In this document: in pieces, positions 1 through 64,000 of the stretch
Position numbering within the stretch: the first letter of the stretch is position 1
Layout: each line of letters begins with the position of its first letter
Origin: Burkholderiales bacterium
GTDB taxonomy: Bacteria; Pseudomonadota; Gammaproteobacteria; Burkholderiales; Thiobacteraceae
Direction of reading: 5' to 3'
DNA: 64,000 nucleotides
Assembly (NCBI GenBank): GCA_023511995.1
Contig: JAIMAL010000007.1
Span: forward strand, 1-64,000
Program-made: the position numbers and the translations under genes
The notes under the pieces: model-generated
Databases searched by the model: none
What the model saw: only the letters and a program-made list of their open reading frames with translations
Told to the model about the DNA's origin: nothing

Positions 1-76
1 TTGATGGGGCAAAATGCTCGCACATTCTGACCCACCTACCCGTTAATCAAAATTGCACTTCAAACTTGAATCCGCG
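1..76. other. Intergenic leader upstream of ftsK
   Basis: No coding frame is evident. The stretch is richer in A and T than the genes around it and presumably holds the end of the upstream intergenic region and the ftsK leader. I see no convincing paired -35/-10 hexamers and no strong Shine-Dalgarno sequence. Confidence 0.4.
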
Positions 77-2365
77 ATGTCCCTGAGCGAGCGCAGGAAA
101 TCCCTTTCCGGCCCCCCCGCGGTGCCGCAGACGCGGCTTGTCTTCATGCTGCGGGAGGCGGGCTGGCTGGCCAGCGTCGCCCTTGCCGTCTATGTGGCCC
201 TGATCCTCTTCACCTACCACCCGGGCGATCCCGGCTGGTCCCATGCCGCAAGTGGTGCCACCGTGCGCAACTGGGGCGGCGCTTTCGGCGCCTGGAGCGC
301 GGACCTTTTGCTTCATGTCTTCGGCTTCTCCGCCCACTGGTTCATCGTCTTCACCGGCTACCTCGTCTGGTGGGGCTACCGCCGGCTGGAGAGCGTGGGG
401 CTCACTGAACGGCGCCCCCTCTTCGTCATCGGCACCGGCTTTTTCGTCATGCTCCTGGCAAGCTCCGCCCTGGAGCGCCTGCGCCTTTACGCGGTGCCCT
501 TTTCCCTACCCGATGCGCCCGGGGGCATTGCCGGGGCGGTGATCGGCGACATGCTGGCGCAGGCCTTCGGTTTCACTGGCGCCACCCTGTTCCTGCTGGC
601 CCTGTTCGGCGTGGGCTTCAGTCTCTTCACCGGTGCCTCGTGGCTGACCATCATGGAGCGCATCGGCTTCGCCGTGGAGTGGCTCTACGACTTCATCGCC
701 ACCCGCATCGAGCACTGGCGGGACCGCAAGGCCGGGGAGCAGGCGCAAAGCGAGCGGGAGGTGGTGGTGCAGGAGCTGAAAAAGACCCTCGACGAGCACA
801 AGCCCATCCACATCGAGCCGCCGGTGGTGGAGATTCCCAAGTCGAAGCGGGTGGAAAAGGAAAAGCAGGTGCCCCTGTTCGCGGACCTGCCGGATTCGGG
901 CCTGCCCCCGCTGTACCTCCTGGACCCCGCGGAGGGCAATCTGGAGGTGTTGTCGCCGGAAACCCTGGAATTCACCTCCCGCCTCATCGAGCGCAAGCTG
1001 CTGGAGTTTGGCGTCGAGGTGAAAGTGGTGGCCGCCTATCCCGGCCCCGTCATCACCCGCTACGAAATCGAGCCGGCGGTGGGGGTGAAGGGCAGCCAGA
1101 TCACCAATCTGGTGAAGGACCTGGCGCGCGCCCTCTCGGTGGCCAGCATCCGCGTGGTGGAGACCATTCCGGGCAAAAGCTGCATGGGCCTGGAGCTGCC
1201 CAATCCGAAACGGCAGATCATCCGCCTGGCGGAAATCCTGAGCTCCGAGGTGTACAACGAGATGGGCTCGCCGCTTACCATCGCCATGGGCAAGGACATC
1301 ACCGGCAAGCCCGTCGTTGCCGATCTGGGGAAAATGCCCCATGTGCTGGTCGCCGGCACTACGGGTTCAGGCAAGTCGGTGGCCATCAATGCCATGATCC
1401 TGTCGCTCCTCTACAAGTCCGATCCGTCGCAGGTGCGCCTGATCCTGGTCGATCCCAAGATGCTGGAGCTGTCGGTCTATGACGGCATTCCCCATCTCCT
1501 GGCGCCAGTGGTCACCGACATGAAGCATGCGGCCAACGCCCTCAACTGGTGTGTGGCGGAAATGGATCGCCGCTACCGCCTGATGTCGGCGCTGGGGGTG
1601 CGCAATCTGGCGGGGTACAACCAGAAGGTCCTGGAGGCGAAGAAAGCCGGCGCGCCGCTTCCCCATCCCTTCAGCCTCACACCGGAAAACCCCGAACCCC
1701 TCGACACCCTGCCCTATATCGTGGTGGTGATCGACGAGCTGGCGGACCTCATGATGGTGGTGGGCAAGAAGGTGGAGGAACTCATCGCGCGGCTGGCGCA
1801 GAAGGCACGCGCCGCCGGCATCCATCTGGTGCTGGCCACGCAGCGGCCGTCGGTGGACGTGATCACCGGCCTGATCAAGGCCAACATCCCCACCCGTATC
1901 GCTTTTCAGGTCTCCAGTCGGGTGGATTCCCGCACCATCCTCGACCAGCAGGGCGCCGAGGCTTTGCTGGGGCAGGGTGACATGCTCTATCTGCCACCGG
2001 GCACGGGCTATCCGCAGCGGGTGCATGGTGCCTTCGTTTCTGATCAGGAAGTGCACCGGGTAGTGGACTACCTGAAGAAGCTGGGGGCGCCCCAATACGT
2101 GGAGGGGATCCTCGAAGGCACACCGGCCGAAGGCGAGGAGGCGGCTGGCGAAGGGGCCGACGGCGAGGCCGATCCCCTCTACGACCAGGCGGTAGCCATC
2201 GTGCTCAAATCCCGTCGGGCCTCCATCTCCAGCGTGCAACGGCAACTGCGCATCGGCTATAACCGCGCAGCGCGTCTCATCGAGCAGATGGAGCGCGCCG
2301 GCCTCGTCTCCCCCATGCAGCCCAACGGCAACCGGGATGTACTGGTGCCGGAGCGGGAGGGATAA
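77..2365 (+). CDS. ftsK: DNA translocase FtsK
   Basis: Septum-anchored hexameric ATPase that pumps chromosomal DNA toward dif during division and activates XerCD. About 762 residues. The N-terminal quarter has four hydrophobic membrane segments, followed by a short charged linker. The motor domain has Walker A GTTGSGKS near residue 428 and Walker B with [10 protein letters not shown] near 552. The last 60 residues form the winged-helix gamma domain that reads KOPS sites. The linker is short, as in SpoIIIE-like FtsK, not long as in E. coli. I chose ATG 77; an in-frame TTG at 53 would add eight residues, and neither has a strong ribosome site. lolA follows in the same direction. Confidence 0.96.
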
Positions 2366-2381
2366 GGGGTTATCGCAGAGG

Positions 2382-2398
2382 TCCCTGACCTTCAGGGA
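2382..2398 (+). promoter_or_regulatory. Hairpin between ftsK and lolA
   Basis: A perfect 7-bp inverted repeat (TCCCTGA / TCAGGGA) with a 3-nt loop sits 17 nt after the ftsK stop. No T-run follows, so it is more likely an mRNA-processing or stability hairpin than an intrinsic terminator. Confidence 0.4.
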
Positions 2399-2439
2399 GC
2401 AAACGGCATCGCACCCCGATTTTGAAAATGGTTTCGTGG

Positions 2440-3051
2440 ATGAAAAAAACCCTGCTTTTCCTTGTTTTGACGGGAATCAGTCTGGCCGCTGATGCCGGCG
2501 CCATCGAGAGTCTGCGCAGTTTCGTGCGGGAGACGCAGTCAGCGCGGGCGCAGTTCTCCCAGACGGTGCTGGCCCGAAACGGGGAGATACGCCAGCAGGC
2601 TTCGGGGACCATGGTGTTCCTTCGCCCCGGCCGCTTCCGCTGGACCTACGACAAGCCCTACGAACAACTCATCGTTGGCGATGGCAGCAGGCTGTGGGTT
2701 TACGACAAGGACCTCGAGCAGGTGACGGTGAAGACGCTGGGCGAGGCGCTGGGCAGCTCGCCGGCGGCGCTCCTTGCCGGGGACAACGAGATCGAGAAGT
2801 TTTTCACCCTGCGCGAGGCGGGCAGCCGCGACGGGCTGGAATGGCTGGAGGCGGTGCCGAAATCCCGCGACACCACCTTCGAACACATCCGCATGGGCTT
2901 TGCCGGCGGCAGCCTGCGGCTGATGGAGCTGACCGACGGGCTGGGCAACCGCACCCTGATCCGCTTCGAGCGGCTGGAACGCAATCCGCGCCTCGATCCG
3001 CAGCTTTTCCGCTTCACCCCGCCGAAGGGGGTGGACGTCATCGGTGAGTGA
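2440..3051 (+). CDS. lolA: Outer-membrane lipoprotein carrier LolA
   Basis: Periplasmic chaperone that takes lipoproteins from LolCDE and delivers them to LolB at the outer membrane. About 203 residues with a clear signal peptide ([10 protein letters not shown] start, cleavage near ADA-GA). The body has the LolA pattern: an early [17 protein letters not shown] segment, a [11 protein letters not shown] motif and a C-terminal [10 protein letters not shown] strand, typical of the family. Possible upstream starts at 2422 (TTG) and 2428 (ATG) only lengthen the signal n-region. Its end overlaps the rarA start by 8 bp, so the two are probably translationally coupled. Confidence 0.93.
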
Positions 3052-4369
3052 TCTTTTCGCCAGCGCCCCCCGCGCGCCCCTGGCCGAGCGGCTGCGCCCC
3101 AGGACCCTGGACGAGGTGATCGGCCAGGCGCATCTCCTGGGCCCCGGCAAGCCGCTGCGCCTGGCCTTCGAGGCACGGCGTCTGCATTCCATGATCCTGT
3201 GGGGGCCGCCGGGCGTGGGCAAGACCACCCTGGCGCGCCTCATGGCCGATGCCTTCGATGCGGAGTTCATCGCCCTGTCGGCGGTCTTCTCCGGCGTCCG
3301 GGACATCCGCGAAGCAGTCGCCAGCGCCCAATCGCATCTCGCGCGGGGCCGCCAGACCATTCTTTTCGTGGATGAGGTGCACCGCTTCAACAAGGCGCAG
3401 CAGGACGCCTTTCTGCCCTACGTGGAACAGGGGCTCATCACCTTCGTCGGCGCCACCACGGAAAATCCCTCCTTCGAGGTGAATGCGGCGCTGCTCTCCC
3501 GGGTTGCGGTGTATGTGCTGACCCCCCTTGGTGAAGGGGAGCTGAACGAGCTTTTCGATCGCGCGGCAAGCCGTGAGCTCGTGGACCTTGTCTTCGAGCC
3601 GGCGGCGCGCTCCCTCATCATCGGCTATGCGGATGGCGATGCGCGCCGCCTGCTCAATCTCCTGGAACAGATCCAGACGGCCGCTGCGGCCGCCAAGGTG
3701 GGCTCGGTGACGCGGGCCTTTGCCGAGGAGGCGCTGCGCCGCTCCGGGCGGCGCTTCGACAAAGGGGGCGATGCCTTCTACGACCAGATTTCAGCACTGC
3801 ACAAATCGGTGCGCGGCTCCGACCCGGACGCCGCCCTCTACTGGTTCGTGCGCATGCTGGATGGCGGTGCCGATCCCCTCTACATCGGGCGCCGGCTCAT
3901 CCGCATGGCCAGCGAGGACATCGGTCTTGCCGATCCCCGTGCCCTGCGGCTTGCCCTCGACGCGGTGGAAAGCTACGAACGGCTGGGTTCACCCGAGGGG
4001 GAGCTGGCGCTGGCGCAGGCGGTGGTCTATCTCGCCTGCGCGCCCAAGAGCAATGCGGTGTACGTCGCGTATAATGCCGCGCGCGAATTCGTCGCCCAGG
4101 ATGCCTCCCGCCCCGTGCCCCTGCATCTGCGCAATGCGCCGACGCGGTTGATGAAGGCGCTGGGCCACGGGCACGGCTATCGCTACGCCCACGACGAGCC
4201 GGAAGCCTATGCGGCGGGCGAGAACTATTTCCCGGAAGGGATGCCCCCTGTGCGTTTTTACGCCCCCACGCCGCGGGGCCTAGAGGCGAAAATCGCCGAG
4301 CGGCTTGCCCATTTGCGGGAACTGGACCGCCGCGCCGGTAGCGGACGGAAAAACAACGAAAAGGATTGA
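3044..4369 (+). CDS. rarA: Replication-associated recombination protein A (RarA/MgsA)
   Basis: AAA+ ATPase related to clamp loaders and RuvB that acts at stalled replication forks. 441 residues, normal length. Walker [10 protein letters not shown] lies near residue 56 and Walker [11 protein letters not shown] near 108, followed by sensor 1 [12 protein letters not shown] and the C-terminal tetramerisation region ([21 protein letters not shown]), which is characteristic of RarA. Translation begins at a GTG that overlaps the lolA stop. serS follows 3 nt later. Confidence 0.96.
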
Positions 4370-7040
<2,671 letters not shown>

Positions 7041-7136
7041 GGTGGGCAAAAGTTTCGCCGACCCGCAGGGCTTTGTCCACGGCCCACGGCTGACCCCACC
7101 CCGTCGCCCGATTCTCCCTCGTGGCGGCAGCCGGCA

Positions 7137-7856
7137 TCAGCCCCCCGCCAGCAGTTCGGCAAACAGCTGCGCATCCTCCACGGCGTAGGCGGCCTCGTCG
7201 TTATCGAAATAGACATAGGCATAGCGGGGTGCGGCTTGCCGCAGCCAATCCGCCCACGGCGCAAGACGGGCGCGGCCGTAGCGGCCGCAGTAGGCGCTGC
7301 CGGGGCCGTGCATCCGCACATAGGCGAAGTGGGTGGTGATGAGGCGCGGGGAGGTGTAGCCGGCGAGGTCATAGATGCAGAAGGCGGCACCGTGGGCGGT
7401 GAGGAGGTCGATGATTTCCGCCGTGTGCCAGCGCGGGTCGCGGAACTCGAAGGCCACGGCGAGTCCCGCCGGCAGCGCCTTAAGGAGGTGCAAAAGCCGC
7501 TCAGGCCGTGGTGCAAACCGCGGCGGCAACTGGAAGAGTAGCGGGCCGAGATGGTCACCAAGACAGGCGATGGCGGCGAGGAAGGGAGGCAGGGTCTTTT
7601 CCGGTGCGGCGAGTTTCTTCTGGTGGGTGATGAATCGGTTCGCCTTCACCGCGAAGCGGAAGCCCGCCGGCACCTGTGCCGCCCAGGCGGCAAAGGTGGC
7701 TTGCCGCGGCAGGCCATAGAAGCTCGCATTGATTTCCACGGTGGAGAAATGCTGCGCGTAAAACGACAGCCACTGGGAGACGGGCAGGTGGGCGGGGTAG
7801 AATCGACCTTGCCAGTGGCGGTAGGCCCAGCCGGAGGTGCCGACAAAGGCTTGCAT
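7137..7856 (-). CDS. DUF72 family protein (YecE-like)
   Basis: Member of the DUF72/YecE family, a TIM-barrel-like fold of unproven biochemical role. 239 residues, usual length. Typical family features are the opening FVGTSGWAYRHWQGRFYP, an internal NRFITHQKKL segment, and VAFEFRDPRW followed by YVRMHGPG near the C-terminus. ATG 7856 is supported by a GGGAGG ribosome site 7 nt upstream; a longer reading frame upstream lacks one. It is divergent from the small antitoxin-like gene at 7908, with only about 50 bp between them. Confidence 0.9.
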   Translation of the reverse strand: MQAFVGTSGWAYRHWQGRFYPAHLPVSQWLSFYAQHFSTVEINASFYGLPRQATFAAWAAQVPAGFRFAVKANRFITHQKKLAAPEKTLPPFLAAIACLGDHLGPLLFQLPPRFAPRPERLLHLLKALPAGLAVAFEFRDPRWHTAEIIDLLTAHGAAFCIYDLAGYTSPRLITTHFAYVRMHGPGSAYCGRYGRARLAPWADWLRQAAPRYAYVYFDNDEAAYAVEDAQLFAELLAGG

Positions 7857-7907
7857 GGAAAGCCTCCCTTGGCGCGAAACACTCACCAGTATAGGAGCAG
7901 TCGGCGC

Positions 7908-8120
7908 ATGACCCTGCATCAGCACGATCCGCAGCGCATCATGGCCCTGGCCGAACGGCTGCTGGGCAGTCGCGAGAAGGCGGAAGTTTGGCTTGATCAG
8001 CCGCGGGTCCAGCTCGGCGGCCGCACGCCGCGGCAGATGCTGGCCACGCCGGAAGGCCTGTTGCGGGTGGAAGAGCTGCTCACCCAGCTCGATGATGATT
8101 TCCGTCTGGGCATCGACTGA
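7908..8120 (+). CDS. Solo antitoxin toxin-binding domain (MbcA/ParS/Xre, DUF2384-like)
   Basis: A 70-residue protein that looks like only the C-terminal toxin-binding domain of MbcA/ParS/Xre antitoxins. The recognisable pattern is an alanine-rich helix with LLGSREKAEVWLDQP, then QLGGRTPRQMLATPEG, then a final VEELLTQLDDDF helix. Family members are usually 120-150 residues with an N-terminal DNA-binding part, which is missing here, and no RES-type toxin gene is adjacent. An AGGAG sequence lies about 10 nt upstream of ATG 7908. The next gene begins 2 nt after its stop, so the two are likely cotranscribed. Confidence 0.7.
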   Translation: MTLHQHDPQRIMALAERLLGSREKAEVWLDQPRVQLGGRTPRQMLATPEGLLRVEELLTQLDDDFRLGID

Positions 8121-8121
8121 G

Positions 8122-8958
8122 ATGACGGTTCCTTCTGTTTCCCTGGCGGAGCTGCTTTCGCGCTACGATGGGCTCCTGCTCGATGCCTATGGCGTGCTGG
8201 TGGGAGACGATGGAGCGCTGCCCGGGGCGGTGGCCCTCATCGACTGGCTGAACGAACACGGCAAGCCTTATCTGGTGGTCACCAACAGCGCCTCCCGTCT
8301 GCCAGAGACGGCGGCCCGCCGCTATGCGGGCTTCGGCCTCGATATTCCCGCAGCGCGCATCCTCACCTCGGGCAGTCTCCTCACGGAACACTTCCGTGCG
8401 CATGGCCTGGTGGATGCCCGCTGTGTGGTGCTGGGCCCGGAGGACAGCCGTACCTACGTGCTGCAGGCTGGCGGCCATGTGGTGGAGCCACGGTCGGATT
8501 TCGACGTGCTCGTGGTGTGCGACGAGAAGGGCTTTCCCTTTCTCGAGACGGTGGATGCGGTGCTCACCGGTCTTTTTGCGGCGGTGGATGCCGGCCGCTT
8601 GCCCCATCTGGTCCTGCCCAATCCGGACCTCATCTATCCCACGGGGAAGGGCTATGGGCTCACTGCCGGCAGCATCGCCCTCGTCATCGAGGCGGCCCTC
8701 GCCCTGCGCTACGGCGAAAGAAGGGAGCTTGCTTTCCACCGTTTGGGCAAACCGGAAGCCGCAATTTTCGCCGCTGCGGTGCAAAGGCTGGGCAGCCGCC
8801 GCCTCGTGATGGTCGGCGATCAGTTGCAGACGGACATCCGCGGGGCGCTGGCCTTTGGGCTGGATGCGGTGTGGCTGCGGGGTGGGGTGAGCGCACAAGC
8901 CCTTGGCGAGGTGCGGCCCACCTGGGTGCTGGACAGCCTCGGCGGACCCTTGCCATGA
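8122..8958 (+). CDS. HAD-IIA family hydrolase
   Basis: Haloacid-dehalogenase superfamily phosphatase of subclass IIA (NagD / pyridoxal-phosphatase-like); substrate unknown. 278 residues. The nucleophile Asp21 is in LLLDAYGVL, so the usual second Asp of DxD is a Tyr, as in the TIGR01459-type branch that carries an aromatic residue there. VVTNSASR is motif II, a lysine-containing HRLGKPEAAIF segment is motif III, and VMVGDQLQTDI is motif IV. ATG 8122 follows the stop of the antitoxin-like gene by 1 nt. Its own stop overlaps the Nudix start (ATGA). Confidence 0.85.
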   Translation: MTVPSVSLAELLSRYDGLLLDAYGVLVGDDGALPGAVALIDWLNEHGKPYLVVTNSASRLPETAARRYAGFGLDIPAARILTSGSLLTEHFRAHGLVDARCVVLGPEDSRTYVLQAGGHVVEPRSDFDVLVVCDEKGFPFLETVDAVLTGLFAAVDAGRLPHLVLPNPDLIYPTGKGYGLTAGSIALVIEAALALRYGERRELAFHRLGKPEAAIFAAAVQRLGSRRLVMVGDQLQTDIRGALAFGLDAVWLRGGVSAQALGEVRPTWVLDSLGGPLP

Positions 8959-9395
8959 GCGAAGGGAACAAGGGTGCCTTTTCCGCGGGGGTCGTGGTGG
9001 TGCGGCGGGAAGCGGATGGCTGGCGTTTTCTGCTTTTGCGCGCCTACCGCAACTGGGACTTCCCCAAGGGCGCCGTCGAGCCGGGGGAGACCCCGCTGGC
9101 AGCGGCCCTGCGGGAGACGGCGGAGGAAACGGGGCTTTCCGACCTCATCTTCCGCTGGGGCGAAGTTTATATGGATACCGGCCCCTACGGTCCCCGGCGC
9201 AAGATTTCCCGCTATTACCTGGCCGAGACCCCCAGCCGGGAAGTGCATCTGCCTGTCTCGCCGGAGCTGGGGCACCCGGAGCATCACGAGTGGCGCTGGG
9301 TCAGCCTCAAGCAGGCGCAGCGGCTTGTCTCGCCGCGGCTCAAACCGGTTCTCGCCTGGGCCGCGGAGCTGATCGGGGAAGCCCATGAAGACTGA
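8955..9395 (+). CDS. Nudix hydrolase, diadenosine-tetraphosphatase-like
   Basis: Hydrolyses nucleoside diphosphates linked to another moiety. The closest recognisable type is the bis(5'-nucleosyl)-tetraphosphatase group. 146 residues. The complete Nudix box spans residues 39-61 with G39, E45, R53, E54, E57, E58 and G60 in the canonical spacing. The preceding YRNWDFPKG is typical of Ap4A hydrolases. The start overlaps the HAD stop by 4 bp and the end overlaps nth by 11 bp, so it sits inside a compact operon of DNA/nucleotide-maintenance genes. Confidence 0.88.
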   Translation: MSEGNKGAFSAGVVVVRREADGWRFLLLRAYRNWDFPKGAVEPGETPLAAALRETAEETGLSDLIFRWGEVYMDTGPYGPRRKISRYYLAETPSREVHLPVSPELGHPEHHEWRWVSLKQAQRLVSPRLKPVLAWAAELIGEAHED

Positions 9396-10020
9396 GAAGG
9401 GGCGCGCCGAGGCCATTCTTTCCCGGCTGCTTTCCCGCTATCCGGAGCCCCGGCTGGCGCTCAACTACCGCACACCGCTGGAGCTGCTGGTGGCGGTGAT
9501 CCTCTCCGCCCAGTGCACCGATGCGCGGGTGAACGAGGTCACCCGGACGCTCTTCCGCAAATATCGCAGCGCCCGCGATTATGCCGAGGCCGACCCCGCG
9601 GTGCTGGAAGAGGATATCCGCCCCACCGGCTTTTATCGCAACAAGGCCCGCCTGCTCATCGGTTGCTGCCGCAAGCTGGTGGAATCCTTCGGCGGCGAGG
9701 TGCCGCGGCGCCTTGAGGACCTGCTGAGCCTGCCCGGGGTGGGACGCAAGACGGCGAACATGGTGCTGGGCAATGCCTTCGGTATCCCGGGGATCGCCGT
9801 GGACACCCATGTGGCACGGGTGGCGCAGCGCCTTGGCCTGGTGAAAAGCGACGATCCGGAGAAAATTGAAGCGGAGCTGATGGCCCTCTTCCCCCGCGAC
9901 AAGTGGGTGGTGCTCACCAATGCGCTGATCTTGCACGGCCGCGAGACCTGTACGGCGCGCAGGCCGAAATGTGAGGCCTGTGTGTTGCGCCAGTTGTGCC
10001 CCTGGCCGGACAAGGCCTGA
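9385..10020 (+). CDS. nth: Endonuclease III
   Basis: Bifunctional DNA glycosylase/AP lyase for oxidised pyrimidines in base-excision repair. 211 residues. The helix-hairpin-helix LPGVGRKTANM contains catalytic Lys122, and Asp140 in VDTHVARVA is the second catalytic residue. Four cysteines at 189, 196, 199 and 205 (C-x6-C-x2-C-x5-C) bind the [4Fe-4S] cluster. It ends 1 nt from the convergent permease gene, with no visible terminator between them. Confidence 0.97.
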   Translation: MKTEKGRAEAILSRLLSRYPEPRLALNYRTPLELLVAVILSAQCTDARVNEVTRTLFRKYRSARDYAEADPAVLEEDIRPTGFYRNKARLLIGCCRKLVESFGGEVPRRLEDLLSLPGVGRKTANMVLGNAFGIPGIAVDTHVARVAQRLGLVKSDDPEKIEAELMALFPRDKWVVLTNALILHGRETCTARRPKCEACVLRQLCPWPDKA

Positions 10021-10021
10021 T

Positions 10022-11224
10022 TTACTCGTGGCGAAGGGCGTCGATGGGGTTGAGGCGCGCCGCCCGCCGCGCCGGCACGAAACCGAAAATGATGCCGATG
10101 GCGCCGGCGAAGAGGAAAGCGAGCAGGTTGATGCCGGGGTTGAAGAGGAAAGGCACCTGCATGAGGCGGGCCAGGCCCATCGAGGCTCCGAGGGCCACGA
10201 GAATGCCCATAAGACCGCCAAAGGCGGACAGCACCACGGCCTCGATCAGGAATTGCAGCAGCACGTCCCGTTCCATGGCGCCGATGGCGAGCCGGATGCC
10301 GATTTCCCGCGTGCGTTCCGTCACCGACACCAGCATGATGTTCATGATGCCGATGCCGCCCACCAGCAGGCTCACCGCGGCGACAGCCCCCAGCAGGGTG
10401 GTCATGACGCGGATGGTACCGGTGAGGGTTTCCGCAATCTGCCGCGTGTCGAAAATGGTGAAGTTGTTGTCCTCGTTGTCGGCCAGGCGGCGCCTTTCCC
10501 GCATGAGCTGTTCGATCTGCCGCTTGACCTTCTCCATCGATGCCGTGTCCTTCACCGAGACCATGATGGCGCGCACGTCGGAACTGCCCAGTAGCCGGCG
10601 CTGCACCGTGCGCAGGGGCATGACGATGGTGTCGTCCTGATCCGATCCCATGGCCGACTGACCCTTGGCGGCGAGCACGCCGATCACTTCGCAGGCAAAC
10701 TGCTTGACGCGGATTTCCTCGCCCAGGGGACTTTGGTTGCCGAACAGTTCCCGCTTCACCGTCTGGCCCAAAAGACACACCGCCTTGCCGGCGCGCTCCT
10801 CGCTTTCACTGAAGAAACGGCCCTCACTGAGCTTCCAGTTGGCGACATCGAAATAGGCCACGGTGGCACCGGTGATGCTGGTGGTCCAGTTGTTGGCGCC
10901 GGCGACCACGGTGGTGGAGCGGCTTGCGGTGGGCGCCACCGCCCTCACGCCGGGAATCTGTTCCGCAATGGCCTCCGCATCCGCGACCTTGAAGGGAGCG
11001 GCACCGATGAAGCCCATCCCCAGGCGCTGGCCGGGGCGCAGGGTGAGCAGGTTGTTGCCGAGGCTGGCGATTTGATCGGAGACGGCCTTGGTGGCGCCAT
11101 CGCCCAAGGTCACCATGGTGATGACGGAGGCCACACCGATGACCACGCCGAGGATGGTGAGGAAGGAGCGCAACAGATTGCGCCGGATGGCGCGCAGGGC
11201 GAGAAGCAGCGCATTCCAGATCAT
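10022..11224 (-). CDS. MacB-type ABC transporter permease
   Basis: Inner-membrane subunit of a MacAB-like tripartite exporter. 400 residues. One N-terminal membrane helix, a large periplasmic domain (residues ~45-270), then three C-terminal helices, with the FtsX/MacB signatures SVTERTREIGIRLAIGA and FVPARRAARLNPIDALR. Unlike E. coli MacB, the ATPase is a separate protein encoded just upstream; ATG 11224 overlaps its stop as ATGA. Substrate is unknown; macrolides, lipopeptides or siderophores are known for the family. Confidence 0.9.
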   Translation of the reverse strand: MIWNALLLALRAIRRNLLRSFLTILGVVIGVASVITMVTLGDGATKAVSDQIASLGNNLLTLRPGQRLGMGFIGAAPFKVADAEAIAEQIPGVRAVAPTASRSTTVVAGANNWTTSITGATVAYFDVANWKLSEGRFFSESEERAGKAVCLLGQTVKRELFGNQSPLGEEIRVKQFACEVIGVLAAKGQSAMGSDQDDTIVMPLRTVQRRLLGSSDVRAIMVSVKDTASMEKVKRQIEQLMRERRRLADNEDNNFTIFDTRQIAETLTGTIRVMTTLLGAVAAVSLLVGGIGIMNIMLVSVTERTREIGIRLAIGAMERDVLLQFLIEAVVLSAFGGLMGILVALGASMGLARLMQVPFLFNPGINLLAFLFAGAIGIIFGFVPARRAARLNPIDALRHE

Positions 11225-11916
11225 GGATTGTTTTTCTCCTCACCGGCGATGCGACCATCACGGAAATGCACCACCCGCTGCGCCCAGCGGGCGATGTCGG
11301 GCTCATGGGTCACCATGACCACGGTAATGCCCCGCTCCCGGTTCAGGCCCGAGATGAGGGTCATGATCTCGTGGCTGGTCTGGGTATCAAGGTTCCCCGT
11401 GGGTTCATCGGCCAGCAGCACCCGCGGCTGGGTGACGATGGCGCGGGCAATGGCCACCCGCTGCTGCTGCCCCCCGGACAGCTCGGCGGGGGTGTGCCTT
11501 TCCCAGCCGCTCAATCCCACGGCGGCCAGCGCCTCGCGAGCTGCCGCATGGCGACGCGCCGCCGGTTCGCGCCGGTAGAGAAGCGGCAGTTCCACGTTTT
11601 CCTGCGCCGTGGTACGGGGCAACAGATTGAAGCCCTGGAAGACGAAACCCAGTTGATGGCGCCGCAAAAGGGCCCGCTGGTCGCGGCTCAAGGTTTCCAC
11701 GGCGAGGTCCTCGAACCAGTAATGGCCGCTGCTGGGCACATCCAGGCAGCCGAGGATATTCATCGCCGTGGACTTGCCCGAGCCGCTGGGCCCCATGATG
11801 GCGACGAACTCGCCGGCGCCGATGGTGAGATCCACCCCGCGCAGGGCGGGAAAAGCGGCGCTGCCCTGGCCATAGACCTTGGTCACGTTTTGCAGACGCA
11901 GCAGGGCCTCGCTCAT
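11221..11916 (-). CDS. MacB-type ABC transporter ATP-binding protein
   Basis: Cytoplasmic ATPase of the MacAB-like exporter, LolD/FtsE family. 231 residues. Walker A GPSGSGKST, Q-loop FVFQGFNLL, signature LSGGQQQRVAIARA, Walker B VLLADEPTGNLD and H-loop VTHEPDIA are all present. It is coupled by 4-bp ATGA overlaps to the adaptor gene upstream and the permease downstream. Confidence 0.93.
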   Translation of the reverse strand: MSEALLRLQNVTKVYGQGSAAFPALRGVDLTIGAGEFVAIMGPSGSGKSTAMNILGCLDVPSSGHYWFEDLAVETLSRDQRALLRRHQLGFVFQGFNLLPRTTAQENVELPLLYRREPAARRHAAAREALAAVGLSGWERHTPAELSGGQQQRVAIARAIVTQPRVLLADEPTGNLDTQTSHEIMTLISGLNRERGITVVMVTHEPDIARWAQRVVHFRDGRIAGEEKNNP

Positions 11917-13175
11917 TTGGCGGGCTGACTCATGTCGGTGATGACCTGCATGCCCGGTTTCAGCTCCCCTTCCAGGATCTCCGTCACCCGGCCATTGGTA
12001 AGCCCGGTCTTCACCTCCACCGGCGTGGGCACGCCGTCTTTCAGCACATAGACACGGCGGGGGGCGTCCTTGCGTTTGGCCTCCTTGGGCACGCGCCCGC
12101 TTTCGGGACGGGGCGGCTTGGGCAACAGGGCATCGAGGATGCCTTTTTTCCGTTTCGCCTCCCCCGTGCGGGGCACGAAGCGCAGGGCGGCGTTGGGTAC
12201 CAGCAGCACGTCTTCGTGGACGGCGGTGAGGATCTCGGCGGTGGCCGTCATCCCGGGACGCAGACTCAGATCGTCGTTGTTGACGCGCAGGGTGGTGGGG
12301 TAGTAGACGACCCCTTCCGTGACCTGCGAGCCATAGGCCACCCGCTCGATCACTGCCGGGTATTTGCGCCCCGGCCAGGCATCCACGGTGAAGGTGGCTT
12401 TCTGCCCCGGCTTGACCTGGCCCACGTCCGCCTCGTCCACGTTCACCTGCAGTTCCATCCGGGTGAGATCCTCCGCCAGGGTGAAGAGCACCGGCGCCTG
12501 CAGCGAGGCGGCCACGGTCTGGCCCGGTTCCACCTTGCGCGTCAGCACCACGCCATCGATGGGGGAGCGGATGCTGGCCTTGGCCAGGTTGGTTTCATCG
12601 GTGTGCAGCGTGGCGCGCGCCTGTTCCACCGACGCCTCGGCGCTGCGCAGGGCGGCTTCCGCCTTGGCTACGTTGGCGCGGCCGGTTTCCAGTTCCGCCT
12701 GCGAAGGCACCCTGCCACCGGATAGGCGGCTCACCTCCTCCAGCCGCGCCAGATTGGCGCGCGCATCCTGCAGTGTGGCGCGCGCCTGGGCGACCGAGGC
12801 TTCGGCGGCGGCCAGGGCGGCACGGGAGCGGGCTACCTGATCCTCGAGGCGACGGGTGTCGAGGCGGGCAAGCACCTGGCCACGCTTCACCTCATCGTTC
12901 ACATCGACGAACACCTTGTCGATGATGCCTGACAGTTCGCTGCCCACATCCACCTGATTCGTGGGCTGCAGGTTGCCGGTGGCGGAGACGGTCACCTCCA
13001 GCCGCCCGCGTCTCACTTCCTCCACCTCGTAGCGGGGTTTGGCCTCGTTGCGCGCGGCAAGCAGTACGAGGCCCGCGATGGCGAGCAGGACAAGGAGCAC
13101 GACCGGCCAGAACCAGCGCCGGCCGAAGGCCTCGCTGCCCAGCAGGCGTTGCAGCGTGCGTTTTTCTTCGTTCAT
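11913..13175 (-). CDS. MacA-type periplasmic adaptor (HlyD family)
   Basis: Membrane-fusion protein linking the MacB-like pump to an outer-membrane channel. 420 residues. One N-terminal membrane anchor (residues ~20-40), a lipoyl half-motif VTVSATGNLQPTNQV, a coiled-coil hairpin of about 90 residues rich in Ala, Glu and Arg, then the second lipoyl half SPIDGVVLTRKVEPGQTV and beta-barrel domains. Near residues 335-370 there is an unusual Lys/Arg/Pro-rich insertion (RKKGILDALLPKPPRP) before the final domain. It overlaps both neighbours by 4 bp. Confidence 0.91.
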   Translation of the reverse strand: MNEEKRTLQRLLGSEAFGRRWFWPVVLLVLLAIAGLVLLAARNEAKPRYEVEEVRRGRLEVTVSATGNLQPTNQVDVGSELSGIIDKVFVDVNDEVKRGQVLARLDTRRLEDQVARSRAALAAAEASVAQARATLQDARANLARLEEVSRLSGGRVPSQAELETGRANVAKAEAALRSAEASVEQARATLHTDETNLAKASIRSPIDGVVLTRKVEPGQTVAASLQAPVLFTLAEDLTRMELQVNVDEADVGQVKPGQKATFTVDAWPGRKYPAVIERVAYGSQVTEGVVYYPTTLRVNNDDLSLRPGMTATAEILTAVHEDVLLVPNAALRFVPRTGEAKRKKGILDALLPKPPRPESGRVPKEAKRKDAPRRVYVLKDGVPTPVEVKTGLTNGRVTEILEGELKPGMQVITDMSQPAK

Positions 13176-14575
13176 GGCGTTTCCTTTTCTCCTTGCGCCC
13201 AGCCGCCGCCCATGGCCTTGTAGAGGCGGATCATGCTGGTGACCCGGTCGGCGCGGGCGCTGGCGAGCTGATCCTCCACGCTGAGACGGCTTCGTTCCGT
13301 ATCCAGCACCGACTGGAAATCAATGATGCCGGCCTGGTAACGGTGGCGTGCCAGAAGCGCGGCGTTGCGGATGGCCTCGGCGGCCTGAACAAGGCTCGCC
13401 TCCCGCGCCCGGGCGCTGGCGAGCGCGCCGAGGGCATCCTCCACTTCGCTGAGGGCGGTGAGCACGGTCTTGCGGTATTGGGCTTCCGCCTGCTCCCGCA
13501 GGGCATCCTGCACTTCCACCTGGGCGCGGCGTTTGCCGGCATCGAAAAGAGGGGCGAGCATCTGTGCCGCCAGAACGGAAAAACCGCTGCCCGCCTCACC
13601 CAGGGCGGAGGCGGTAAGGGCCTCCACGCCCAGGCTGCCGGAAAGGGTGAGGCGGGGCAGCCTGGCCGCTTCGGCTGCCCCCACCCGCGCCGTGGCGGCG
13701 GCGAGCTGACGCTCCGCCGCAGCCACGTCCGGCCGCTGGCGCAGGGTGTCGGCGGGAATGGCGACCAGCAGGCGTTCTGGCACCGCCGGCAGTCCGCCGG
13801 GGGTGGCGAGCCGCTCCCGCACGGCGGCTACTGGCTGGCCCGTGAGCAGGGCCAGGCGGTCCTCGGCGGCGGCAAGATTCTGGGCAAGGAGCGGCACCTG
13901 GGCGCGGGTCTGCTCCACGTTGGCGCGTGCCTGTTCCACGTCCTGGCTGCTCGCCAGCCCGGCGCGGGCGCGCCATTCGGTGAGCTGCAACGTCTCCATC
14001 TGCCGGGCGAGGTTGTCGCGGGCGATGGCCAGCCGGTTCTGGAGACTGCGTGCCTCCACGTAAGCGAGCGCCGTCTCCGCAGCGAGACTCACCCGGGTTG
14101 CGGCGAGGTTGGCCTGCGCCGCTTCCACTTCAGCCTCCGCCGCCTCCACGTTGCGGCGCACGCCACCGAAGAGGTCGAGCTCCCAACTGGCATCGAATTG
14201 CGCGCGGTAGAGTCTGCGCACGGCGCCGCTGCCCGTCTGGCTGCTGCCATCGGTGCGATTCATTGAGGCCGCCGCGGAGAGTTCCGGCGAGTGGCTTGCC
14301 GCCGTGATGATGCGCTGTGCCCGCGCCTGGCGCAGCTTCGCCACAGCCGCGGCAATGTCGGGGTGGGCGCGCAGGGCCTCCTCGACCAGGGCGGCAAGCA
14401 GGGGATCATCGAATTTGCGCCACCAGCCGGCGGGGTCTTCCTGCCGGCTTTCCACCTGCTGCGGATCGAGACGGGACCAGGCGGAAGGCAGCGGGAGGGT
14501 GGGGGGCACGTAGTCCGGACCCACGGCGCAGCCGGCAAGAAAAAACACAAGGAGGACGGCGTTCTTTTTCTGCAT
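13172..14575 (-). CDS. Outer-membrane efflux lipoprotein (NodT/OprM type)
   Basis: TolC-like outer-membrane factor serving the MacAB-type exporter encoded directly downstream. 467 residues. A lipoprotein signal ends in the lipobox FLAGC, followed by AVGPDYVPPTLPLP, the classic NodT/RND OMF N-terminus. Two long coiled-coil repeats follow, with the pairs ALAYVEARSLQNRLAIARDN and RHRYQAGIIDFQSVLDTERS marking the repeated helices. ATG 14575 is chosen because it begins the signal peptide. It is the first gene of the four-gene exporter operon. Confidence 0.93.
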   Translation of the reverse strand: MQKKNAVLLVFFLAGCAVGPDYVPPTLPLPSAWSRLDPQQVESRQEDPAGWWRKFDDPLLAALVEEALRAHPDIAAAVAKLRQARAQRIITAASHSPELSAAASMNRTDGSSQTGSGAVRRLYRAQFDASWELDLFGGVRRNVEAAEAEVEAAQANLAATRVSLAAETALAYVEARSLQNRLAIARDNLARQMETLQLTEWRARAGLASSQDVEQARANVEQTRAQVPLLAQNLAAAEDRLALLTGQPVAAVRERLATPGGLPAVPERLLVAIPADTLRQRPDVAAAERQLAAATARVGAAEAARLPRLTLSGSLGVEALTASALGEAGSGFSVLAAQMLAPLFDAGKRRAQVEVQDALREQAEAQYRKTVLTALSEVEDALGALASARAREASLVQAAEAIRNAALLARHRYQAGIIDFQSVLDTERSRLSVEDQLASARADRVTSMIRLYKAMGGGWAQGEKETP

Positions 14576-14587
14576 GGTTAAGTGAAA

Positions 14588-14610
14588 GACCGCGAAGCGT
14601 TTCGCTGGTC
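14588..14610 (-). terminator. Imperfect hairpin between the aldolase gene and the exporter operon
   Basis: On the minus strand GACC-GCGAA pairs with TTCGC-GGTC across a short loop, followed by a weak pyrimidine run (TTTCACTT). It lies after the aldolase stop and before the OMF start. It could be a weak terminator of the mtnA-aldolase transcript; the bulges and short T-run keep confidence low. Confidence 0.35.
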
Positions 14611-14683
14611 GCCCCTGCGAAGGCCGTTTCACGATTCGGGGCGCCAAGGCTCCCGGTGGTTAGACAGGAAACCCCGCCGAGGT

Positions 14684-15328
14684 TCAGCGGTCGCGCTGGC
14701 CGTAGTCCTTGAAGCGTTCCAGCACCTCGTCCATTTCCGCATCGCTCAGCAACACGGGCTCCCCCAAAAGGCGCGCGCGCCAGTACTGCCCGCACAGTTC
14801 CTCCACCTCCTCGGCAAGCGCCAGCGCAGCGGAGAGGGTAGCCCCCACCGCGATCAGGCCGTGATTGGCCATGAGACAGGCGCGCCGCCCCGCCAGTGCC
14901 TCCAGCACCGCCTCGGACAGGGCGGCGGTGCCGAAGGTGGCATAACGGGCGCAGCGGATGTCCTTACCCCCAGCGGCCGCCACCATGTAGTGGAAGGGCG
15001 GGATGCTCAGGCGCAAACAGGCCAGACTCACGGCGTGGGGGGGATGGGCATGGACGATGGCATTCACCTCCGGCCGGGCAGCGTAGAGGTCCCGGTGGAT
15101 GCGCCATTCGCTCGACGGCTTGAGCCCGCCGCGCCAGTTGCCCGCCATGTCGAGATACACCATCTGCTCCGGGTTCAAGCCATCGGCGGGCAGGCCGCTG
15201 GGGGTGATGAGGAAGCCCGGGCCACAGCGCACGCTGAGATTGCCGGCGGTGCCGCGATTGAGGCCCACGCGCACCGTCTGCCGGCTCGCCTCAACCAGTT
15301 GAATACGCAGGCTCGCCTCGTCAGTCAT
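14684..15328 (-). CDS. Class II aldolase, FucA-like (candidate 5-methylthioribulose-1-phosphate aldolase)
   Basis: Zinc-dependent class II aldolase/adducin family, 214 residues. It keeps the fuculose-phosphate aldolase pattern throughout: GTAGNLSVR, ITPSGLPAD, PSSEWRIH with Glu74, metal ligands His93, His95 and His156, and FHYMVAAAGG with Tyr114. This resembles FucA and the Ald2 aldolases more than the MtnB dehydratase. The start overlaps the end of mtnA by 8 bp, which suggests the substrate is 5-methylthioribulose-1-phosphate (or the 5-deoxy analogue), split to DHAP and an aldehyde. The family is certain; the substrate is inferred from context. MtnB remains an alternative. Confidence 0.8.
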   Translation of the reverse strand: MTDEASLRIQLVEASRQTVRVGLNRGTAGNLSVRCGPGFLITPSGLPADGLNPEQMVYLDMAGNWRGGLKPSSEWRIHRDLYAARPEVNAIVHAHPPHAVSLACLRLSIPPFHYMVAAAGGKDIRCARYATFGTAALSEAVLEALAGRRACLMANHGLIAVGATLSAALALAEEVEELCGQYWRARLLGEPVLLSDAEMDEVLERFKDYGQRDR

Positions 15329-16409
15329 GGTGTTCCGGATAGGCCTGGCGCAGGGCAGCGGCCTGGGGAGCCAGCACGCCGCGCTCCGTGATGAGTCCGC
15401 TAACGAGGTGCGCCGGCGTCACATCGAAGGCGGGATTGGCGGCGGGGCTTGCCGCGGGGGTGATGCGCACTTCGCGTACCATTGCCGTTTCATCGAGCCC
15501 CGCCACATGGGTCACCTCCCGCGCGGCGCGCGCCTCGATGGGAATGGCCCGTCCCTCGGCGCAGCGCCAGTCGATGGTGGGACCGGGTACTGCCACATAG
15601 AAGGGCACACCGTTGTCCCGGGCGGCGAGGGCCTTGAGATAGGTGCCGATCTTGTTGGCCACATCGCCATTGCGGCTCACCCGGTCGGCACCGACGATGA
15701 CCACATCCACCTCACCCCGCTGCATCAGATGGCCGGCCGCATTGTCGGCGATGACGGTGTGGGGCACGCCATGGGCGCCGAGCTCCCAGGCGGTGAGGGC
15801 GGCGCCCTGGTTGCGGGGGCGGGTCTCACTCACCCAGACGTGGACAGGGATGCCCGCATCGAAGGCCATATACACGGGCGCAAGCGCCGTGCCCCAGTCC
15901 ACTGTTGCCAGCCAGCCCGCATTGCAATGGGTCATGATGTTGAGTCTGCGCCCCAGCCGGCCGTAGAGAGCTGCTAAGAGCGGCAGGCCGTGGCGGCCGA
16001 TGGCTTCATTGATGGTGACGTCCTCCTCGCAGATGGCGGCGGCTTCGCCCCACGCGGCCTCGCGGCGCTCGCGGGCAGCTAGGGGCCGCAGGCGTTCCTG
16101 CATGCGCTCCACCGCCCAGCGCAGATTCACCGCCGTGGGACGGGTGGCCAGCAGGCGCGCGCAGGCGGTATCCAGACCGGTTTCTGAGGCATCTTCGGCA
16201 AGGGCCAGGGCCACCCCATAGGCGGCGGTGGCACCGATCAGGGGCGCGCCACGCACCTGCATGGTGGCGATCGCCTGCGCCGCCTCCTCGAGGGTGGTGA
16301 GCACGCGGAATTCCAGGCGATGGGGCAGTTTCGTCTGATCGATGATCACCACCCCGCTCTGATCGGCAAGGGCGCGGATGCTGCGGGTGGGTTCGCCGTT
16401 GATTCTCAT
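15321..16409 (-). CDS. mtnA: S-methyl-5-thioribose-1-phosphate isomerase
   Basis: Converts 5-methylthioribose-1-phosphate to 5-methylthioribulose-1-phosphate in the recycling of methylthioadenosine. 362 residues. The eIF2B-like fold shows VRGAPLIGATAAYG, catalytic Cys162 in THCNAGWLAT, and Asp242 in GADRVSRNGDVANKIGTY. ATG 16409 is chosen because the preceding codons are Pro/Arg-rich and not conserved in appearance. No mtnB, mtnC, mtnD or mtnK is in the window; the only partner is the coupled aldolase downstream. Confidence 0.95.
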   Translation of the reverse strand: MRINGEPTRSIRALADQSGVVIIDQTKLPHRLEFRVLTTLEEAAQAIATMQVRGAPLIGATAAYGVALALAEDASETGLDTACARLLATRPTAVNLRWAVERMQERLRPLAARERREAAWGEAAAICEEDVTINEAIGRHGLPLLAALYGRLGRRLNIMTHCNAGWLATVDWGTALAPVYMAFDAGIPVHVWVSETRPRNQGAALTAWELGAHGVPHTVIADNAAGHLMQRGEVDVVIVGADRVSRNGDVANKIGTYLKALAARDNGVPFYVAVPGPTIDWRCAEGRAIPIEARAAREVTHVAGLDETAMVREVRITPAASPAANPAFDVTPAHLVSGLITERGVLAPQAAALRQAYPEHHD

Positions 16410-16436
16410 GGGCGGTGGGCGTGAAAAAGACGGCAC

Positions 16437-16442
16437 ATTATC
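16437..16442 (-). promoter_or_regulatory. Candidate -10 element for mtnA
   Basis: On the minus strand GATAAT (5 of 6 matches to TATAAT) lies 28 nt upstream of the mtnA ATG. No good -35 hexamer is seen 16-18 nt further up, so this is tentative. Confidence 0.3.
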
Positions 16443-16487
16443 CCATGGCCTCTGCACCCCCACGAGGGTGCGGGTAAAGCCGCGTTC

Positions 16488-16496
16488 TGCTAGAAT
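16488..16496 (+). promoter_or_regulatory. Extended -10 promoter for tRNA-Ser(CGA)
   Basis: TGCTAGAAT is an extended -10 (TG-N-TAGAAT, 5 of 6 in the hexamer) about 60 nt upstream of the tRNA. It is followed by a GC-rich stretch like the discriminators of stable-RNA promoters. The -35 region is weak, as expected for an extended -10 promoter. Confidence 0.4.
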
Positions 16497-16555
16497 CCTG
16501 CCCTTTCGCGGCGGGTGGCAGAAAGGCAGCGCCTACCCCTGCCGCGCCCCGCCAC

Positions 16556-16645
16556 GGAGAGATGGCTGAGTGGTCGAAAGCGCCGGACTCGAAATCCGGT
16601 ATAGGGTTCTCCCTATCGTGGGTTCGAATCCCACTCTCTCCGCCA
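16556..16645 (+). tRNA. tRNA-Ser (anticodon CGA)
   Basis: A 90-nt cloverleaf with the 7-bp acceptor GGAGAGA / TCTCTCC, D-arm, a 5-bp anticodon stem closing a loop with CGA at 16590-16592, a long class II variable arm typical of tRNA-Ser, a TTCGAATC T-loop, discriminator G and an encoded CCA end. It reads UCG codons. Confidence 0.97.
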
Positions 16646-16654
16646 GTCTTTCCC

Positions 16655-16672
16655 GGGACCGTTGGTGGTCCC
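16655..16672. terminator. Hairpin between tRNA-Ser(CGA) and glutathione peroxidase
   Basis: Perfect 6-bp inverted repeat GGGACC / GGTCCC with a 6-nt loop, placed exactly between the tRNA 3' end and the convergent gene's stop. It could end transcription from either side. No T-run follows on either strand, so an intrinsic terminator is only tentative. Confidence 0.35.
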
Positions 16673-17236
16673 TCAACGCACTTCCGAAAGCAGCGCTTCG
16701 ATCGCTTTGATGAGGCGCGGGGAGTCCGGCGCCACGTGGGAATGGAAATAGTCCACCAGCCGCCCGTCCGGCGCGATCAGGTATTTGTGGAAATTCCATT
16801 TGGGGGCACCGGGAAGCCCGAACCGTTCCCTCGCGAAGCGGTAGAAGGGGTGGGCGTTCTCACCCGTCACGTGCACCTTCGCCGCCATGGGGAAGGTGAC
16901 GCCGTAGTTGACGCGGCAGAAACTGGCGATCTCATCGCTGCTGCCGGGTTCCTGGCCGCCGAAGTCATTGCTGGGTACACCCAGGACCACCAGTCCCCGG
17001 TCGCGGTATTTGCGGTAAAGGGCTTCCAGGCCTTCGTACTGGGGCGTGAAGCCACAGTTGGAGGCGGTGTTGACCACCAAAATGACCTTGCCTTTGAACT
17101 GGGAGACGGGCAGCGGTGCGTTGCCGATCAGGGTGGTGAAGGTGAAATCGTGAGCACTGCCAGTGTCGGCTTTGGTGGTGAAGGGCCACATCACGTGCAT
17201 TCCCGCCAAGAGGACAAAAAAAAGACTGTACCGCAT
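16673..17236 (-). CDS. Glutathione peroxidase family protein, exported
   Basis: Thiol peroxidase that reduces hydroperoxides. 187 residues including an N-terminal hydrophobic signal segment (residues 1-23), so it is probably periplasmic. The Gpx tetrad is visible: Cys61 in NTASNCGFT, Gln95 in SNDFGGQEPG, and Trp147/Asn148 in PKWNFHKYL. The active site uses cysteine, not selenocysteine. A GAAGGAGA ribosome site precedes ATG 17236. It lies downstream of the sulfur-trafficking operon, separated by a strong hairpin. Periplasmic placement would fit a role against peroxide or persulfide stress there, which is inference. Confidence 0.92.
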   Translation of the reverse strand: MRYSLFFVLLAGMHVMWPFTTKADTGSAHDFTFTTLIGNAPLPVSQFKGKVILVVNTASNCGFTPQYEGLEALYRKYRDRGLVVLGVPSNDFGGQEPGSSDEIASFCRVNYGVTFPMAAKVHVTGENAHPFYRFARERFGLPGAPKWNFHKYLIAPDGRLVDYFHSHVAPDSPRLIKAIEALLSEVR

Positions 17237-17275
17237 TCGGTCTCCTTCAGTGTGCCACAGACGCGCAGCCGCGGC

Positions 17276-17302
17276 TGCCGGGGAAGGGTCTTTCCCCCGG
17301 CA
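17276..17302 (-). terminator. Strong hairpin after the cytochrome c gene
   Basis: A stem of about 10 bp with one bulge (TGCCGGGGAA against TTCCCCCGGCA) lies in the 73-bp gap between the cytochrome c stop and the glutathione peroxidase start. It lacks a T-run, so it may attenuate or protect the mRNA and not fully terminate it. It marks the likely end of the sulfur operon. Confidence 0.4.
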
Positions 17303-17309
17303 ACCGGTT

Positions 17310-17975
17310 TCAGCGGCCTTGGCTCGCGGGGCGGTTGCCCTTGGCGCAGCCCCCTTGCAGCCGGTACCAGCCATGGAGGGCCGCGCGTTCCTCCACGCTG
17401 AAGGGATTGCGGTGGCCTTGATCGGCCATGCCCTTGACGCCCAGGAAAAGACGGGCGGCGAAGGCTTGCGGCGGTTCGCTGCAGGCGAGCCGGAAGAGGT
17501 TTTCCGCCGGCAGCAGGGTGTCGGTGTCGGGCTGGTCGTGGCAGCCGGCACAGGCCTCGCGATGAATGGCCGCGCCCACGGCGAGGGCCTGCGGGGCATC
17601 GGCGGGGGCGGGGGCGGCGAAGGGGTGCCGGGCCGCCAGCATTGCGACGATCTCCCGAGCCGGCGCGAGGCGGTTGTTGCGGATCAGGGCATGCAGCCGG
17701 CGCGCCGATTCCACCTCTCCCGCCGGCGCTTTGGCGGCACGCAGCATGAGGGGCAAAAGCGAGGCGGCCTCCAGGAGGCGGGCGCGCGTGCCCGGCCCCG
17801 GGGGCCGGGCGAAATCGGCCTGCATGATGGCAAGCAGTGCGGAAAGCCGCACTGCGGTTTCATTGGCGCACGCCGTGTTTGCCGCCAGGAGGCAAACGGC
17901 GGCGACCAGCAAGAGGGCGCTTCTCAGGGCAGTTTCACCTTCTGTTCCACCGGGCCGGCCTTGGTCAGGGTCCAC
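17310..17975 (-). CDS. c-type cytochrome, exported (sulfur operon)
   Basis: Periplasmic electron carrier with one haem-binding site, CAGCH, about two thirds along. A methionine in VKGMADQGHRN is a plausible sixth haem ligand. As drawn from GTG 17975 it has 221 residues, but its first 16 are Pro/Gly/Glu-rich and unlike a signal n-region. A CTG codon at 17927 overlaps the upstream rhodanese stop (CTGA) and would give an ideal signal peptide starting M-RSALLLVAAV, with an AAGGTG ribosome site just upstream. It is the last gene of the operon, so it could accept electrons from sulfur chemistry done by its neighbours. I do not recognise the subfamily. Confidence 0.82.
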   Translation of the reverse strand: MDPDQGRPGGTEGETALRSALLLVAAVCLLAANTACANETAVRLSALLAIMQADFARPPGPGTRARLLEAASLLPLMLRAAKAPAGEVESARRLHALIRNNRLAPAREIVAMLAARHPFAAPAPADAPQALAVGAAIHREACAGCHDQPDTDTLLPAENLFRLACSEPPQAFAARLFLGVKGMADQGHRNPFSVEERAALHGWYRLQGGCAKGNRPASQGR

Positions 17976-18859
17976 TCCACCATGGAGCCGTCGTAGAGCT
18001 TGACGTCTTTGTTGCCCAGCAGTTCATGGAGCACGAACCAGCCATTGGCGGCGAAATGTCCGGTGTTGCAGAAGGCGATTTCCGGGCCGCTGGTGGGGAT
18101 ACCTGCGATTTTCGCCAGCTCGCGCAACTGCTGCAGATTGCGGAAGGTGCCGCCGGCGTTTTCGGTCAGCCACGGCGAGGGCAGGTTTTTGGCGCCGGGC
18201 AGCGTGCCGTTCATGCTGGCCTTGGGATTGCGGTTAATGCCCACGTACTGGTCTTCCGGCCGCAGATCGACGAGAACGACTTTCTTGTTCGCCAGGGCTT
18301 CCTTGACGTCATCCACGGTGGCCAGATATTCGCGGCGGAAGTGGACAGTGAAGGTTTTGGGCTGCGGCGTGACCGGGCCGGTCTCCAGCGGGTTTTTCTT
18401 GTCCGCGGTGTAGGCCTTCATGCCGCCGTTGAGGATGGAGACCTCATCGTGGCCCAGCACCTTGAACGTCCAGTAGATGCGTGTGGCCCATCCCATGTCG
18501 ATGTTGGATTGGCCGGGGGGCACGATTACCACGTGGGTGTTGTTGTCGATGCCCAGTTTGCCGATCATCGCCGCCAGTTTGTTGAGGTCTTCCGGCAGCA
18601 TGTCCGGCACCTTGTCCCGGGCGCGTTCCTCACGCCAGCCGCCCTTCTCGAAATCGGTATTGACGGCGCCGGGGATGTGGCCGCGCAGATGGTCGGCCAT
18701 TGGCTGCAGGTCGAGGAAGACGATGCCGGGTTTGTGCAGGTTGGCCTTGACCCACTCCACATCCACCAGCGGCGTGGCGGCAAGTGCACTCATGGACCAG
18801 AAGAAAAGAAGCGCGCAGGCCCCGAGGAGGGTGGCGCGCAGGGAGGCGAGGGTTTTCAT
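17924..18859 (-). CDS. Exported two-domain rhodanese-like sulfurtransferase
   Basis: Transfers sulfane sulfur (thiosulfate or 3-mercaptopyruvate type). 311 residues with a signal peptide (residues ~1-27, cleavage near ALA-A), so it is periplasmic. The N-terminal rhodanese domain begins LVDVEWVKANL and lacks a clear active Cys. The C-terminal domain has Cys264 in the loop CNTGHFAANGW, which should carry the persulfide. An AAAGGAG site precedes ATG 18859. Neighbours are DsrE-like proteins upstream and cytochrome c downstream, so it probably handles sulfur brought in or released by the same operon. Confidence 0.9.
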   Translation of the reverse strand: MKTLASLRATLLGACALLFFWSMSALAATPLVDVEWVKANLHKPGIVFLDLQPMADHLRGHIPGAVNTDFEKGGWREERARDKVPDMLPEDLNKLAAMIGKLGIDNNTHVVIVPPGQSNIDMGWATRIYWTFKVLGHDEVSILNGGMKAYTADKKNPLETGPVTPQPKTFTVHFRREYLATVDDVKEALANKKVVLVDLRPEDQYVGINRNPKASMNGTLPGAKNLPSPWLTENAGGTFRNLQQLRELAKIAGIPTSGPEIAFCNTGHFAANGWFVLHELLGNKDVKLYDGSMVEWTLTKAGPVEQKVKLP

Positions 18860-18877
18860 GGTCTGCTCCTTTGGTTG

Positions 18878-19060
18878 TCAGAGGGTGATGATGCGTTCGG
18901 CGGCAAGCAGGGCATCGAGGATGCGATCCCAGTCCGCCTCTTTCAGTCCCGGCCGCGTGAGATCGAGGAGATGCACCCCGGCGCCGAAAGCGGCGGCAAG
19001 AGCGGTCTCCAGGAACCCGGCGTCCGGGAACAGATCCGTTTTCAGGGCCAAAACAGTCAT
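18878..19060 (-). CDS. Small DsrH-like protein (sulfur operon)
   Basis: A 60-residue cytoplasmic protein with no cysteine. It opens MTVLALKTDLF and ends ADWDRILDALLAAERIITL. The last strand resembles the C-terminal ends of its two upstream neighbours (RVVSL and AVINL), and the position as third in a row of small proteins matches the DsrE-DsrF-DsrH (TusD-C-B) layout. Sequence similarity to TusB/DsrH is only suggestive. ATG overlaps the previous stop by 4 bp. Confidence 0.6.
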   Translation of the reverse strand: MTVLALKTDLFPDAGFLETALAAAFGAGVHLLDLTRPGLKEADWDRILDALLAAERIITL

Positions 19061-19335
19061 AGGTTGATCACCGCATCGGCGGCGGCGACCGCCTCACCCA
19101 GGGCCGCCGCATCCAGAAAAGGCAGATCGGCTTGTTCCGGCACCGTGGTCTCTGGGGTGATGTCGGACAGGGCCAACAGTTCCGCCATGGCTGCATTCTC
19201 CGCGGTTTCCGCCACGGGCCGGTGCATGAAGACCAGGCGGACCCGATGGCCGAAGATGGTGAGGCCCGCGGCCACCCGCATGGCTTCCGTGTGGTCGCGC
19301 CGGGCAAGCACGAGCAGGGAACGCTTGCTGCTCAC
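19057..19335 (-). CDS. Small DsrF/DsrE-like protein (sulfur operon)
   Basis: 92 residues, predicted cytoplasmic, no cysteine. A beta-alpha-beta opening (SLLVLARRDHTEAMRVAAGL then HRVRLVFMHRPV) is like the DsrE/DsrF fold. The C-terminus ends AADAVINL, matching the ends of its two neighbours. The lack of Cys suggests a structural subunit, not the sulfur-bearing one. It is coupled to both neighbours by 4-bp overlaps. Family assignment is by fold pattern and context. Confidence 0.62.
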   Translation of the reverse strand: MSSKRSLLVLARRDHTEAMRVAAGLTIFGHRVRLVFMHRPVAETAENAAMAELLALSDITPETTVPEQADLPFLDAAALGEAVAAADAVINL

Positions 19336-19625
19336 AGGCTCACCACCCGTTGTGCCTGCGCCATGAGGGCGCTGTTGTCGGTCTGGCTGCCGGCCTCGAT
19401 GGGGCAGGGTTCGTGGGGACGAAACCGGCGCCAGGATTCCTCGCAGGCCACCGCCCGGACATCGCCCAAAGCCCCTTTGATCTCGGGGTCGGCGACGACC
19501 AGCACGCCATCGTTGGTGAAGAAGCAGGCGACCGTTGCGCCGCGGCGGCGGGCGGCGGCGACGAGGGGGAGAAGATAGCGTCCTGCGCCCTGATGACTGA
19601 CATGGAAGAGGATGTCGATGCTCAT
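19332..19625 (-). CDS. DsrE-like sulfur carrier candidate (sulfur operon)
   Basis: 97 residues. The opening MSIDILFHVSHQGAGRYLL and the RRGATVACFFTNDGV strand-helix-strand pattern are DsrE-like. Cysteines are at 34, 61 and 74. Cys61 in VACEESWRRF sits where DsrE/TusD proteins carry the active cysteine, so it is the likely persulfide site. It ends AQRVVSL. A GGAGG ribosome site precedes ATG 19625, and the start overlaps the end of the exported rhodanese-like gene. With the next two genes it could form a DsrEFH-type complex. Confidence 0.68.
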   Translation of the reverse strand: MSIDILFHVSHQGAGRYLLPLVAAARRRGATVACFFTNDGVLVVADPEIKGALGDVRAVACEESWRRFRPHEPCPIEAGSQTDNSALMAQAQRVVSL

Positions 19626-20209
19626 ACCGTTGCCTCCAGCCGGACAGGAACCGAGCTTCCCGTAAGCCGTGCCTTCACCCAGTGGGCGAGGGCCAGGCGG
19701 GGATCCCCCAGGCGCACCGTGCCTCGGGGGCACACCTCACCGGGCATGACGATCTCCCGCTCGCGCATGGCGGCGAGGTAGGCGGTGCGCCGGGCAAAGT
19801 CGCGCGCCTGCCCTGCGCCCGCGCGCCAGCCGGCGGCCAGCAGCGCCGCCACCGGCTGCTCGATGAGTTCCACCCTGCGCTGACCGGCAAGCCAGAGCAG
19901 CCCCGCGACGAAACGGCGGTCGGTGGCCTCATCACCGATGACCACCACCGTCTCCCTGCCATCGAGGCGCACGGTGGTGAACAGCCACAGGATTTCGCGC
20001 CAGGGGGCAAGCTGCCCGCGCCCATCGAGGAATTCCGCAGCCGGCAGGCAGCGCGCTCCCGCCACCGAGCGGGTCTGGCATAGCGCGGCCGGCCGCACGT
20101 CGATCACCACTGCTTCGCCGGTCACCGGGGGTGCGATCCCGCGCAGCGCAAGTTCGCCGCGGGCGGGCAGGGTGACGAGGGCGAGGAGCAAGAGGGGCAG
20201 CCACCGCAT
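19622..20209 (-). CDS. Exported rhodanese-like protein lacking the catalytic Cys
   Basis: 195 residues with a signal peptide (MRWLPLLLLALVTLPARGE), so periplasmic. A rhodanese-like domain is recognisable from AVVIDVRP, an AGARCLPAAEFL segment equivalent to the usual GHIPGA motif, and a VVVIGDEATDRR segment where the active-site loop should begin. The loop has no cysteine, so it is probably not a working sulfurtransferase and may bind a sulfur species or a partner. Its start abuts the stop of the upstream 89-residue gene. Confidence 0.72.
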   Translation of the reverse strand: MRWLPLLLLALVTLPARGELALRGIAPPVTGEAVVIDVRPAALCQTRSVAGARCLPAAEFLDGRGQLAPWREILWLFTTVRLDGRETVVVIGDEATDRRFVAGLLWLAGQRRVELIEQPVAALLAAGWRAGAGQARDFARRTAYLAAMREREIVMPGEVCPRGTVRLGDPRLALAHWVKARLTGSSVPVRLEATV

Positions 20210-20479
20210 CTAGCAGCCTCCGAAGCGTTTCACCGAAGGGGGCGCCGCTCCCCCTTGAGCCGGTGCGGGGGGATGTTCCACCCAGTAGGCGACCAGATCG
20301 ATGCCCGAGACCCTGCCGAAGCTGCCCAGATCGAATTCCGGCAGCTTGTCCGGGGTGACCGGTGTCCGGGCCTGCGCCAGCACCTCCGGCGGCAGCGCCG
20401 CATAACGGAAACCGACGGCAGAAAGGCCCAGGGCGGCGAGCAGGGCGACGATGCAGAAGATGAGACTTTCCCGGTTCAT
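20210..20479 (-). CDS. Membrane-anchored protein ending in Gly-Gly-Cys (sulfur operon)
   Basis: 89 residues, family not recognised. One N-terminal membrane helix (IFCIVALLAALGLSAVGF), then a soluble tail of about 60 residues with a Pro/Ala-rich linker, ending KRFGGC. A cysteine as the very last residue on a flexible Gly-rich tail is reminiscent of sulfur-carrier arms, though nothing proves that. ATG 20479 begins the membrane segment; a longer frame upstream is Cys/Ser-rich and unlikely. It lies 7 nt after the 30-residue microgene. Confidence 0.65.
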   Translation of the reverse strand: MNRESLIFCIVALLAALGLSAVGFRYAALPPEVLAQARTPVTPDKLPEFDLGSFGRVSGIDLVAYWVEHPPAPAQGGAAPPSVKRFGGC

Positions 20480-20486
20480 CTGTGCC

Positions 20487-20579
20487 TCACAGGGTATCGT
20501 GCAGCAGGGCGAGGTACATGACGCCGAAAGCCACACAGAACATCACGATTTGCAGGGTGGTCTCCACATCCACGATCAT
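20487..20579 (-). CDS. 30-residue single-pass membrane microprotein (sulfur operon)
   Basis: A short gene of 30 codons plus stop. ATG 20579 overlaps the previous stop as ATGA, the same coupling used throughout this operon. The product is a short acidic N-terminus, then a hydrophobic helix of about 19 residues (LQIVMFCVAFGVMYLALL) and HDTL. Its size recalls small subunits of membrane enzymes and transporters. Function unknown. Evidence is the exact start-stop overlap and the membrane-helix composition. Confidence 0.6.
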   Translation of the reverse strand: MIVDVETTLQIVMFCVAFGVMYLALLHDTL

Positions 20580-20785
20580 GGCCTGACTCCCTTGTAGTGG
20601 CGCACCAGGGTCTCCACCGGCAGCGGTTTGCCGGTGATGGGATCGATCACCGGCGGGGTGAAATAGGGCACCCCGTCCTTTGTCACCTTCATGCTCGCCG
20701 GCGGATGGGCATAGACCTTCCACACCCCCCAGGCACATACGGCGAGGGAAAGGGCGAGATACACCCGCATCAGCACGCGCGCCAT
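20576..20785 (-). CDS. Small membrane-anchored protein (sulfur operon)
   Basis: 69 residues, family not recognised. The N-terminal helix VYLALSLAVCAWGVWKVY is an anchor or uncleaved signal. The rest is a short periplasm-facing tail with Pro-rich segments (FTPPVIDPITGKPLPVETL). It starts 1 nt after the TusA stop and its stop overlaps the next microgene, so it is translationally tied to both. It may be an accessory subunit of the YeeE/YedE permeases or of the periplasmic sulfur enzymes. Confidence 0.7.
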   Translation of the reverse strand: MARVLMRVYLALSLAVCAWGVWKVYAHPPASMKVTKDGVPYFTPPVIDPITGKPLPVETLVRHYKGVRP

Positions 20786-20786
20786 A

Positions 20787-21089
20787 TCAGCGTTTCCTCA
20801 GGTAGACGTGCCAGGCACGGCCGGTGTTGACCGTGGCGAGGTGCTCGCAATCGAGCTCGGCACACATGGGGGGCAGGGCCTCCACCGAGGTGGGGTTGTC
20901 CACCAGCACTTCCACCACTTCGCCGGCACCGGCCTCCTTCATCGCTTTGCGGGTCATGAGCTGTGGCCGGGGGCAGGAATCGCCGATCGCGTCCACCTGG
21001 CGGCCGACGGTGATTTCACGCCCGTCGGGGAGGGTGACCTTGCCGCCACCGGTGGCGGCTTCCGTCTTTTTGCTGCCGAAAAGTCCCAT
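20787..21089 (-). CDS. TusA-family sulfur carrier
   Basis: Small cytoplasmic persulfide carrier, 100 residues. The hallmark CPxP motif is at Cys39-Pro40-Arg41-Pro42 in IGDSCPRPQLMTRKAM. The family's beta-alpha fold continues with VVEVLVDNPTSVEALP. A 25-residue Gly/Lys-rich N-terminal extension precedes the usual domain. An AAGGAGA site precedes ATG 21089. TusA next to YeeE/YedE permeases is a known pairing for sulfur uptake. Here it probably accepts sulfur from the permease pair and passes it to DsrE-like proteins. Confidence 0.9.
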   Translation of the reverse strand: MGLFGSKKTEAATGGGKVTLPDGREITVGRQVDAIGDSCPRPQLMTRKAMKEAGAGEVVEVLVDNPTSVEALPPMCAELDCEHLATVNTGRAWHVYLRKR

Positions 21090-21107
21090 GTTGGTCTCCT
21101 TCAACAA

Positions 21108-21707
21108 TCATTCGCTGACTTCGTCCTTCTCGCGCGCCTGTTCCTTGCGCCGGATCGCCCGGTAGATGGCGGCCAGCACGGCAAACTGGATGAGGCCGAA
21201 GACGATGGCGGGAATACCCGTTTTCTCCTGCAGGGTGCGGGCATTGGCGAAACCCGCCTGCAGTGCTTCCGGATTGGGGTCGCCGGTCATGGAGGCGGGG
21301 GCGGGCGGCCACTGGTTGTAGGACCAGAGCAGGGAAAAGAGAAACATGCCGATGAAGGTGAAAAGCAGTGCCCACACCGCCCCCACGTTGCCTTCCGCCG
21401 CCTTCACCCAGGTGGAGACGGTGCAGGCACCGGCCAGCACCATGCCAAGACCAAAGAGGAAAAGCCCGAGGAAGGTGTTGAGGCCCACGTCGAAATCCAG
21501 CGGGTGGCCCGCGCCCACCGTCATGAAGGCGGTGAAACCCACGGTGAGGATCATCATCGCCACCAGCAGGGCCTTGGTGTTGCGGTAGGTGGAAAACATC
21601 ATGGCATCGCGCAGGGCGGCGGTATTGCAGAAGCGGGAGCGCTGCACCAGCAGCCCCACGGCGGTGCCGAAAACGAAAGCGATCATGCACTCGGCGATGG
21701 TGGACAT
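21108..21707 (-). CDS. YeeE/YedE half-permease, subunit 2
   Basis: Inner-membrane transporter of the YeeE/YedE (TsuA-like) family, which moves thiosulfate or related sulfur compounds. 199 residues with about five membrane helices. Conserved-type cysteines are Cys27 in QRSRFCNTAALRDAM and Cys95 in LAGACTVSTW, the kind used to pass substrate through the pore. The single-chain TsuA is about twice as long, so this half works with the half encoded 2 nt upstream. The C-terminus is highly charged and cytoplasmic. Confidence 0.88.
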   Translation of the reverse strand: MSTIAECMIAFVFGTAVGLLVQRSRFCNTAALRDAMMFSTYRNTKALLVAMMILTVGFTAFMTVGAGHPLDFDVGLNTFLGLFLFGLGMVLAGACTVSTWVKAAEGNVGAVWALLFTFIGMFLFSLLWSYNQWPPAPASMTGDPNPEALQAGFANARTLQEKTGIPAIVFGLIQFAVLAAIYRAIRRKEQAREKDEVSE

Positions 21708-21709
21708 CC

Positions 21710-22201
21710 TCAACCCTCCAGCATTTTCTTGTAGATGAGGGAGCCGACCCAGGCGCCGGCGATGATGCCGGAGACGGCGAGATAGCCACCCAGGTTCATC
21801 TCGGGCGTGAGGCCGAAGAAGGTGGAGACGTTGCAGACGAAGGCCAGCCGGATGCCGATCCCCATGAGCAGCCCGCCCAGGGTGATCATCACCCACTCCG
21901 ACAGGCGGCGTGGCACCCGCAGGTAGAATTCCTTGCTCGCCACCGCTCCGATGAAGGCGCCAAAGAACATGCCGAGGCTGATATACATCTTCCAGTAATC
22001 CCAGTGGGGCTCGAACACCAGGGTCCAGAAGGGCAGGCGTTTGAGCTCGTCGCCAAGAAAGGCCTGGGCGATGAGCCCCGTCATCATGGTTTCGCCGCCG
22101 CCCACTGTCCAGGCGCCGATGGTGAGGAAAAGGAAGATGTCGAGGACGGCGATCACCGCCAGGGCGAACACCGGATCGAGGGTTTTCCTGAATAGCTCCA
22201 C
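21710..22201 (-). CDS. YeeE/YedE half-permease, subunit 1
   Basis: 163 residues, about four to five membrane helices, with Cys123 in AFVCNVSTFFGL matching the family's cysteine motif and EMNLGGYLAVSGI following. It starts at GTG 22201 with an ideal AAGGAGG ribosome site 5 nt upstream; the upstream frame has no comparable site. It is the first gene of the leftward sulfur operon and is followed 2 nt later by the second half. The two halves likely make one functional transporter. Confidence 0.88.
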   Translation of the reverse strand: MELFRKTLDPVFALAVIAVLDIFLFLTIGAWTVGGGETMMTGLIAQAFLGDELKRLPFWTLVFEPHWDYWKMYISLGMFFGAFIGAVASKEFYLRVPRRLSEWVMITLGGLLMGIGIRLAFVCNVSTFFGLTPEMNLGGYLAVSGIIAGAWVGSLIYKKMLEG

Positions 22202-22263
22202 GTTGCCTCCTTGTCGTTGTGCGCAAAGCATAGACCGCAGGGGACGGCCCGGGGTAGTAATCT

Positions 22264-22287
22264 TTGCCAACAGAGAAGGCTTGCCAA
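22264..22287. repeat. Two direct TTGCCAA repeats in the divergent control region
   Basis: Copies of TTGCCAA at 22264-22270 and 22281-22287 are spaced 17 bp start to start, between the leftward sulfur operon and the rightward ribbon-helix-helix gene. The right copy covers the -35 of the regulator gene. They are plausible operator half-sites for that regulator. A GTAATC pair (22257-22262 and 22305-22310) also flanks this region. Confidence 0.4.
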
Positions 22288-22309
22288 GGGGCGGCGGCTG
22301 CGCTGTAAT
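22281..22309 (+). promoter_or_regulatory. Promoter of the ribbon-helix-helix regulator gene
   Basis: -35 TTGCCA (22281-22286, 5 of 6) and -10 TGTAAT (22304-22309, 5 of 6) are separated by exactly 17 bp. Start of transcription is expected near 22316, about 20 nt before the ATG. The -35 overlaps a TTGCCAA repeat, consistent with autoregulation. Confidence 0.55.
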
Positions 22310-22336
22310 CCTGACAACAAGAGGCAGGAGCGCAAG

Positions 22337-22669
22337 ATGAGAATCTTCGTCGAGGAAAACGACGCCCTCGATCACATGTTCAATGCCTGCACCACGGCGC
22401 AGATCACGGAATTCATCCCGGAAAAGCGGGGTTTCCGCATCCATGGCCACAGCACCACCATCGCCCTCGAGCGGGCCTTCTGGAACGTGCTGGAGGACAT
22501 GGCGCGGGAGCTCAACCTCACCCTGCCCAAGCTCATCCAGCGAGTCCACGATGGCTGCCTGGTGGCCAACGACAAGAACATCGCCTCCTGCCTGCGGGTG
22601 ATCTGCGTCAAATGGCTGATGATCTACAGCCAGGGCGGCGCGGCAGACACGGCATCCCTGCTGGGCTGA
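22337..22669 (+). CDS. Ribbon-helix-helix domain protein, likely regulator of the sulfur operon
   Basis: 110 residues. The central segment matches the RHH_4-type ribbon-helix-helix domain: FRIHGHSTTIALERAFWNVL gives the beta ribbon and first helix, then LNLTLPKLIQRVHD and NIASCLRVICVKWL. The first 35 residues are an extra N-terminal part with one cysteine. An AGGAG site lies 6 nt upstream of ATG 22337. Its divergent position and a shared control region with repeats make it the best candidate regulator of the leftward sulfur operon. DNA binding is inferred. Confidence 0.75.
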   Translation: MRIFVEENDALDHMFNACTTAQITEFIPEKRGFRIHGHSTTIALERAFWNVLEDMARELNLTLPKLIQRVHDGCLVANDKNIASCLRVICVKWLMIYSQGGAADTASLLG

Positions 22670-22676
22670 GCGCCGC

Positions 22677-23777
22677 CTAGCTGCGCACCACGAAGCGCGG
22701 CTCGAGCTTTGCCAGCTTTTCCATGATGCCCGTGTATTCCAGCTCCGCCATGGGCAGCATGGCCGCGCCGAAGAAGCCCTGGCGGCGCATGTCCACCGCC
22801 TTCTGGCTCACCTTGTCGCGCACCGCATTCCAGAAGGGATGGGCAAAGGCATCGAGCGCCTCGGTGAGGCGCCCTGCGTGCATGGCATAGGCGGCGCAGC
22901 TGACGATGGGCGGCCCGTCGAAATAGCTGGTGCCGGTATTGAGGGGCACCGGCATCAGCGGCATCTGATGCGACCCGCGCATGCAGCCGGCGACGAAATG
23001 GCCCACGGCATAGGGCGCGAGGACCTCCCCCGTGGCCGGGAAATTCATCTGCACCCGGACCAGCATCACCGGATCGTCCTTGCCCGTGTATTTGCCGGCG
23101 ATGTTGTGCAGCCGCGAGGTGGCCACCGCCACCGCCTGCTCCCCGGTGGCGCGGGACCAGACGGATTCCACCACATAACGCTCCGGATCACGCAAAAGCG
23201 CCGCAATGTCGTAGAGCTCCTCCGGCGCATTGAGCTCGATGATGCGGTCTCCCTCGGTGTGATTCACGTCCATGATGACGAAGCGGAAGCCCTCGGCCAT
23301 CTTGGGCGAGAGCATGAGCCCCGGCGTGTTCATGGGATCGGCGAAGGCGGCATAGAGGGGGAAGTTGAAGGCGCCGGGATCGGTCTTGTCGGCGGCGAAG
23401 AAAAGAAAGGGTTCGTTGGGCCGCTCCTCGAATTCCATTTCCGCACAGGCCGGCCCCATGCCATGCACGTTGCCGGAGAAGGAATCCTTGAGCAGGTCCT
23501 GACCGGCGCCATAGAGGCCCTGGGCCTTGGCCGTCTCGGTGCCGGCGACGAAGGCATCCCAGGCCAGGCGATGGATGGCCTCGTCCTTCACGCCCCGCGT
23601 GTGGGTCATGAGAATGGCGATGTCGTCCCCGGTGTGGGTCACGTTGAAATCGATGAGCAGTTCCCTACCCTGGCTCGCCACGTGATGGCGCACGCGGTCA
23701 AGGAGGGCGGCGGAAGGCGCGATGTGCCCGCCGATGGAACCGATGTCGGCCTTGATGACGGAAACGGTGACTTTCAT
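22677..23777 (-). CDS. fbp: Fructose-1,6-bisphosphate aldolase/phosphatase (archaeal type, class V)
   Basis: Bifunctional gluconeogenic enzyme that condenses DHAP and GAP and then removes the C1 phosphate. 366 residues, normal for this heat-stable family. Metal and phosphate residues are in place: Asp11 and His18 (KADIGSIGGH), Asp51/Asp52 (THTGDDIAIL), Gln93, Asp130/Lys131 (FAADKTDPG). The aldolase pair Tyr230 and Lys233 in IAGKYTGKDDPVM matches the Tyr229/Lys232 pair of crenarchaeal enzymes, so both activities are expected. It is common in archaea and deep-branching or autotrophic thermophilic bacteria and uncommon in Betaproteobacteria. It is convergent with the RHH gene. Confidence 0.94.
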   Translation of the reverse strand: MKVTVSVIKADIGSIGGHIAPSAALLDRVRHHVASQGRELLIDFNVTHTGDDIAILMTHTRGVKDEAIHRLAWDAFVAGTETAKAQGLYGAGQDLLKDSFSGNVHGMGPACAEMEFEERPNEPFLFFAADKTDPGAFNFPLYAAFADPMNTPGLMLSPKMAEGFRFVIMDVNHTEGDRIIELNAPEELYDIAALLRDPERYVVESVWSRATGEQAVAVATSRLHNIAGKYTGKDDPVMLVRVQMNFPATGEVLAPYAVGHFVAGCMRGSHQMPLMPVPLNTGTSYFDGPPIVSCAAYAMHAGRLTEALDAFAHPFWNAVRDKVSQKAVDMRRQGFFGAAMLPMAELEYTGIMEKLAKLEPRFVVRS

Positions 23778-23844
23778 GCCGTACTCCTCACGGAACAGGG
23801 ACTCTCTCCACTTTAGCAGGCAAAAAAGAAACCTGCGTTTAAGT

Positions 23845-24480
23845 TCAGGCCACCCAGCCGGGAAAGAGTCGCGCGAGCCCCCGGGCAATCATTTCCACGG
23901 ACAGTGCCGCGATGATGAGGCCCATCAGACGGGTGACGATGTGAATGCCGGTGCGTCCGAGGCGATGGGCAATGTAGGGCGCTCCCTGGAAACAAAGCCA
24001 GACGGCAAGGCTCACCAGGGTGATGGGCAGAATGAGGGCGGCCTGATCCAGGGGCGAGCCCGGATGGGCCCCCGCGGCCACGATCACCTGGGTGATGGCG
24101 CCGGGCCCGGCCAGCAGGGGCACGCCGAGGGGGACGGCGCCCACCGCTTCCCTTTCCTCCGCCTCCACTGCCTCGTCCGGTGTCTGGCGCAGGGGGCTGG
24201 TGTGGGCCTGCAGCATGGAGAGGGAGAGGATGAGGAGGAGCAGCCCGCCGGCGACGGAGAACGATTCGATGCGGATTTCGAAAAAGCGCAGGGCATGCTC
24301 CCCCAACAGGGCGGCTGCCGCCAGCACCGCCCACACGGTGAGCGCCGCAATGGCGGCGGCGCGCCGGGCCTGCGCCGTGGACAGACTGCGGGTGGCGACA
24401 AGGAAAAACGGGATGGTGCCCACCGGATCGACGACGGCGAACAGGGTCAGCGTCGTCTTGAGGAGCCCCGCCCAGTCCAT
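23845..24480 (-). CDS. MarC family integral membrane protein
   Basis: 211 residues, six predicted membrane helices. MarC/YhgN features are AVVDPVGTIPFFL in the first helix and PLGVPLLAGPGAITQVI after the central loop. The central loop (residues ~95-115) is strongly acidic. Despite its name, the family has no confirmed role in antibiotic resistance, and its transported substrate is unknown. It begins 3 nt after the DUF202 gene stop, so both are likely cotranscribed. Confidence 0.9.
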   Translation of the reverse strand: MDWAGLLKTTLTLFAVVDPVGTIPFFLVATRSLSTAQARRAAAIAALTVWAVLAAAALLGEHALRFFEIRIESFSVAGGLLLLILSLSMLQAHTSPLRQTPDEAVEAEEREAVGAVPLGVPLLAGPGAITQVIVAAGAHPGSPLDQAALILPITLVSLAVWLCFQGAPYIAHRLGRTGIHIVTRLMGLIIAALSVEMIARGLARLFPGWVA

Positions 24481-24483
24481 GCC

Positions 24484-24849
24484 TCACAGCTCGGAAAAGA
24501 GATAGGCCAGCAAAGCAAACCCCAGCAGGGTGACGGCGAGGTTGAGGAGGATGCCGCCGCGGGTGTGATAGCGCTCGGGAATCTCCACCGGCTTCAGGGT
24601 GGCGAGTACCCGCTGATACTGACGGATGGAGAAGACCATCGCGGCAAGCCCCAGCAGGATGAAACCGACCCCGATCCAGAAAGAAAGATCACGCCCCACC
24701 GCCTGGGGGGTTGCCCGCAGGACGTGCAGGAAAAGCCCGAAGCGCTCCAGGACGAAGCCGAACGCCATGAGGGTGAGCCCCGTGCGGTTCCACGCCATCA
24801 GGGTGCGTTCGGCGGCGAAGAAAACGCGTGGGTCGTTGAGATCGGACAT
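24484..24849 (-). CDS. DUF202 (YidH-like) inner-membrane protein
   Basis: 121 residues with three membrane helices. The opening DPRVFFAAERTLMAWNRTGL is the DUF202 signature. Function is unknown for the family. It is placed upstream of marC in the same direction, with a 3-nt gap. Confidence 0.9.
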   Translation of the reverse strand: MSDLNDPRVFFAAERTLMAWNRTGLTLMAFGFVLERFGLFLHVLRATPQAVGRDLSFWIGVGFILLGLAAMVFSIRQYQRVLATLKPVEIPERYHTRGGILLNLAVTLLGFALLAYLFSEL

Positions 24850-24937
24850 GGAGTCATTCTACCCTCGGGCGCGTGCGGGGCGGCGGAAAGACGCAATGGA
24901 GCGGCTTACCGCGCCCTGCCGGCGCGGCATGGCAACT

Positions 24938-26314
24938 TCACTGGGCGCCACCCCCCAGGGCCTTGTAGAGGGCCGCCTCGCTTGCCAACAGCAGACGGCG
25001 GGCGGTGACCAGGGACTGCTCCGCGTTGAACGTGTCCCGTGCCGCGTCGAGGACTTCCAGATAACTGCCGAGGCCCGCCCGCTGCCGGGCTTCCACCCGC
25101 GCCAGCCGGGCGCGCTGGGCGGCAAGCACCCCTTCCAGCGCCTGCACCTCTTCGGCGTAGGCGGCGCGGGCGGCGAGGGCATCGGCCACCTCGCGGAAGG
25201 CCTGCTGCACGGCCTTTTCATAATCGGCCACTGCCGCCACCTTGCGCGCTTCGGCGAGATCGAGGGCCCCCTCGAGGCGCCCGGCGTCGAAGAGGGGCAG
25301 GCGCAAGACCGGCTGGAACAACCAGACACCACTGCCGGCATCGAACAAACCGGAAAGTGCCGCACTGGCAGTGCCGATGCTGGCGGTGAGGACGATGCGG
25401 GGGAAGAAGGCGGCGCGCGCGGCGGCGACGTTGGCGTGGGCGGCGAGCAGGCGCTGTTCCGCGGCGCGCACGTCGGGACGGGCAAGGAGTGTGTCGGAGG
25501 GCAGCCCGGGGGTGAGCCGCATGGCCTGGGGCGTGAGGGCCGGTAGCGGCAGCGGCACGGCGTGGGCGGTGAGCAAAGCCAGAGCGTTTTCCACCTGCGC
25601 GCGCTGGCGGCGCAGTTCGGCAGCCTGGGCCCGCACCGACTCGACCAGGCCCTCTGCGGCCAACACCTCCAGCTCGCTGGCAAGCCCCACGTCCCTGCGC
25701 TTTTGCAGCAGCGCGAGGCTTGCGCTGCGGTTTTTCAGGGTCTCTTCGGCAAGCCGCTGTCGTTCGGCCAGTTCGCCCAGTTGATACCAGGCAAGGGCGA
25801 CATCGCCGATGAGGCCGACACGGAAGGCGCGCTGCGCTTCCTCGCTGGCCAGATACTGGGCGCGCGCCGCCTCATCGAGGGAGGCCACCCGCCCCCAGAA
25901 ATCCATCTCGAAGGCGGTCACCCCAAGCCCCACGTCGTAACGGTCGGCAATGCGCGGGGTACCGGTGCCGGAGAGGTCCCGGGGCAGGCGCGCGCGGTTC
26001 GCCGAGGCCTGCGCCTCCACGGTGGGCAGCCGGTCGGCGCGGGCGAGTCCGGCCAGCGCCCGCGCTTCCGCCACCCGCGCCGCGGCAAGGCGCAGGTCAC
26101 GGTTGTGGGCAAGCGCCGCCTCGATGAGCTGCTGCAGGGCAGGCTCCCGATAGTAATCGCGCCAGACGGGCAGAGGTGTTGGGGCTTCGCCCGTCTCCGG
26201 GAAGGTCGCCGGAAGCGGCGGTTCGGGGCGCACCAGGGGCAGTGGGGTACAGCCGGCCAGCGCCGCCACGAGGGCAAGCGCAACGCTTGTAAGGGGGAGG
26301 CGCAGCTCAGGCAT
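24938..26314 (-). CDS. Outer-membrane efflux lipoprotein of the RND system
   Basis: NodT/OprM-type outer-membrane channel, 458 residues. Lipoprotein signal with lipobox LAGC, then TPLPLVRPEPPLPATFP. Two coiled-coil repeats are marked by QQLIEAALAHNRDLRLAAARV and a second copy ending QRAGLGSYLEVLDAARDTFN. ATG 26314 begins the signal and overlaps the pump gene end by 8 bp. It completes the tripartite pump with the next two upstream genes. Confidence 0.93.
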   Translation of the reverse strand: MPELRLPLTSVALALVAALAGCTPLPLVRPEPPLPATFPETGEAPTPLPVWRDYYREPALQQLIEAALAHNRDLRLAAARVAEARALAGLARADRLPTVEAQASANRARLPRDLSGTGTPRIADRYDVGLGVTAFEMDFWGRVASLDEAARAQYLASEEAQRAFRVGLIGDVALAWYQLGELAERQRLAEETLKNRSASLALLQKRRDVGLASELEVLAAEGLVESVRAQAAELRRQRAQVENALALLTAHAVPLPLPALTPQAMRLTPGLPSDTLLARPDVRAAEQRLLAAHANVAAARAAFFPRIVLTASIGTASAALSGLFDAGSGVWLFQPVLRLPLFDAGRLEGALDLAEARKVAAVADYEKAVQQAFREVADALAARAAYAEEVQALEGVLAAQRARLARVEARQRAGLGSYLEVLDAARDTFNAEQSLVTARRLLLASEAALYKALGGGAQ

Positions 26315-29300
26315 GGGTCGAATCCCGGCTGGCTCTGGCGGGGAAGAGCTTGCGCACCCCGAGGAAAAACACCGGCACGAAGAAAATGGCCAGCAGGGTC
26401 GCGGCCAGCATGCCACCGACCACGCCCGTGCCCACGGCGTGCCGGCTCGCCGCCCCTGCCCCGGTGGAGATGGCCAGCGGCAGCACACCCAGGATGAAGG
26501 CGAAGCTCGTCATGAGAATGGGGCGCAGACGCAGCCGGCAGGCTTCCAGAATCGCTGCAGTGAGCTCCATCCCCGTCTCCTCCAGCTTGCGCGCGAACTC
26601 GATGATGAGGATGGCATTTTTCGCCGCCAGCCCGATGATGGCGACAAGCCCCACCTTGAAGAACACGTCGTTGGGCAGGCCACGCAGTTCGACGGCGAGC
26701 ACCGAACCCAGTATGCCCAGGGGCACCACCAGAATCACCGCCAGGGGAATGGCCCAGCTCTCGTAGAGGGCCGCCAGGGCGAGGAACACCACCAGCACCG
26801 AAAGGGCGAAGAGGGCCGGTGCCTGGGCACCCGCGCGTCGCTCCTCGAAGGAGGTGCCGGACCATTCGAAATCGAAGCCGGGGGGCAGCTTGGTGGCGAT
26901 TTCCTCCATGGCGCGCATGGCCTCACCCGTGGAGTGCCCCGGCGCAGGCGTGCCGGCGATCTTCATGGAGGGGTTGCCGTTGTAGCGGTCCAGCTTGGGC
27001 AGGCCCGCGGTCCAACTGGGTTTGGCAATTTCACCGAGGAGCACGATGTCCCCATTGCGGTTGCGCACCGGCAGCTTGAGGAGATCATCGGGGGTGGCCC
27101 GCAGGTCGGCATCCGCCTGCATCTGCACGCGCAGGATGCGGCCGGCACGCACGAAGTCGTTGACGTAGGCAACCCCGATGGCGGAGGTGAGGGTATCGTT
27201 GAGTTCCGCCATGTCCACCTGCAGCGCCTGCGCCTTTTCCCGATCGATGTCCAGATAGACCTGGGGCGCGGGTTCCTGGCCTTCCGGGCGCACGCCGGCC
27301 AGCCGTTTGTCCTGGGCGGCCATGGCGAGCACCTGGTTGCGCACCGCCAGCAGCATGTCCCGACCCTGGCCGGCGCGGTCCAAGAGGCGGAAATCGAACC
27401 CGCCGACGGCGCCCAGCTCGGGGATGGGCGGCGGATTGACGGCGAAGATCATGGCGTCCTTCATGCGCAGGAAGGTGCCCATGGCGCGGCCGATGAGGCT
27501 TTGCGCGGAATGCTGCGGTGCCTTGCGTTGCTCCCAGTCCTTAAGCCGCGTGAAGAGCAGGGCGGCGTTCTGCCCCCGACCGAAGAAGGAAAACCCCACC
27601 ACGCCGATGACCCGCTCCACCTCCGGCTGTTGCAGGTAGAAGCGTTCCGCCCGCGAAAGCACCTCCACGGTGCGCGCTTGCGTGGCGCCGGTGGGCAGTT
27701 GCACCAGGGTGATGAAATAGCCTTGGTCTTCGTCGGGGAGGAAGCTTGCCGGCAGGCGCAGGAACAGCCAGCCGGTGGCGACGACGAGGGCGACATAAAT
27801 CACCAGAAAGCGCCCGCTGCGCGCCAGCACCCGCGCCGTCAGGCTGCGGTAACCGTCGGTCATGCGGCGGAAGAAACGGTTGAAGGCGCGCCGCTCCTCC
27901 TTTTGCGGGTCAAGGGGCACAAGCAGGGTGGCGCACATGGCGGGGGTGAGGGAAAGCGCCATGAACACCGAGAAGGCCATGCTGAGGATGAGGGTGGCGG
28001 CGAACTGACGGTAGATCGCCCCCACCGAGCCGCCGAAGAAGAGCATGGGCATGAACACCGCCGACAGCACCACGGAAATGCCCAGGATGGCGCCGATGAT
28101 CTGCTCCATGGCCTTGAGCGTGGCCGCTCGCGGCGGCAGCCCCTCTTCGCGCATGATGCGCTCCACGTTCTCCACCACCACGATGGCATCGTCCACCAGA
28201 ATGCCGATGGCCAGCACCATGGCAAACAGCGTCAGCACATTGATGGAAAACCCCAGGGCATAGAGGCAGGCGGTGGTGCCAGCGAGCGCCACCGGCACCA
28301 CCACGGCGGGAATGAGGGTGGTGCGCCAGTGGCCGAGGAAGACATACATGACGACGAAGACGAGCAGCATCGCCTCGGCCAGTGTCTTCACCACCTCCGT
28401 GATGGAGATTTCCACGAATCGCGAGGTGTCGTAGGGGATGGCCCAGTCCACGCCCTCGGGGAAGAAACGCGAAAGCTCCCCCATGCGGGCCTTGACCGCA
28501 CGGGCCACATCCAGCGCATTGGCGCCGGGGGCCACGCGGATGGCGATGGCGGCGATGGGCTGGCCGTTCATACGCGCATAGCGCTCATAGCTTTCCGCGC
28601 CCAGCTCCACCCGCGCCACGTCCTTCACCCGCACCACGCTGCCGTCGGCCGCCGCACGCACCACCACGTTGCCGAATTCCTCCGGCGTGGCAAGCCGCCC
28701 GCGGGTGACGATCACCGCGTTGACCTGGGCGCCGGGACTGGCGGGGGCCTGGTTGAGCTCGCCGGTGGCCAGTTGCACGTTCTGCGCCTGCAGCGCCCGT
28801 TTCACGTCATTGGGGGTGAGTCGGTAGCTCACCAGTTGTTCCGGCTTGAGCCAGATGCGCATGGAGTATTCGGCGCCGAACAAAATCGCCTCACCCACAC
28901 CGGGTAGCCGGCGCAGGGGGTCGAGCACGTTGGCGGCGGCGAAGCTGCCTAGGTCCACGAAGTTGCGCTTGCCATCCTTGGAATGAATGGCGACGAACAT
29001 GAGGTAGTTGCGCTGGGGCTTGGTCACCGGGACACCCAGCCGCCGCACCTCATCCGGCAGCCGCGCCTCGATGCGCTTGTAGCGGTTCTGCGCTTCCACG
29101 GAGGCGAGGTCGATGTTGGTGCCCGGCTCGAAGGTGAGGGTGAGGGTGCCCGCGCCCAGTTCGGAGGAGGCCTCCATGTAGAGGAGACGTTCGATGCCGT
29201 TCATCTCCTGCTCGATGAGCTTGATCACCGTATCCTCCACCACCTGCGCCGAGGCGCCGGGATAGGTGACGTTGAAGGCGATCTGCGGGGGTGCCACCTG

Positions 29301-29408
29301 GGGATACTGGGCCACCGGAAGCTGCCGCAGGGCGATGGCCCCGACGAGGGTGATGAGGATGGCGATGACCCAGGCGAAGATGGGCCGATGGATGAAGAAG
29401 CGCGCCAT
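26307..29408 (-). CDS. RND efflux pump inner-membrane transporter (HAE1 family)
   Basis: Proton-driven AcrB/MexB-like exporter of hydrophobic compounds. About 1033 residues with twelve membrane helices in two halves. The start MARFFIHRPIFAWVIAI is typical. The proton-relay pair is visible as GILVDDAIVVVENVERI (Asp-Asp in TM4), and TM10 carries VAIIGLAAKNAILIIEFA with the relay Lys. The large periplasmic loops include the VDWAIPYDTSRFVEISI motif. It is cotranscribed with the adaptor (1-nt gap) and channel genes under the TetR regulator. Confidence 0.95.
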   Translation of the reverse strand: MARFFIHRPIFAWVIAILITLVGAIALRQLPVAQYPQVAPPQIAFNVTYPGASAQVVEDTVIKLIEQEMNGIERLLYMEASSELGAGTLTLTFEPGTNIDLASVEAQNRYKRIEARLPDEVRRLGVPVTKPQRNYLMFVAIHSKDGKRNFVDLGSFAAANVLDPLRRLPGVGEAILFGAEYSMRIWLKPEQLVSYRLTPNDVKRALQAQNVQLATGELNQAPASPGAQVNAVIVTRGRLATPEEFGNVVVRAAADGSVVRVKDVARVELGAESYERYARMNGQPIAAIAIRVAPGANALDVARAVKARMGELSRFFPEGVDWAIPYDTSRFVEISITEVVKTLAEAMLLVFVVMYVFLGHWRTTLIPAVVVPVALAGTTACLYALGFSINVLTLFAMVLAIGILVDDAIVVVENVERIMREEGLPPRAATLKAMEQIIGAILGISVVLSAVFMPMLFFGGSVGAIYRQFAATLILSMAFSVFMALSLTPAMCATLLVPLDPQKEERRAFNRFFRRMTDGYRSLTARVLARSGRFLVIYVALVVATGWLFLRLPASFLPDEDQGYFITLVQLPTGATQARTVEVLSRAERFYLQQPEVERVIGVVGFSFFGRGQNAALLFTRLKDWEQRKAPQHSAQSLIGRAMGTFLRMKDAMIFAVNPPPIPELGAVGGFDFRLLDRAGQGRDMLLAVRNQVLAMAAQDKRLAGVRPEGQEPAPQVYLDIDREKAQALQVDMAELNDTLTSAIGVAYVNDFVRAGRILRVQMQADADLRATPDDLLKLPVRNRNGDIVLLGEIAKPSWTAGLPKLDRYNGNPSMKIAGTPAPGHSTGEAMRAMEEIATKLPPGFDFEWSGTSFEERRAGAQAPALFALSVLVVFLALAALYESWAIPLAVILVVPLGILGSVLAVELRGLPNDVFFKVGLVAIIGLAAKNAILIIEFARKLEETGMELTAAILEACRLRLRPILMTSFAFILGVLPLAISTGAGAASRHAVGTGVVGGMLAATLLAIFFVPVFFLGVRKLFPARASRDSTHA

Positions 29409-29409
29409 T

Positions 29410-30504
29410 TCAGCCGCCCTGGCCGGCCGCAACGGGTTTCACCACCGTGCCCGGACGCGCCTTCTGCACGCCGGAGACGATGAGGGTTTCGCCGCCGCGC
29501 AGGCCCTCTTCGATGACGAAGCGGTCACCGGCCATGGCCCCCACCTTGACTGGGCGCGGTTGTGCCTTGTTGTCGGGGCCAAGCAGCAGCACGAACTGCC
29601 CTTGGGGTCCCGACACCACGGCCTTCTGTGGCACGGCGATGGCTTCCGGCGCCACGGCCTGCGGCAGGCGCACGCGGACGAAGGTGCCCGGCAGAAGCAG
29701 GCGCTCGGGGTTGGGAAATTCCGCCTTCAGCGTGATGGCCCCGGTCAAGGGGTCCACGCTGAGATCGCTCATGAGGAGCCGGCCCTTGTGGGGATAGGGA
29801 CGGCCGTTTTCCAGAAGCAGCTCGACGCTGCGCGAATCGGTGGCCTTGATGTGGCCCGCGGCCAGCGCCTGCTTGAGCCTCAGCACGTCCGCATTGGGCT
29901 GGGTGAAAAGCACGTACACCGGTTCCAGCTGATCGATGGTGGCAAGCAGGGTCGCCTCACCGCGGCCCACCAGCGCCCCCTCGGTGACCAGGGCGCGCCC
30001 GATGTGACCGGAAATGGGGGCGGGCACCGTGGTGTTTTCCAGATCCAGGCGCGCCTTGGCGAGCTGGGCTTCGGCCAGTTTCAGCGCGGCGCGTGCGGCA
30101 TCCACTTCCTGCTGGCTCACTGCCTGCAGGGGAAGCAGCGATTCCAGGCGGGCAAGCTGCAGGCGTTTGACTTCCACGTCCGCCTCGGCGGCCTGGGCCG
30201 CGGTGCGGTAGGTGCGGTCATCCAACTGGAAGAGGGGCTGGCCCGCCTTGACTTCGCTACCCTCGGTGAAGAGGCGTTTTTCCACGATGCCCTCCACCCG
30301 CGCCCGCACCTGGGCGGTGCGCACCGCCGCCACCCGGCCCGGCAGCTCCCGGGTGAGCGTCACCGCCTGGCGGGTGACCGTCACCACTTCCACTTCCGGT
30401 GGCGGAGGCATGTTGCCACCCGTCCCGGTGGCCGGCGCGGGAGGCTTGCCCTCGGGGCTGCAGGCGGCGAGCAGGGAAAGCAGAAGGAGAAGCAAGCGGC
30501 GCAT
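29410..30504 (-). CDS. RND efflux periplasmic adaptor
   Basis: AcrA/MexA-like membrane-fusion lipoprotein, 364 residues. Signal MRRLLLLLLSLLAACS with lipobox LAAC. Lipoyl halves flank a short coiled-coil hairpin (ADVEVKRLQLARLESLLPL then EVDAARAALKLAEAQLAKAR), followed by VPAPISGHIGRALVTEGALV and barrel domains. It is the first structural gene after tetR, which is upstream in the same direction with a 9-nt gap. Confidence 0.94.
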   Translation of the reverse strand: MRRLLLLLLSLLAACSPEGKPPAPATGTGGNMPPPPEVEVVTVTRQAVTLTRELPGRVAAVRTAQVRARVEGIVEKRLFTEGSEVKAGQPLFQLDDRTYRTAAQAAEADVEVKRLQLARLESLLPLQAVSQQEVDAARAALKLAEAQLAKARLDLENTTVPAPISGHIGRALVTEGALVGRGEATLLATIDQLEPVYVLFTQPNADVLRLKQALAAGHIKATDSRSVELLLENGRPYPHKGRLLMSDLSVDPLTGAITLKAEFPNPERLLLPGTFVRVRLPQAVAPEAIAVPQKAVVSGPQGQFVLLLGPDNKAQPRPVKVGAMAGDRFVIEEGLRGGETLIVSGVQKARPGTVVKPVAAGQGG

Positions 30505-30513
30505 GGTGAAACC

Positions 30514-31128
30514 TCAGGGAGCGGGGGTGGGGGCCTGCCGGGTCACGCCGTAGAGGCGCAGGAAAGTGTCCACGATGCGTTCCACCCGGCGCACCTCGTC
30601 CCCCTCGGGGGGCATGCCAAACAGGCCACGCAGGCGGTCGTAATCCGCAAGCCAGGCGGTGAAAAGCTCGGCGGCAAAGGTGGCATCGTCGGCAGGAAGG
30701 CGCCCCTCGGCCATGGCGCGGGCGAGGTAGCGGGCCAGCCCCTCCCGCGTGCGCTGGGGACCCTCGGTGAAGAATTGGCGGGCCAGTTCGGGAAAGCGCG
30801 GCGCTTCTGCCACCATGGTGCGGAAGATGGCAAGGCCTTCCGGACTCAGCACCTTGGCCCGGTAGGCATGGGCGAATTCGAGGAGGGTGGCGCGCAGCTC
30901 GCCGTCCCCTTCCAGGGTGACCAGAATGGTCTGCACCGCATGGCGCATCACCTCGCGGAACAACGCCTCCTTGCTGGCGAAGTGGTTGTAGAGGGTCTGC
31001 CGGGCGACCTGGGCGCGGGCGGCGATGCGCTCCATGCTCACCTGATAGCCCTCCTCACGGAAGGCGGCACAGGCGGCTTCCAGCAGCCGCTGGCGGGTAT
31101 CGGTGGAGGATTCGGAAACGGCGGCCAT
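30514..31128 (-). CDS. TetR/AcrR family regulator of the RND operon
   Basis: 204 residues. The N-terminal helix-turn-helix is clear: RQRLLEAACAAFREEGYQ, then AQVARQTLYNHFASKEALF. The ligand-binding part begins after residue 60 and fits the AcrR type. As the first gene of the operon it would repress itself and the three pump genes. A perfect palindrome 12 bp upstream of its start is the likely operator. Confidence 0.92.
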   Translation of the reverse strand: MAAVSESSTDTRQRLLEAACAAFREEGYQVSMERIAARAQVARQTLYNHFASKEALFREVMRHAVQTILVTLEGDGELRATLLEFAHAYRAKVLSPEGLAIFRTMVAEAPRFPELARQFFTEGPQRTREGLARYLARAMAEGRLPADDATFAAELFTAWLADYDRLRGLFGMPPEGDEVRRVERIVDTFLRLYGVTRQAPTPAP

Positions 31129-31140
31129 GGCACGGTGAAG

Positions 31141-31158
31141 TTAGACTGATGAGTCTAA
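31141..31158. promoter_or_regulatory. TetR operator palindrome
   Basis: TTAGACT-GATG-AGTCTAA: 7-bp perfect arms around a 4-bp spacer, centred about 21 bp upstream of the tetR start codon. Size and sequence fit TetR/AcrR-family operators. Binding here would block the tetR-RND transcript. Confidence 0.7.
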
Positions 31159-31184
31159 CGCCGCCGTCAATGGCTGTAAACGCC

Positions 31185-31204
31185 AAAAAGGGGCGAAAGC
31201 CCCT
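31185..31204 (-). terminator. Rho-independent terminator of the small cytochrome c gene
   Basis: On the minus strand a 6-bp stem AGGGGC / GCCCCT closes a 4-nt loop and is followed by TTTTT. It lies 26 nt after the cytochrome c stop. Upstream bases between the stop and this stem (CCCC...ACTC with GAGT...GGGG) can form an alternative pairing that would use part of the terminator stem. Confidence 0.75.
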
Positions 31205-31230
31205 ACTCCCTCCAAGGGTAGAGTGAGGGG

Positions 31231-31479
31231 TCAGCGCTGGCCCAAAAAGGCGGCGAGATCGGCCTTGTCGGATTCGCCAAGACGCACCAGCCGGTGGGCG
31301 GGAATCCTGCGGCCCTCGAGCACCTCGGCAATTCCCCCGGGAGGAAGCGTAAGCCGACTGGGCTTGCTGTGGCAGGAGGCACACTGGCTGCGGAAGATGG
31401 CCTCCCCCCGCGCTTTGTCCGCAGCAAACCCAGACGAAGAAAGCAGCAAAAGGAGGGTGAAGTGGGTCAGAGGTTTCAT
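31231..31479 (-). CDS. Small exported c-type cytochrome
   Basis: 82 residues with a signal peptide (MKPLTHFTLLLLLSSSGFA). Haem site CASCH lies near residue 36. After the haem site there is no methionine at all; a histidine in RIPAHRLVRL is the only obvious alternative sixth ligand. The C-terminus ADLAAFLGQR is the usual class I closing helix. It is monocistronic with its own terminator, between the RND operon and the divergent hyp genes. Redox partner unknown. Confidence 0.85.
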   Translation of the reverse strand: MKPLTHFTLLLLLSSSGFAADKARGEAIFRSQCASCHSKPSRLTLPPGGIAEVLEGRRIPAHRLVRLGESDKADLAAFLGQR

Positions 31480-31641
31480 CAGTCACGCAACGAAGGTTGT
31501 TGAAGAAGCGGGATTGTGCAAGGCTAATGCTCGTGGTGGCTGGCGGTGCTGCCAGCCCGAGAGGCGAGCGCCGCTCCACCGTTTTCACGGTAACGCGGGC
31601 TTGCCCTGAGAGGCAAGGGTGCTATCAGGCGAAGGTGAGTC
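31480..31641 (+). promoter_or_regulatory. hyp leader region with two hairpins
   Basis: The 162-bp gap between the divergent cytochrome c and hypC genes holds a perfect 7-bp hairpin GGCTGGC / GCCAGCC (31538-31557) and a 6-bp hairpin CTTGCC / GGCAAG (31600-31617) just upstream of the hypC ribosome site. These could be leader structures. I find no convincing sigma-70 or sigma-54 promoter here. Confidence 0.35.
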
Positions 31642-31881
31642 ATGTGTCTGGGCATTCCCATGCGCATTGTGGAAATCCAGGGTGTCGATGCCCGCTGTGA
31701 GGCGGCGGGCGTGGAGCGCCAGGTGAGTCTGTTCCTGCTGCAGCATGAAGCCCTTAAACCCGGGGATTTCGTCATCGTGCACGTGGGCTATGCCATCCAG
31801 AAAGTGGGGGAAGCGGAGGCGCGCTCCGCCTGGGAGCTCTTCGCTTCCCTCGCCCCGGAGCAAGGGGCGGGGCATGCATGA
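31642..31881 (+). CDS. hypC: Hydrogenase maturation chaperone HypC
   Basis: 79 residues. Works with HypD to build the Fe(CN)2CO group and delivers it to the hydrogenase large subunit. The N-terminal Met-Cys (MCLGIPMRIVEI) with essential Cys2 is canonical, and VGYAIQKVGEAEA follows. An AAGGTG site is 6-7 nt upstream. Its end overlaps hypA by 8 bp. Confidence 0.95.
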   Translation: MCLGIPMRIVEIQGVDARCEAAGVERQVSLFLLQHEALKPGDFVIVHVGYAIQKVGEAEARSAWELFASLAPEQGAGHA

Positions 31882-32218
31882 GCTCGCCGTCTGCCAGGCC
31901 CTGCTGCGGCAGGTGGAGGCGGTGGCGGCGGAAAAGCAGGCGCGGGGGGTGGAGGCGGTGCGGGTGCGCATCGGGCCGCTGGCCGGGGTGGAGGTGGCCC
32001 TCCTCGAGGAAGCCTATTCGGTGGCGCGGGAGGGCACCTGTGCCGCGGGCTCACGCCTCATCGTGGAGCACGCGCCGCTTGAGGTTTCCTGCACCGCCTG
32101 TGGTGCCAGGAGCGCTGCCGAGCCGGCCCGCTTGCGTTGCCCCCGCTGCGGCAGCCCCGACACGCGGCTTTTGAGCGGGGATGAGCTTTTGTTGGTGAGT
32201 GTGAATCTTGTTTTTTGA
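31874..32218 (+). CDS. hypA: Hydrogenase nickel-insertion protein HypA
   Basis: 114 residues. Binds nickel through the N-terminal MHE (His2), and has a zinc site with Cys73, Cys76, Cys89 and Cys92 (CTAC and CPRC). It works with HypB to load nickel into [NiFe] hydrogenase. ATG 31874 overlaps the hypC end, which signals coupling. Confidence 0.95.
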   Translation: MHELAVCQALLRQVEAVAAEKQARGVEAVRVRIGPLAGVEVALLEEAYSVAREGTCAAGSRLIVEHAPLEVSCTACGARSAAEPARLRCPRCGSPDTRLLSGDELLLVSVNLVF

Positions 32219-32228
32219 GGGACCTGTC

Positions 32229-33011
32229 ATGTGCGATAGCTGCGGCTGCACCGTCAGCCCGGGCAACCGGAAACATGCCTACATGCCGGTGGCGGGCACC
32301 ACGGCGGTGACGGTGCTGAAGAATCTGCTGGCGGAGAACGACCACGCCGCGGCGCACAACCGTGCCCATTTCGACCGGCACGGGGTGCTCGCCGTCAACC
32401 TGATGTCGGCGCCGGGCTCGGGCAAGACGGCGCTGCTGGAGGCCACCATCGATGCACTGGGGCAGGAGTTTCGCATCGGCGTCATCGAGGGGGACCTGGA
32501 AACGGAAAACGATGCGGCGCGCATCCGCGCCAAGGGTGTGCCGGCCTGGCAGATCACCACCGGCACCAGTTGTCACCTGGATGCCCACATGGTGCACGCG
32601 GCCCTGCATGCCTTTCCCCTCGCTGGCCTCGACATTCTCTTCATCGAAAACGTCGGCAATCTGGTCTGCCCCGCGAGTTTCGACCTCGGCCAGCATCGCA
32701 ATGTGGTGTTGCTGTCGGTTCCCGAAGGCGACGACAAACCCGCCAAATATCCCGTCATGTTCCGGGCCGCGCATCTCGTGCTCCTCACCAAGAGCGATCT
32801 TCTGCCCCTGCTTGAGGACTTCGATCCCGTGCGCGCCGAGGCCCATCTGCGGGATCTCGCCAGTTCCGTGCCGCTGATGACCCTTTCCGCCCGCACGGGG
32901 GAAGGCCTTGCCGCCTGGTGCGACTGGCTGCGGCGGGAACTTGCCACCCACCGGGCAAGGCTTGGCATGGCGCACGCCGTGGCCGGCTGCGGCGTTGCGC
33001 TGGCTGAGTGA
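32229..33011 (+). CDS. hypB: Hydrogenase nickel-incorporation GTPase HypB
   Basis: 260 residues. The N-terminal high-affinity nickel motif is Cys2-x2-Cys5-Gly-Cys7. There is no His-rich stretch, so it lacks the nickel-storage region of some HypB proteins. G-domain: P-loop APGSGKT at 61-67, VIEGDLETENDA, and TKSDLLP. An 11-nt gap follows hypA. Confidence 0.95.
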   Translation: MCDSCGCTVSPGNRKHAYMPVAGTTAVTVLKNLLAENDHAAAHNRAHFDRHGVLAVNLMSAPGSGKTALLEATIDALGQEFRIGVIEGDLETENDAARIRAKGVPAWQITTGTSCHLDAHMVHAALHAFPLAGLDILFIENVGNLVCPASFDLGQHRNVVLLSVPEGDDKPAKYPVMFRAAHLVLLTKSDLLPLLEDFDPVRAEAHLRDLASSVPLMTLSARTGEGLAAWCDWLRRELATHRARLGMAHAVAGCGVALAE

Positions 33012-33052
33012 TCCGAAACGAAGCGGCTTCCCCATCCTCCCCCTCCCACCCC

Positions 33053-34147
33053 ATGGCCCTTTCCGCCCACGACTGGCTTGCCCGCATCCGTGCCCTGCCC
33101 ATCGAGGGCACGGTACGCATCATGAACGTCTGCGGCGGCCATGAGCGGGCCATCACCCTCGCCGGTCTGCGCGCGGCCCTGCCGGAAAACGTGGTTCTCA
33201 TCCCGGGGCCCGGCTGTCCGGTGTGTGTCTGTCCGGAGGAGGACGTCTACGAGGCGATCCGGCTGGCGCGCCTTGACGGCGTGATCCTGGTGGCCTTTGG
33301 TGACATGCTGCGCGTGCCGGCCAACGTGGCCAAAGGAGAAGCGCGCTCCCTGGCCGAGGCCAGGGCGGAAGGGGCCGATGTGCGTCCCATTGCCAGCCCC
33401 CGTGAGGCGGTGGAGATTGCGCGCGCACACGCCGACCGGCAGGTGGTCTTCTTCGCCGCCGGTTTCGAGACCACGCTTGCGCCGGTGGCCGCCATGCTTC
33501 TCGAGGGGGTGCCGGAAAACCTGTCACTCCTTTTGTCGGGACGCCTCACCTGGCCGGCGGTGGCCATGCTGCTGGAATCGGACAGCCCCGGTTTCGATGC
33601 CCTGGTGGCGCCGGGGCATGTGGCCACGGTGATGGGGCCGGAGGAGTGGACCTTCGTCGTGGAACGCCACCACCTGCCGGCGGCGGTGGCGGGCTTTACG
33701 CCCGTGTCCCTTTTGGCGGCGTTCCACTCGGTGCTGCGCCAGCGGCTGGAGGGGCGCCCTTTCCTCGACAACTGCTATCCCGAGGTGGTCCGGCCGGGGG
33801 GTAATCCCATGGCGCGGGAGATGCTCGCCCAGGTGATGGAGGTGAGGGATGCACCGTGGCGCGGCATCGGTATGATCCCTCGCTCCGGGTTGTTTCTGCG
33901 GGAAGCCTTCGCCGCCCAGGATGCACGGCGGCGCTTTGGCTTCCAGGTGCGCAGCCGCAGGCGCGCCGGCGCCATGCCGCCGGGCTGCGACTGCGCCCGG
34001 GTCCTCCTGGGCAGAATCCCGCCCAACGCCTGCCGCCTCTATGGCACCGCCTGCACACCCCGTGCGCCCGTGGGCCCGTGCATGGTCTCCGATGAAGGCG
34101 CCTGCCGCATCTGGTGGGCCGGGGGAGTGAGAGCCCGGGCGGCCTGA
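33053..34147 (+). CDS. hypD: Hydrogenase maturation protein HypD
   Basis: Iron-sulfur scaffold on which the Fe(CN)2CO unit is made with HypC and HypE. About 364 residues. Motifs [30 protein letters not shown] and [10 protein letters not shown] are present, as are C-terminal cysteines for the [4Fe-4S] cluster ([29 protein letters not shown]). GTG 33008, overlapping the hypB stop as GTGA, would add 15 residues that look non-conserved; I prefer ATG 33053. Directly downstream is the IS remnant that separates this gene from hypFE. Confidence 0.93.
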
Positions 34148-34173
34148 CATGGCGGCATCGGGCCCATCATTGG

Positions 34174-34362
34174 GCATTGCTGATTGCCGTGCCCGGCTCG
34201 ACGAAGAACGGCAGTGGCCAATGCGACGCCGAGATGCACCAGACGAAGAAAGGCAACCAGGGGTACTTTGGGATGAAGGCGCACATCGGGGCAGAGCTTG
34301 ATCAGGGCGGGTGCATACGGGAGTGGGCACCGCGGCCAGCGTCAGCGATGTGACGCAGGGCG
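34174..34362 (+). pseudogene. IS5-family transposase remnant
   Basis: Fragment of an IS5-type transposase. One frame reads [14 protein letters not shown] then [10 protein letters not shown] and FGMKAHIG, and after a frameshift near 34308 the next reads [17 protein letters not shown], which are consecutive pieces of the central part of IS5 transposases. Both ends are missing and no terminal inverted repeats are seen. It is a decayed insertion between hypD and a lower-GC gene. Confidence 0.82.
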
Positions 34363-34378
34363 TTTGTTCAGCGGCGCC

Positions 34379-34729
34379 CTAGAGCAACTCCACGCCGAAG
34401 CGGCGAACCGCGAGCGCAAACAGGGCGAAGCAAACAACGGTGATGATGACGCAGACCAGCAAAGATGGCCAGAAGCCGATGCGCGGGAGGAGGATCGGAA
34501 ATGCGAGGAACATGGGCAATGTCGGGACAACATACCAGAACGTGTACCACGCGTGATTTGCGATTTTTTCCTGGGGTTGGTTTTCAATGTGCAGCCAGAT
34601 AAGCGCGAGAAGGGTTACGAGGGGCAGCGCCGCAACAAAACCACCAAGTTTGTCACTGCGCTTCGCAAGCTCTGAGACAAGCACAACCACTGCGGCGGTC
34701 AGGAAATATTTTGTGATGATCCAGGCCAC
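34379..34729 (-). CDS. DUF3147 family membrane protein
   Basis: 116 residues, four predicted membrane helices. The opening AWIITKYFLTAAVVVLVSE and the segment IANHAWYTFWYVVPTLPMF match the DUF3147 family of unknown function. GTG 34729 is chosen for the GGGAGAAGCC just upstream; the longer frame upstream has no membrane or domain features. Its base composition is visibly poorer in G+C than the genes on either side and it lies next to an IS remnant, so it is probably acquired by transfer. Confidence 0.82.
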   Translation of the reverse strand: MAWIITKYFLTAAVVVLVSELAKRSDKLGGFVAALPLVTLLALIWLHIENQPQEKIANHAWYTFWYVVPTLPMFLAFPILLPRIGFWPSLLVCVIITVVCFALFALAVRRFGVELL

Positions 34730-34982
34730 GGCTTCTCCCAAGTTCTGACGTTTGACAGGAGGGGCGGCCACAAGCGATCGCCCTGGGACGTCCCCCTCGA
34801 TGGAAGGATCAGGCCGCACGCAATACGCCACCGGACTCTGCGACCCACGGCGGGAGATTCCCGTGCTAGGCAAACCCACGGCGCTGGCGGGACCACGACA
34901 GGCGCATCTTTCACCGATGCGCGCGTCCGGCGAAGGTGACCGGCGGGGTGGCAAGACGCGACCCGCAGCTCAGGCCGGGGCG
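34730..34982. other. Intergenic stretch, no gene seen
   Basis: About 250 bp between the DUF3147 start and the greB end. The open frames here show no recognisable protein and no RNA gene. It probably holds the DUF3147 promoter and insertion-associated debris. Confidence 0.5.
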
Positions 34983-35540
34983 TCAATCCACCGCCTCGTA
35001 GCGCACTTCCAGGATGTCCAGTTGCTGCACGCCGGTGGGGGTGCGGACGGTGACGGTGTCGCCCTCCTCGCGGCCCAGGAGGGCCATGGCCAGCGGCGAG
35101 CGCCAACTGATGCGGCCGCGCGCCGGGTCCAGCTCGTCGATGCCGACGATGGTGTAGGTGGCCTGCCGGCCGTCCTGATCGGCGACGACCACGGTGGCGC
35201 CGAAGTAAATCCGGTCATGGGGCTGCTGCGTGGGATCGACGATCTGGGCGAACCCCAGCCGCTTGGTGAGGAAGCGGATGCGCTTGTCGATTTCCCGTAG
35301 GCGCTTCTTGCCGTAGATGTAGTCGGCATTTTCCGAACGGTCGCCCAGCCCCGCCGCCCAGGCCACCACCTTCACCACTTCCGGGCGTTCCACTTCGAGC
35401 AGGTGTTTGAGTTCCGCCTCAAGCCGGGCATAACCCGCGGGGGTGATGTAATTGCGGGTGCCTTGGGGCAGGGCCCGTTCTTCCTCTTCCAGCTCTTCTT
35501 CGGGGAGGTCGTCTTCTTCCCGGGTGAAAGCCTTGCTCAT
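34983..35540 (-). CDS. greB: Transcription elongation factor GreB
   Basis: Rescues backtracked RNA polymerase by stimulating transcript cleavage. 185 residues with an N-terminal coiled coil carrying the acidic tip in GLGDRSENADY and the GreB-type sequence KKRLREIDKRIRFLTKRL, then the C-terminal FKBP-like domain (WRSPLAMALLGREEGDTV). A 25-residue very acidic extension (REEDDLPEEELEEEERALP) precedes the usual start, which is unusual. It sits between the two hyp halves and is divergent from hypF. Confidence 0.94.
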   Translation of the reverse strand: MSKAFTREEDDLPEEELEEEERALPQGTRNYITPAGYARLEAELKHLLEVERPEVVKVVAWAAGLGDRSENADYIYGKKRLREIDKRIRFLTKRLGFAQIVDPTQQPHDRIYFGATVVVADQDGRQATYTIVGIDELDPARGRISWRSPLAMALLGREEGDTVTVRTPTGVQQLDILEVRYEAVD

Positions 35541-35602
35541 GGCTGCCTCGTCTATTTCTTTGCGCGGTTGAATTTTATTATGCCTGTCGCTAACGTGAGC
35601 CC

Positions 35603-37867
35603 ATGACCGGGGCAGCGGACCTTCCCCCCTTACGGGCGGCGCGGCGCATCCTCCTTTCCGGGCGGGTGCAGGGGGTGGGTTTTCGCCCCTTCGTCTACCG
35701 GCTGGCGATGCGCCATGGCCTCACCGGTACCGTCCGTAACCTGAATGGCGAGGTGAGCATCGAGGTGGAGGGGGAGCCGGTGGCGCTCGAGGCCTTCACC
35801 GAGGCGCTCCTGGTGGAAGCCCCGCCCTTGGCACAGCCTCGGCTGCGGGAGTGCCAGGCGATCACCCCCCGCGGCCGGCAGGGCTTCGTCATCCTGCCCA
35901 GTGGCGGTCATGGAGTGGCGGGCCATCTGCCCCCCGATCTTTTCTGCTGCGAGGCTTGCCTTGCGGAACTCCTCGACCCCGGCAACCGCCGTTACCGCTA
36001 CCCCTTCATCAACTGCACCCAGTGCGGGCCCCGCTACACCCTGATCACGGGCCTGCCCTATGACCGGGCCCGCACCAGCATGGCGGGGTATGCCCTTTGT
36101 CCCGCCTGCCGCGCCGAATACGAGGACCCGGCAAGCCGGCGCTTCCATGCCGAACCCCTGGCCTGTCCGGTCTGCGGGCCGCGGCTGCGCTTCAAGGGGG
36201 GCAAAGAGGTGATCCACGACAACGAGGGGGCGCTCGCCGCCACGGTCGCCCTTCTGCGCGCCGGGGGCATCGTCGCGGTGAAGGGGGTGGGCGGCTATCA
36301 TCTGCTCGTCGCCGCCGAGGACGAGGCTGCCGTGGCGCGTCTGCGCACGCGGAAACGGCGACCGGCCAAACCCCTGGCGGTGATGTTCCCTTGGGAGCCG
36401 GAGCTCGCCAGCGTGCGGCGGCAGGTGGTACTGGATGAAACGGAAGCGCGGCTTCTGTGTCTGCCCGAACGCCCCATCCTGCTGTTGCGGCGCGCCGCCG
36501 GCTGTTCCCTGGCGCCGGGCATCGCCCCGGGACTTGGCGAAGTGGGGGTGTTCCTGCCCTACAGCCCCCTGCATCATCTGCTCCTTGCCGATTTCGCCGC
36601 GCCCCTGGTGGCCACCTCGGCCAATCTCAGCGGCGAACCAGTGTTCACCCGGGAGGCGGAGGTGGAGGCGCGTCTTGGTGAGGTCGCCGATGCCTTCCTC
36701 CACCACGACCGGCCCATCCTGCGCCCGGCCGACGATGGGGTGCGGCGGGTGATCGCCGGGCGTCCGCGACTGCTGCGCCTGGGGCGCGGGGTGGCCCCGC
36801 TGGAGCGCAAGCTGGCGCAACCCGTGGCCGAGCCCACCCTGGCGGTGGGCGGCCACCTCAATGTGACGGTGGCGCTGGCTTGGGGGGACCGGGTGGTGGT
36901 CTCCCCCCACATCGGGGAGCTGGACAGCCCCTTTAGCCGCGCCGTCTTCGCCCAGGTGATCGAGGACCTGCAGATCCTCTACGGGGTGCGGGCGCGGCGC
37001 CTGGTGTGTGATTCCCATCCGGACTACGGCAGCAGCCGGTGGGCGCGGACGGCGGGCCTGCCGGTCATGCGGGTCCTGCACCACCACGCCCATGCCTCCG
37101 CCCTGGCGGGGGAATGGCCGGCCATCCAGCGCTGGCTGGTGTTCACCTGGGATGGGGCGGGCCTCGGGGAGGATGGCACGCTGTGGGGCGGCGAGGCACT
37201 CCTCGGCCGCCCCGGGGCATGGCGGCGGGTGGCCAGCTTCCGCCCCTTCCGCCTGCCCGGTGGCGAGCGGGCGGCACGGGAGCCTTGGCGGGTCGCCGCG
37301 GCCCTGTGCTGGACGGCGGGGTTGCCTTGGCATTCGTCCGATGAAGCGGCGCTGTTGCGGGCGGCCTGGGAGAAGGGCGTCAATGCGCCGGAGACTTCCG
37401 CCGTGGGGCGGATCTTCGACGGCGCGGCTTCCCTCCTGAATCTGGTGCAAAGGGCGAGCTATGCCGCGCAGGGCCCCATGCGGGTGGAGGCCTTGGCCGA
37501 AGGCGAGGGCGAGCCGCTTCCGCTGCCCCTTTGCCGGGATGGGGGAGGGATCTGGCGCACGGACTGGGCGCCCCTCATCGCCCATCTGCTGCGACAGGAC
37601 GTGACTGCCTGCCGCCTTGCGGCGGACTTCCACGCCACGCTGGCGCACGCCCTGGTGGCACAGGCGCGCGCGGTGGCGGAAGAAGCCCCCTTCGACGCCG
37701 TGGGTCTGACCGGAGGCGTCTTCCAGAACCGCCGCCTTGCCGAGGCCGCAGTGGCGGGGCTGGCCGCGGCCGGCTGGCAGGTTTTTCTGCCGGAGGCGTT
37801 GCCTGCCAACGACGGCGGGCTTGCCTTCGGCCAGATCGTCGAAAGGGGGGCGCGGGATCATGGATGA
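35603..37867 (+). CDS. hypF: Carbamoyltransferase HypF
   Basis: Makes the cyanide ligands' precursor by moving the carbamoyl group of carbamoyl phosphate to the HypE C-terminal Cys. 754 residues. Domains in order: acylphosphatase (GRVQGVGFRPFVYRL, residues ~12-95), two zinc fingers (CCEACL...CTQCGP and CPACRAEYEDP...CPVCGP), a YrdC-like domain (~205-390), and a Kae1-like domain with HHHAHASAL. The end overlaps hypE by 8 bp. The AT-rich gap before it (with TATTAT at 35576-35581) may hold its own promoter. Confidence 0.96.
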   Translation: MTGAADLPPLRAARRILLSGRVQGVGFRPFVYRLAMRHGLTGTVRNLNGEVSIEVEGEPVALEAFTEALLVEAPPLAQPRLRECQAITPRGRQGFVILPSGGHGVAGHLPPDLFCCEACLAELLDPGNRRYRYPFINCTQCGPRYTLITGLPYDRARTSMAGYALCPACRAEYEDPASRRFHAEPLACPVCGPRLRFKGGKEVIHDNEGALAATVALLRAGGIVAVKGVGGYHLLVAAEDEAAVARLRTRKRRPAKPLAVMFPWEPELASVRRQVVLDETEARLLCLPERPILLLRRAAGCSLAPGIAPGLGEVGVFLPYSPLHHLLLADFAAPLVATSANLSGEPVFTREAEVEARLGEVADAFLHHDRPILRPADDGVRRVIAGRPRLLRLGRGVAPLERKLAQPVAEPTLAVGGHLNVTVALAWGDRVVVSPHIGELDSPFSRAVFAQVIEDLQILYGVRARRLVCDSHPDYGSSRWARTAGLPVMRVLHHHAHASALAGEWPAIQRWLVFTWDGAGLGEDGTLWGGEALLGRPGAWRRVASFRPFRLPGGERAAREPWRVAAALCWTAGLPWHSSDEAALLRAAWEKGVNAPETSAVGRIFDGAASLLNLVQRASYAAQGPMRVEALAEGEGEPLPLPLCRDGGGIWRTDWAPLIAHLLRQDVTACRLAADFHATLAHALVAQARAVAEEAPFDAVGLTGGVFQNRRLAEAAVAGLAAAGWQVFLPEALPANDGGLAFGQIVERGARDHG

Positions 37868-38864
37868 GGCGTTCGTGCGGCTCGCCCACGGCAATGGTGG
37901 GCGGCTCATGCGGGAGCTCATCGAGACGGTGTTTGCCGAAGCGCTGGGCAACGACTTCCTGGATTTGCGTGCCGACGCGGCGCGGCTGCCGTCGGTGGCA
38001 GGGGAGCTTTTCCTCACCACCGACGGCTTTACCGTCGAGCCGCTGGAATTCCCCGGCGGGGACATCGGGTCCCTGGCCGTGCATGGCACGGTGAACGATC
38101 TCGCCGTGGCCGGGGCGCGGCCCCTCTGGCTCTCCCTGGATGTCTTCCTCGAGGAAGGCCTGGCGCGGGAGCAGCTCGTGCGCATCGTGCACTCCCTCGC
38201 CGGCGCGGCGCGGGAAGCGGGGGTGGCGGTGGTGGCAGGGGATACCAAGGTGGTGCCGCGGGGCAAGGGGGGTGGGCTTTATCTGGCCACCACGGGCGTG
38301 GGCGTGCGCGCCGCTGCCCAGCCCCTTTCCCTGGCGGGGGTGCGGCCGGGGGACCGGCTGCTGGTGAGCGGGCCGGTGGGGGACCATGGCACGGCGGTGA
38401 TGCTCGCCCGCGGGGAATTTGGCCTGCGCGGCGGGGTGGTGTCGGATGCGGCAAGCGTGCTTCCCCTGGCCGAGGCGCTGTGGTCCATGGCGGGGCTGCG
38501 CTTCATGCGTGACCCCACCCGCGGCGGGCTGGCCCAGGTGGCGCACGAGATCGCCCGCGGCGTGGGGGCGACGGTGCGCCTTAAGCAGGCGGCGATTCCG
38601 GTGCGACCAGGGGTGGCCGCGGTGTGCGAGATGCTGGGCTATGACCCCCTGTATCTGGCCTGCGAAGGGCGGGTGGTGGCGGTGGTGGATTCCGCGCTGG
38701 CGCAGACCGCCCTGGCGGCGTGGCGGGCCCTGCCCCAGGGCCGGGAGGCGGCCCTCATCGGTTTCGTGGAGGAGGGGCCCGCCTGGGTGGTGGTGGAAAC
38801 GGAATTCGGCGGCGAACGCCTGTTGGAGGAGCTGGAGGACGACCCCCTGCCCCGCATCTGTTGA
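37860..38864 (+). CDS. hypE: Hydrogenase maturation protein HypE
   Basis: Dehydrates the thiocarboxamide to thiocyanate on its own C-terminal Cys and passes cyanide to HypCD. 334 residues, PurM-like ATP-binding fold (TTDGFTVEPLEFPGGDIG, VVAGDTKVVPRG, RDPTRGGLAQVAHEIA). It ends with the canonical PRIC, Cys334 being the modified residue. It completes a full hypABCDEF set in this window. The stop is back to back with the convergent downstream gene. Confidence 0.96.
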   Translation: MDEAFVRLAHGNGGRLMRELIETVFAEALGNDFLDLRADAARLPSVAGELFLTTDGFTVEPLEFPGGDIGSLAVHGTVNDLAVAGARPLWLSLDVFLEEGLAREQLVRIVHSLAGAAREAGVAVVAGDTKVVPRGKGGGLYLATTGVGVRAAAQPLSLAGVRPGDRLLVSGPVGDHGTAVMLARGEFGLRGGVVSDAASVLPLAEALWSMAGLRFMRDPTRGGLAQVAHEIARGVGATVRLKQAAIPVRPGVAAVCEMLGYDPLYLACEGRVVAVVDSALAQTALAAWRALPQGREAALIGFVEEGPAWVVVETEFGGERLLEELEDDPLPRIC

Positions 38865-39293
38865 TCACGCCGCGTCCGGAAAGGCCGGCGGCCGCCGGCG
38901 GTCAAGAATGCAACGCCGGTCCACCCAGCCCCGGATGCGCCGGTCGAGGTCGCTGCGGCGGTCGGGGCGCAGCTGCAGACGCCTTTCGAGGAGTGCCGTG
39001 CCGCGGCCGACGCGCCGCCGTTCGCCGCTGCGCCGCCGGTCTTCACTGCGCTGGCGCCGGTCCCCCTGCACGCGGCGCTCGCAGCCGCTGCGCAGGGCAA
39101 GGTGGGGTTGCAGGCGGCGGGCGAAGGCGGCCACCTCTTCATGGGCGTAGGCGAGCCGCCCCGCCAGCTCCCGCGGCGGCAGGATGGGTGCATAGCGCCG
39201 GTCCGCCTCGAGCCAGCCGACCGCATCGCGCCCGGGCATGGCCCGCTGCAAAAGGCCCGCCGCCTCCTCGCTGGAGAGAAACCGGGGTGTCAT
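38865..39293 (-). CDS. Excisionase-like protein with an ERR/DRR repeat tail
   Basis: 142 residues, family not firmly recognised. The N-terminal 65 residues (MTPRFLSSEEAAGLLQ, then AVGWLEADRRYAP and AYAHEEVAAFARRLQ) resemble a MerR/excisionase-type helix-turn-helix. Residues ~70-135 contain about nine (E/D)RR units at short irregular spacing, making a very basic tail with alternating acidic residues. Such a tail could bind nucleic acid or a partner. It lies between hypE (convergent) and the fructosamine kinase gene in the same direction. Confidence 0.6.
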   Translation of the reverse strand: MTPRFLSSEEAAGLLQRAMPGRDAVGWLEADRRYAPILPPRELAGRLAYAHEEVAAFARRLQPHLALRSGCERRVQGDRRQRSEDRRRSGERRRVGRGTALLERRLQLRPDRRSDLDRRIRGWVDRRCILDRRRPPAFPDAA

Positions 39294-39301
39294 GGCATCT
39301 T

Positions 39302-40189
39302 CTAGCCGCGGCATTCGGCCAGCAGACGTTCCATCATGCGCTCCGCCTGGGAGCCGTAGCCGCCGCCAAACAGGTTGAAATGGTTGAGGACGTGGTAGAG
39401 ATTGTACAGGACCTTGCGCACGCCATAGCCCGCATCCAGCGGCCAGGTGCCGCGGTAGGCGGCGTAGAAATCCTGGGGAAAGCCGCCGAAGAGTTCCGTC
39501 ATGGCAAGGTCCGCCTCCCGGTCCCCGTAATAGACCGCGGGGTCGAAAATCACGGGCTCGCCTGCCTCGTCCTCCCCCCAATTGCCCCCCCACAGGTCGC
39601 CATGGAGTAGCGAAGGCTTGGGCTGGTAGTCGGCGAAAAACGCCGGCAGCCATTCCAGAAGTTGCCGCCCCTTGTCCAGGGCGCGGGCAGGGAGGCCGGA
39701 TTGCGCGGCGAGGGCAAGCTGATGGCCAAGCCGCCGCTCCCGGTAGAAGCTCACCCAGTCCTCAAGCCAGCCGTTGGGCTGGGGGGTGGCGCCGATGGTG
39801 TTGTCGCGGTCCCAGCCGAAGGCGGGCCGGGTTTCCTGGTGCAGGATGGCCAGGCGCTCCCCCAGCCGGCGCCCGCTGCGGGAACCGCCGCCTGAGAGCG
39901 GCACGTACTCCAGCACGAGCCAGGCGTGTTCCCCCGCCGTTCCCGTTGCCACCGCCTGGGGCACCCGCAGGATGCCCGGGCGCGCTAGCTCGGCAAGGCC
40001 CGCCGCTTCCGCCTCGAACATGGCAAGGCGCGTGGCCTCGTGGATTTTGACGAAAAAGCGCCGGCGGCCGTCCTCGAGGACCCGCGCTTCATTGATCGAG
40101 CCGCCTAGGCGCGCCTCGCTGCGCCGGGGCGAAAAGGGCAGGCCGGTGGCTTGTTCGATGCTTTCCGCAATGTGGTCGAGAAGGGCCAT
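39302..40189 (-). CDS. Fructosamine kinase family protein
   Basis: Phosphorylates ketosamine adducts on proteins as a step in deglycation, or a related small substrate (YniA-like). 295 residues. Kinase-like fold with LGGSINEARVLEDG and FFVKIHEATRLAMFEAEA (nucleotide lobe), catalytic HGDLWGGNWG, and the metal site FDPAVYYGDREADLAMTELF, all characteristic. It ends 8 bp before the excisionase-like gene start, so the two may be cotranscribed. Confidence 0.94.
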   Translation of the reverse strand: MALLDHIAESIEQATGLPFSPRRSEARLGGSINEARVLEDGRRRFFVKIHEATRLAMFEAEAAGLAELARPGILRVPQAVATGTAGEHAWLVLEYVPLSGGGSRSGRRLGERLAILHQETRPAFGWDRDNTIGATPQPNGWLEDWVSFYRERRLGHQLALAAQSGLPARALDKGRQLLEWLPAFFADYQPKPSLLHGDLWGGNWGEDEAGEPVIFDPAVYYGDREADLAMTELFGGFPQDFYAAYRGTWPLDAGYGVRKVLYNLYHVLNHFNLFGGGYGSQAERMMERLLAECRG

Positions 40190-40259
40190 GGCTGGTCAGG
40201 ATTCCTCCGCTTCGATGGTAACATGGTGCCGATCGCATCAACCCAAGCAGGAGGCTATT

Positions 40260-41180
40260 ATGCGCAGAATCCTTTTCGCCTTTTTCTTCGCTCTGCTGCT
40301 GCCGGCCGCGCAGGCGGAACTGCCCGCACCCAAGGTGCAGAAGGTGAACGAACGCATTTATGCCCTGATCGGCCCCATGGAATTCCCCAACCCGAAAAAC
40401 CAGGGCTACATGGTGAACAGCACCATCATCATCGGCGAGAAGGGCGTCATCCTCATCGATACCGGTTTCACCGACGAGATCGGCAAGCATCTTGCCAAGA
40501 CCATCGCCCGCATCACGCCCAAGCCGGTAACCCACATCATCAACACCCACCATCATGGGGATCACACCCTGGGCAATATCGCCTTCCCCGGTGCCACCAT
40601 CATCAGCTCCGAGAAATGCCGCAGCGAGCTGGAGCGCACCGGCGCCGAATGGATCGAAATCGTCGAAACCTCCACCGGCATGAAATTTCCCAACACGCGG
40701 CCGGTGCTTGCCGATACCGTCTACCAGGAAAACACCCGGGTGGATGTCACCCTCGATGGCGTCCGTATGGTGCTGTGGACCCCGCGGGGTTCCCACACCG
40801 CCGGTGACATGCTGGTCTATCTGCCGGACGACAAGGTGCTGGTGGGGGGCGATGTGCTGGTGCACCGCATCATGCCCGCCTTCCGTGACGCCTACGTGAA
40901 GAACTGGGTGGGCACCCTCGAGGAAGCCACCCAGCTCGATTTCAAAACGGCCATTCCGGGACACGGTCCCCTCATGACCAAGGATGATGTGCGCAAATTC
41001 CACCGTATGATGGCGCGTTTCTATGCCGGGGTGGAGGCGGGCTACAAGAAAGGCCTCACCGACAGCGAAGTCCGCAAGACCCTGGATTTGAGGGAATGGA
41101 AACCCCTCAAGCACTTCGCCGAATCCATGGGCGGCAACATCAGCCGCACCTACCTGGAGGTGGAAGCGGCCAATTTCTGA
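40260..41180 (+). CDS. Exported metallo-beta-lactamase-fold hydrolase
   Basis: 306 residues with signal peptide MRRILFAFFFALLLPAAQA, so periplasmic. The metal-binding motif is NTHHHGDHTLGN, with later ligands in RGSHTAGDMLVY, LVGGDVLVH and IPGHGPLMT. It resembles SoxH-like and quinoprotein-associated zinc hydrolases. Substrate unknown; hydrolysis of a thioester or sulfur compound is only a guess. AGGAGG precedes ATG 40260. It is divergent from the kinase gene. Confidence 0.88.
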   Translation: MRRILFAFFFALLLPAAQAELPAPKVQKVNERIYALIGPMEFPNPKNQGYMVNSTIIIGEKGVILIDTGFTDEIGKHLAKTIARITPKPVTHIINTHHHGDHTLGNIAFPGATIISSEKCRSELERTGAEWIEIVETSTGMKFPNTRPVLADTVYQENTRVDVTLDGVRMVLWTPRGSHTAGDMLVYLPDDKVLVGGDVLVHRIMPAFRDAYVKNWVGTLEEATQLDFKTAIPGHGPLMTKDDVRKFHRMMARFYAGVEAGYKKGLTDSEVRKTLDLREWKPLKHFAESMGGNISRTYLEVEAANF

Positions 41181-41299
41181 TTCAACCCGGATTTGTCGTG
41201 AGGGCGCGCGCAGGCGGGCATCGCCTGGGAAGCCAGAGGCCCTTTGACTCACCGAAAGGCCAATCGAAGGCACAGGCCGGCCCAATGACCAATCTGAGT

Positions 41300-42136
41300 T
41301 CAAAGGCCAAGCCGTCGGAGCCAAGCCAGCGTGGGGGCAAGGCAGCTTTGCACGAGGGCGTGGCGCGCCGGATTGGCGGCCGCCAGGCGACGCCAGCGCC
41401 GGCCGTCAGTCAAGCCCGCGAGTTCGTAGACGGCCGGGGGCGGAAAAAAAAGGGTGTGGGCGAACTGGCGGATCAAGGGTCGCATCAGTTGCCCCACTAC
41501 TCTGCGCCGCCAGGGACCGAGCGCAACGAGGCTCGTTTCTACTTGGATGCGCGCCTGCGCGATGTGGCGGGCTTCATCCACCCGGTGCAGGGTGACGAGG
41601 CGGCTGACGACGGGATCGATGCCGCCGGCGGCGCGGATGCGCTGGTTGAACTTGTCCGGCACCTCTTCGCCCACCACCACCGCCAGGCGGAAGAGCAGGG
41701 CATCGGGCGGCGCATGCCGGCCGAGAAAATCCGCAAGCCGCGGCGGGCGAAAGGCACAGGCGGGCAGATATACGCCGGAGACTTCCATCAACTTGAGGAA
41801 CATGAGGCTGTGGCCGGCTTCCTCGCGGATGGCATGCAGGCGCGCCGCGTGCTCGGCGAGGGAAGCCCATCTCCTTGAGGCGGCCAGTCTTTCCATAAAC
41901 AGGCTTTCGAGCCACAGGCCGACATGGAGGAAATGCACGAACTCATAGTGGGACAGCCGCCGGCGCAGGTTTTCCGGCAACGCCTCGAACTCTGGAAGGC
42001 CCGCCAGGGACAGGCAGGCCGGGGGCAGCCACCAGTGTTCCGTGGACAACCGCGTCCAGTCGAGGGCCGCGAGGGGATCCCGGTAAGGCTCGGCAGCGCG
42101 GTTCAGCTGGGAGAAGATGGCGTCGGCTCTAGGCAT
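41300..42136 (-). CDS. AurF-like diiron oxygenase family protein
   Basis: 278 residues, all-helical. Carboxylate-bridged diiron ligands are visible: Glu77 (GLWLESLFMERL), Glu106/His109 (REEAGHSLMF), Glu157 (VVVGEEVPDKF) and Glu188/His191 (RVDEARHIAQ). The pattern is that of p-aminobenzoate N-oxygenase AurF and related proteins (DUF3066). No natural-product cluster is nearby, so the substrate is unknown. I start it at ATG 42136; an open frame extends far upstream, but that part is low-complexity and probably not coding. Confidence 0.75.
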   Translation of the reverse strand: MPRADAIFSQLNRAAEPYRDPLAALDWTRLSTEHWWLPPACLSLAGLPEFEALPENLRRRLSHYEFVHFLHVGLWLESLFMERLAASRRWASLAEHAARLHAIREEAGHSLMFLKLMEVSGVYLPACAFRPPRLADFLGRHAPPDALLFRLAVVVGEEVPDKFNQRIRAAGGIDPVVSRLVTLHRVDEARHIAQARIQVETSLVALGPWRRRVVGQLMRPLIRQFAHTLFFPPPAVYELAGLTDGRRWRRLAAANPARHALVQSCLAPTLAWLRRLGL

Positions 42137-42587
42137 GCCACGGTGAGGGCGGAAGCGGGGTCGGCCGATTCTAGCACGGGGCGGCGCGGCCTTGCCCGTG
42201 CCAGGGGCTTCCGGTATGATCGCGCCCTTTAAATCAACGCGAAGCATCTCCTCCCTCTTCCCCGTGGAGAGGGCGGGGATCAAGGAAAGAGAACGCTTCC
42301 CCCCTTCTCGCATCCCATCACCCGGCTTTCGGTCACGCTTTTCCTCAAGGAGCGGGGCTGAAGCTGAAGGGGGAGGGCAGGGAGGAGGTGAAGTGAAACC
42401 CGGCCAGCCGTTTACCGTGATGTATGGGCGCGGCGGGCCGATGCGATCATCCTTCGGGACGGCTTGGCCACCCATCGTGACGCCGTCCCGCCGCCCAAAC
42501 ACGGGCTTAAGGAGCCGGCGGGCATTTGCGTCAGGGTGCGCGGTGTCGGTCGGGGCCGCAGCCTGGTTCCCGGTGGTCATCGGTTTC
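42137..42587. other. 450-bp non-coding stretch with an orphan promoter and degenerate repeat-like sequence
   Basis: It lies between the AurF-like gene and tRNA-Ser(GGA). It starts with a good promoter (42193-42221). It then contains a stretch near 42245-42310 like the purine/pyrimidine-rich intergenic repeats common in proteobacteria (CCCTCTTCCCC...GGGGATCAAGG) and further GC-rich sequence. Open frames here translate to low-complexity, unrecognised protein, so I call no gene. Confidence 0.5.
42193..42221 (+). promoter_or_regulatory. Strong sigma-70 promoter, no obvious gene immediately downstream
   Basis: -35 TTGCCC (42193-42198), a 17-bp spacer, -10 TATGAT (42216-42221, 5 of 6) and a GC-rich discriminator CGCGCCC, as at stable-RNA promoters. 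The nearest downstream gene on this strand is tRNA-Ser(GGA) about 360 nt away. Confidence 0.55.
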
Positions 42588-42678
42588 GGAGAGGTGGGTG
42601 AGTGGTCTAAGCCGCACGCCTGGAAAGCGTGTTCAGGGTAATCCCCTGACGCGGGTTCGAATCCCGCCCTCTCCGCCA
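42588..42678 (+). tRNA. tRNA-Ser (anticodon GGA)
   Basis: A 91-nt cloverleaf with acceptor GGAGAGG / CCTCTCC, anticodon stem CACGC / GCGTG around GGA at 42622-42624, a long class II variable arm, a TTCGAATC T-loop and an encoded CCA. It reads UCC and UCU codons. Confidence 0.97.
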
Positions 42679-42692
42679 GTCTCCTTTTCGCT

Positions 42693-42720
42693 TCGGCACC
42701 CGGCGGCGCGTGGGTGCCGA
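42693..42720 (+). terminator. Hairpin after tRNA-Ser(GGA)
   Basis: Perfect 9-bp stem TCGGCACCC / GGGTGCCGA with a 10-nt loop begins 15 nt after the tRNA CCA. No T-run follows, so it may be a processing or terminator hairpin of the tRNA transcript. Confidence 0.4.
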
Positions 42721-42849
42721 TCCCCCTCGTGGCAGGTTTGCCGTGCTTCCAGCTGGGGCGAACGCGGACTAGGGTCTGCGAGCGCTGCCTGCGCGGCTGC
42801 TGCTTCGGAAAACGAAGAAAAGGGGGGCGCGGAATGCTTGAATGAAGGG

Positions 42850-42936
42850 TGGTGCCCAGGAGAGGACTCGAACCTCCACAGTGTTGCCACCGCTAGGACC
42901 TGAACCTAGTGCGTCTACCAATTCCGCCACCTGGGC
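42850..42936 (-). tRNA. tRNA-Leu (anticodon CAG)
   Basis: An 87-nt cloverleaf on the minus strand with acceptor GCCCAGG / CCTGGGC, anticodon stem CTAGG / CCTAG around CAG (bases 42900-42902), a long variable arm, a TTCGAGTC T-loop and an encoded CCA. It reads CUG, the main leucine codon in a genome this GC-rich. Confidence 0.97.
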
Positions 42937-42946
42937 AAGAGCCGCA

Positions 42947-42974
42947 ATTGTAATGAAAAAGGAAATGGTGTCAA
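42947..42974 (-). promoter_or_regulatory. tRNA-Leu promoter overlapping the rnr start codon
   Basis: On the minus strand: -35 TTGACA (42974-42969, perfect), 16-bp spacer, -10 TACAAT (42952-42947, 5 of 6), then 10 nt to the tRNA 5' end. The -35 ends on the first base of the rnr ATG. Confidence 0.7.
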
Positions 42975-45253
42975 TGAAGAAGAAGGCCATGAAACTCCCG
43001 CCGGTGCGCCTGGCGGATCCCTATCTCGAACGGGAGAGGGAAAAATACGGCCACCCCCTGCCCAGCCGGGAATACATCCTGCAGAAACTGCGCGAACACG
43101 GCGTGCCCATCGACTTCGACGCCTTCGCACGGATGATGGGCATCGCTCCCCACGAGATGGAATTCTTCGCCCGGCGCATCGACGCCATGGAACGCCAAGG
43201 GCAGCTCATGCGCAACCGCAAGGGGGCGTTGTGCATGGTGGACAAGCTGCACCTCATCAAAGGGCGGGTGCAGGGTCATCCCGACGGTTTCGGTTTCGTC
43301 GTGCCGGAAGGCGGCGGTGAGGACATCTTCCTCTCGCCCCGGGAAATGCAGACGGTGATGCACGGGGATGTGGTGATGGTGCGGGTCACCGGCACGGACC
43401 GGCGCGGTCGGCCGGAAGGCACTGTGGTGGAAGTGCTGGAGCGCGCCAACAAGCGCATCGTGGGGCGGCTGATGGCGGAACGGGGCATCCTCTTCGTCGT
43501 GCCCGAGGACAAACGCATAAGCCACGACATCCTCGTCGAGCCCCGCGGGGCCGGCAAGGCCAAGCCGGGTCAGGTGGTGGTGATCGAGCTTACCGAGCAA
43601 CCTTCCCGCTACGCCCAGCCCATCGGCCGTATCGTCGAGGTGCTGGGCGACTACGGCGATCCCGGCATGGAGATCGAGATCGCGGTGCGCAAGCACAATC
43701 TCCCCTATCAGTTTTCCCGCGAGGTGGAGCGGCGATGCCGCAAGTTCCCCAAGGGGGTGCGGGCGGAGGACCTGGCCGGCCGCGAGGATATCCGCGACCT
43801 GCCCCTGGTGACCATCGACGGCGAGACGGCCCGCGATTTCGACGATGCGGTCTATTGCGAAAAACGCTGGCGTGGCTGGCGTCTGGTGGTGGCCATTGCC
43901 GATGTCAGCCATTACGTGGCCCACGGCGACCCCCTCGACCGGGAAGCGCTGGAGCGCGGCAACTCGGTTTATTTCCCGCGCCGCGTCATTCCCATGCTGC
44001 CGGAGGTGCTCTCCAACGGCCTCTGCTCCCTCAACCCCCAGGTGGACCGCTTATGCATGGTGTGCGATATGGAAATCAGCGGCAGCGGTGAAATCCGCAA
44101 ATACCGCTTCTACCCCGGCGTCATGCACTCCCATGCCCGGCTCACCTACACCCAGGTGTGGGACATGTTGCAGCACCCGGAGGGGCAGACTGGAAAGGCG
44201 CATGCGGGGCTGCTACCCCACCTGCAGAAGCTCTACAAGCTCTACCAGGTGCTGAGGAAGGCGCGCACCAAGCGGGGCGCCATCGACTTCGAGACCATCG
44301 AGACGCAGATGATCTTCAATGAGCAGGGCAAGATCGAGCGCATCGTGCCGGTGGAGCGCAACGACGCCCACCGCCTGATCGAGGAATGTATGCTGGCCGC
44401 CAACGTCTGCGCCTCCGATTTCCTGCAGAAGCACAAGCATCCCGCCCTCTACCGCGTCCATGAAGGACCGACACCGGAAAAACTCGAAGCGTTGCGGGAG
44501 TTCCTCAAGAGTTTCGGTCTCAGCCTGGGTGGCGGCGATCATCCCCACGCCAAGGACTACGCCAAGCTGCTGGAAAAAATCAAGGGCCGGCCCGATGCGC
44601 AACTTCTGCAGACGGTGATGCTGCGCTCCCTCAAGCAGGCCATGTACAGCCCGGACAACGTGGGACATTTCGGTCTCGCCTATGAGTCCTACACCCACTT
44701 CACTTCGCCCATCCGCCGCTATCCCGATCTGCTCATCCACCGTGCCATCAAGGCCGTGCTGGCGGGCCAGGAGTACAAGCCCGGCGACTGGCACCAGCTC
44801 GGCCTGCACTGCTCCATGACGGAGCGCCGCGCCGATGAGGCCACGCGGGACGTGGAGCAGTGGCTCAAGTGCTACTACATGCAGGACCGCATCGGCGAGG
44901 AGTTCGAAGGCACCATCAGCGGCGTCACCAGCTTCGGCCTCTTCGTCGCGCTCGATGGGGTGTACGTGGAAGGCATGGTGCACATCTCGGAGCTGGGCAA
45001 CGATTACTTCACCTTCGATGCGACGCAGCATCGTCTGGTGGGTGAACGCACCCACAAGGTGTACCGGCTTGCCGACCGCATGCGGGTACGGGTGGCGCGG
45101 GTGAGTCTGGAAACCAGCCGCATCGATTTCGTCCCCGCCGAGGGCGAGGGGAGGAGGACGACGCGGGGCCGCTTACGGCATGCCGCGGCGGACAAAGCCG
45201 CCCACGAGGGGAAGCGGGGCGAGGCGGGCACCGGCCTTCGCCGACGGGCATGA
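42974..45253 (+). CDS. rnr: Ribonuclease R
   Basis: Processive 3'-5' exoribonuclease that degrades structured RNA. 759 residues. Order: basic N-terminal HTH-like region, cold-shock domains ([15 protein letters not shown]), RNB catalytic domain with [17 protein letters not shown] supplying the metal-binding aspartates, and a C-terminal S1 domain ([20 protein letters not shown]) with a basic tail. In-frame ATGs at 42953 and 42965 are possible; 42974 has AAGGA about 10 nt upstream. It overlaps rlmB by 4 bp (ATGA), a common pairing. Confidence 0.96.
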
Positions 45254-45990
45254 GTGGGCACACCTTCCTTTACGGTTTCCACGCCGTGCTGGCGCGGCTG
45301 CGGGCAAAGCCGGAAAGCGTGGAGGAAATCTATCTCGACCGCGCCCGTCAAGACAAACGCGCCCAAACCCTGCTCAGCAATGCCGAGGCGGCCGGGGTGC
45401 GGGTCATTCCCACCGAGGGGGCGCGCCTCGATGGCATGGTGGGCAAGGCGCGGCACCAGGGCGTGGTGGCGCGGGTCAAACCCGTGCGGTTGGCAGTCCA
45501 CCTGGATGAGGTGCTCGATGCCCTCGACGAGCCGCCGCTCCTCTTGGTACTGGATGGGGTGCAGGACCCCCACAATCTGGGCGCGTGTCTCAGGGTGGCG
45601 GATGCCATGGGGGTGCATGCGGTCATCGCCCCCAAGGACCGTGCCGTGGGGCTCACCGCCACCGTGCGCAAGGTGGCGAGCGGCGCAGCCGAGCGGGTGC
45701 CCTTCATCCCGGTGACCAATCTCGCCCGCAGCCTGCGGGAATTGAAGGAGCAGGGCATCTGGCTCGCCGGTGCGGCGGCGGAGGCGGAACAGGACCTGTT
45801 CACCGCCCGCCTGGGCGGGCCGCTCGCCTGGGTGCTGGGTGCCGAAGGGCAGGGGCTGCGGCGCCTGACGCGGGAATCCTGCGACGAATTGATCCGCATC
45901 CCCATGTTCGGCGGGGTGGAAAGCCTGAATGTGTCCGTGGCCGCCGGCATCTGCCTCTACGAGGCGCGGCGCCAGCGCGCCCTGGTGTGA
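45250..45990 (+). CDS. rlmB: 23S rRNA (guanosine-2251-2'-O)-methyltransferase RlmB
   Basis: SpoU-family SAM-dependent methyltransferase acting on the peptidyl-transferase region of 23S rRNA. 246 residues. The N-terminal substrate-binding domain begins [12 protein letters not shown]. The trefoil-knot motifs are [38 protein letters not shown], and [20 protein letters not shown]. It is coupled to rnr. Confidence 0.96.
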
Positions 45991-46012
45991 TGCCTGCCGG
46001 CGGGCCCTCCGC

Positions 46013-46018
46013 TATAAT
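46013..46018 (+). promoter_or_regulatory. -10 element upstream of leuC
   Basis: A perfect TATAAT lies 30 nt upstream of the leuC ATG, just after the rlmB stop. The -35 position holds no good match, so an activator may be needed. It is the likely start of the leu-asd transcript. Confidence 0.5.
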
Positions 46019-46047
46019 GAGCGTTTTTCCCAACCGACACCCCCATC

Positions 46048-47475
46048 ATGGCCGGCAGGACGCTCTACGACAAGCTGTGGGACGATCACGTGGTGCACGT
46101 CGAGGAAGACGGCACCACGCTGCTCTACATCGACCGTCATCTGCTCCATGAGGTGACCAGCCCGCAGGCCTTTGAAGGTCTGCGCCTCAATCACCGCAAA
46201 CCGTGGCGGCCCCAGGCCAACCTGGCGGTGGCGGACCACAACGTGCCCACCACCCGCCGCGACCAGGGCATCCAGGATCCCGTCTCCGCCCTGCAGGTGG
46301 AGACGCTGGACAAAAACTGCGAGGAATTCGGCATCACCGAGTTCCGCATGAACGACATCCGCCAGGGCATCGTCCATGTGGTGGGTCCGGAACAGGGGGC
46401 CACCCTGCCCGGCATGACCGTAGTCTGCGGCGACTCCCACACCAGCACCCATGGTGCCTTCGCCGCCCTCGCCCATGGCATCGGCACCTCCGAGGTGGAG
46501 CACGTGCTGGCCACCCAATGCCTGCTGCAGAAGAAATCCAAATCCATGCTGATCAAGGTTGAGGGCAAGCTTGCCCCCGGCGTGACCGCTAAGGACGTGG
46601 TGCTGGCCATCATCGGCACCATCGGCACTGCGGGGGGCACGGGCTATGCCATCGAGTTCGCCGGCAGTGTGATTCGCGAGCTGTCCATGGAAGGGCGCAT
46701 GACGGTGTGCAACATGGCCATCGAAGCCGGGGCGCGTGCCGGCATGGTGGCGGTGGACGACAAGACCATCGAATACCTGCGCGGGCGGCCCTTCGCTCCC
46801 AAGGGCGAGATGTGGGATCGGGCGGTGGCCTACTGGCGGACCCTGGTGAGCGATCCGGATGCCCGTTTCGACAAAGTCGTGGAAATTGACGGCAGTCGCA
46901 TCAAGCCCCACGTCACCTGGGGCACCTCACCGGAAATGGTGACCACCATCGATGGGCATGTGCCGGATCCGGCGCAGGAGGCCGACCCGGTCCGGCGCGC
47001 CAGCATGGAACGGGCGCTGGCCTACATGGGCCTTGCGCCCAATACCCCCATCACGGAGATCACCATCGACAAGGTGTTCATCGGCTCCTGCACCAATTCC
47101 CGCATCGAGGATCTGCGTGCGGCGGCGGCCGTGGTCAAGGGCAGGCGCGTGGCGGACAATGTGAAGCTCGCCATGGTCGTGCCGGGATCGGGGTTGGTCA
47201 AACGGCAGGCGGAAGCCGAGGGGCTCGATCGCATTTTCATCGAGGCCGGCTTCGAATGGCGGGAACCGGGCTGTTCCATGTGCCTGGCCATGAATGCCGA
47301 CCGGCTGCAACCCGGTGAGCGTTGTGCCTCCACCTCCAACCGGAATTTCGAAGGCCGCCAGGGACCCGGCGGCCGCACCCACCTCGTCAGTCCCGCCATG
47401 GCCGCGGCGGCGGCAATTGCCGGGCGGTTCGTGGACGTGCGTCAATTCCTCGAACCCGGCCGCAACGCGGCCTGA
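46048..47475 (+). CDS. leuC: 3-isopropylmalate dehydratase large subunit
   Basis: Leucine biosynthesis; isomerises 2- to 3-isopropylmalate with LeuD. 475 residues, aconitase fold. [4Fe-4S] cysteines are in [15 protein letters not shown] and [30 protein letters not shown] and [12 protein letters not shown] are also typical. The gene order leuC-entericidin-leuD-leuB follows. Confidence 0.98.
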
Positions 47476-47495
47476 TCGCGATGGAGGAAACTGCA

Positions 47496-47621
47496 ATGAA
47501 GAAAATTGCCCTTTTCCTGCTCTTCCTGGGCGTGTTTGCCCTGTCCGCCTGCAACACCATCGAGGGCCTGGGCAAGGACATCAAGAAGGGCGGCGAAGTG
47601 ATCGAAAAGGCGGCGAAATAG
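47496..47621 (+). CDS. Entericidin A/B family lipoprotein
   Basis: 41 residues. Signal peptide [19 protein letters not shown] with lipobox LSAC, then [17 protein letters not shown], the hallmark of the entericidin family. GGAGG is about 9 nt upstream of ATG 47496. Its stop overlaps the leuD GTG by 1 base (TAGTG). Family members are small outer-membrane lipoproteins linked to programmed cell death in E. coli, but their role in such leu operons is unclear. Confidence 0.88.
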
Positions 47622-48259
47622 TGGAACCCTTCACCCGACTCGTGGGGCTGGTGGCGCCGCTCGATCGCGCCAATGTGGACACCGACGCCATCATTCCCAA
47701 ACAGTTCCTCAAGTCGATCCGGCGCACCGGCTTCGGTCCCAATCTGTTCGACGAGTGGCGATATCTGGATCATGGCGAACCGGGAATGGACAATTCCAAA
47801 CGGCCGCTCAATCCGGATTTCGTCCTCAACAAGCCGCGCTACCAGGGCGCGCAGATTCTGCTCGCGCGGGAGAATTTCGGCTGCGGTTCCAGCCGCGAGC
47901 ATGCCCCCTGGGCGCTGCTCGACTATGGCTTTCGTGCCATCATCGCGCCCAGCTTTGCCGATATCTTCTACAACAACTGTTTCAAAAACGGCCTGCTGCC
48001 CATTGTGCTGGATGCGGCGGTGGTGGATCGGCTCTTCCGCGAGACGGAGGCCAATGAGGGCTACCGGCTCACCATCGACCTCGCCGCGCAGACGGTGACT
48101 ACGCCCTCCGGTGAGGTCTTGCACTTCGAAGTGGACGAGTTCCGCAAATACTGTCTGCTAAACGGCCTGGACGACATCGGGCTGACGCTGCGGCACGTGG
48201 ACAAAATCCGCGCCTACGAGGAAAGGCGGAAGAAGGAAGCGCCGTGGTTGTTCGATTGA
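47621..48259 (+). CDS. leuD: 3-isopropylmalate dehydratase small subunit
   Basis: 212 residues. Partner of Leu[39 protein letters not shown] and [17 protein letters not shown] are the family motifs. It starts at a GTG one base into the entericidin stop, so its translation depends on that gene. Confidence 0.96.
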
Positions 48260-48346
48260 AGGTTCCACCGCGGCGTGCGCGGGTGGGGCAGGCAGGAAGG
48301 CCCTGGAAAAACGCGCCGCGCACTCCGTGGTGAAGAGGGTTCCGGA

Positions 48347-49408
48347 ATGAAAATTGCAATTCTACCCGGCGACGGCATCGGTCCCGAAATCGTCGCCCAG
48401 GCGGTGAAGGTGATGCAAGCACTCATGCGCGAGGGGCTGCCGCTGGAGCTCGAGGAGGCGCCCATCGGCGGCGCCGGCTTCGATGCGGCGGGCGATCCGC
48501 TGCCCGAAGCCACCCTTGCCCTGGCGCGGGCGGCGGATGCGGTGCTGCTGGGGGCGGTGGGGGGACCCCAGTACGACGCACTGCCGCGGGATAAGCGGCC
48601 GGAGCGGGGCCTGTTGCGCATCCGCAAGGAACTCAACCTGTTCGCCAACCTGCGCCCGGCGGTGCTCTATCCCGAGCTCGCGGCTGCCTCCACCCTGCGC
48701 CCCGAAGTCATAGCGGGGCTTGACCTCATGATCGTGCGGGAGCTCACGGGGGATGTCTATTTCGGTCAGCCGCGGGGCATCGAGGTGCGCAATGGCGAGC
48801 GGGTCGGTTTCAACACCATGATCTATTCGGAATCGGAAATCCGCCGGGTGGCCCATGTGGCCTTCCGCATCGCCCAGAAGCGCCGGCGGCGTCTGTGCTC
48901 GGTGGAAAAGGCCAATGTCCTGGAATGTTCCGAACTGTGGCGGCAGGTGATGATCGAAGTCTCCAGGGAATATCCGGACGTGGAGCTCACCCACATGTAC
49001 GTGGACAATGCCGCCATGCAGCTCGTGCGCAATCCCAGGCAGTTCGACGTCATCGTCACCGGCAACCTCTTCGGCGACATCCTCTCCGACGAGGCGTCGA
49101 TGCTGACGGGTTCCATCGGCATGCTCGCCTCGGCTTCCCTGGATGCCAGCAACAAAGGGCTTTATGAGCCCATCCACGGCTCCGCGCCGGATATCGCCGG
49201 CCGCGACGTGGCCAACCCCCTGGCCACCATCCTTTCCGTGGCCATGATGCTGCGCTATACGCTCAACCAGGAGGAGGCGGCGCAGCGCATCGAGGCGGCC
49301 GTGAAGAAGGTGCTGGCGCAGGGCCTGCGCACCGCCGACATTTACACGGAAGGCATGCGCAAGGTGTCCTGCAGCGAAATGGGCGATGCCGTGGTGGCGA
49401 ATCTTTGA
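48347..49408 (+). CDS. leuB: 3-isopropylmalate dehydrogenase
   Basis: Oxidises and decarboxylates 3-isopropylmalate using NAD+. 353 residues. [15 protein letters not shown], the [15 protein letters not shown] arginines, [15 protein letters not shown], the metal-binding [13 protein letters not shown], and [12 protein letters not shown] are all present. GAAGAGGG lies upstream of ATG 48347. Confidence 0.98.
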
Positions 49409-49462
49409 GGCCGGGTGGATGGACCTTCTGGTTTGACCCCTGGCGCAACGAAGGAGAAGACC

Positions 49463-50575
49463 GTGAGAACAGGATTCATCGGCTGGCGTGGCATGGTGGG
49501 CTCGGTGCTCATGCAGCGCATGCGGGAAGAGAAGGACTTCGATCTCATCGAACCGGTGTTCTTCACCACCTCCAACCCCGGCGGCCGGGGGCCGGAGGTG
49601 GGCCGGGAGGTGCCGCCCCTGAAGGATGCCTACAATCTCGATGAGCTCAAGGCGATGCAGGTCATCGTCACCTGTCAGGGCGGGGACTACACCAAGGACG
49701 TGTATCCCCGCCTGCGCGCCGCGGGCTGGCAGGGCTACTGGATCGACGCCGCCTCCACCCTGCGCATGGAGGAGGATGCGGTGATCATCCTCGATCCGGT
49801 CAACCGCCGGGTGATCGATGCCGCCCTCGCCCGGGGCGTGAAGACCTACGTCGGCGGCAACTGCACCGTCTCCCTCATGCTGATGGCCCTTGGCGGCCTC
49901 TTCGAGCAGGGGCTTGTGGAGTGGATCAGCCCCATGACCTACCAGGCCGCTTCCGGGGCCGGCGCGCGCAACATGCGCGAGCTTTTGCAGCAGATGGGGG
50001 CCATCCACGCCGAGGTGAAGGACTTGCTGGACGACCCGGCCTCCGCCATCCTGGAGATCGACCGCAAGGTGGCGGATTTCCTCCGCTCCGACCGCTTTCC
50101 CCTCGATGCCTGGCCGGTGCCCCTGGCCGGTTCCCTCATCCCCTGGATCGACGCCCAGCTTGCCAGTGGGCAGAGCCGGGAGGAGTGGAAAGCCCAGGTG
50201 GAATGCAACAAGATCCTGGGGCGCAGCGACAACCCCATTCCCATCGACGGCCTGTGTGTGCGCATCGGCGCCATGCGCTGCCACAGCCAGGCGCTCACCA
50301 TCAAGCTGACGCGGGACGTGCCCCTTGCCGACATCCACGACATCCTCGCCGCCCACAACCCCTGGGTGAAGGTGGTGCCCAACGAGCGGGAAATCACCAT
50401 GCGGGAACTGACCCCCGCTGCCGTCACCGGCACACTGACGGTGCCGGTGGGGCGCCTGCGCAAGCTCAACATGGGGCCGCAATACCTTTCCGCCTTCACG
50501 GTGGGCGATCAGCTCCTGTGGGGGGCGGCGGAACCCTTGCGCCGCATGCTGCGCATCCTGCTCGAGCGGCAGTAG
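49463..50575 (+). CDS. asd: Aspartate-semialdehyde dehydrogenase
   Basis: Reduces aspartyl phosphate for lysine, threonine and methionine synthesis. 370 residues, Gram-negative type. [14 protein letters not shown] is the nucleotide site, the catalytic Cys is in [15 protein letters not shown], and [16 protein letters not shown] holds the substrate-binding residues and catalytic His. It starts at GTG 49463, with AAGGAGAAG just upstream. Confidence 0.97.
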
Positions 50576-50660
50576 CCGCCCGCGTCCGCCGGCCGGCGCG
50601 GCAAAGGGGCCGGCGGTCTTGCCCGGGCTTCACCTGCCGCCGTTTTCCTGGGAAGTCGCG

Positions 50661-51668
50661 ATGAAATACGACGTCTGCGTGGTGGGACCCCGCACCCTCC
50701 TGGGGGAAACCCTGCTGGAAATCCTGGAGGAGCGCGCCTTCCCGGTGGGGGCGCTCCATCTTCTCGATAGCGGCGAGGAAGTGGGGGAGACCGTAACCTT
50801 CGCCGGCCGTGACCACACGGTGCGCGAGGTGGCCGATTTCGACTTCGCGGCAGCGCCCCTGGTTTTCTTCTGCGGCGGGCCGGCGCAAACCTTGGAGCAG
50901 GTACCGCGGGCAAACCGCGCCGGCTGCCGCATCATCGATGCAAGCGGCGCCCTGGCGGAGGATCCCGAGGTGCCGCTGGTGGTGCCCGAGGTGAACCCCG
51001 ACGCCCTCCATCAGGGCCGCCTCTTCGCCAGCCCCAGCGCCGCGGCGGTGCTCGCGGCCGCCACCCTCAAGCCCCTCGTCGATCCCTTCGGCTTGACAGT
51101 GGTCCGGCTGGTGAGCCTGGAGCCGGTTTCCGGAACCGGACGCGCCGCGGTGGAGGAGCTCGCCCGCCAGTCCATGGCGCTTTTCAATCAGACGACCGTG
51201 CAGGCCGAGGTGTATCCGAAACAGATCGCCTTCAATCTGCTGCCGCAGATCGGCGCGCCGGATGATTCCGGCTACAGCAGCGCGGAGCGCACCCTGATCG
51301 CGCAGCTCAAGCGTCTGCTCGGGCTGCCGGGCGTGAGCCTGGAGGCGACCTGCGTGCGTGTGCCGGTGTTTTTCGGCCAGGCTCTGGTGGTCCAGGCCGA
51401 TACCCAACGACCCGTGAGCCGGGAGGCGGTTCAGCGTCTGTTCGACGTGGCCCCGGGTGTGGTGCTCTACGACCGGCCGGAGGCGGGTGGCTGGCCCACG
51501 CCGGTCATGGAGGCTGCCACCAACGACCCGATTTTCATCGGTCGGGTGCGCGCATCGGCGGAAAATGCTAAAGGAATCACCTTTTGGGCCGTAGTTGACA
51601 ACATGCGCAAAGGCGGGGCGCTCAATTGCGTGCAGATTGCCGAAAAGTTAATCGGGAATTCCCGCTGA
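50661..51668 (+). CDS. usg: Usg-type aspartate-semialdehyde dehydrogenase paralogue without the catalytic Cys
   Basis: 335 residues. It has the Asd fold, but the position of the active-site Cys reads FASPSAAAVLAA, so Cys is replaced and it cannot act as a normal dehydrogenase. Homologues (Usg-1) often follow asd and have no settled function. Late segments NDPIFIGRVRASAENAKGI and NMRKGGALNCVQIAE are conserved in the family. It lies 85 bp after asd in the same direction. Confidence 0.86.
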   Translation: MKYDVCVVGPRTLLGETLLEILEERAFPVGALHLLDSGEEVGETVTFAGRDHTVREVADFDFAAAPLVFFCGGPAQTLEQVPRANRAGCRIIDASGALAEDPEVPLVVPEVNPDALHQGRLFASPSAAAVLAAATLKPLVDPFGLTVVRLVSLEPVSGTGRAAVEELARQSMALFNQTTVQAEVYPKQIAFNLLPQIGAPDDSGYSSAERTLIAQLKRLLGLPGVSLEATCVRVPVFFGQALVVQADTQRPVSREAVQRLFDVAPGVVLYDRPEAGGWPTPVMEAATNDPIFIGRVRASAENAKGITFWAVVDNMRKGGALNCVQIAEKLIGNSR

Positions 51669-51749
51669 CTTAACATGCCGGATCAGCTTGCATCGATAAC
51701 TATTTGATGTTACCGTGCTTAGCCTGGCCAGGACATTCATGAGGGTGGC

Positions 51750-54695
51750 ATGAAACCTAAACAGACTCTGAAGCGTTGGCTGATTGCGGGTGCGCTTTTT
51801 GCCATGCCCTGGGCCTCTTTTGCTGCGGGGCTGGGCAACATCACCGTGATTTCGGCTCTGGGCCAGCCCCTGCGCGCCGAGATCGACCTCATTGCCGTGC
51901 CCAAGGACGAGGTGGACCTCCTCGTGCCCCGGATCGCGCCGGCGGAAGAATACCGCCGCGCGGGTCTGGAGCGGCCGGAGGGGGCGGGGGCGTTGCGGCT
52001 CGCGGTGGAGAAGCGCCCCAACGGCCAGCCCTACCTCAAGGTCACCTCGACGCAACCCATCAACGAGCCCTTCCTGCAGCTCCTCATCCAGTTGGACTGG
52101 CCCGGCGGCCGCATTTTCCGCGGCTACACCGTTCTCCTCGACCCGCCGGGTCTGCAGGAGCGTCCCGCTGTGGCCACGGTGACGCCACCCATCCCGGCCG
52201 CGGCACCCGTGGCGCGTGAGGCGGCTGCTGCCCCGGTGGCTGCGCCCAAGCCCGAGCCTGCCGCCGTGGCGGAAAAGCCTTCCCGCAGGAAGGCCGCGGC
52301 GCGGGCGCCGGAGCCGAAACCCGCGCCAGCCAAACCCGAAGTCCTGGTCAAGGCCGTGCCCCCCGCGCCCTTGACACCCGCAGAGCAGACCTTCCCCCAC
52401 TTCGAGGGTGAGCGGGAAGTCACACCTTCCGCCACGCCGGCACCGGCGGCGGTGGCGCCCGTGGCGGAGCAGAAGACCTACCGGGTCAAGCCGGGGGACA
52501 CCCTGGCGAAAATCGCCCAAAGCGTGAAGCCGGAGGGGGTGAGCCTGGAGCAGATGCTGGTTGCCCTCTTCGAGGCGAACCGCCAGGCCTTCGAGGGCAA
52601 CAACATGAATCGCCTGCGCAGCGGCCAGATCCTGCGCGTGCCCGCGGCGGAGGAGGCGACCGCCGTCAGCCGCACTGAGGCGGCACGCCAGGTCAAGGCC
52701 CACGCCGCCGATTGGAATGCCTACCGGCAGAAGCTGGCGGCCGCGGCGGTGAGCCAGCCGGCGGAGTCCGGCCAGGAGGCAAGCGGCAGGATCACCACCA
52801 AGGTGGAGGAAAAGGCGCCCGAGGCCAAGGAGCCCAAGGACGTGCTCAAACTGTCCCAAGGTGAAGTCCCGCCCGGCAAGGGTGCGGTAGGCGCCAAGGG
52901 ATCGGCGGAGGGCAAGGCGCTGCAGGACAAGCTCAATGCGGCGCTGGAAGAAGCCGCGGCAAAGGAAAAGGCCCTCAAGGAGGCCAACTCCCGCATTGCC
53001 GAGCTGGAGAAGAACATCCAGGACATGAAACGCCTGCTGGAAGCCCAGAACCAGCAACTCGCCGAACTGCAGAAGCTCGCCGCCGCCTCCAAGGCGCAGG
53101 CTGCGGCGCCGGTGAAGGCCCCCGAGCTGAAGGCACCTGAAATGAAGCCCGCGGAAGAGGCGGCCAAGCCCCAGGAGGCGGCCAAGGCGCCCGAGCCGAA
53201 GCCCCTGGAGGCGCCCAAGGCTGCCGAGGAAAAACCCGCGGAAAAAGCGGCGCAGGCCCCGGCGGCGAAGCCCGCTGCCCCGCCCAAACCTGCGCCGGCG
53301 AAGAAACCGGTGGTGGAGCCGGTGCCCGAGCCTTCCTTCATGGAAGAGCTGCTGGGCAATCCCGTCTATGTCGCCGGCGGCGGCGCGGTCCTCATCGGTG
53401 GGCTGCTTGCCGCCCTGTGGGCCGTGGGCCGGCGGCGCAAAAAAGCGCTGGCAAGCTTCGAAGACTCCATCATGACGGGGGGCGACCTCAAGGCCAACAC
53501 CGTCTTCGGCAACACGGGTGGGGGTCAGATCGACACCGGCGATACCTCCTTCCTCACCGACTTCAGCCAGGGTGGCATGGGGGCCATCGACACCCACGAC
53601 GTGGATCCCATTGCCGAAGCCGAGGTGTACATGGCCTACGGCCGGGATGCGCAGGCGGAGGAAATCCTCAAGGAAGCCCTCAACAAGGACCCCAACCGCC
53701 ATGATGTCCAGCTCAAACTGCTGGAGATTTACGCCGGTCGCAGGAACAAGGAAGCCTTCGAGACCGTCGCCACCGAGCTCTATGCCGCGACCGGCGGGCA
53801 GGGTCCCATCTGGGAGAAGGCCGCGGAGCTGGGACGGGGGCTCGACCCGGACAATCCCCTCTACGCCGGTGGTGGCGCCTCCGCCGCGCCGGTCGCTGCC
53901 GGGGCTGCCGCCGCGGCGGGGGCTGCCGCGGGAGCAGCGGCAGCCGCTGCCAGGACGCCCAGCGTGGACGTCACCCTGGACCTTGAGGACGAAAGCGGCG
54001 TGCCCCTGGACCAGGCGACGGTCCCCAGTGGCCTGGATACCGAAGTGCCGCTGGAATTCGATCTCGACACCATTGCGCCGGCCGCTCCCGCTCTCCAAGA
54101 GGCGGCCGGGGAAGGGGAAAAGCCCGAGGCGGCTGCGGCAGCGGAAGGCACCCTGGAGTTCGACCTTAACACCATCATCCCCAAGGCGGTGGAGAAACAG
54201 GAAGGCGCCAGCACCACCGAAGCCCCCCTCTCCCTGGAGCTCCCCGAACTTTCTCTGGTGACGGAGAGCCAGCCGCAGCCCGGTGAAGGGGAGCCGGCGA
54301 AGCCCGCCGGGACCACCGAGGGGCTGGATTTCCACTTCGAGATCGAGACCCCCAGCGAACCCACTCCCGCTGCCGCGCCCCCGGTGGCGGAGTCAGCCGA
54401 AGCCCTCATGCCGGAGCTGGATCTCTCCGGCATCGAATTGGAGATGCCGGGGGAGATGACCCGGGAGCTTGCCGCGGCGCCCGAAGGGCCCGCCACCGTC
54501 CCGCTGGAGGAGGCGCCCACCGTGGCCGGCCAGCCCGATGCCTGGGAGGAAGCCTCCACCAAGCTCGACCTCGCCCGCGCCTACCTGGAAATGGGCGACA
54601 AGGAAGGGGCCCGGGAAATCCTGGAGGAAGTGGTGCAGGAAGGCGGCCCCGAACAGCAGGCTGACGCCAGGAAACTTCTCGCCACTTTGGCGTAA
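51750..54695 (+). CDS. fimV: FimV/HubP family polar landmark protein
   Basis: 981 residues. Signal peptide, then a conserved periplasmic N-terminal domain (GLGNITVISALGQPLRAEID), an Ala/Pro/Lys-rich linker, a LysM-type peptidoglycan-binding motif near residue 243 (YRVKPGDTLAKIAQ), a coiled coil near 400-460, one membrane helix near 540 (VYVAGGGAVLIGGLLAALWA), and a long acidic cytoplasmic part. It has a TPR-like segment (EAEVYMAYGRDAQAEEILKE) and the C-terminal FimV motif (LDLARAYLEMGDKEGAREI). Organises type IV pili and polar proteins in other bacteria. Confidence 0.93.
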   Translation: MKPKQTLKRWLIAGALFAMPWASFAAGLGNITVISALGQPLRAEIDLIAVPKDEVDLLVPRIAPAEEYRRAGLERPEGAGALRLAVEKRPNGQPYLKVTSTQPINEPFLQLLIQLDWPGGRIFRGYTVLLDPPGLQERPAVATVTPPIPAAAPVAREAAAAPVAAPKPEPAAVAEKPSRRKAAARAPEPKPAPAKPEVLVKAVPPAPLTPAEQTFPHFEGEREVTPSATPAPAAVAPVAEQKTYRVKPGDTLAKIAQSVKPEGVSLEQMLVALFEANRQAFEGNNMNRLRSGQILRVPAAEEATAVSRTEAARQVKAHAADWNAYRQKLAAAAVSQPAESGQEASGRITTKVEEKAPEAKEPKDVLKLSQGEVPPGKGAVGAKGSAEGKALQDKLNAALEEAAAKEKALKEANSRIAELEKNIQDMKRLLEAQNQQLAELQKLAAASKAQAAAPVKAPELKAPEMKPAEEAAKPQEAAKAPEPKPLEAPKAAEEKPAEKAAQAPAAKPAAPPKPAPAKKPVVEPVPEPSFMEELLGNPVYVAGGGAVLIGGLLAALWAVGRRRKKALASFEDSIMTGGDLKANTVFGNTGGGQIDTGDTSFLTDFSQGGMGAIDTHDVDPIAEAEVYMAYGRDAQAEEILKEALNKDPNRHDVQLKLLEIYAGRRNKEAFETVATELYAATGGQGPIWEKAAELGRGLDPDNPLYAGGGASAAPVAAGAAAAAGAAAGAAAAAARTPSVDVTLDLEDESGVPLDQATVPSGLDTEVPLEFDLDTIAPAAPALQEAAGEGEKPEAAAAAEGTLEFDLNTIIPKAVEKQEGASTTEAPLSLELPELSLVTESQPQPGEGEPAKPAGTTEGLDFHFEIETPSEPTPAAAPPVAESAEALMPELDLSGIELEMPGEMTRELAAAPEGPATVPLEEAPTVAGQPDAWEEASTKLDLARAYLEMGDKEGAREILEEVVQEGGPEQQADARKLLATLA

Positions 54696-54710
54696 ACTCC
54701 TCATCTCTCA

Positions 54711-54745
54711 CCCCCCGGGGAAGCCAGCGGCTTCCCCGAGGGGGG
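54711..54745 (+). terminator. Strong GC-rich hairpin after fimV
   Basis: A stem of about 14 bp (CCCCCGGGGAAGCC with GGCTTCCCC-GA-GGGGG) around a 3-nt loop begins 15 nt after the fimV stop. No T-run follows, so it may protect the 3' end or end transcription through Rho. Confidence 0.5.
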
Positions 54746-54778
54746 CCGTTGGGCCCCTCCGGGCCGTTGGTTGAGTCC

Positions 54779-55390
54779 GTGTTGAATCCCGCCACCCTCT
54801 TGGGACTTTGGCTTGCCTTCATCATCGCCCTGCCGGTGATGGGGCCGCCTGCCCTGCTGCTGGCTACCCTCATGGGCGCGGTGGCGCTTTTTCGCGCCGC
54901 AGTGCGTCGCCGCTTCCTCCACCTGCTGCGCCGTACCCGGCTGCTCCTCCTCCTTTTGCTCCTCGCCCATGCCTGGACCACCCCCGGCGAGCCCCTCGGC
55001 CCCCATCTGCCCAGCGGGGAGGGGCTCTACAGCGGCTTCCTCTATGCCCTTCGTTTGCTCCTCATGCTGATAAGCCTCGCCTGGCTGCTTGACCGGCTCA
55101 GCCAGGCGGAGCTGCTAGGCGGGCTTTATCTCCTCCTGCGGCCCTTGGGCCGCCTTGGGCTTCCCGTGGAGCGTTTCGTGGTGCGGCTTGCCCTGGTGCT
55201 GGGCGATGGCAGCCCCCGTGCCGTCCCCCTGAAGCCGCAAACCCTGCTGGGAGAGCTAAAGCAGCCGGCCCCGGCAGGGGCCGGCGAGGTGGTCGTCGAT
55301 CTGCCCCCCTTCGGCTGGCGGGATGGGGTGGCGGGGATGGCGGCCGGGCTCCTTTTGCTGCTGATCCTGGCGGCGCAGGCGCATCCATGA
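54779..55390 (+). CDS. CbiQ-like membrane protein (ECF T-component type)
   Basis: About 203 residues, five or six hydrophobic helices. The segment RLLLMLISLAWLLDRL then LGGLYLLLRPLGRLGLPVE resembles the CbiQ/EcfT family, and the C-terminus is one more helix. No ECF ATPase or S-component is nearby, so a transport role is uncertain. I start at GTG 54779; TTG 54767 or 54749 are possible. It overlaps truA by 4 bp. Confidence 0.65.
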   Translation: MLNPATLLGLWLAFIIALPVMGPPALLLATLMGAVALFRAAVRRRFLHLLRRTRLLLLLLLLAHAWTTPGEPLGPHLPSGEGLYSGFLYALRLLLMLISLAWLLDRLSQAELLGGLYLLLRPLGRLGLPVERFVVRLALVLGDGSPRAVPLKPQTLLGELKQPAPAGAGEVVVDLPPFGWRDGVAGMAAGLLLLLILAAQAHP

Positions 55391-56187
55391 CGGCCAGCCC
55401 GCAGCGCATCGCCATCGGCGTGGAATACGATGGCAGCCGCTTCTGCGGCTGGCAGACCCAGCCCACCGGCTGCGCCGTGCAGGATGTGCTGGCGGAGGCC
55501 GTGGGGCGCATCGCAGGCCATCCGGTGCGGCTGGTGGCGGCGGGTCGGACCGATAGCGGGGTGCATGCGGTGGCCCAGGTGGTGCATTTCGACACCCACG
55601 CCCTGCGGCCGGCCACCGCCTGGGTGCGGGGCGTGAACGCGCTCCTGCCCCCCAGTGTGAGTGTGCTGTGGGCAAGCCCGGTGGATGGCCGCTTCCACGC
55701 CCGCTTTTCCGCGCGTGCCCGGCGTTACCGTTATCTGCTCCTCAACCGGCCGACCCGGCCCGGTTTGCTGGCCGGCCGCGTCGGCTGGTGCCATGCACCG
55801 CTGGATGTGGAGGCCATGCGTAGCGGGGCGGCGCTCCTTGTGGGGGAGCACGATTTCAGCGCCTTCCGTGCCGCCGAATGCCAGGCGAAAAGCCCGGTGC
55901 GCCACCTCATGCGGCTGGAGGTCACGCGGCAGGGAGAATTGGTGGTCCTGGACTTCGTCGCCAATGCTTTCCTGCACCACATGGTGCGCAACATCGTCGG
56001 TTGTCTGGTTTACGTGGGCAGGGGAAAATATCCCCCCGGCTGGATCGCGGAGCTTTTGGCCGGGCGCGACCGCACCCATGCCGCGCCCACCTACGCCGCC
56101 GATGGCCTCTATTTCACCGGCGCCGATTACGGGCCGGAGTGGGGCCTGCCGCCAAGCCCTGAACCTGCGCTGCCCCTGCCCGGCTGA
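55387..56187 (+). CDS. truA: tRNA pseudouridine synthase TruA
   Basis: Forms pseudouridine at positions 38-40 of tRNAs. 266 residues. [13 protein letters not shown] at the start and catalytic Asp in [15 protein letters not shown], with [20 protein letters not shown], are typical. ATG 55387 overlaps the previous stop. Confidence 0.97.
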
Positions 56188-56194
56188 GAGCCCG

Positions 56195-56818
56195 ATGCCC
56201 GTACGCGTCAAAATCTGCGGCGTAACCCGCGTCGAGGATGCCTTGGCGGCCGCCCACGCCGGCGCCGACGCCATCGGCCTCGTCTTCTATGAAAAAAGCC
56301 CGCGTCACGTGAGCCTGGAGGCGGCGCGGGCCATTCTTGCCCGCCTTCCCCCCTTTGTCACCAGTGTGGGGCTGTTCGTCGATGCCGCCCCGGAAGCGGT
56401 GCGGGCCGTGCTGGCCGCGCTGCCCCTCGATCTTTTGCAATTCCATGGCGAAGAGCCGCCGGAGTACTGCCGCGCCTTCGGCCGGCCCTACATCAAGGCG
56501 GTGCGGGTGCGGCCGGGGGTCGATCTGGTAGAATGGGCGGCCCGCTTCGCCGACAGCCGGGGGCTTCTGCTGGATGCCTACGTCGAGGGCACCCCGGGGG
56601 GGACCGGGCGCGTTTTCGACTGGTCCCTGATCCCCCGGGATCTGCCCCTGCCCATCGTGCTTTCCGGGGGACTTGCCGCCGACAACGTGGAGGAGGCTAT
56701 CCGCCGCGTGCGGCCCTGGGCGGTGGATGTATCGAGCGGCGTGGAGGCGGCGAAGGGAATCAAGGACGCGGCCAGGATCGCTGCGTTCATGCGAGGAGTG
56801 CGCAATGCAGATGTATGA
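56195..56818 (+). CDS. trpF: Phosphoribosylanthranilate isomerase
   Basis: Tryptophan synthesis, third step. 207 residues, TIM barrel. [14 protein letters not shown] carries the catalytic Cys, [20 protein letters not shown] the catalytic Asp, and [14 protein letters not shown] and [15 protein letters not shown] bind phosphate. Its 3' end overlaps trpB by 14 bp. Confidence 0.97.
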
Positions 56819-58004
56819 CCTGCCGGACGAACGGGGTCATTTCGGGCCTTACGGTGGCATTTTCGTCGCCGAGACCTTGATGGAGGCGCTGCAGGAGCTC
56901 AAGGAGGCCTACGAGCGCTACCGTTTCGACCCCGACTTCCAAGCCGAATTCACCCGCGATCTCAAGCACTACGTGGGCCGGGCCACGCCCATCTACTACG
57001 CCCAGCGCCTGAGCGATCACCTGGGTGGCGCGCGCATTTTCCTCAAGCGGGAAGACCTCAACCACACCGGAGCGCACAAGATCAACAACACCGTCGGCCA
57101 GGCGCTGCTCGCCAAGCGTATGGGCAAGCGGCGGGTGATCGCCGAGACCGGCGCCGGCCAGCACGGCGTGGCTACCGCCACGGTGGCGGCGCGAATGGGG
57201 ATGGAATGTGTGGTGTACATGGGGGCGGAGGACGTCAAGCGGCAGGCGCCCAACGTGTTTCGTATGAAAATGCTGGGTGCCACGGTGGTGCCGGTGGAAT
57301 CCGGTTCCCGCACCCTGAAGGATGCCCTCAACGAGGCCATGCGGGATTGGGTGACCCATGTGGATACCACCTTCTACATCATCGGCACCGTGGCCGGGCC
57401 CCATCCCTATCCCATGATGGTACGGGACTTCCAGGCGGTGATCGGCCATGAGGCCCATGCCCAGATGCAGGCGCTCATCGGCCGCCAGCCGGACGCGGTG
57501 ATTGCCTGCGTGGGCGGCGGCTCCAATGCCATGGGCATTTTCTACCGCTACATTGCCGAAGAAAACGTGCGCCTCATCGGTGTGGAGGCCGGTGGCCTGG
57601 GTCTCGACACCGGCCGCCACGCGGCGCCCCTTTCCGCGGGCCGGCCGGGGGTACTCCATGGCAACCGCACCTATCTCATGCAGGATGCCAATGGGCAGAT
57701 CATGGAAACCCATTCCATTTCGGCGGGGCTCGACTACCCCGGCGTGGGGCCGGAACATGCCTGGCTCAAGGACAGCGGCCGCGCCGAATACGTCACCGTC
57801 ACCGATCAGGAGGCGCTTGCCGCCTTCCACGACCTCTGCCGTTTCGAAGGCATCATCCCGGCCCTGGAATCCAGCCACGCCCTGGCCCATGCCATGAAAA
57901 TCGCGCCCACCATGGACCGCGACGCGGTGCTGCTCGTCAATCTCTCCGGCCGCGGCGACAAGGACCTCAATACCGTCGCCGCCCTCTCCGGTATCAGCCT
58001 TTGA
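56805..58004 (+). CDS. trpB: Tryptophan synthase beta chain
   Basis: PLP enzyme that joins indole and serine. 399 residues. The PLP lysine is in [10 protein letters not shown] (about residue 92), phosphate-binding GGGSNAMG, and [11 protein letters not shown] near the end. ATG 56805 has GAGGAG 7 nt upstream. Confidence 0.98.
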
Positions 58005-58018
58005 GTCGCGGAGCCGCC

Positions 58019-58834
58019 ATGTCCCGCATCGCCAGAACCTTCGCCTTGCTGCAGCAGCAGGAGCGCAAGGCGCTCATTCCCTTTATCACCGCCGGGGACC
58101 CCGATCCGGCCGCGACCCCGGCCCTCATGCACACGCTGGTGCGTGCCGGGGCGGATATCGTCGAGCTGGGCGTGCCCTTCTCCGATCCCATGGCGGACGG
58201 ACCCATCATCCAGCGTTCGAGTGAACGGGCGCTCGCCCACGGCACGAGCCTCACACAGGTGCTGGAGCTTATCGCCGACTTCCGCCGCACGGACCCCGAC
58301 ACACCGGTGGTGCTGATGGGTTATGCCAATCCCATCGAGGCCATGGGGCATGCGCGGTTCGTGCGCCGGGCGCAGGAAGCGGGCGTGGATGGTGTGCTCA
58401 CCGTGGATTATCCGCCGGAGGAGGCCGCCGGGTTCGCCGCGCTGCTCACCGACGCCGGCATCGATCCCATCTTCCTCCTGTCACCCACCAGCCGCGAGGA
58501 GCGGGTGCAGGCGGTGGCGCAGCTTGCCCGCGGTTTCGTCTATTACGTTTCCCTCAAAGGGGTGACCGGGGCGACCCATCTCGATCTTGCCGAGGTGCGG
58601 CAGAAGGTGACGGCGCTAAGACGGGTGATTGATCTGCCCATCGGCGTCGGTTTCGGCATCCGCGACGGGGCCACGGCGCGGGCGGTCGCGGAGTTTGCCG
58701 ATGCCGTGGTGATCGGCAGCCGCATCGTGCAGGCGATGGAAGGCGTGCCCCGCGATGCCCTGGAGGATCGCGTGGCGCATCTTCTGCGGGAGATCCGCCA
58801 GGCGATGGATGCGCCGGCCACCGTTGGCGCCTGA
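58019..58834 (+). CDS. trpA: Tryptophan synthase alpha chain
   Basis: Cleaves indole-3-glycerol phosphate to indole and GAP. 271 residues. Catalytic Glu in [15 protein letters not shown], second acid in [12 protein letters not shown], and phosphate site in [16 protein letters not shown] 58019 preferred over TTG 58001. Confidence 0.98.
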
Positions 58835-58850
58835 CAGACGAGGAGAGGCC

Positions 58851-59720
58851 ATGAGCTGGTTTCAAAAACTGCTGCCGCCCAAGATCAAGCGCAAGGTGGA
58901 GGGCAACAACAAAAAGGCGGTGCCGGAGGGGCTGTGGAGCAAGTGTCCGTCCTGCGAAGCCGTGCTCTACCGCGCAGACCTGGAAAAGAATCTGCAGGTC
59001 TGTCCCAAATGCAATTTCCATCACCGGGTGGGTGCCCGCGACCGCCTCGACATGCTCCTCGACAAGGAGGGGCGCTACGAGATCGGCGCCGAGTGCCTGC
59101 CCCTCGATCCCCTGAAATTCAAGGACAGCAAACGTTACGCCGACCGCCTGAAGGAGGCCCAGCAGGAGACGGGGGAAACCGATGCCCTGGTGGTGATCGG
59201 CGGCAGCATCAAGTCGGTGCCGGTGGTGGCCGCCGCCTTCGAATTCCGTTTCATGGGGGGTTCCATGGGTTCGGTGGTGGGGGAGCGCTTTGTCCGCGCG
59301 GTGCATGTCTGCTGCGAACAACGTCTGCCCCTGGTGAGTTTTGCCGCGAGCGGCGGGGCACGCATGCAGGAAGGGCTGTTCTCCCTCATGCAGATGGCGA
59401 AGACCGCGGCGGCGCTCACTGAGCTTGCCAAGGAAAGGCTGCCGTTCATTTCCGTGCTCACCGATCCCACCATGGGCGGGGTTTCGGCGAGTTTCGCCAT
59501 GCTGGGCGATGTGATCATCGCCGAGCCGGGCGCCCTCATCGGCTTCGCCGGGCCGCGGGTGATCGAGCAGACGGTGCGGCAAACCCTGCCGGCGGGCTTC
59601 CAGCGCGCCGAGTTCCTCCTCGAACACGGCGGCATCGATCTCATCGTCGATCGGCGCCAGATGCGTGACCGGCTGGCCAATCTCCTCACCCTGCTCATGC
59701 GTCTGCCCACCACCGCCTGA
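58851..59720 (+). CDS. accD: Acetyl-CoA carboxylase carboxyltransferase subunit beta
   Basis: Fatty-acid synthesis, with AccA. 289 residues. Zinc ribbon with Cys32, Cys35, Cys51 and Cys54, then [30 protein letters not shown] and the [16 protein letters not shown] crotonase core. AGGAGAGG precedes ATG 58851. Confidence 0.98.
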
Positions 59721-59727
59721 GGTTTGC

Positions 59728-61020
59728 GTGTCGCGCCGCGAGTGCTTCCTGCCGGCGAGCCTCGCGGAGTGGCTCGCCTATCTCGAAGGGCTGCATCCTG
59801 CCGCCATCGAGCTGGGGCTCGAACGGGTGGAAGCGGTGCGCGCCCGGCTGAAGCTTGTCCCCCGCTTCCCCATCTTCACGGTGGGGGGCACCAATGGCAA
59901 GGGCTCCACCTGCGCCTTTCTCGAGGCCATGCTGCGCGCCGCAGGCTTGCGGGTAGGTTGTTACACCTCGCCGCATCTGCTCGCTTACAACGAAAGGGTG
60001 CGCATCGGCGGCGTGCCGGTGCGGGATGACGACCTCTGCCGCGCCTTTGCCGCCGTGGAAGCGGCACGGGGCGCGATCTCCCTCACTTATTTCGAGTTCG
60101 GCACCCTGGCCGCCATGTGGCTCTTCATCGAGGCGGGAGTCGAGGTGGCGGTGCTGGAGGTGGGCATGGGGGGGCGACTCGATGCGGTGAACGTCTTCGA
60201 TCCCGACATTGCCGTGGTCACCACCGTGGACCTGGACCACATGGCTTACCTGGGTCCGGACCGGGAGGCCATCGGCCGCGAAAAGGCGGGCATCTACCGC
60301 GCCGGCCGTTTCGCCCTCTGCGCCGACCACGCCCCACCCGAAAGCCTCCTGCGCCATGCCTTAGCAATCGGCGCGCGTCTGCGGCGCATCGACCACGAAT
60401 TCGGCTGGGAGGAGAAGGGCGGGGGCTTAACTTTCTGGCACCAGGGGGAAGGGGGGCGGCTTGTCCTCGACGATCTGCCGCCGCCGGCACTTGCGGGCAT
60501 GCATCAACGGGACAATGCCGCCGCCGCCATCGAAGCCCTGATCCTGGCTTCACCCCGGCTGTGGGTGCCCCCGCAGGCCATCCGCGAGGGCTTGCGCGGC
60601 GTGCAACTGGCGGGACGCTTCCAGGTCCTGCCCGGGCGGCCGCGTCGGATTCTCGATGTGGCCCACAACCCCCACGGGGCGCGGGCGCTGGCGGCGAGTC
60701 TGGCCGCGGATGCCGGAAGCACCCGGACGCTGGCGGTTTGCGCCATGCTGGCCGACAAGGACATGGCGGGGGTGGTGCGGGCCCTGGCGGACAGCGTCGA
60801 TGCCTGGTACGTCGCCAGCCTGCCCCCGCCACGCGGCGCGAGCGGCGCCGAGCTGGCGGAAGTGGTGCGGGAGGTGGTGCCCGGCGTGCCCTGTCTGGCC
60901 TTCGGCCACGTGGCCGAGGCCTATGAGGCGGCCTGTGTGGCCGCCGGGCAAGATGATAGAATTTTGATTTTCGGATCGTTTTACACCGTCGCCGCGCTCC
61001 TTGCCCATTTGCGTGGGTGA
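59728..61020 (+). CDS. folC: Dihydrofolate/folylpolyglutamate synthase
   Basis: Adds glutate to dihydropteroate and folates. 430 residues, Mur-ligase fold with P-loop GGTNGKGSTCAFLEAM near residue 52, VGCYTSPHLLAYNERV, and VLEVGMGGRLDAVN. It starts at GTG 59728, just after accD. Confidence 0.96.
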   Translation: MSRRECFLPASLAEWLAYLEGLHPAAIELGLERVEAVRARLKLVPRFPIFTVGGTNGKGSTCAFLEAMLRAAGLRVGCYTSPHLLAYNERVRIGGVPVRDDDLCRAFAAVEAARGAISLTYFEFGTLAAMWLFIEAGVEVAVLEVGMGGRLDAVNVFDPDIAVVTTVDLDHMAYLGPDREAIGREKAGIYRAGRFALCADHAPPESLLRHALAIGARLRRIDHEFGWEEKGGGLTFWHQGEGGRLVLDDLPPPALAGMHQRDNAAAAIEALILASPRLWVPPQAIREGLRGVQLAGRFQVLPGRPRRILDVAHNPHGARALAASLAADAGSTRTLAVCAMLADKDMAGVVRALADSVDAWYVASLPPPRGASGAELAEVVREVVPGVPCLAFGHVAEAYEAACVAAGQDDRILIFGSFYTVAALLAHLRG

Positions 61021-61041
61021 CGCAGGAACCAGGACCTTCCC

Positions 61042-61707
61042 ATGGCCAACACGCCCAACATCACCGATGAGGAAATCCAGTTCCGCAAACGCGCCCGGCG
61101 CCGGCTGGTGGGCGCGGTAGTGCTGGTGCTCCTGGTGGTGGTCGTGGTGCCCTGGCTTTTGCCGGCGGACAAGCCACCGCAGGAAGCGCAGCCCATCGAC
61201 ATCCGCATCCCGGCGCAGGATGCCACGGGCTTCACGCCGAAAATACAGCCGGGTGGCGAGCCCCAGGCCCCCGCTGCCGCGAGCGCCGCGACACCGCAGC
61301 GCACCCCGGAGGAAAAAACTCAAACGGCAACCGGCCAGAACCCGGGGGCGGGGACAACGGAAACGCGGCTTGCCCACACCGGGCAGGATAAGCCCACGCC
61401 CCAGGATAAGCCCACGCCCCAGGAGAAGCCCACGCCCCAGGAGAAGCCTGCCGCCTCCCCGCCAGTCAAGGCCGGCGGCGAGCGCTTCTATGTGCAATTC
61501 GGCGCTTTCTCGGAGGCGAAAAACGCCGCCCAGCGGCAGGCGGAACTGAAAGCCAAAGGGATCGCCAGCTTCACCGAGGTGGTCAAGACCAGCGCGGGTG
61601 ACAAGATCCGGGTGCGCAGCGGCCCCTATGACAGCCGGGAGGCGGAGAAAATCCAGCTCAAGGCCAAGCCTCTGGAGAGCAAGCTGGTGCCGGTCAACGG
61701 CAGGTAA
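61042..61707 (+). CDS. SPOR-domain cell-division protein (DedD-like)
   Basis: 221 residues. One membrane helix (residues ~19-37), a Pro/Gln-rich periplasmic linker with a short tandem repeat, and a C-terminal SPOR domain (FYVQFGAFSEAKNAAQRQA to VPVNGR) that binds denuded peptidoglycan at the septum. The gene lies between folC and cvpA, a common order. Confidence 0.9.
   Translation: MANTPNITDEEIQFRKRARRRLVGAVVLVLLVVVVVPWLLPADKPPQEAQPIDIRIPAQDATGFTPKIQPGGEPQAPAAASAATPQRTPEEKTQTATGQNPGAGTTETRLAHTGQDKPTPQDKPTPQEKPTPQEKPAASPPVKAGGERFYVQFGAFSEAKNAAQRQAELKAKGIASFTEVVKTSAGDKIRVRSGPYDSREAEKIQLKAKPLESKLVPVNGR
61384..61449 (+). repeat. 18-bp tandem repeat in the SPOR-protein linker
   Basis: Three complete 18-bp units (CAGGATAAGCCCACGCCC and near-identical copies) and a partial fourth, encoding PQDKPT/PQEKPT hexapeptides. 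Copy number could vary between strains. Confidence 0.85.
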
Positions 61708-61746
61708 GGGGTGCCTGGCGCCGGTGAGCGGGGTGGGGGCACGCAG

Positions 61747-62238
61747 ATGACGTTGTTCGATTACGCCGTGCTCATCGTCATCGGCGTGTCGGTGTTGTTG
61801 AGTGTGATGCGCGGCTTTCTGCGGGAAGTGCTGGCGCTCGCGTCATGGGTGCTGGCCTTCTGGATGGCGGGGCTCTATAGCGGGCAGGTGGCGCCTTTGT
61901 TGCCGGAGGCGATTCCAAGCCTGAGGCTACGCATGCTGGCGGGCTGGGTGGTGGTGTTTTTCGCCACGCTCCTGATCATGACCCTGCTTTCCATCACCAT
62001 CGGCCAGTTTCTCCGGCTGCTGGGGGTGGGGCCGCTGGACCGGCTGCTGGGTGCGGTGTTTGGCTTCGCGCGCGGGCTGGTGATCGTGGCGGCCTTCGTC
62101 ATGGTGGCGGGGCTCACTAATCTGCCGCGCCATCCGGAATGGCGCAATGCGAGCTTCAGCGCCCCCCTGGAAGCGCTGGTGGAGGCGCTGCGCCCCTGGC
62201 TGCCCGAGGCCATCGCCAGGGAAATCAGATACGAGTAG
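61747..62238 (+). CDS. cvpA: CvpA family membrane protein
   Basis: 163 residues, four membrane helices. [20 protein letters not shown] with [16 protein letters not shown] and [14 protein letters not shown] are family motifs. In E. coli it is needed for colicin V production and lies upstream of purF, as here. ATG 61747 chosen; an upstream in-frame start would add a Gly-rich stretch. Confidence 0.92.
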
Positions 62239-62245
62239 GCAAGCC

Positions 62246-63760
62246 ATGTGCGGAATCATCGGCGTCGTTTCCCATTCCCCCGTCAATCAGCTGCTCTACG
62301 ACGGACTCATGCTCCTGCAGCATCGGGGACAGGATGCGGCGGGCATCGTCACTTCCCAGGGGCGCACCTTCCACATGCACAAAAGCGGCGGCATGGTGCG
62401 CGATGTTTTCCGCACCCGCAACATGCGGGATCTGTTGGGCAACATGGGGATTGCCCACGTGCGCTATCCCACCGCCGGGAGCGCCTCCTCCTCCGCCGAG
62501 GCGCAGCCCTTCTACGTCAATTCGCCCTTCGGCGTGGTGCTGGGCCACAACGGCAATCTGACCAACACCGATGCGCTGCGGCAGGAGCTCTTCCGCGAGG
62601 ATTTGCGGCATCTCAACACCAATTCCGATTCCGAAGTGTTGCTCAATGTGCTCGCCCACGAGCTGCAGGAGAGCACCACCAATCATCGCCTGGACGTGGC
62701 GAACATCTTCCAGGCGGTGGCTGGCGTGCACCGCCGCTGTCGCGGCGCCTATGCGGTGGTGGCGATGATTGCCGGCTACGGCATGCTCGCCTTCCGCGAT
62801 CCTTATGGCATCCGCCCGCTGGTGTTCGGCAAGCTGGAAACCGACCAGGGGACGGAATACATGGTGGCCTCCGAGAGCGTGGCCCTCGACGCCCTGGGCT
62901 ACACCCTGGTGCGGGATGTGGAGCCGGGCGAGGCCATCTTCATCGACGAGGAGGGGAATTTCTTCAGCCAGCAATGCGCGCAGCAACCACTGCTCAGTCC
63001 CTGCATCTTCGAATACGTCTATTTCGCCCGTCCCGATTCGGTGATGAACGGCATTTCCGTCTATGCGAGCCGCCTGCGCATGGGTGAGCGGCTGGCGGAG
63101 AAAATCCGGCGCGAGTTCTCCCATCTCGACATTGACGTGGTGATCCCCATTCCCGACACCAGCCGTCCCAGTGCCTTGCAACTGGCCAACGAGCTCGGCA
63201 TCCTCTACCGGGAGGGCTTCATCAAGAACCGCTACATCGGGCGGACATTCATCATGCCGGGGCAGGCGGTGCGGAAGAAATCCGTGCGGCAGAAACTCAA
63301 TGCCATGGCGGTGGAGTTCAAGGGCAAGAATGTGCTCCTGGTGGACGATTCCATCGTGCGCGGCACCACCAGCCGGCAGATCGTGCAGATGGCGCGCGAG
63401 GCGGGGGCGCGCAAGGTATATTTCGCCTCCGCCGCGCCGCCCGTGCGTTTTCCCAACGTGTATGGCATCGACATGCCCACGCGGGCAGAATTGCTGGCCA
63501 CCGGGCGCACGGACGAGGAAATCCGGCGCGAGATCGGGGCGGATGCCCTCATCTACCAGGACCTGGACGCCCTGGTGGCGGCGGTGCGGGAAGGCAATCC
63601 CGCCATTCCCCGCTTCGATACCTCCTGCTTCGATGGCGACTACATCACCGGGGACGTGACGGAAGAATATCTCGCGCGTCTGGAGGCAAGCCGCGGCCAG
63701 GCGGGGGATGCTGACGGGGCGGCAAGCCGGCAGCTCGATCTCAACCTGCGCACGGCTTGA
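62246..63760 (+). CDS. purF: Amidophosphoribosyltransferase
   Basis: First step of purine synthesis: PRPP + glutamine to phosphoribosylamine. 504 residues. Catalytic Cys2 follows the start Met directly ([13 protein letters not shown]), and the PRPP-binding loop is [20 protein letters not shown]. No propeptide is present. metZ follows 58 bp later. Confidence 0.98.
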
Positions 63761-63818
63761 GCATGGGGCTAGACTGAGATTCTTTCCCCATTGTGCCGCT
63801 GCTTACCTGGAGCAAGAC

Positions 63819-64000
63819 ATGAGCGACGAGTATCGGTTGGACACCCTGGCGGTACGCGCCGGCATCCGGCGCAGCGAATTCCACGAACACTCGGAGGCGC
63901 TGTTCCTCACCTCCAGCTTCGTCTTCGATTCCGCTGAACAGGCGGCCAGACGCTTCAGCGGGGAAGAGCCGGGCAATATCTATGCCCGTTTCACCAACCC
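63819..64000 (+). CDS. metZ: O-succinylhomoserine sulfhydrylase, 5' part only
   Basis: The first 60 codons of a Cys/Met-metabolism PLP enzyme, cut by the window end. LDTLAVRAGIRRSEFHEHSE and EPGNIYARFTNP are the MetZ N-terminal motifs. The product would join sulfide and O-succinylhomoserine to homocysteine. TGGAG precedes ATG 63819. The purF-metZ order is common in Betaproteobacteria. Confidence 0.92.
   Translation, partial: MSDEYRLDTLAVRAGIRRSEFHEHSEALFLTSSFVFDSAEQAARRFSGEEPGNIYARFTN

Follow-up and report, generated by a model that had tools for sequence, protein, structure and literature searches.

We report that a compact block of twelve genes in the 64,000-nucleotide window analysed here (contig JAIMAL010000007.1 of a Burkholderiales bacterium, Thiobacteraceae) is a real conserved operon, and we propose, with a probability of about 0.6, that it encodes a machine that imports sulfane sulfur and relays it to the cytoplasmic Dsr oxidation pathway. 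The question addressed is the route that sulfane sulfur takes from the periplasm to cytoplasmic oxidation, for which the operon would be a complete candidate in a set of mostly Dsr-type oxidizers.

Operon structure and conservation

Open reading frame calls place the twelve genes (g01–g12) at 22201–17310 on the minus strand, each where the initial annotation had it. The tight junctions described there were borne out (2, 18, 1, −4, 7, 0, −4, −4, −4, 18 and −52 nt, first to last), the last value depending on whether the cytochrome gene truly starts at GTG 17975 or, for example, at TTG 17912. The operon and its upstream elements are as follows.

22337–22669, plus strand: divergent RHH_4 regulator, 110 aa (Pfam RHH_4, 72.8 bits; cut-off 25)
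22253–22270, minus strand: conserved candidate promoter/operator motif TTKGCAAWRAWTACYACC, upstream of the operon and recurrent across loci
21710–22201, minus strand: g01, YeeE/YedE half permease matching the C-terminal half of Pfam Sulf_transp; Cys123
21108–21707, minus strand: g02, YeeE/YedE half permease matching the N-terminal half of Sulf_transp; Cys7, Cys27 and Cys95
20787–21089, minus strand: g03, TusA-type sulfurtransferase with CPRP motif and Cys39 (Pfam TusA)
20576–20785, minus strand: g04, 69 aa, one hydrophobic segment by hydropathy; no accepted Pfam family
20487–20579, minus strand: g05, 30-aa membrane peptide (hydropathy and homologues)
20210–20479, minus strand: g06, 89 aa, N-terminal hydrophobic helix and, by alignment, an invariant C-terminal Gly-Cys
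19622–20209, minus strand: g07, exported rhodanese-fold protein with a Cys44/Cys54 pair and, by alignment, without the rhodanese active-site cysteine
19332–19625, minus strand: g08, DsrE-like sulfurtransferase by predicted fold; Cys61
19057–19335, minus strand: g09, DsrF-like subunit by predicted fold
18878–19060, minus strand: g10, 60 aa, DsrH-like by position (synteny) alone
17924–18859, minus strand: g11, exported two-domain rhodanese with active Cys264 (Pfam Rhodanese, 98.9 bits; cut-off 22.2)
17310–17975, minus strand: g12, exported monohaem cytochrome c with CxxCH at residues 142–146; start uncertain (17975 or 17912)

Eighty named loci were fetched, 51 of which extend 6.5 kb beyond the first gene and are long enough to judge the whole operon; 45 of these 51 carry the full twelve-gene set, which answers the synteny check proposed in the initial annotation. 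The same gene order is found in further genomes with few local exceptions. By record titles, the loci belong to alpha-, beta- and gammaproteobacteria and to SAR324. Names among the operon records include SUP05, SAR324, Sedimenticola and Sulfuritalea. The flanking genes (FBPase, GPx, MtnA-like and aldolase-like) gave a single match, to GPx, in the 80 loci. Because the order recurs in distant genomes while the flanking genes do not travel along, the arrangement reflects more than chance.

Split permease, TusA and small membrane proteins

The permease is split into two genes in all 79 pairs (with a separate stop for each gene), and both halves (163 and 199 aa) match Sulf_transp (76.6 and 89.5 bits; cut-off 27), with TusA matching g03 at 68.7 bits (cut-off 28.6). 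Cysteines are retained throughout: Cys123 of g01 in 87/87 homologues, Cys7, Cys27 and Cys95 of g02 in 79, 83 and 84 of 85, and Cys39 of g03 in 83/83. Matches of the two halves to the NCBIfam TsuA models fall far short of the cut-offs (57.3 and 56.6 of 400 bits; 36.3 and 60.0 of 645), which is weak evidence given that a half-size protein could hardly attain a threshold set for full-length ones. These matches, and a TusA gene adjoining the permease genes, would fit thiosulfate uptake of the TsuA/TsuB kind, in which YeeE imports whole thiosulfate, TusA splits it and the remaining proteins are accessory. We consider this unlikely: it leaves two exported rhodanese-fold proteins, a cysteine arm and a cytochrome without a task, the YedE/FdhT model scores no worse on the two halves (57.6 and 73.2 of 350 bits), and thiosulfate did not persulfidate TusA or DsrEFH type II of cable bacteria (PMC13293266).

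Three small membrane proteins follow. Among 37 scanned members of the g04 family, no Pfam family was matched by more than one (best E 0.021), and Gly38, Pro49 and Leu60 are at least 95% conserved; g05 has a homologue in 61 of the 80 loci at E ≤ 0.001. All 81 g06 homologues end in Gly-Cys, with the cysteine as last residue, and g06 has one match per genome in 12/12 operon genomes. The periplasmic carrier SoxY has a flexible Gly-Cys arm at its C terminus. A C-terminal Gly-Cys arm is present in g06 too; unlike SoxY, g06 is membrane-anchored, only 89 aa long, bears the cysteine itself at the terminus and matched no Pfam family at E ≤ 0.1 (58 members scanned). By analogy, we propose that g06 acts as a membrane-anchored periplasmic sulfur carrier in the manner of a swinging arm. 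With its invariant terminal cysteine, this small protein is open to direct testing.

DsrEFH-like proteins

Three DsrE-type proteins had been announced for this operon; two of them, g08 and g09, have DsrE/DsrF-type predicted folds, and the third, g10, is placed by synteny only. The g08 model (pLDDT 96.2) best matches DsrE (2hy5_A; Z 13.2, r.m.s.d. 1.9, 95 aligned residues), with YchN (1jx7_A, 13.1) and TusBCD (2d1p_A, 12.6) near-equal within 1 Z unit. Cys61 is conserved in 77/77 homologues and, from its place ending strand 57–61 of the model, probably sits where the conserved active cysteine (Cys78/Cys67) lies. By sequence, g08 scores 16 bits against Pfam DsrE (PF02635), under the cut-off of 22.7; of 56 members, 21 reach E ≤ 0.1. 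The g09 model (pLDDT 96.1) matches 3mc3 (Z 11.3) and DsrF (2hy5_B; Z 9.1, r.m.s.d. 2.3, 88 aligned residues); we take its eight best structure matches to be DsrE/DsrF-family or similar small proteins. No sequence match to DsrH was obtained for g10, including in a profile comparison with the DsrH of the host. Profile matches to the DsrE, DsrF and DsrH of the host were weak (3.9%, 26.7% and 0.5% probability for g08, g09 and g10, respectively). Assignment of g08–g10 as the canonical DsrEFH type I was rejected, the canonical dsrABEFHCMKLJOP set of the host lying elsewhere (G000:C10).

Exported rhodanese-fold proteins and cytochrome c

The description of g07 as an inactive-looking exported rhodanese agrees with the homologue alignment, which has no conserved cysteine at the rhodanese active-site position; Cys44 and Cys54 are each conserved in 76/77 homologues. 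The protein here (195 aa; Pfam rhodanese 14.5 bits, under the cut-off of 22.2) is a short form of its family, in which 48 of 73 homologues have at least 269 aa (range 144–339 aa, with starts chosen mechanically). For g11, the predicted active-site Cys264 in the C-terminal domain is confirmed as a cysteine in 71/73 homologues, and the closest solved relative is a thiosulfate sulfurtransferase (E 1.9e-34); as judged from the alignment, g11 is probably a catalytic rhodanese with its active-site cysteine in that domain. The cytochrome g12 matches Pfam Cytochrome_CBB3 (E 7.5e-5; 23.4 bits, under the curated cut-off of 27) and keeps both haem cysteines in 64/64 homologues.

Regulator and promoter motif

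The RHH gene most likely starts at 22337 (Met43 of the open reading frame beginning at 22211), as the strongly conserved alignment columns begin there. An RHH homologue is present in 58 of the 80 loci (53 adjacent and divergent, 5 elsewhere within the locus). The suggested link between this divergent gene and the operon is strengthened by the upstream motif, which occurs (≤5 mismatches) in each of the 53 loci where a divergent RHH gene adjoins the operon versus 4 of 26 where none does. Genome-wide, it matches once in 16 of 18 genomes searched and twice in the other two, and a reversed control pattern had no match in these 18. The RHH protein may control the operon by binding the motif.

The motif, single in 16 of these 18 genomes, together with the cysteines of the RHH protein (in ORF numbering, Cys60, Cys116 and Cys127 in 58/58 aligned sequences and Cys132 in 54/58), could also point to a SoxT1B-like signalling module that imports a little sulfur just to inform the regulator, whose cysteines would sense it. 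Such a role is improbable: a sensor would account neither for the DsrEFH-like complex nor for the cytochrome and the two rhodanese-fold proteins, and of the 26 loci that have no divergent RHH gene next to the operon, 22 lack the motif yet retain the permease and, within the reach of their contigs, most of the operon.

Proposed sulfur relay

The initial annotation had suggested that the operon moves a sulfur compound through the inner membrane, and the parts for such a relay are present. In the relay that we favour, g11 would pick up periplasmic sulfane sulfur (thiosulfate, polysulfide or mobilised sulfur) on Cys264 and pass it to the C-terminal cysteine arm of g06, from which it would travel inwards through the split permease g01–g02, with conserved cysteines in both halves and stabilised, perhaps, by g04 and g05. 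TusA (Cys39) would take the sulfur and hand it to the DsrE-like subunit (Cys61) of a g08–g09–g10 complex, and from there it would reach DsrC and DsrAB. Outside, g07 (Cys44/Cys54) and g12 may carry out a thiol redox step, with electrons going to the respiratory chain. We infer both substrate and direction. The homologue alignments speak for an import relay, in that the sulfur-binding cysteines of the relay proteins are almost invariably retained. In cable bacteria, homologues of the core transfer sulfur from TusA to DsrE to DsrC in vitro (PMC13293266), and the portions of the Hyphomicrobium study drawn on here describe SoxT1A, of the YeeE family, as a sulfur importer whose mutants are sulfur oxidation-negative (PMC11582611).

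Cysteine relays can go either way, and TusA–DsrEFH type II transfer is bidirectional in vitro (PMC13293266), so that cytoplasmic sulfane sulfur might instead be exported for periplasmic storage or detoxification. This outward relay is quite improbable given that SoxT1A (PMC11582611) and Escherichia coli YeeE/TsuA (PMC11073785) are importers, according to the parts of those sources used here, and that transfer from type II DsrEFH to DsrC is one-way only (PMC13293266).

A bolder form of the import relay, which we offer tentatively and at somewhat under even odds, has g06 founding a new class of sulfur carrier: the terminal cysteine of a single-helix inner-membrane protein would swing from the exported rhodanese to the opening of the two-piece YeeE channel and back, sulfur would cross as a persulfide passed from cysteine to cysteine all the way from the periplasm to DsrE and never be free, and the cytochrome c would drain oxidising equivalents.

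Association with Dsr and other sulfur genes

Of 60 operon genomes, 51 have dsrA above cut-off and 5 have a partial match; soxB is above cut-off in 47 of 61. A class sample of 274 genomes has dsrA above cut-off in 87, and within it the gene is found in 8 of 10 operon genomes versus 79 of 264 others (Fisher P = 0.002; 7/9 versus 80/265, P = 0.005, leaving out G267). Dsr cannot always be the acceptor, because the complete genome G263 has the operon and soxB and no dsrA; G311 and G319 have no clear dsrA, and G291 has only a dsrB-type match. Conversely, of the 87 dsrA-bearing class genomes, 79 gave no g07 match, so Dsr oxidation mostly runs without the operon. Since a canonical dsr cluster elsewhere in the host already encodes a DsrEFH, the operon supplies a second DsrEFH-like set, one not obviously needed. 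Clusters with dsrL and their own dsrEFH were found in the host and in 12 other dsr loci examined.

Selenium transport or selenite reduction by YedE/YedF-like parts and an ExtH-like rhodanese has in its favour below-cut-off matches of selenium YedE models to g01 and g02, a match of g11 to ExtH (67.4 of 200 bits) and the occurrence of the operon in Sedimenticola selenatireducens; it is very unlikely, as no more than 32 of the 61 operon genomes have selD above cut-off, against the far wider presence of dsrA. DsrE2 is likewise a candidate sulfur entry route to cytoplasmic oxidation. As PF13686 (DrsE_2) is above cut-off in 58 of 61 operon genomes versus 120 of the 274 class genomes, the operon does not stand alone as a candidate import route, and replacement of the Rhd–TusA–DsrE2 system as Dsr entry, conceivable for two candidates for one role, is hardly credible for systems that co-occur.

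Comparison with known systems

The operon had been thought probably undescribed. Its core of yeeE, tusA and three DsrE-like genes is already known as the YTD cluster or yeeE–tusA–dsrEFH type II (PMC13293266, PMC13047784, PMC9751629), whereas no description of the twelve-gene unit, with its two-piece permease, trio of small membrane proteins, pair of exported rhodanese-fold proteins, cytochrome c and regulator, came up in the literature searched. As in YTD clusters, a yedE-related transporter gene lies by tusA and is followed in the same order by a DsrE-like gene with one conserved active cysteine and two small genes, of which g09 is DsrF-like and g10 is in the right place for the DsrH-type gene. 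The operon differs in its two-gene permease, in g04–g07 between tusA and dsrE, in g11 and g12 after g10 and in the RHH gene and motif that precede it in most loci. DsrEFH type I/TusBCD is alike in the predicted fold of g08 and g09 and in one conserved cysteine in the DsrE-type subunit, and differs in sequence, g08 falling under the Pfam DsrE cut-off and g08, g09 and g10 matching the host DsrE, DsrF and DsrH weakly.

The SoxT1A module of Hyphomicrobium denitrificans, in the portions of its description used here (PMC11582611), likewise pairs an importer of the YeeE family with a periplasmic thiol protein, a rhodanese and a small single-TM protein as neighbours, and has an acceptor of the DsrE type. 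Its permease is full-length, its final acceptor sHdr–LbpA, its periplasmic partner DsbA-like, its rhodanese cytoplasmic and its 56-aa membrane protein free of cysteine, and those portions name no cytochrome or cysteine-tailed membrane protein. PmpA/PmpB, as covered there (PMC11582611), form a YeeE-family permease from two separate halves, of about 130 aa with one conserved cysteine each, compared with one in g01 (163 aa) and three in g02 (199 aa).

Type II sets, which the source papers define by scores above 80 bits against three type II models of their own, were reported with reductive dsrAB in 73.9% and with oxidative dsrAB in 4.7% of 985 genomes (PMC13293266, PMC13047784, PMC9751629). The 2026 view ties DsrEFH type II mainly to reductive dsrAB; the similar set described here, in genomes that also have a dsr cluster carrying dsrL and its own DsrEFH, bears on that view.

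Operon anatomy

An inward sulfur relay is the best-supported reading of a twelve-gene operon whose anatomy, as laid out in the initial annotation, was borne out: twelve ORFs, tight junctions and the gene identities described there. The features are as follows.

22337–22669, divergent: RHH_4 regulator gene, adjoining the operon
22253–22270, upstream of the operon: TTKGCAAWRAWTACYACC, a recurrent k-mer (the motif)
22201–17310, minus strand: operon of twelve ORFs (g01–g12), junctions of −52 to +18 nt
Within 22201–17310, minus strand: g01 and g02, YeeE/YedE half permeases (profile searches)
Within 22201–17310, minus strand: g03, TusA with CPRP (profile search)
Within 22201–17310, minus strand: g04, g05 and g06, small proteins of 69, 30 and 89 aa
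19622–20209, minus strand: g07, exported rhodanese-fold protein of 195 aa
Within 22201–17310, minus strand: g08, g09 and g10, three small DsrE-type proteins (g10 putatively, by position)
Within 22201–17310, minus strand: g11, exported two-domain rhodanese with Cys264
Within 22201–17310, minus strand: g12, cytochrome c

Two flanking regions caught our attention. Immediately upstream of the operon region, this proteobacterial host carries an FBPase_3-type fructose-1,6-bisphosphatase gene (22677–23888, minus strand; 537.7 bits), an archaeal type of the enzyme, that does not travel with the operon in 80 named loci. At 14684–16463 (minus strand), an IF-2B family protein gene placed by profile search, which we take to be MtnA-like, is followed by an ORF that resembles a class II aldolase by appearance; they are perhaps a methylthioadenosine or DHAP-shunt pair.

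Conservation of the unit

The initial annotation had proposed looking for the same synteny elsewhere, and the gene order does recur. Searching 274 genomes of the class with g07 gave 11 matches, host included. One genome (G134; E = 3.8 × 10⁻⁴) was dropped because its locus, L014, lacks a convincing set of the other genes. The operon order was seen in eight of the nine remaining non-host genomes, as far as their contigs extend; the best two-domain rhodanese match lies upstream on the opposite strand in one locus (L016, genome G125) and no such match was found in another (L018, G207). In G267, a g07 homologue and the cytochrome sit alone on a 3.3-kb contig and a permease half on a separate one; we counted it among the operon genomes despite this separation of g07 and g01. 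The g06 family search led to a further complete genome, from the same order as the host (G580), in which the full set of twelve genes, together with the divergent RHH gene, is present and in order.

When named genomes were scanned with g01, 123 relatives turned up and 80 were kept; other operon forms may be missed because the query was a permease half. At E ≤ 0.001, and with many contigs stopping inside the operon, homologues in these 80 loci numbered 77 for TusA, 73 for g04, 61 for g05, 72 for g06, 68 for g07, 68, 66 and 58 for g08, g09 and g10, 63 for g11, 60 for g12 and 58 for RHH. The homologue counts behind the cysteine conservation figures given below are slightly redundant, given that L015 and L052 are apparently one locus and L066 and L067 share an identical g06. 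Among loci reaching 6.5 kb past g01, 45 of 51 have all twelve genes, each at E ≤ 0.05, on the same strand and near g01. Judging by record titles, relatives occur in Sedimenticola, Thiorhodococcus mannitoliphagus, Magnetovibrio blakemorei, Maritimibacter, Marimonas, Sinisalibacter and ‘Ca. Desulfobacillus denitrificans’, among others, and in metagenome-assembled genomes named Sulfuritalea, Thiobacillus, Thioglobus (SUP05) and SAR324. Three loci (L082, L087 and L092) place the two-domain rhodanese ahead of the permease. A mobile element was rejected: no plasmid record covered 80% of g02 (14 records matched, all below 60% identity, the annotated ones being YeeE/YedE family genes), and viral contigs yielded no confirmed relative of g01.

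Conserved cysteines and protein families

The small protein g06 has a single N-terminal hydrophobic helix, judging by hydropathy, and all 81 homologues end in Gly-Cys (GGC 63, QGC 13, EGC 3, SGC 1 and HGC 1). Of 1,261 ORFs picked mechanically from the 80 loci, 68 have a terminal Cys and 52 a terminal Gly-Cys, with g06 supplying 51 of each, so that one other ORF in 1,210 has the Gly-Cys ending. None of 58 family members matched Pfam at E ≤ 0.1, and NCBIfam gave nothing better than E = 0.017 for g06. Each of 12 operon genomes searched has one match, and the family is rare, with two convincing genomes (host included) in 398 sampled from the phylum; a third match (G553; E = 0.005 over 37 positions) was taken as chance.

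Cysteines of the permease halves, TusA and the DsrE-type protein are almost invariably kept in the alignments, and in 79 of 79 pairs the permease is split into two genes, each ending at its own stop. Cys264 of g11 is retained in 71 of 73 homologues and the haem cysteines of g12 in 64 of 64. By contrast with a rhodanese active site, of which no conserved cysteine was found in 77 aligned g07 homologues, two other cysteines of g07 are conserved (76/77 each). With start codons picked mechanically, the g07 relatives fall into two length groups, 144–239 and 269–339 aa; the host has the short form, and 48 of 73 relatives measure at least 269 aa. This grouping suggests that some lineages have lost the second rhodanese-like domain.

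Similarity of g08 to Pfam DsrE falls under the cut-off, and searching PDB sequences with g08, g09 and g10 gave nothing convincing (for g09, DsrF 2hy5_B at E = 0.49). The g08 model (pLDDT 96.2) matched DsrE of DsrEFH at Z = 13.2 (r.m.s.d. 1.9 over 95 residues), tied with YchN (Z = 13.1) and TusBCD chain A (Z = 12.6). For the g09 model (pLDDT 96.1), DsrE/DsrF-family structures lead at Z = 11.3, with DsrF at 9.1; this top ranking comes from VIA-align and not from Foldseek, in which the 50 best matches listed include no DsrE/DsrF chain. Foldseek returned nothing at E ≤ 0.001 for either model, and its first four rows for g08 are DsrE-type entries or a Sulfolobus hypothetical protein.

Regulator and upstream motif

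Four cysteines of the RHH protein are conserved (58/58, 58/58, 58/58 and 54/58). A palindrome search for a possible RHH operator found nothing recurrent; counting k-mers over the upstream regions identified the motif. It is present within 5 mismatches of the reference in 53 of 53 loci where a divergent RHH gene adjoins the operon and 300 bp of upstream sequence is available, and is absent in 22 of 26 other loci (Fisher’s P = 8 × 10⁻¹⁶, kinship between loci ignored). Of the four exceptions, L091 (2 mismatches) and L095 (1 mismatch) do carry an RHH homologue, at another place in the operon. The matches in L082 and L087 (5 mismatches each), inside the apparent end of an upstream rhodanese gene, are probably due to chance. 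In L092, where the RHH gene lies further upstream, there is no motif near g01. Overall, 58 of 86 upstream regions match at ≤5 mismatches, compared with 1 of 86 after shuffling that preserved single-base composition only. Across 18 genomes picked from those with the motif at the operon, 16 have a single match genome-wide and two have two matches; a reversed control pattern had zero. In one of the latter two, G305 (locus L065), an extra motif at about 7383–7400 precedes by about 175 bp an extra two-domain rhodanese gene (7576 onward), itself upstream of the RHH gene.

Genes for a histidine kinase, a response regulator and a periplasmic binding protein (identities assigned by eye) recur upstream of the operon in some loci, for example L038, L052 and L078 (clusters in 17, 13 and 11). 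Where the RHH gene is missing, they may serve as an alternative sensor.

Metabolic setting

For the dsrA, soxB, DsrE2 (Pfam PF13686) and selD counts that follow, 50 of the 80 named loci were used, selected for near-complete operons, with L101 standing in for L052 and genome completeness not given for named genomes. Of 60 operon genomes, 51 score above the cut-off for dsrA and five have a partial match (G208, G279, G285, G289 and G295); G291 has a dsrB-type match only, G263 has no dsrA, and G311 and G319 have no clear dsrA. The complete genome G263 illustrates that the operon can exist without Dsr. In the class sample, dsrA is above the cut-off in 87 of 274 genomes, comprising 8 of 10 operon genomes versus 79 of 264 others (P = 0.002, or 0.005 excluding G267; kinship ignored in both).

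In the host, dsrABEFHCMKLJOP lies on contig 10, and contig 1 carries sox genes (named by eye and with dsrA and soxB models). The same order, from dsrA to at least dsrJ and including dsrEFH and dsrL, was found in 12 other dsr loci of operon genomes, and also in two dsr loci from genomes without a g07 match; we judged the clusters oxidative from gene order with dsrL. Several operon genomes have two dsrAB pairs (L106/L107, L108/L109 and L115/L116); in the three regions retrieved (L107, L109 and L116) the second pair has no adjoining dsrEFH or dsrMKLJOP, and another region holding a second copy, L113, has dsrA only. A few kilobases from soxB, the host also carries a second, full-length YeeE/YedE transporter (contig 1, L105, 5524–6789, minus strand), whose position suggests that it is SoxT-like.

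Selenium handling is a weak alternative as the role of the operon, since selD is above the cut-off in just 32 of 61 operon genomes. Strict dependence on Sox does not hold, with soxB above the cut-off in 47 of 61 only, and replacement of DsrE2 is rejected, as DsrE2 co-occurs with the operon (above the cut-off in 58 of 61).

Proposed mechanism

In the inward relay, sulfur would pass on the periplasmic side from Cys264 of g11 to Cys89 of g06, then through the YeeE cysteines to Cys39 of TusA, and finally to Cys61 of DsrE and on to DsrC or another acceptor. The final cytoplasmic transfer steps have been demonstrated for cable-bacteria homologues of the core (PMC13293266), and sulfur import by a YeeE-family protein for SoxT1A (PMC11582611). 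We infer the periplasmic half, with g06 as the carrier, and likewise an electron role for g07 and g12. Given the separate DsrEFH of the dsr cluster and the co-occurrence of DsrE2, the operon would be an additional sulfur route, perhaps for another sulfur species.

Comparison with known systems

The suggestion in the initial annotation that the operon was probably undescribed as a unit stands for the whole and not for its core. Searches of open-access literature led to YTD, SoxT, YeeD and cable-bacteria work, in which we found no description of the twelve-gene unit or of g06. The core is already known as the YTD cluster (yedE, tusA, dsrE and two conserved hypothetical genes), which, as recounted in PMC9751629, PMC8780430 and PMC13047784, had been put forward to mark sulfur disproportionation. 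In 2026 the last three genes of that cluster were shown to be DsrEFH type II (PMC13293266); that paper reports sulfur transfer in vitro from TusA to Cys67 of DsrE and on to DsrC, and 985 genomes with this type, of which 73.9% carry reductive and 4.7% oxidative dsrAB. Compared with the YTD cluster, the operon adds a split permease, g06, g07, g11 and the cytochrome.
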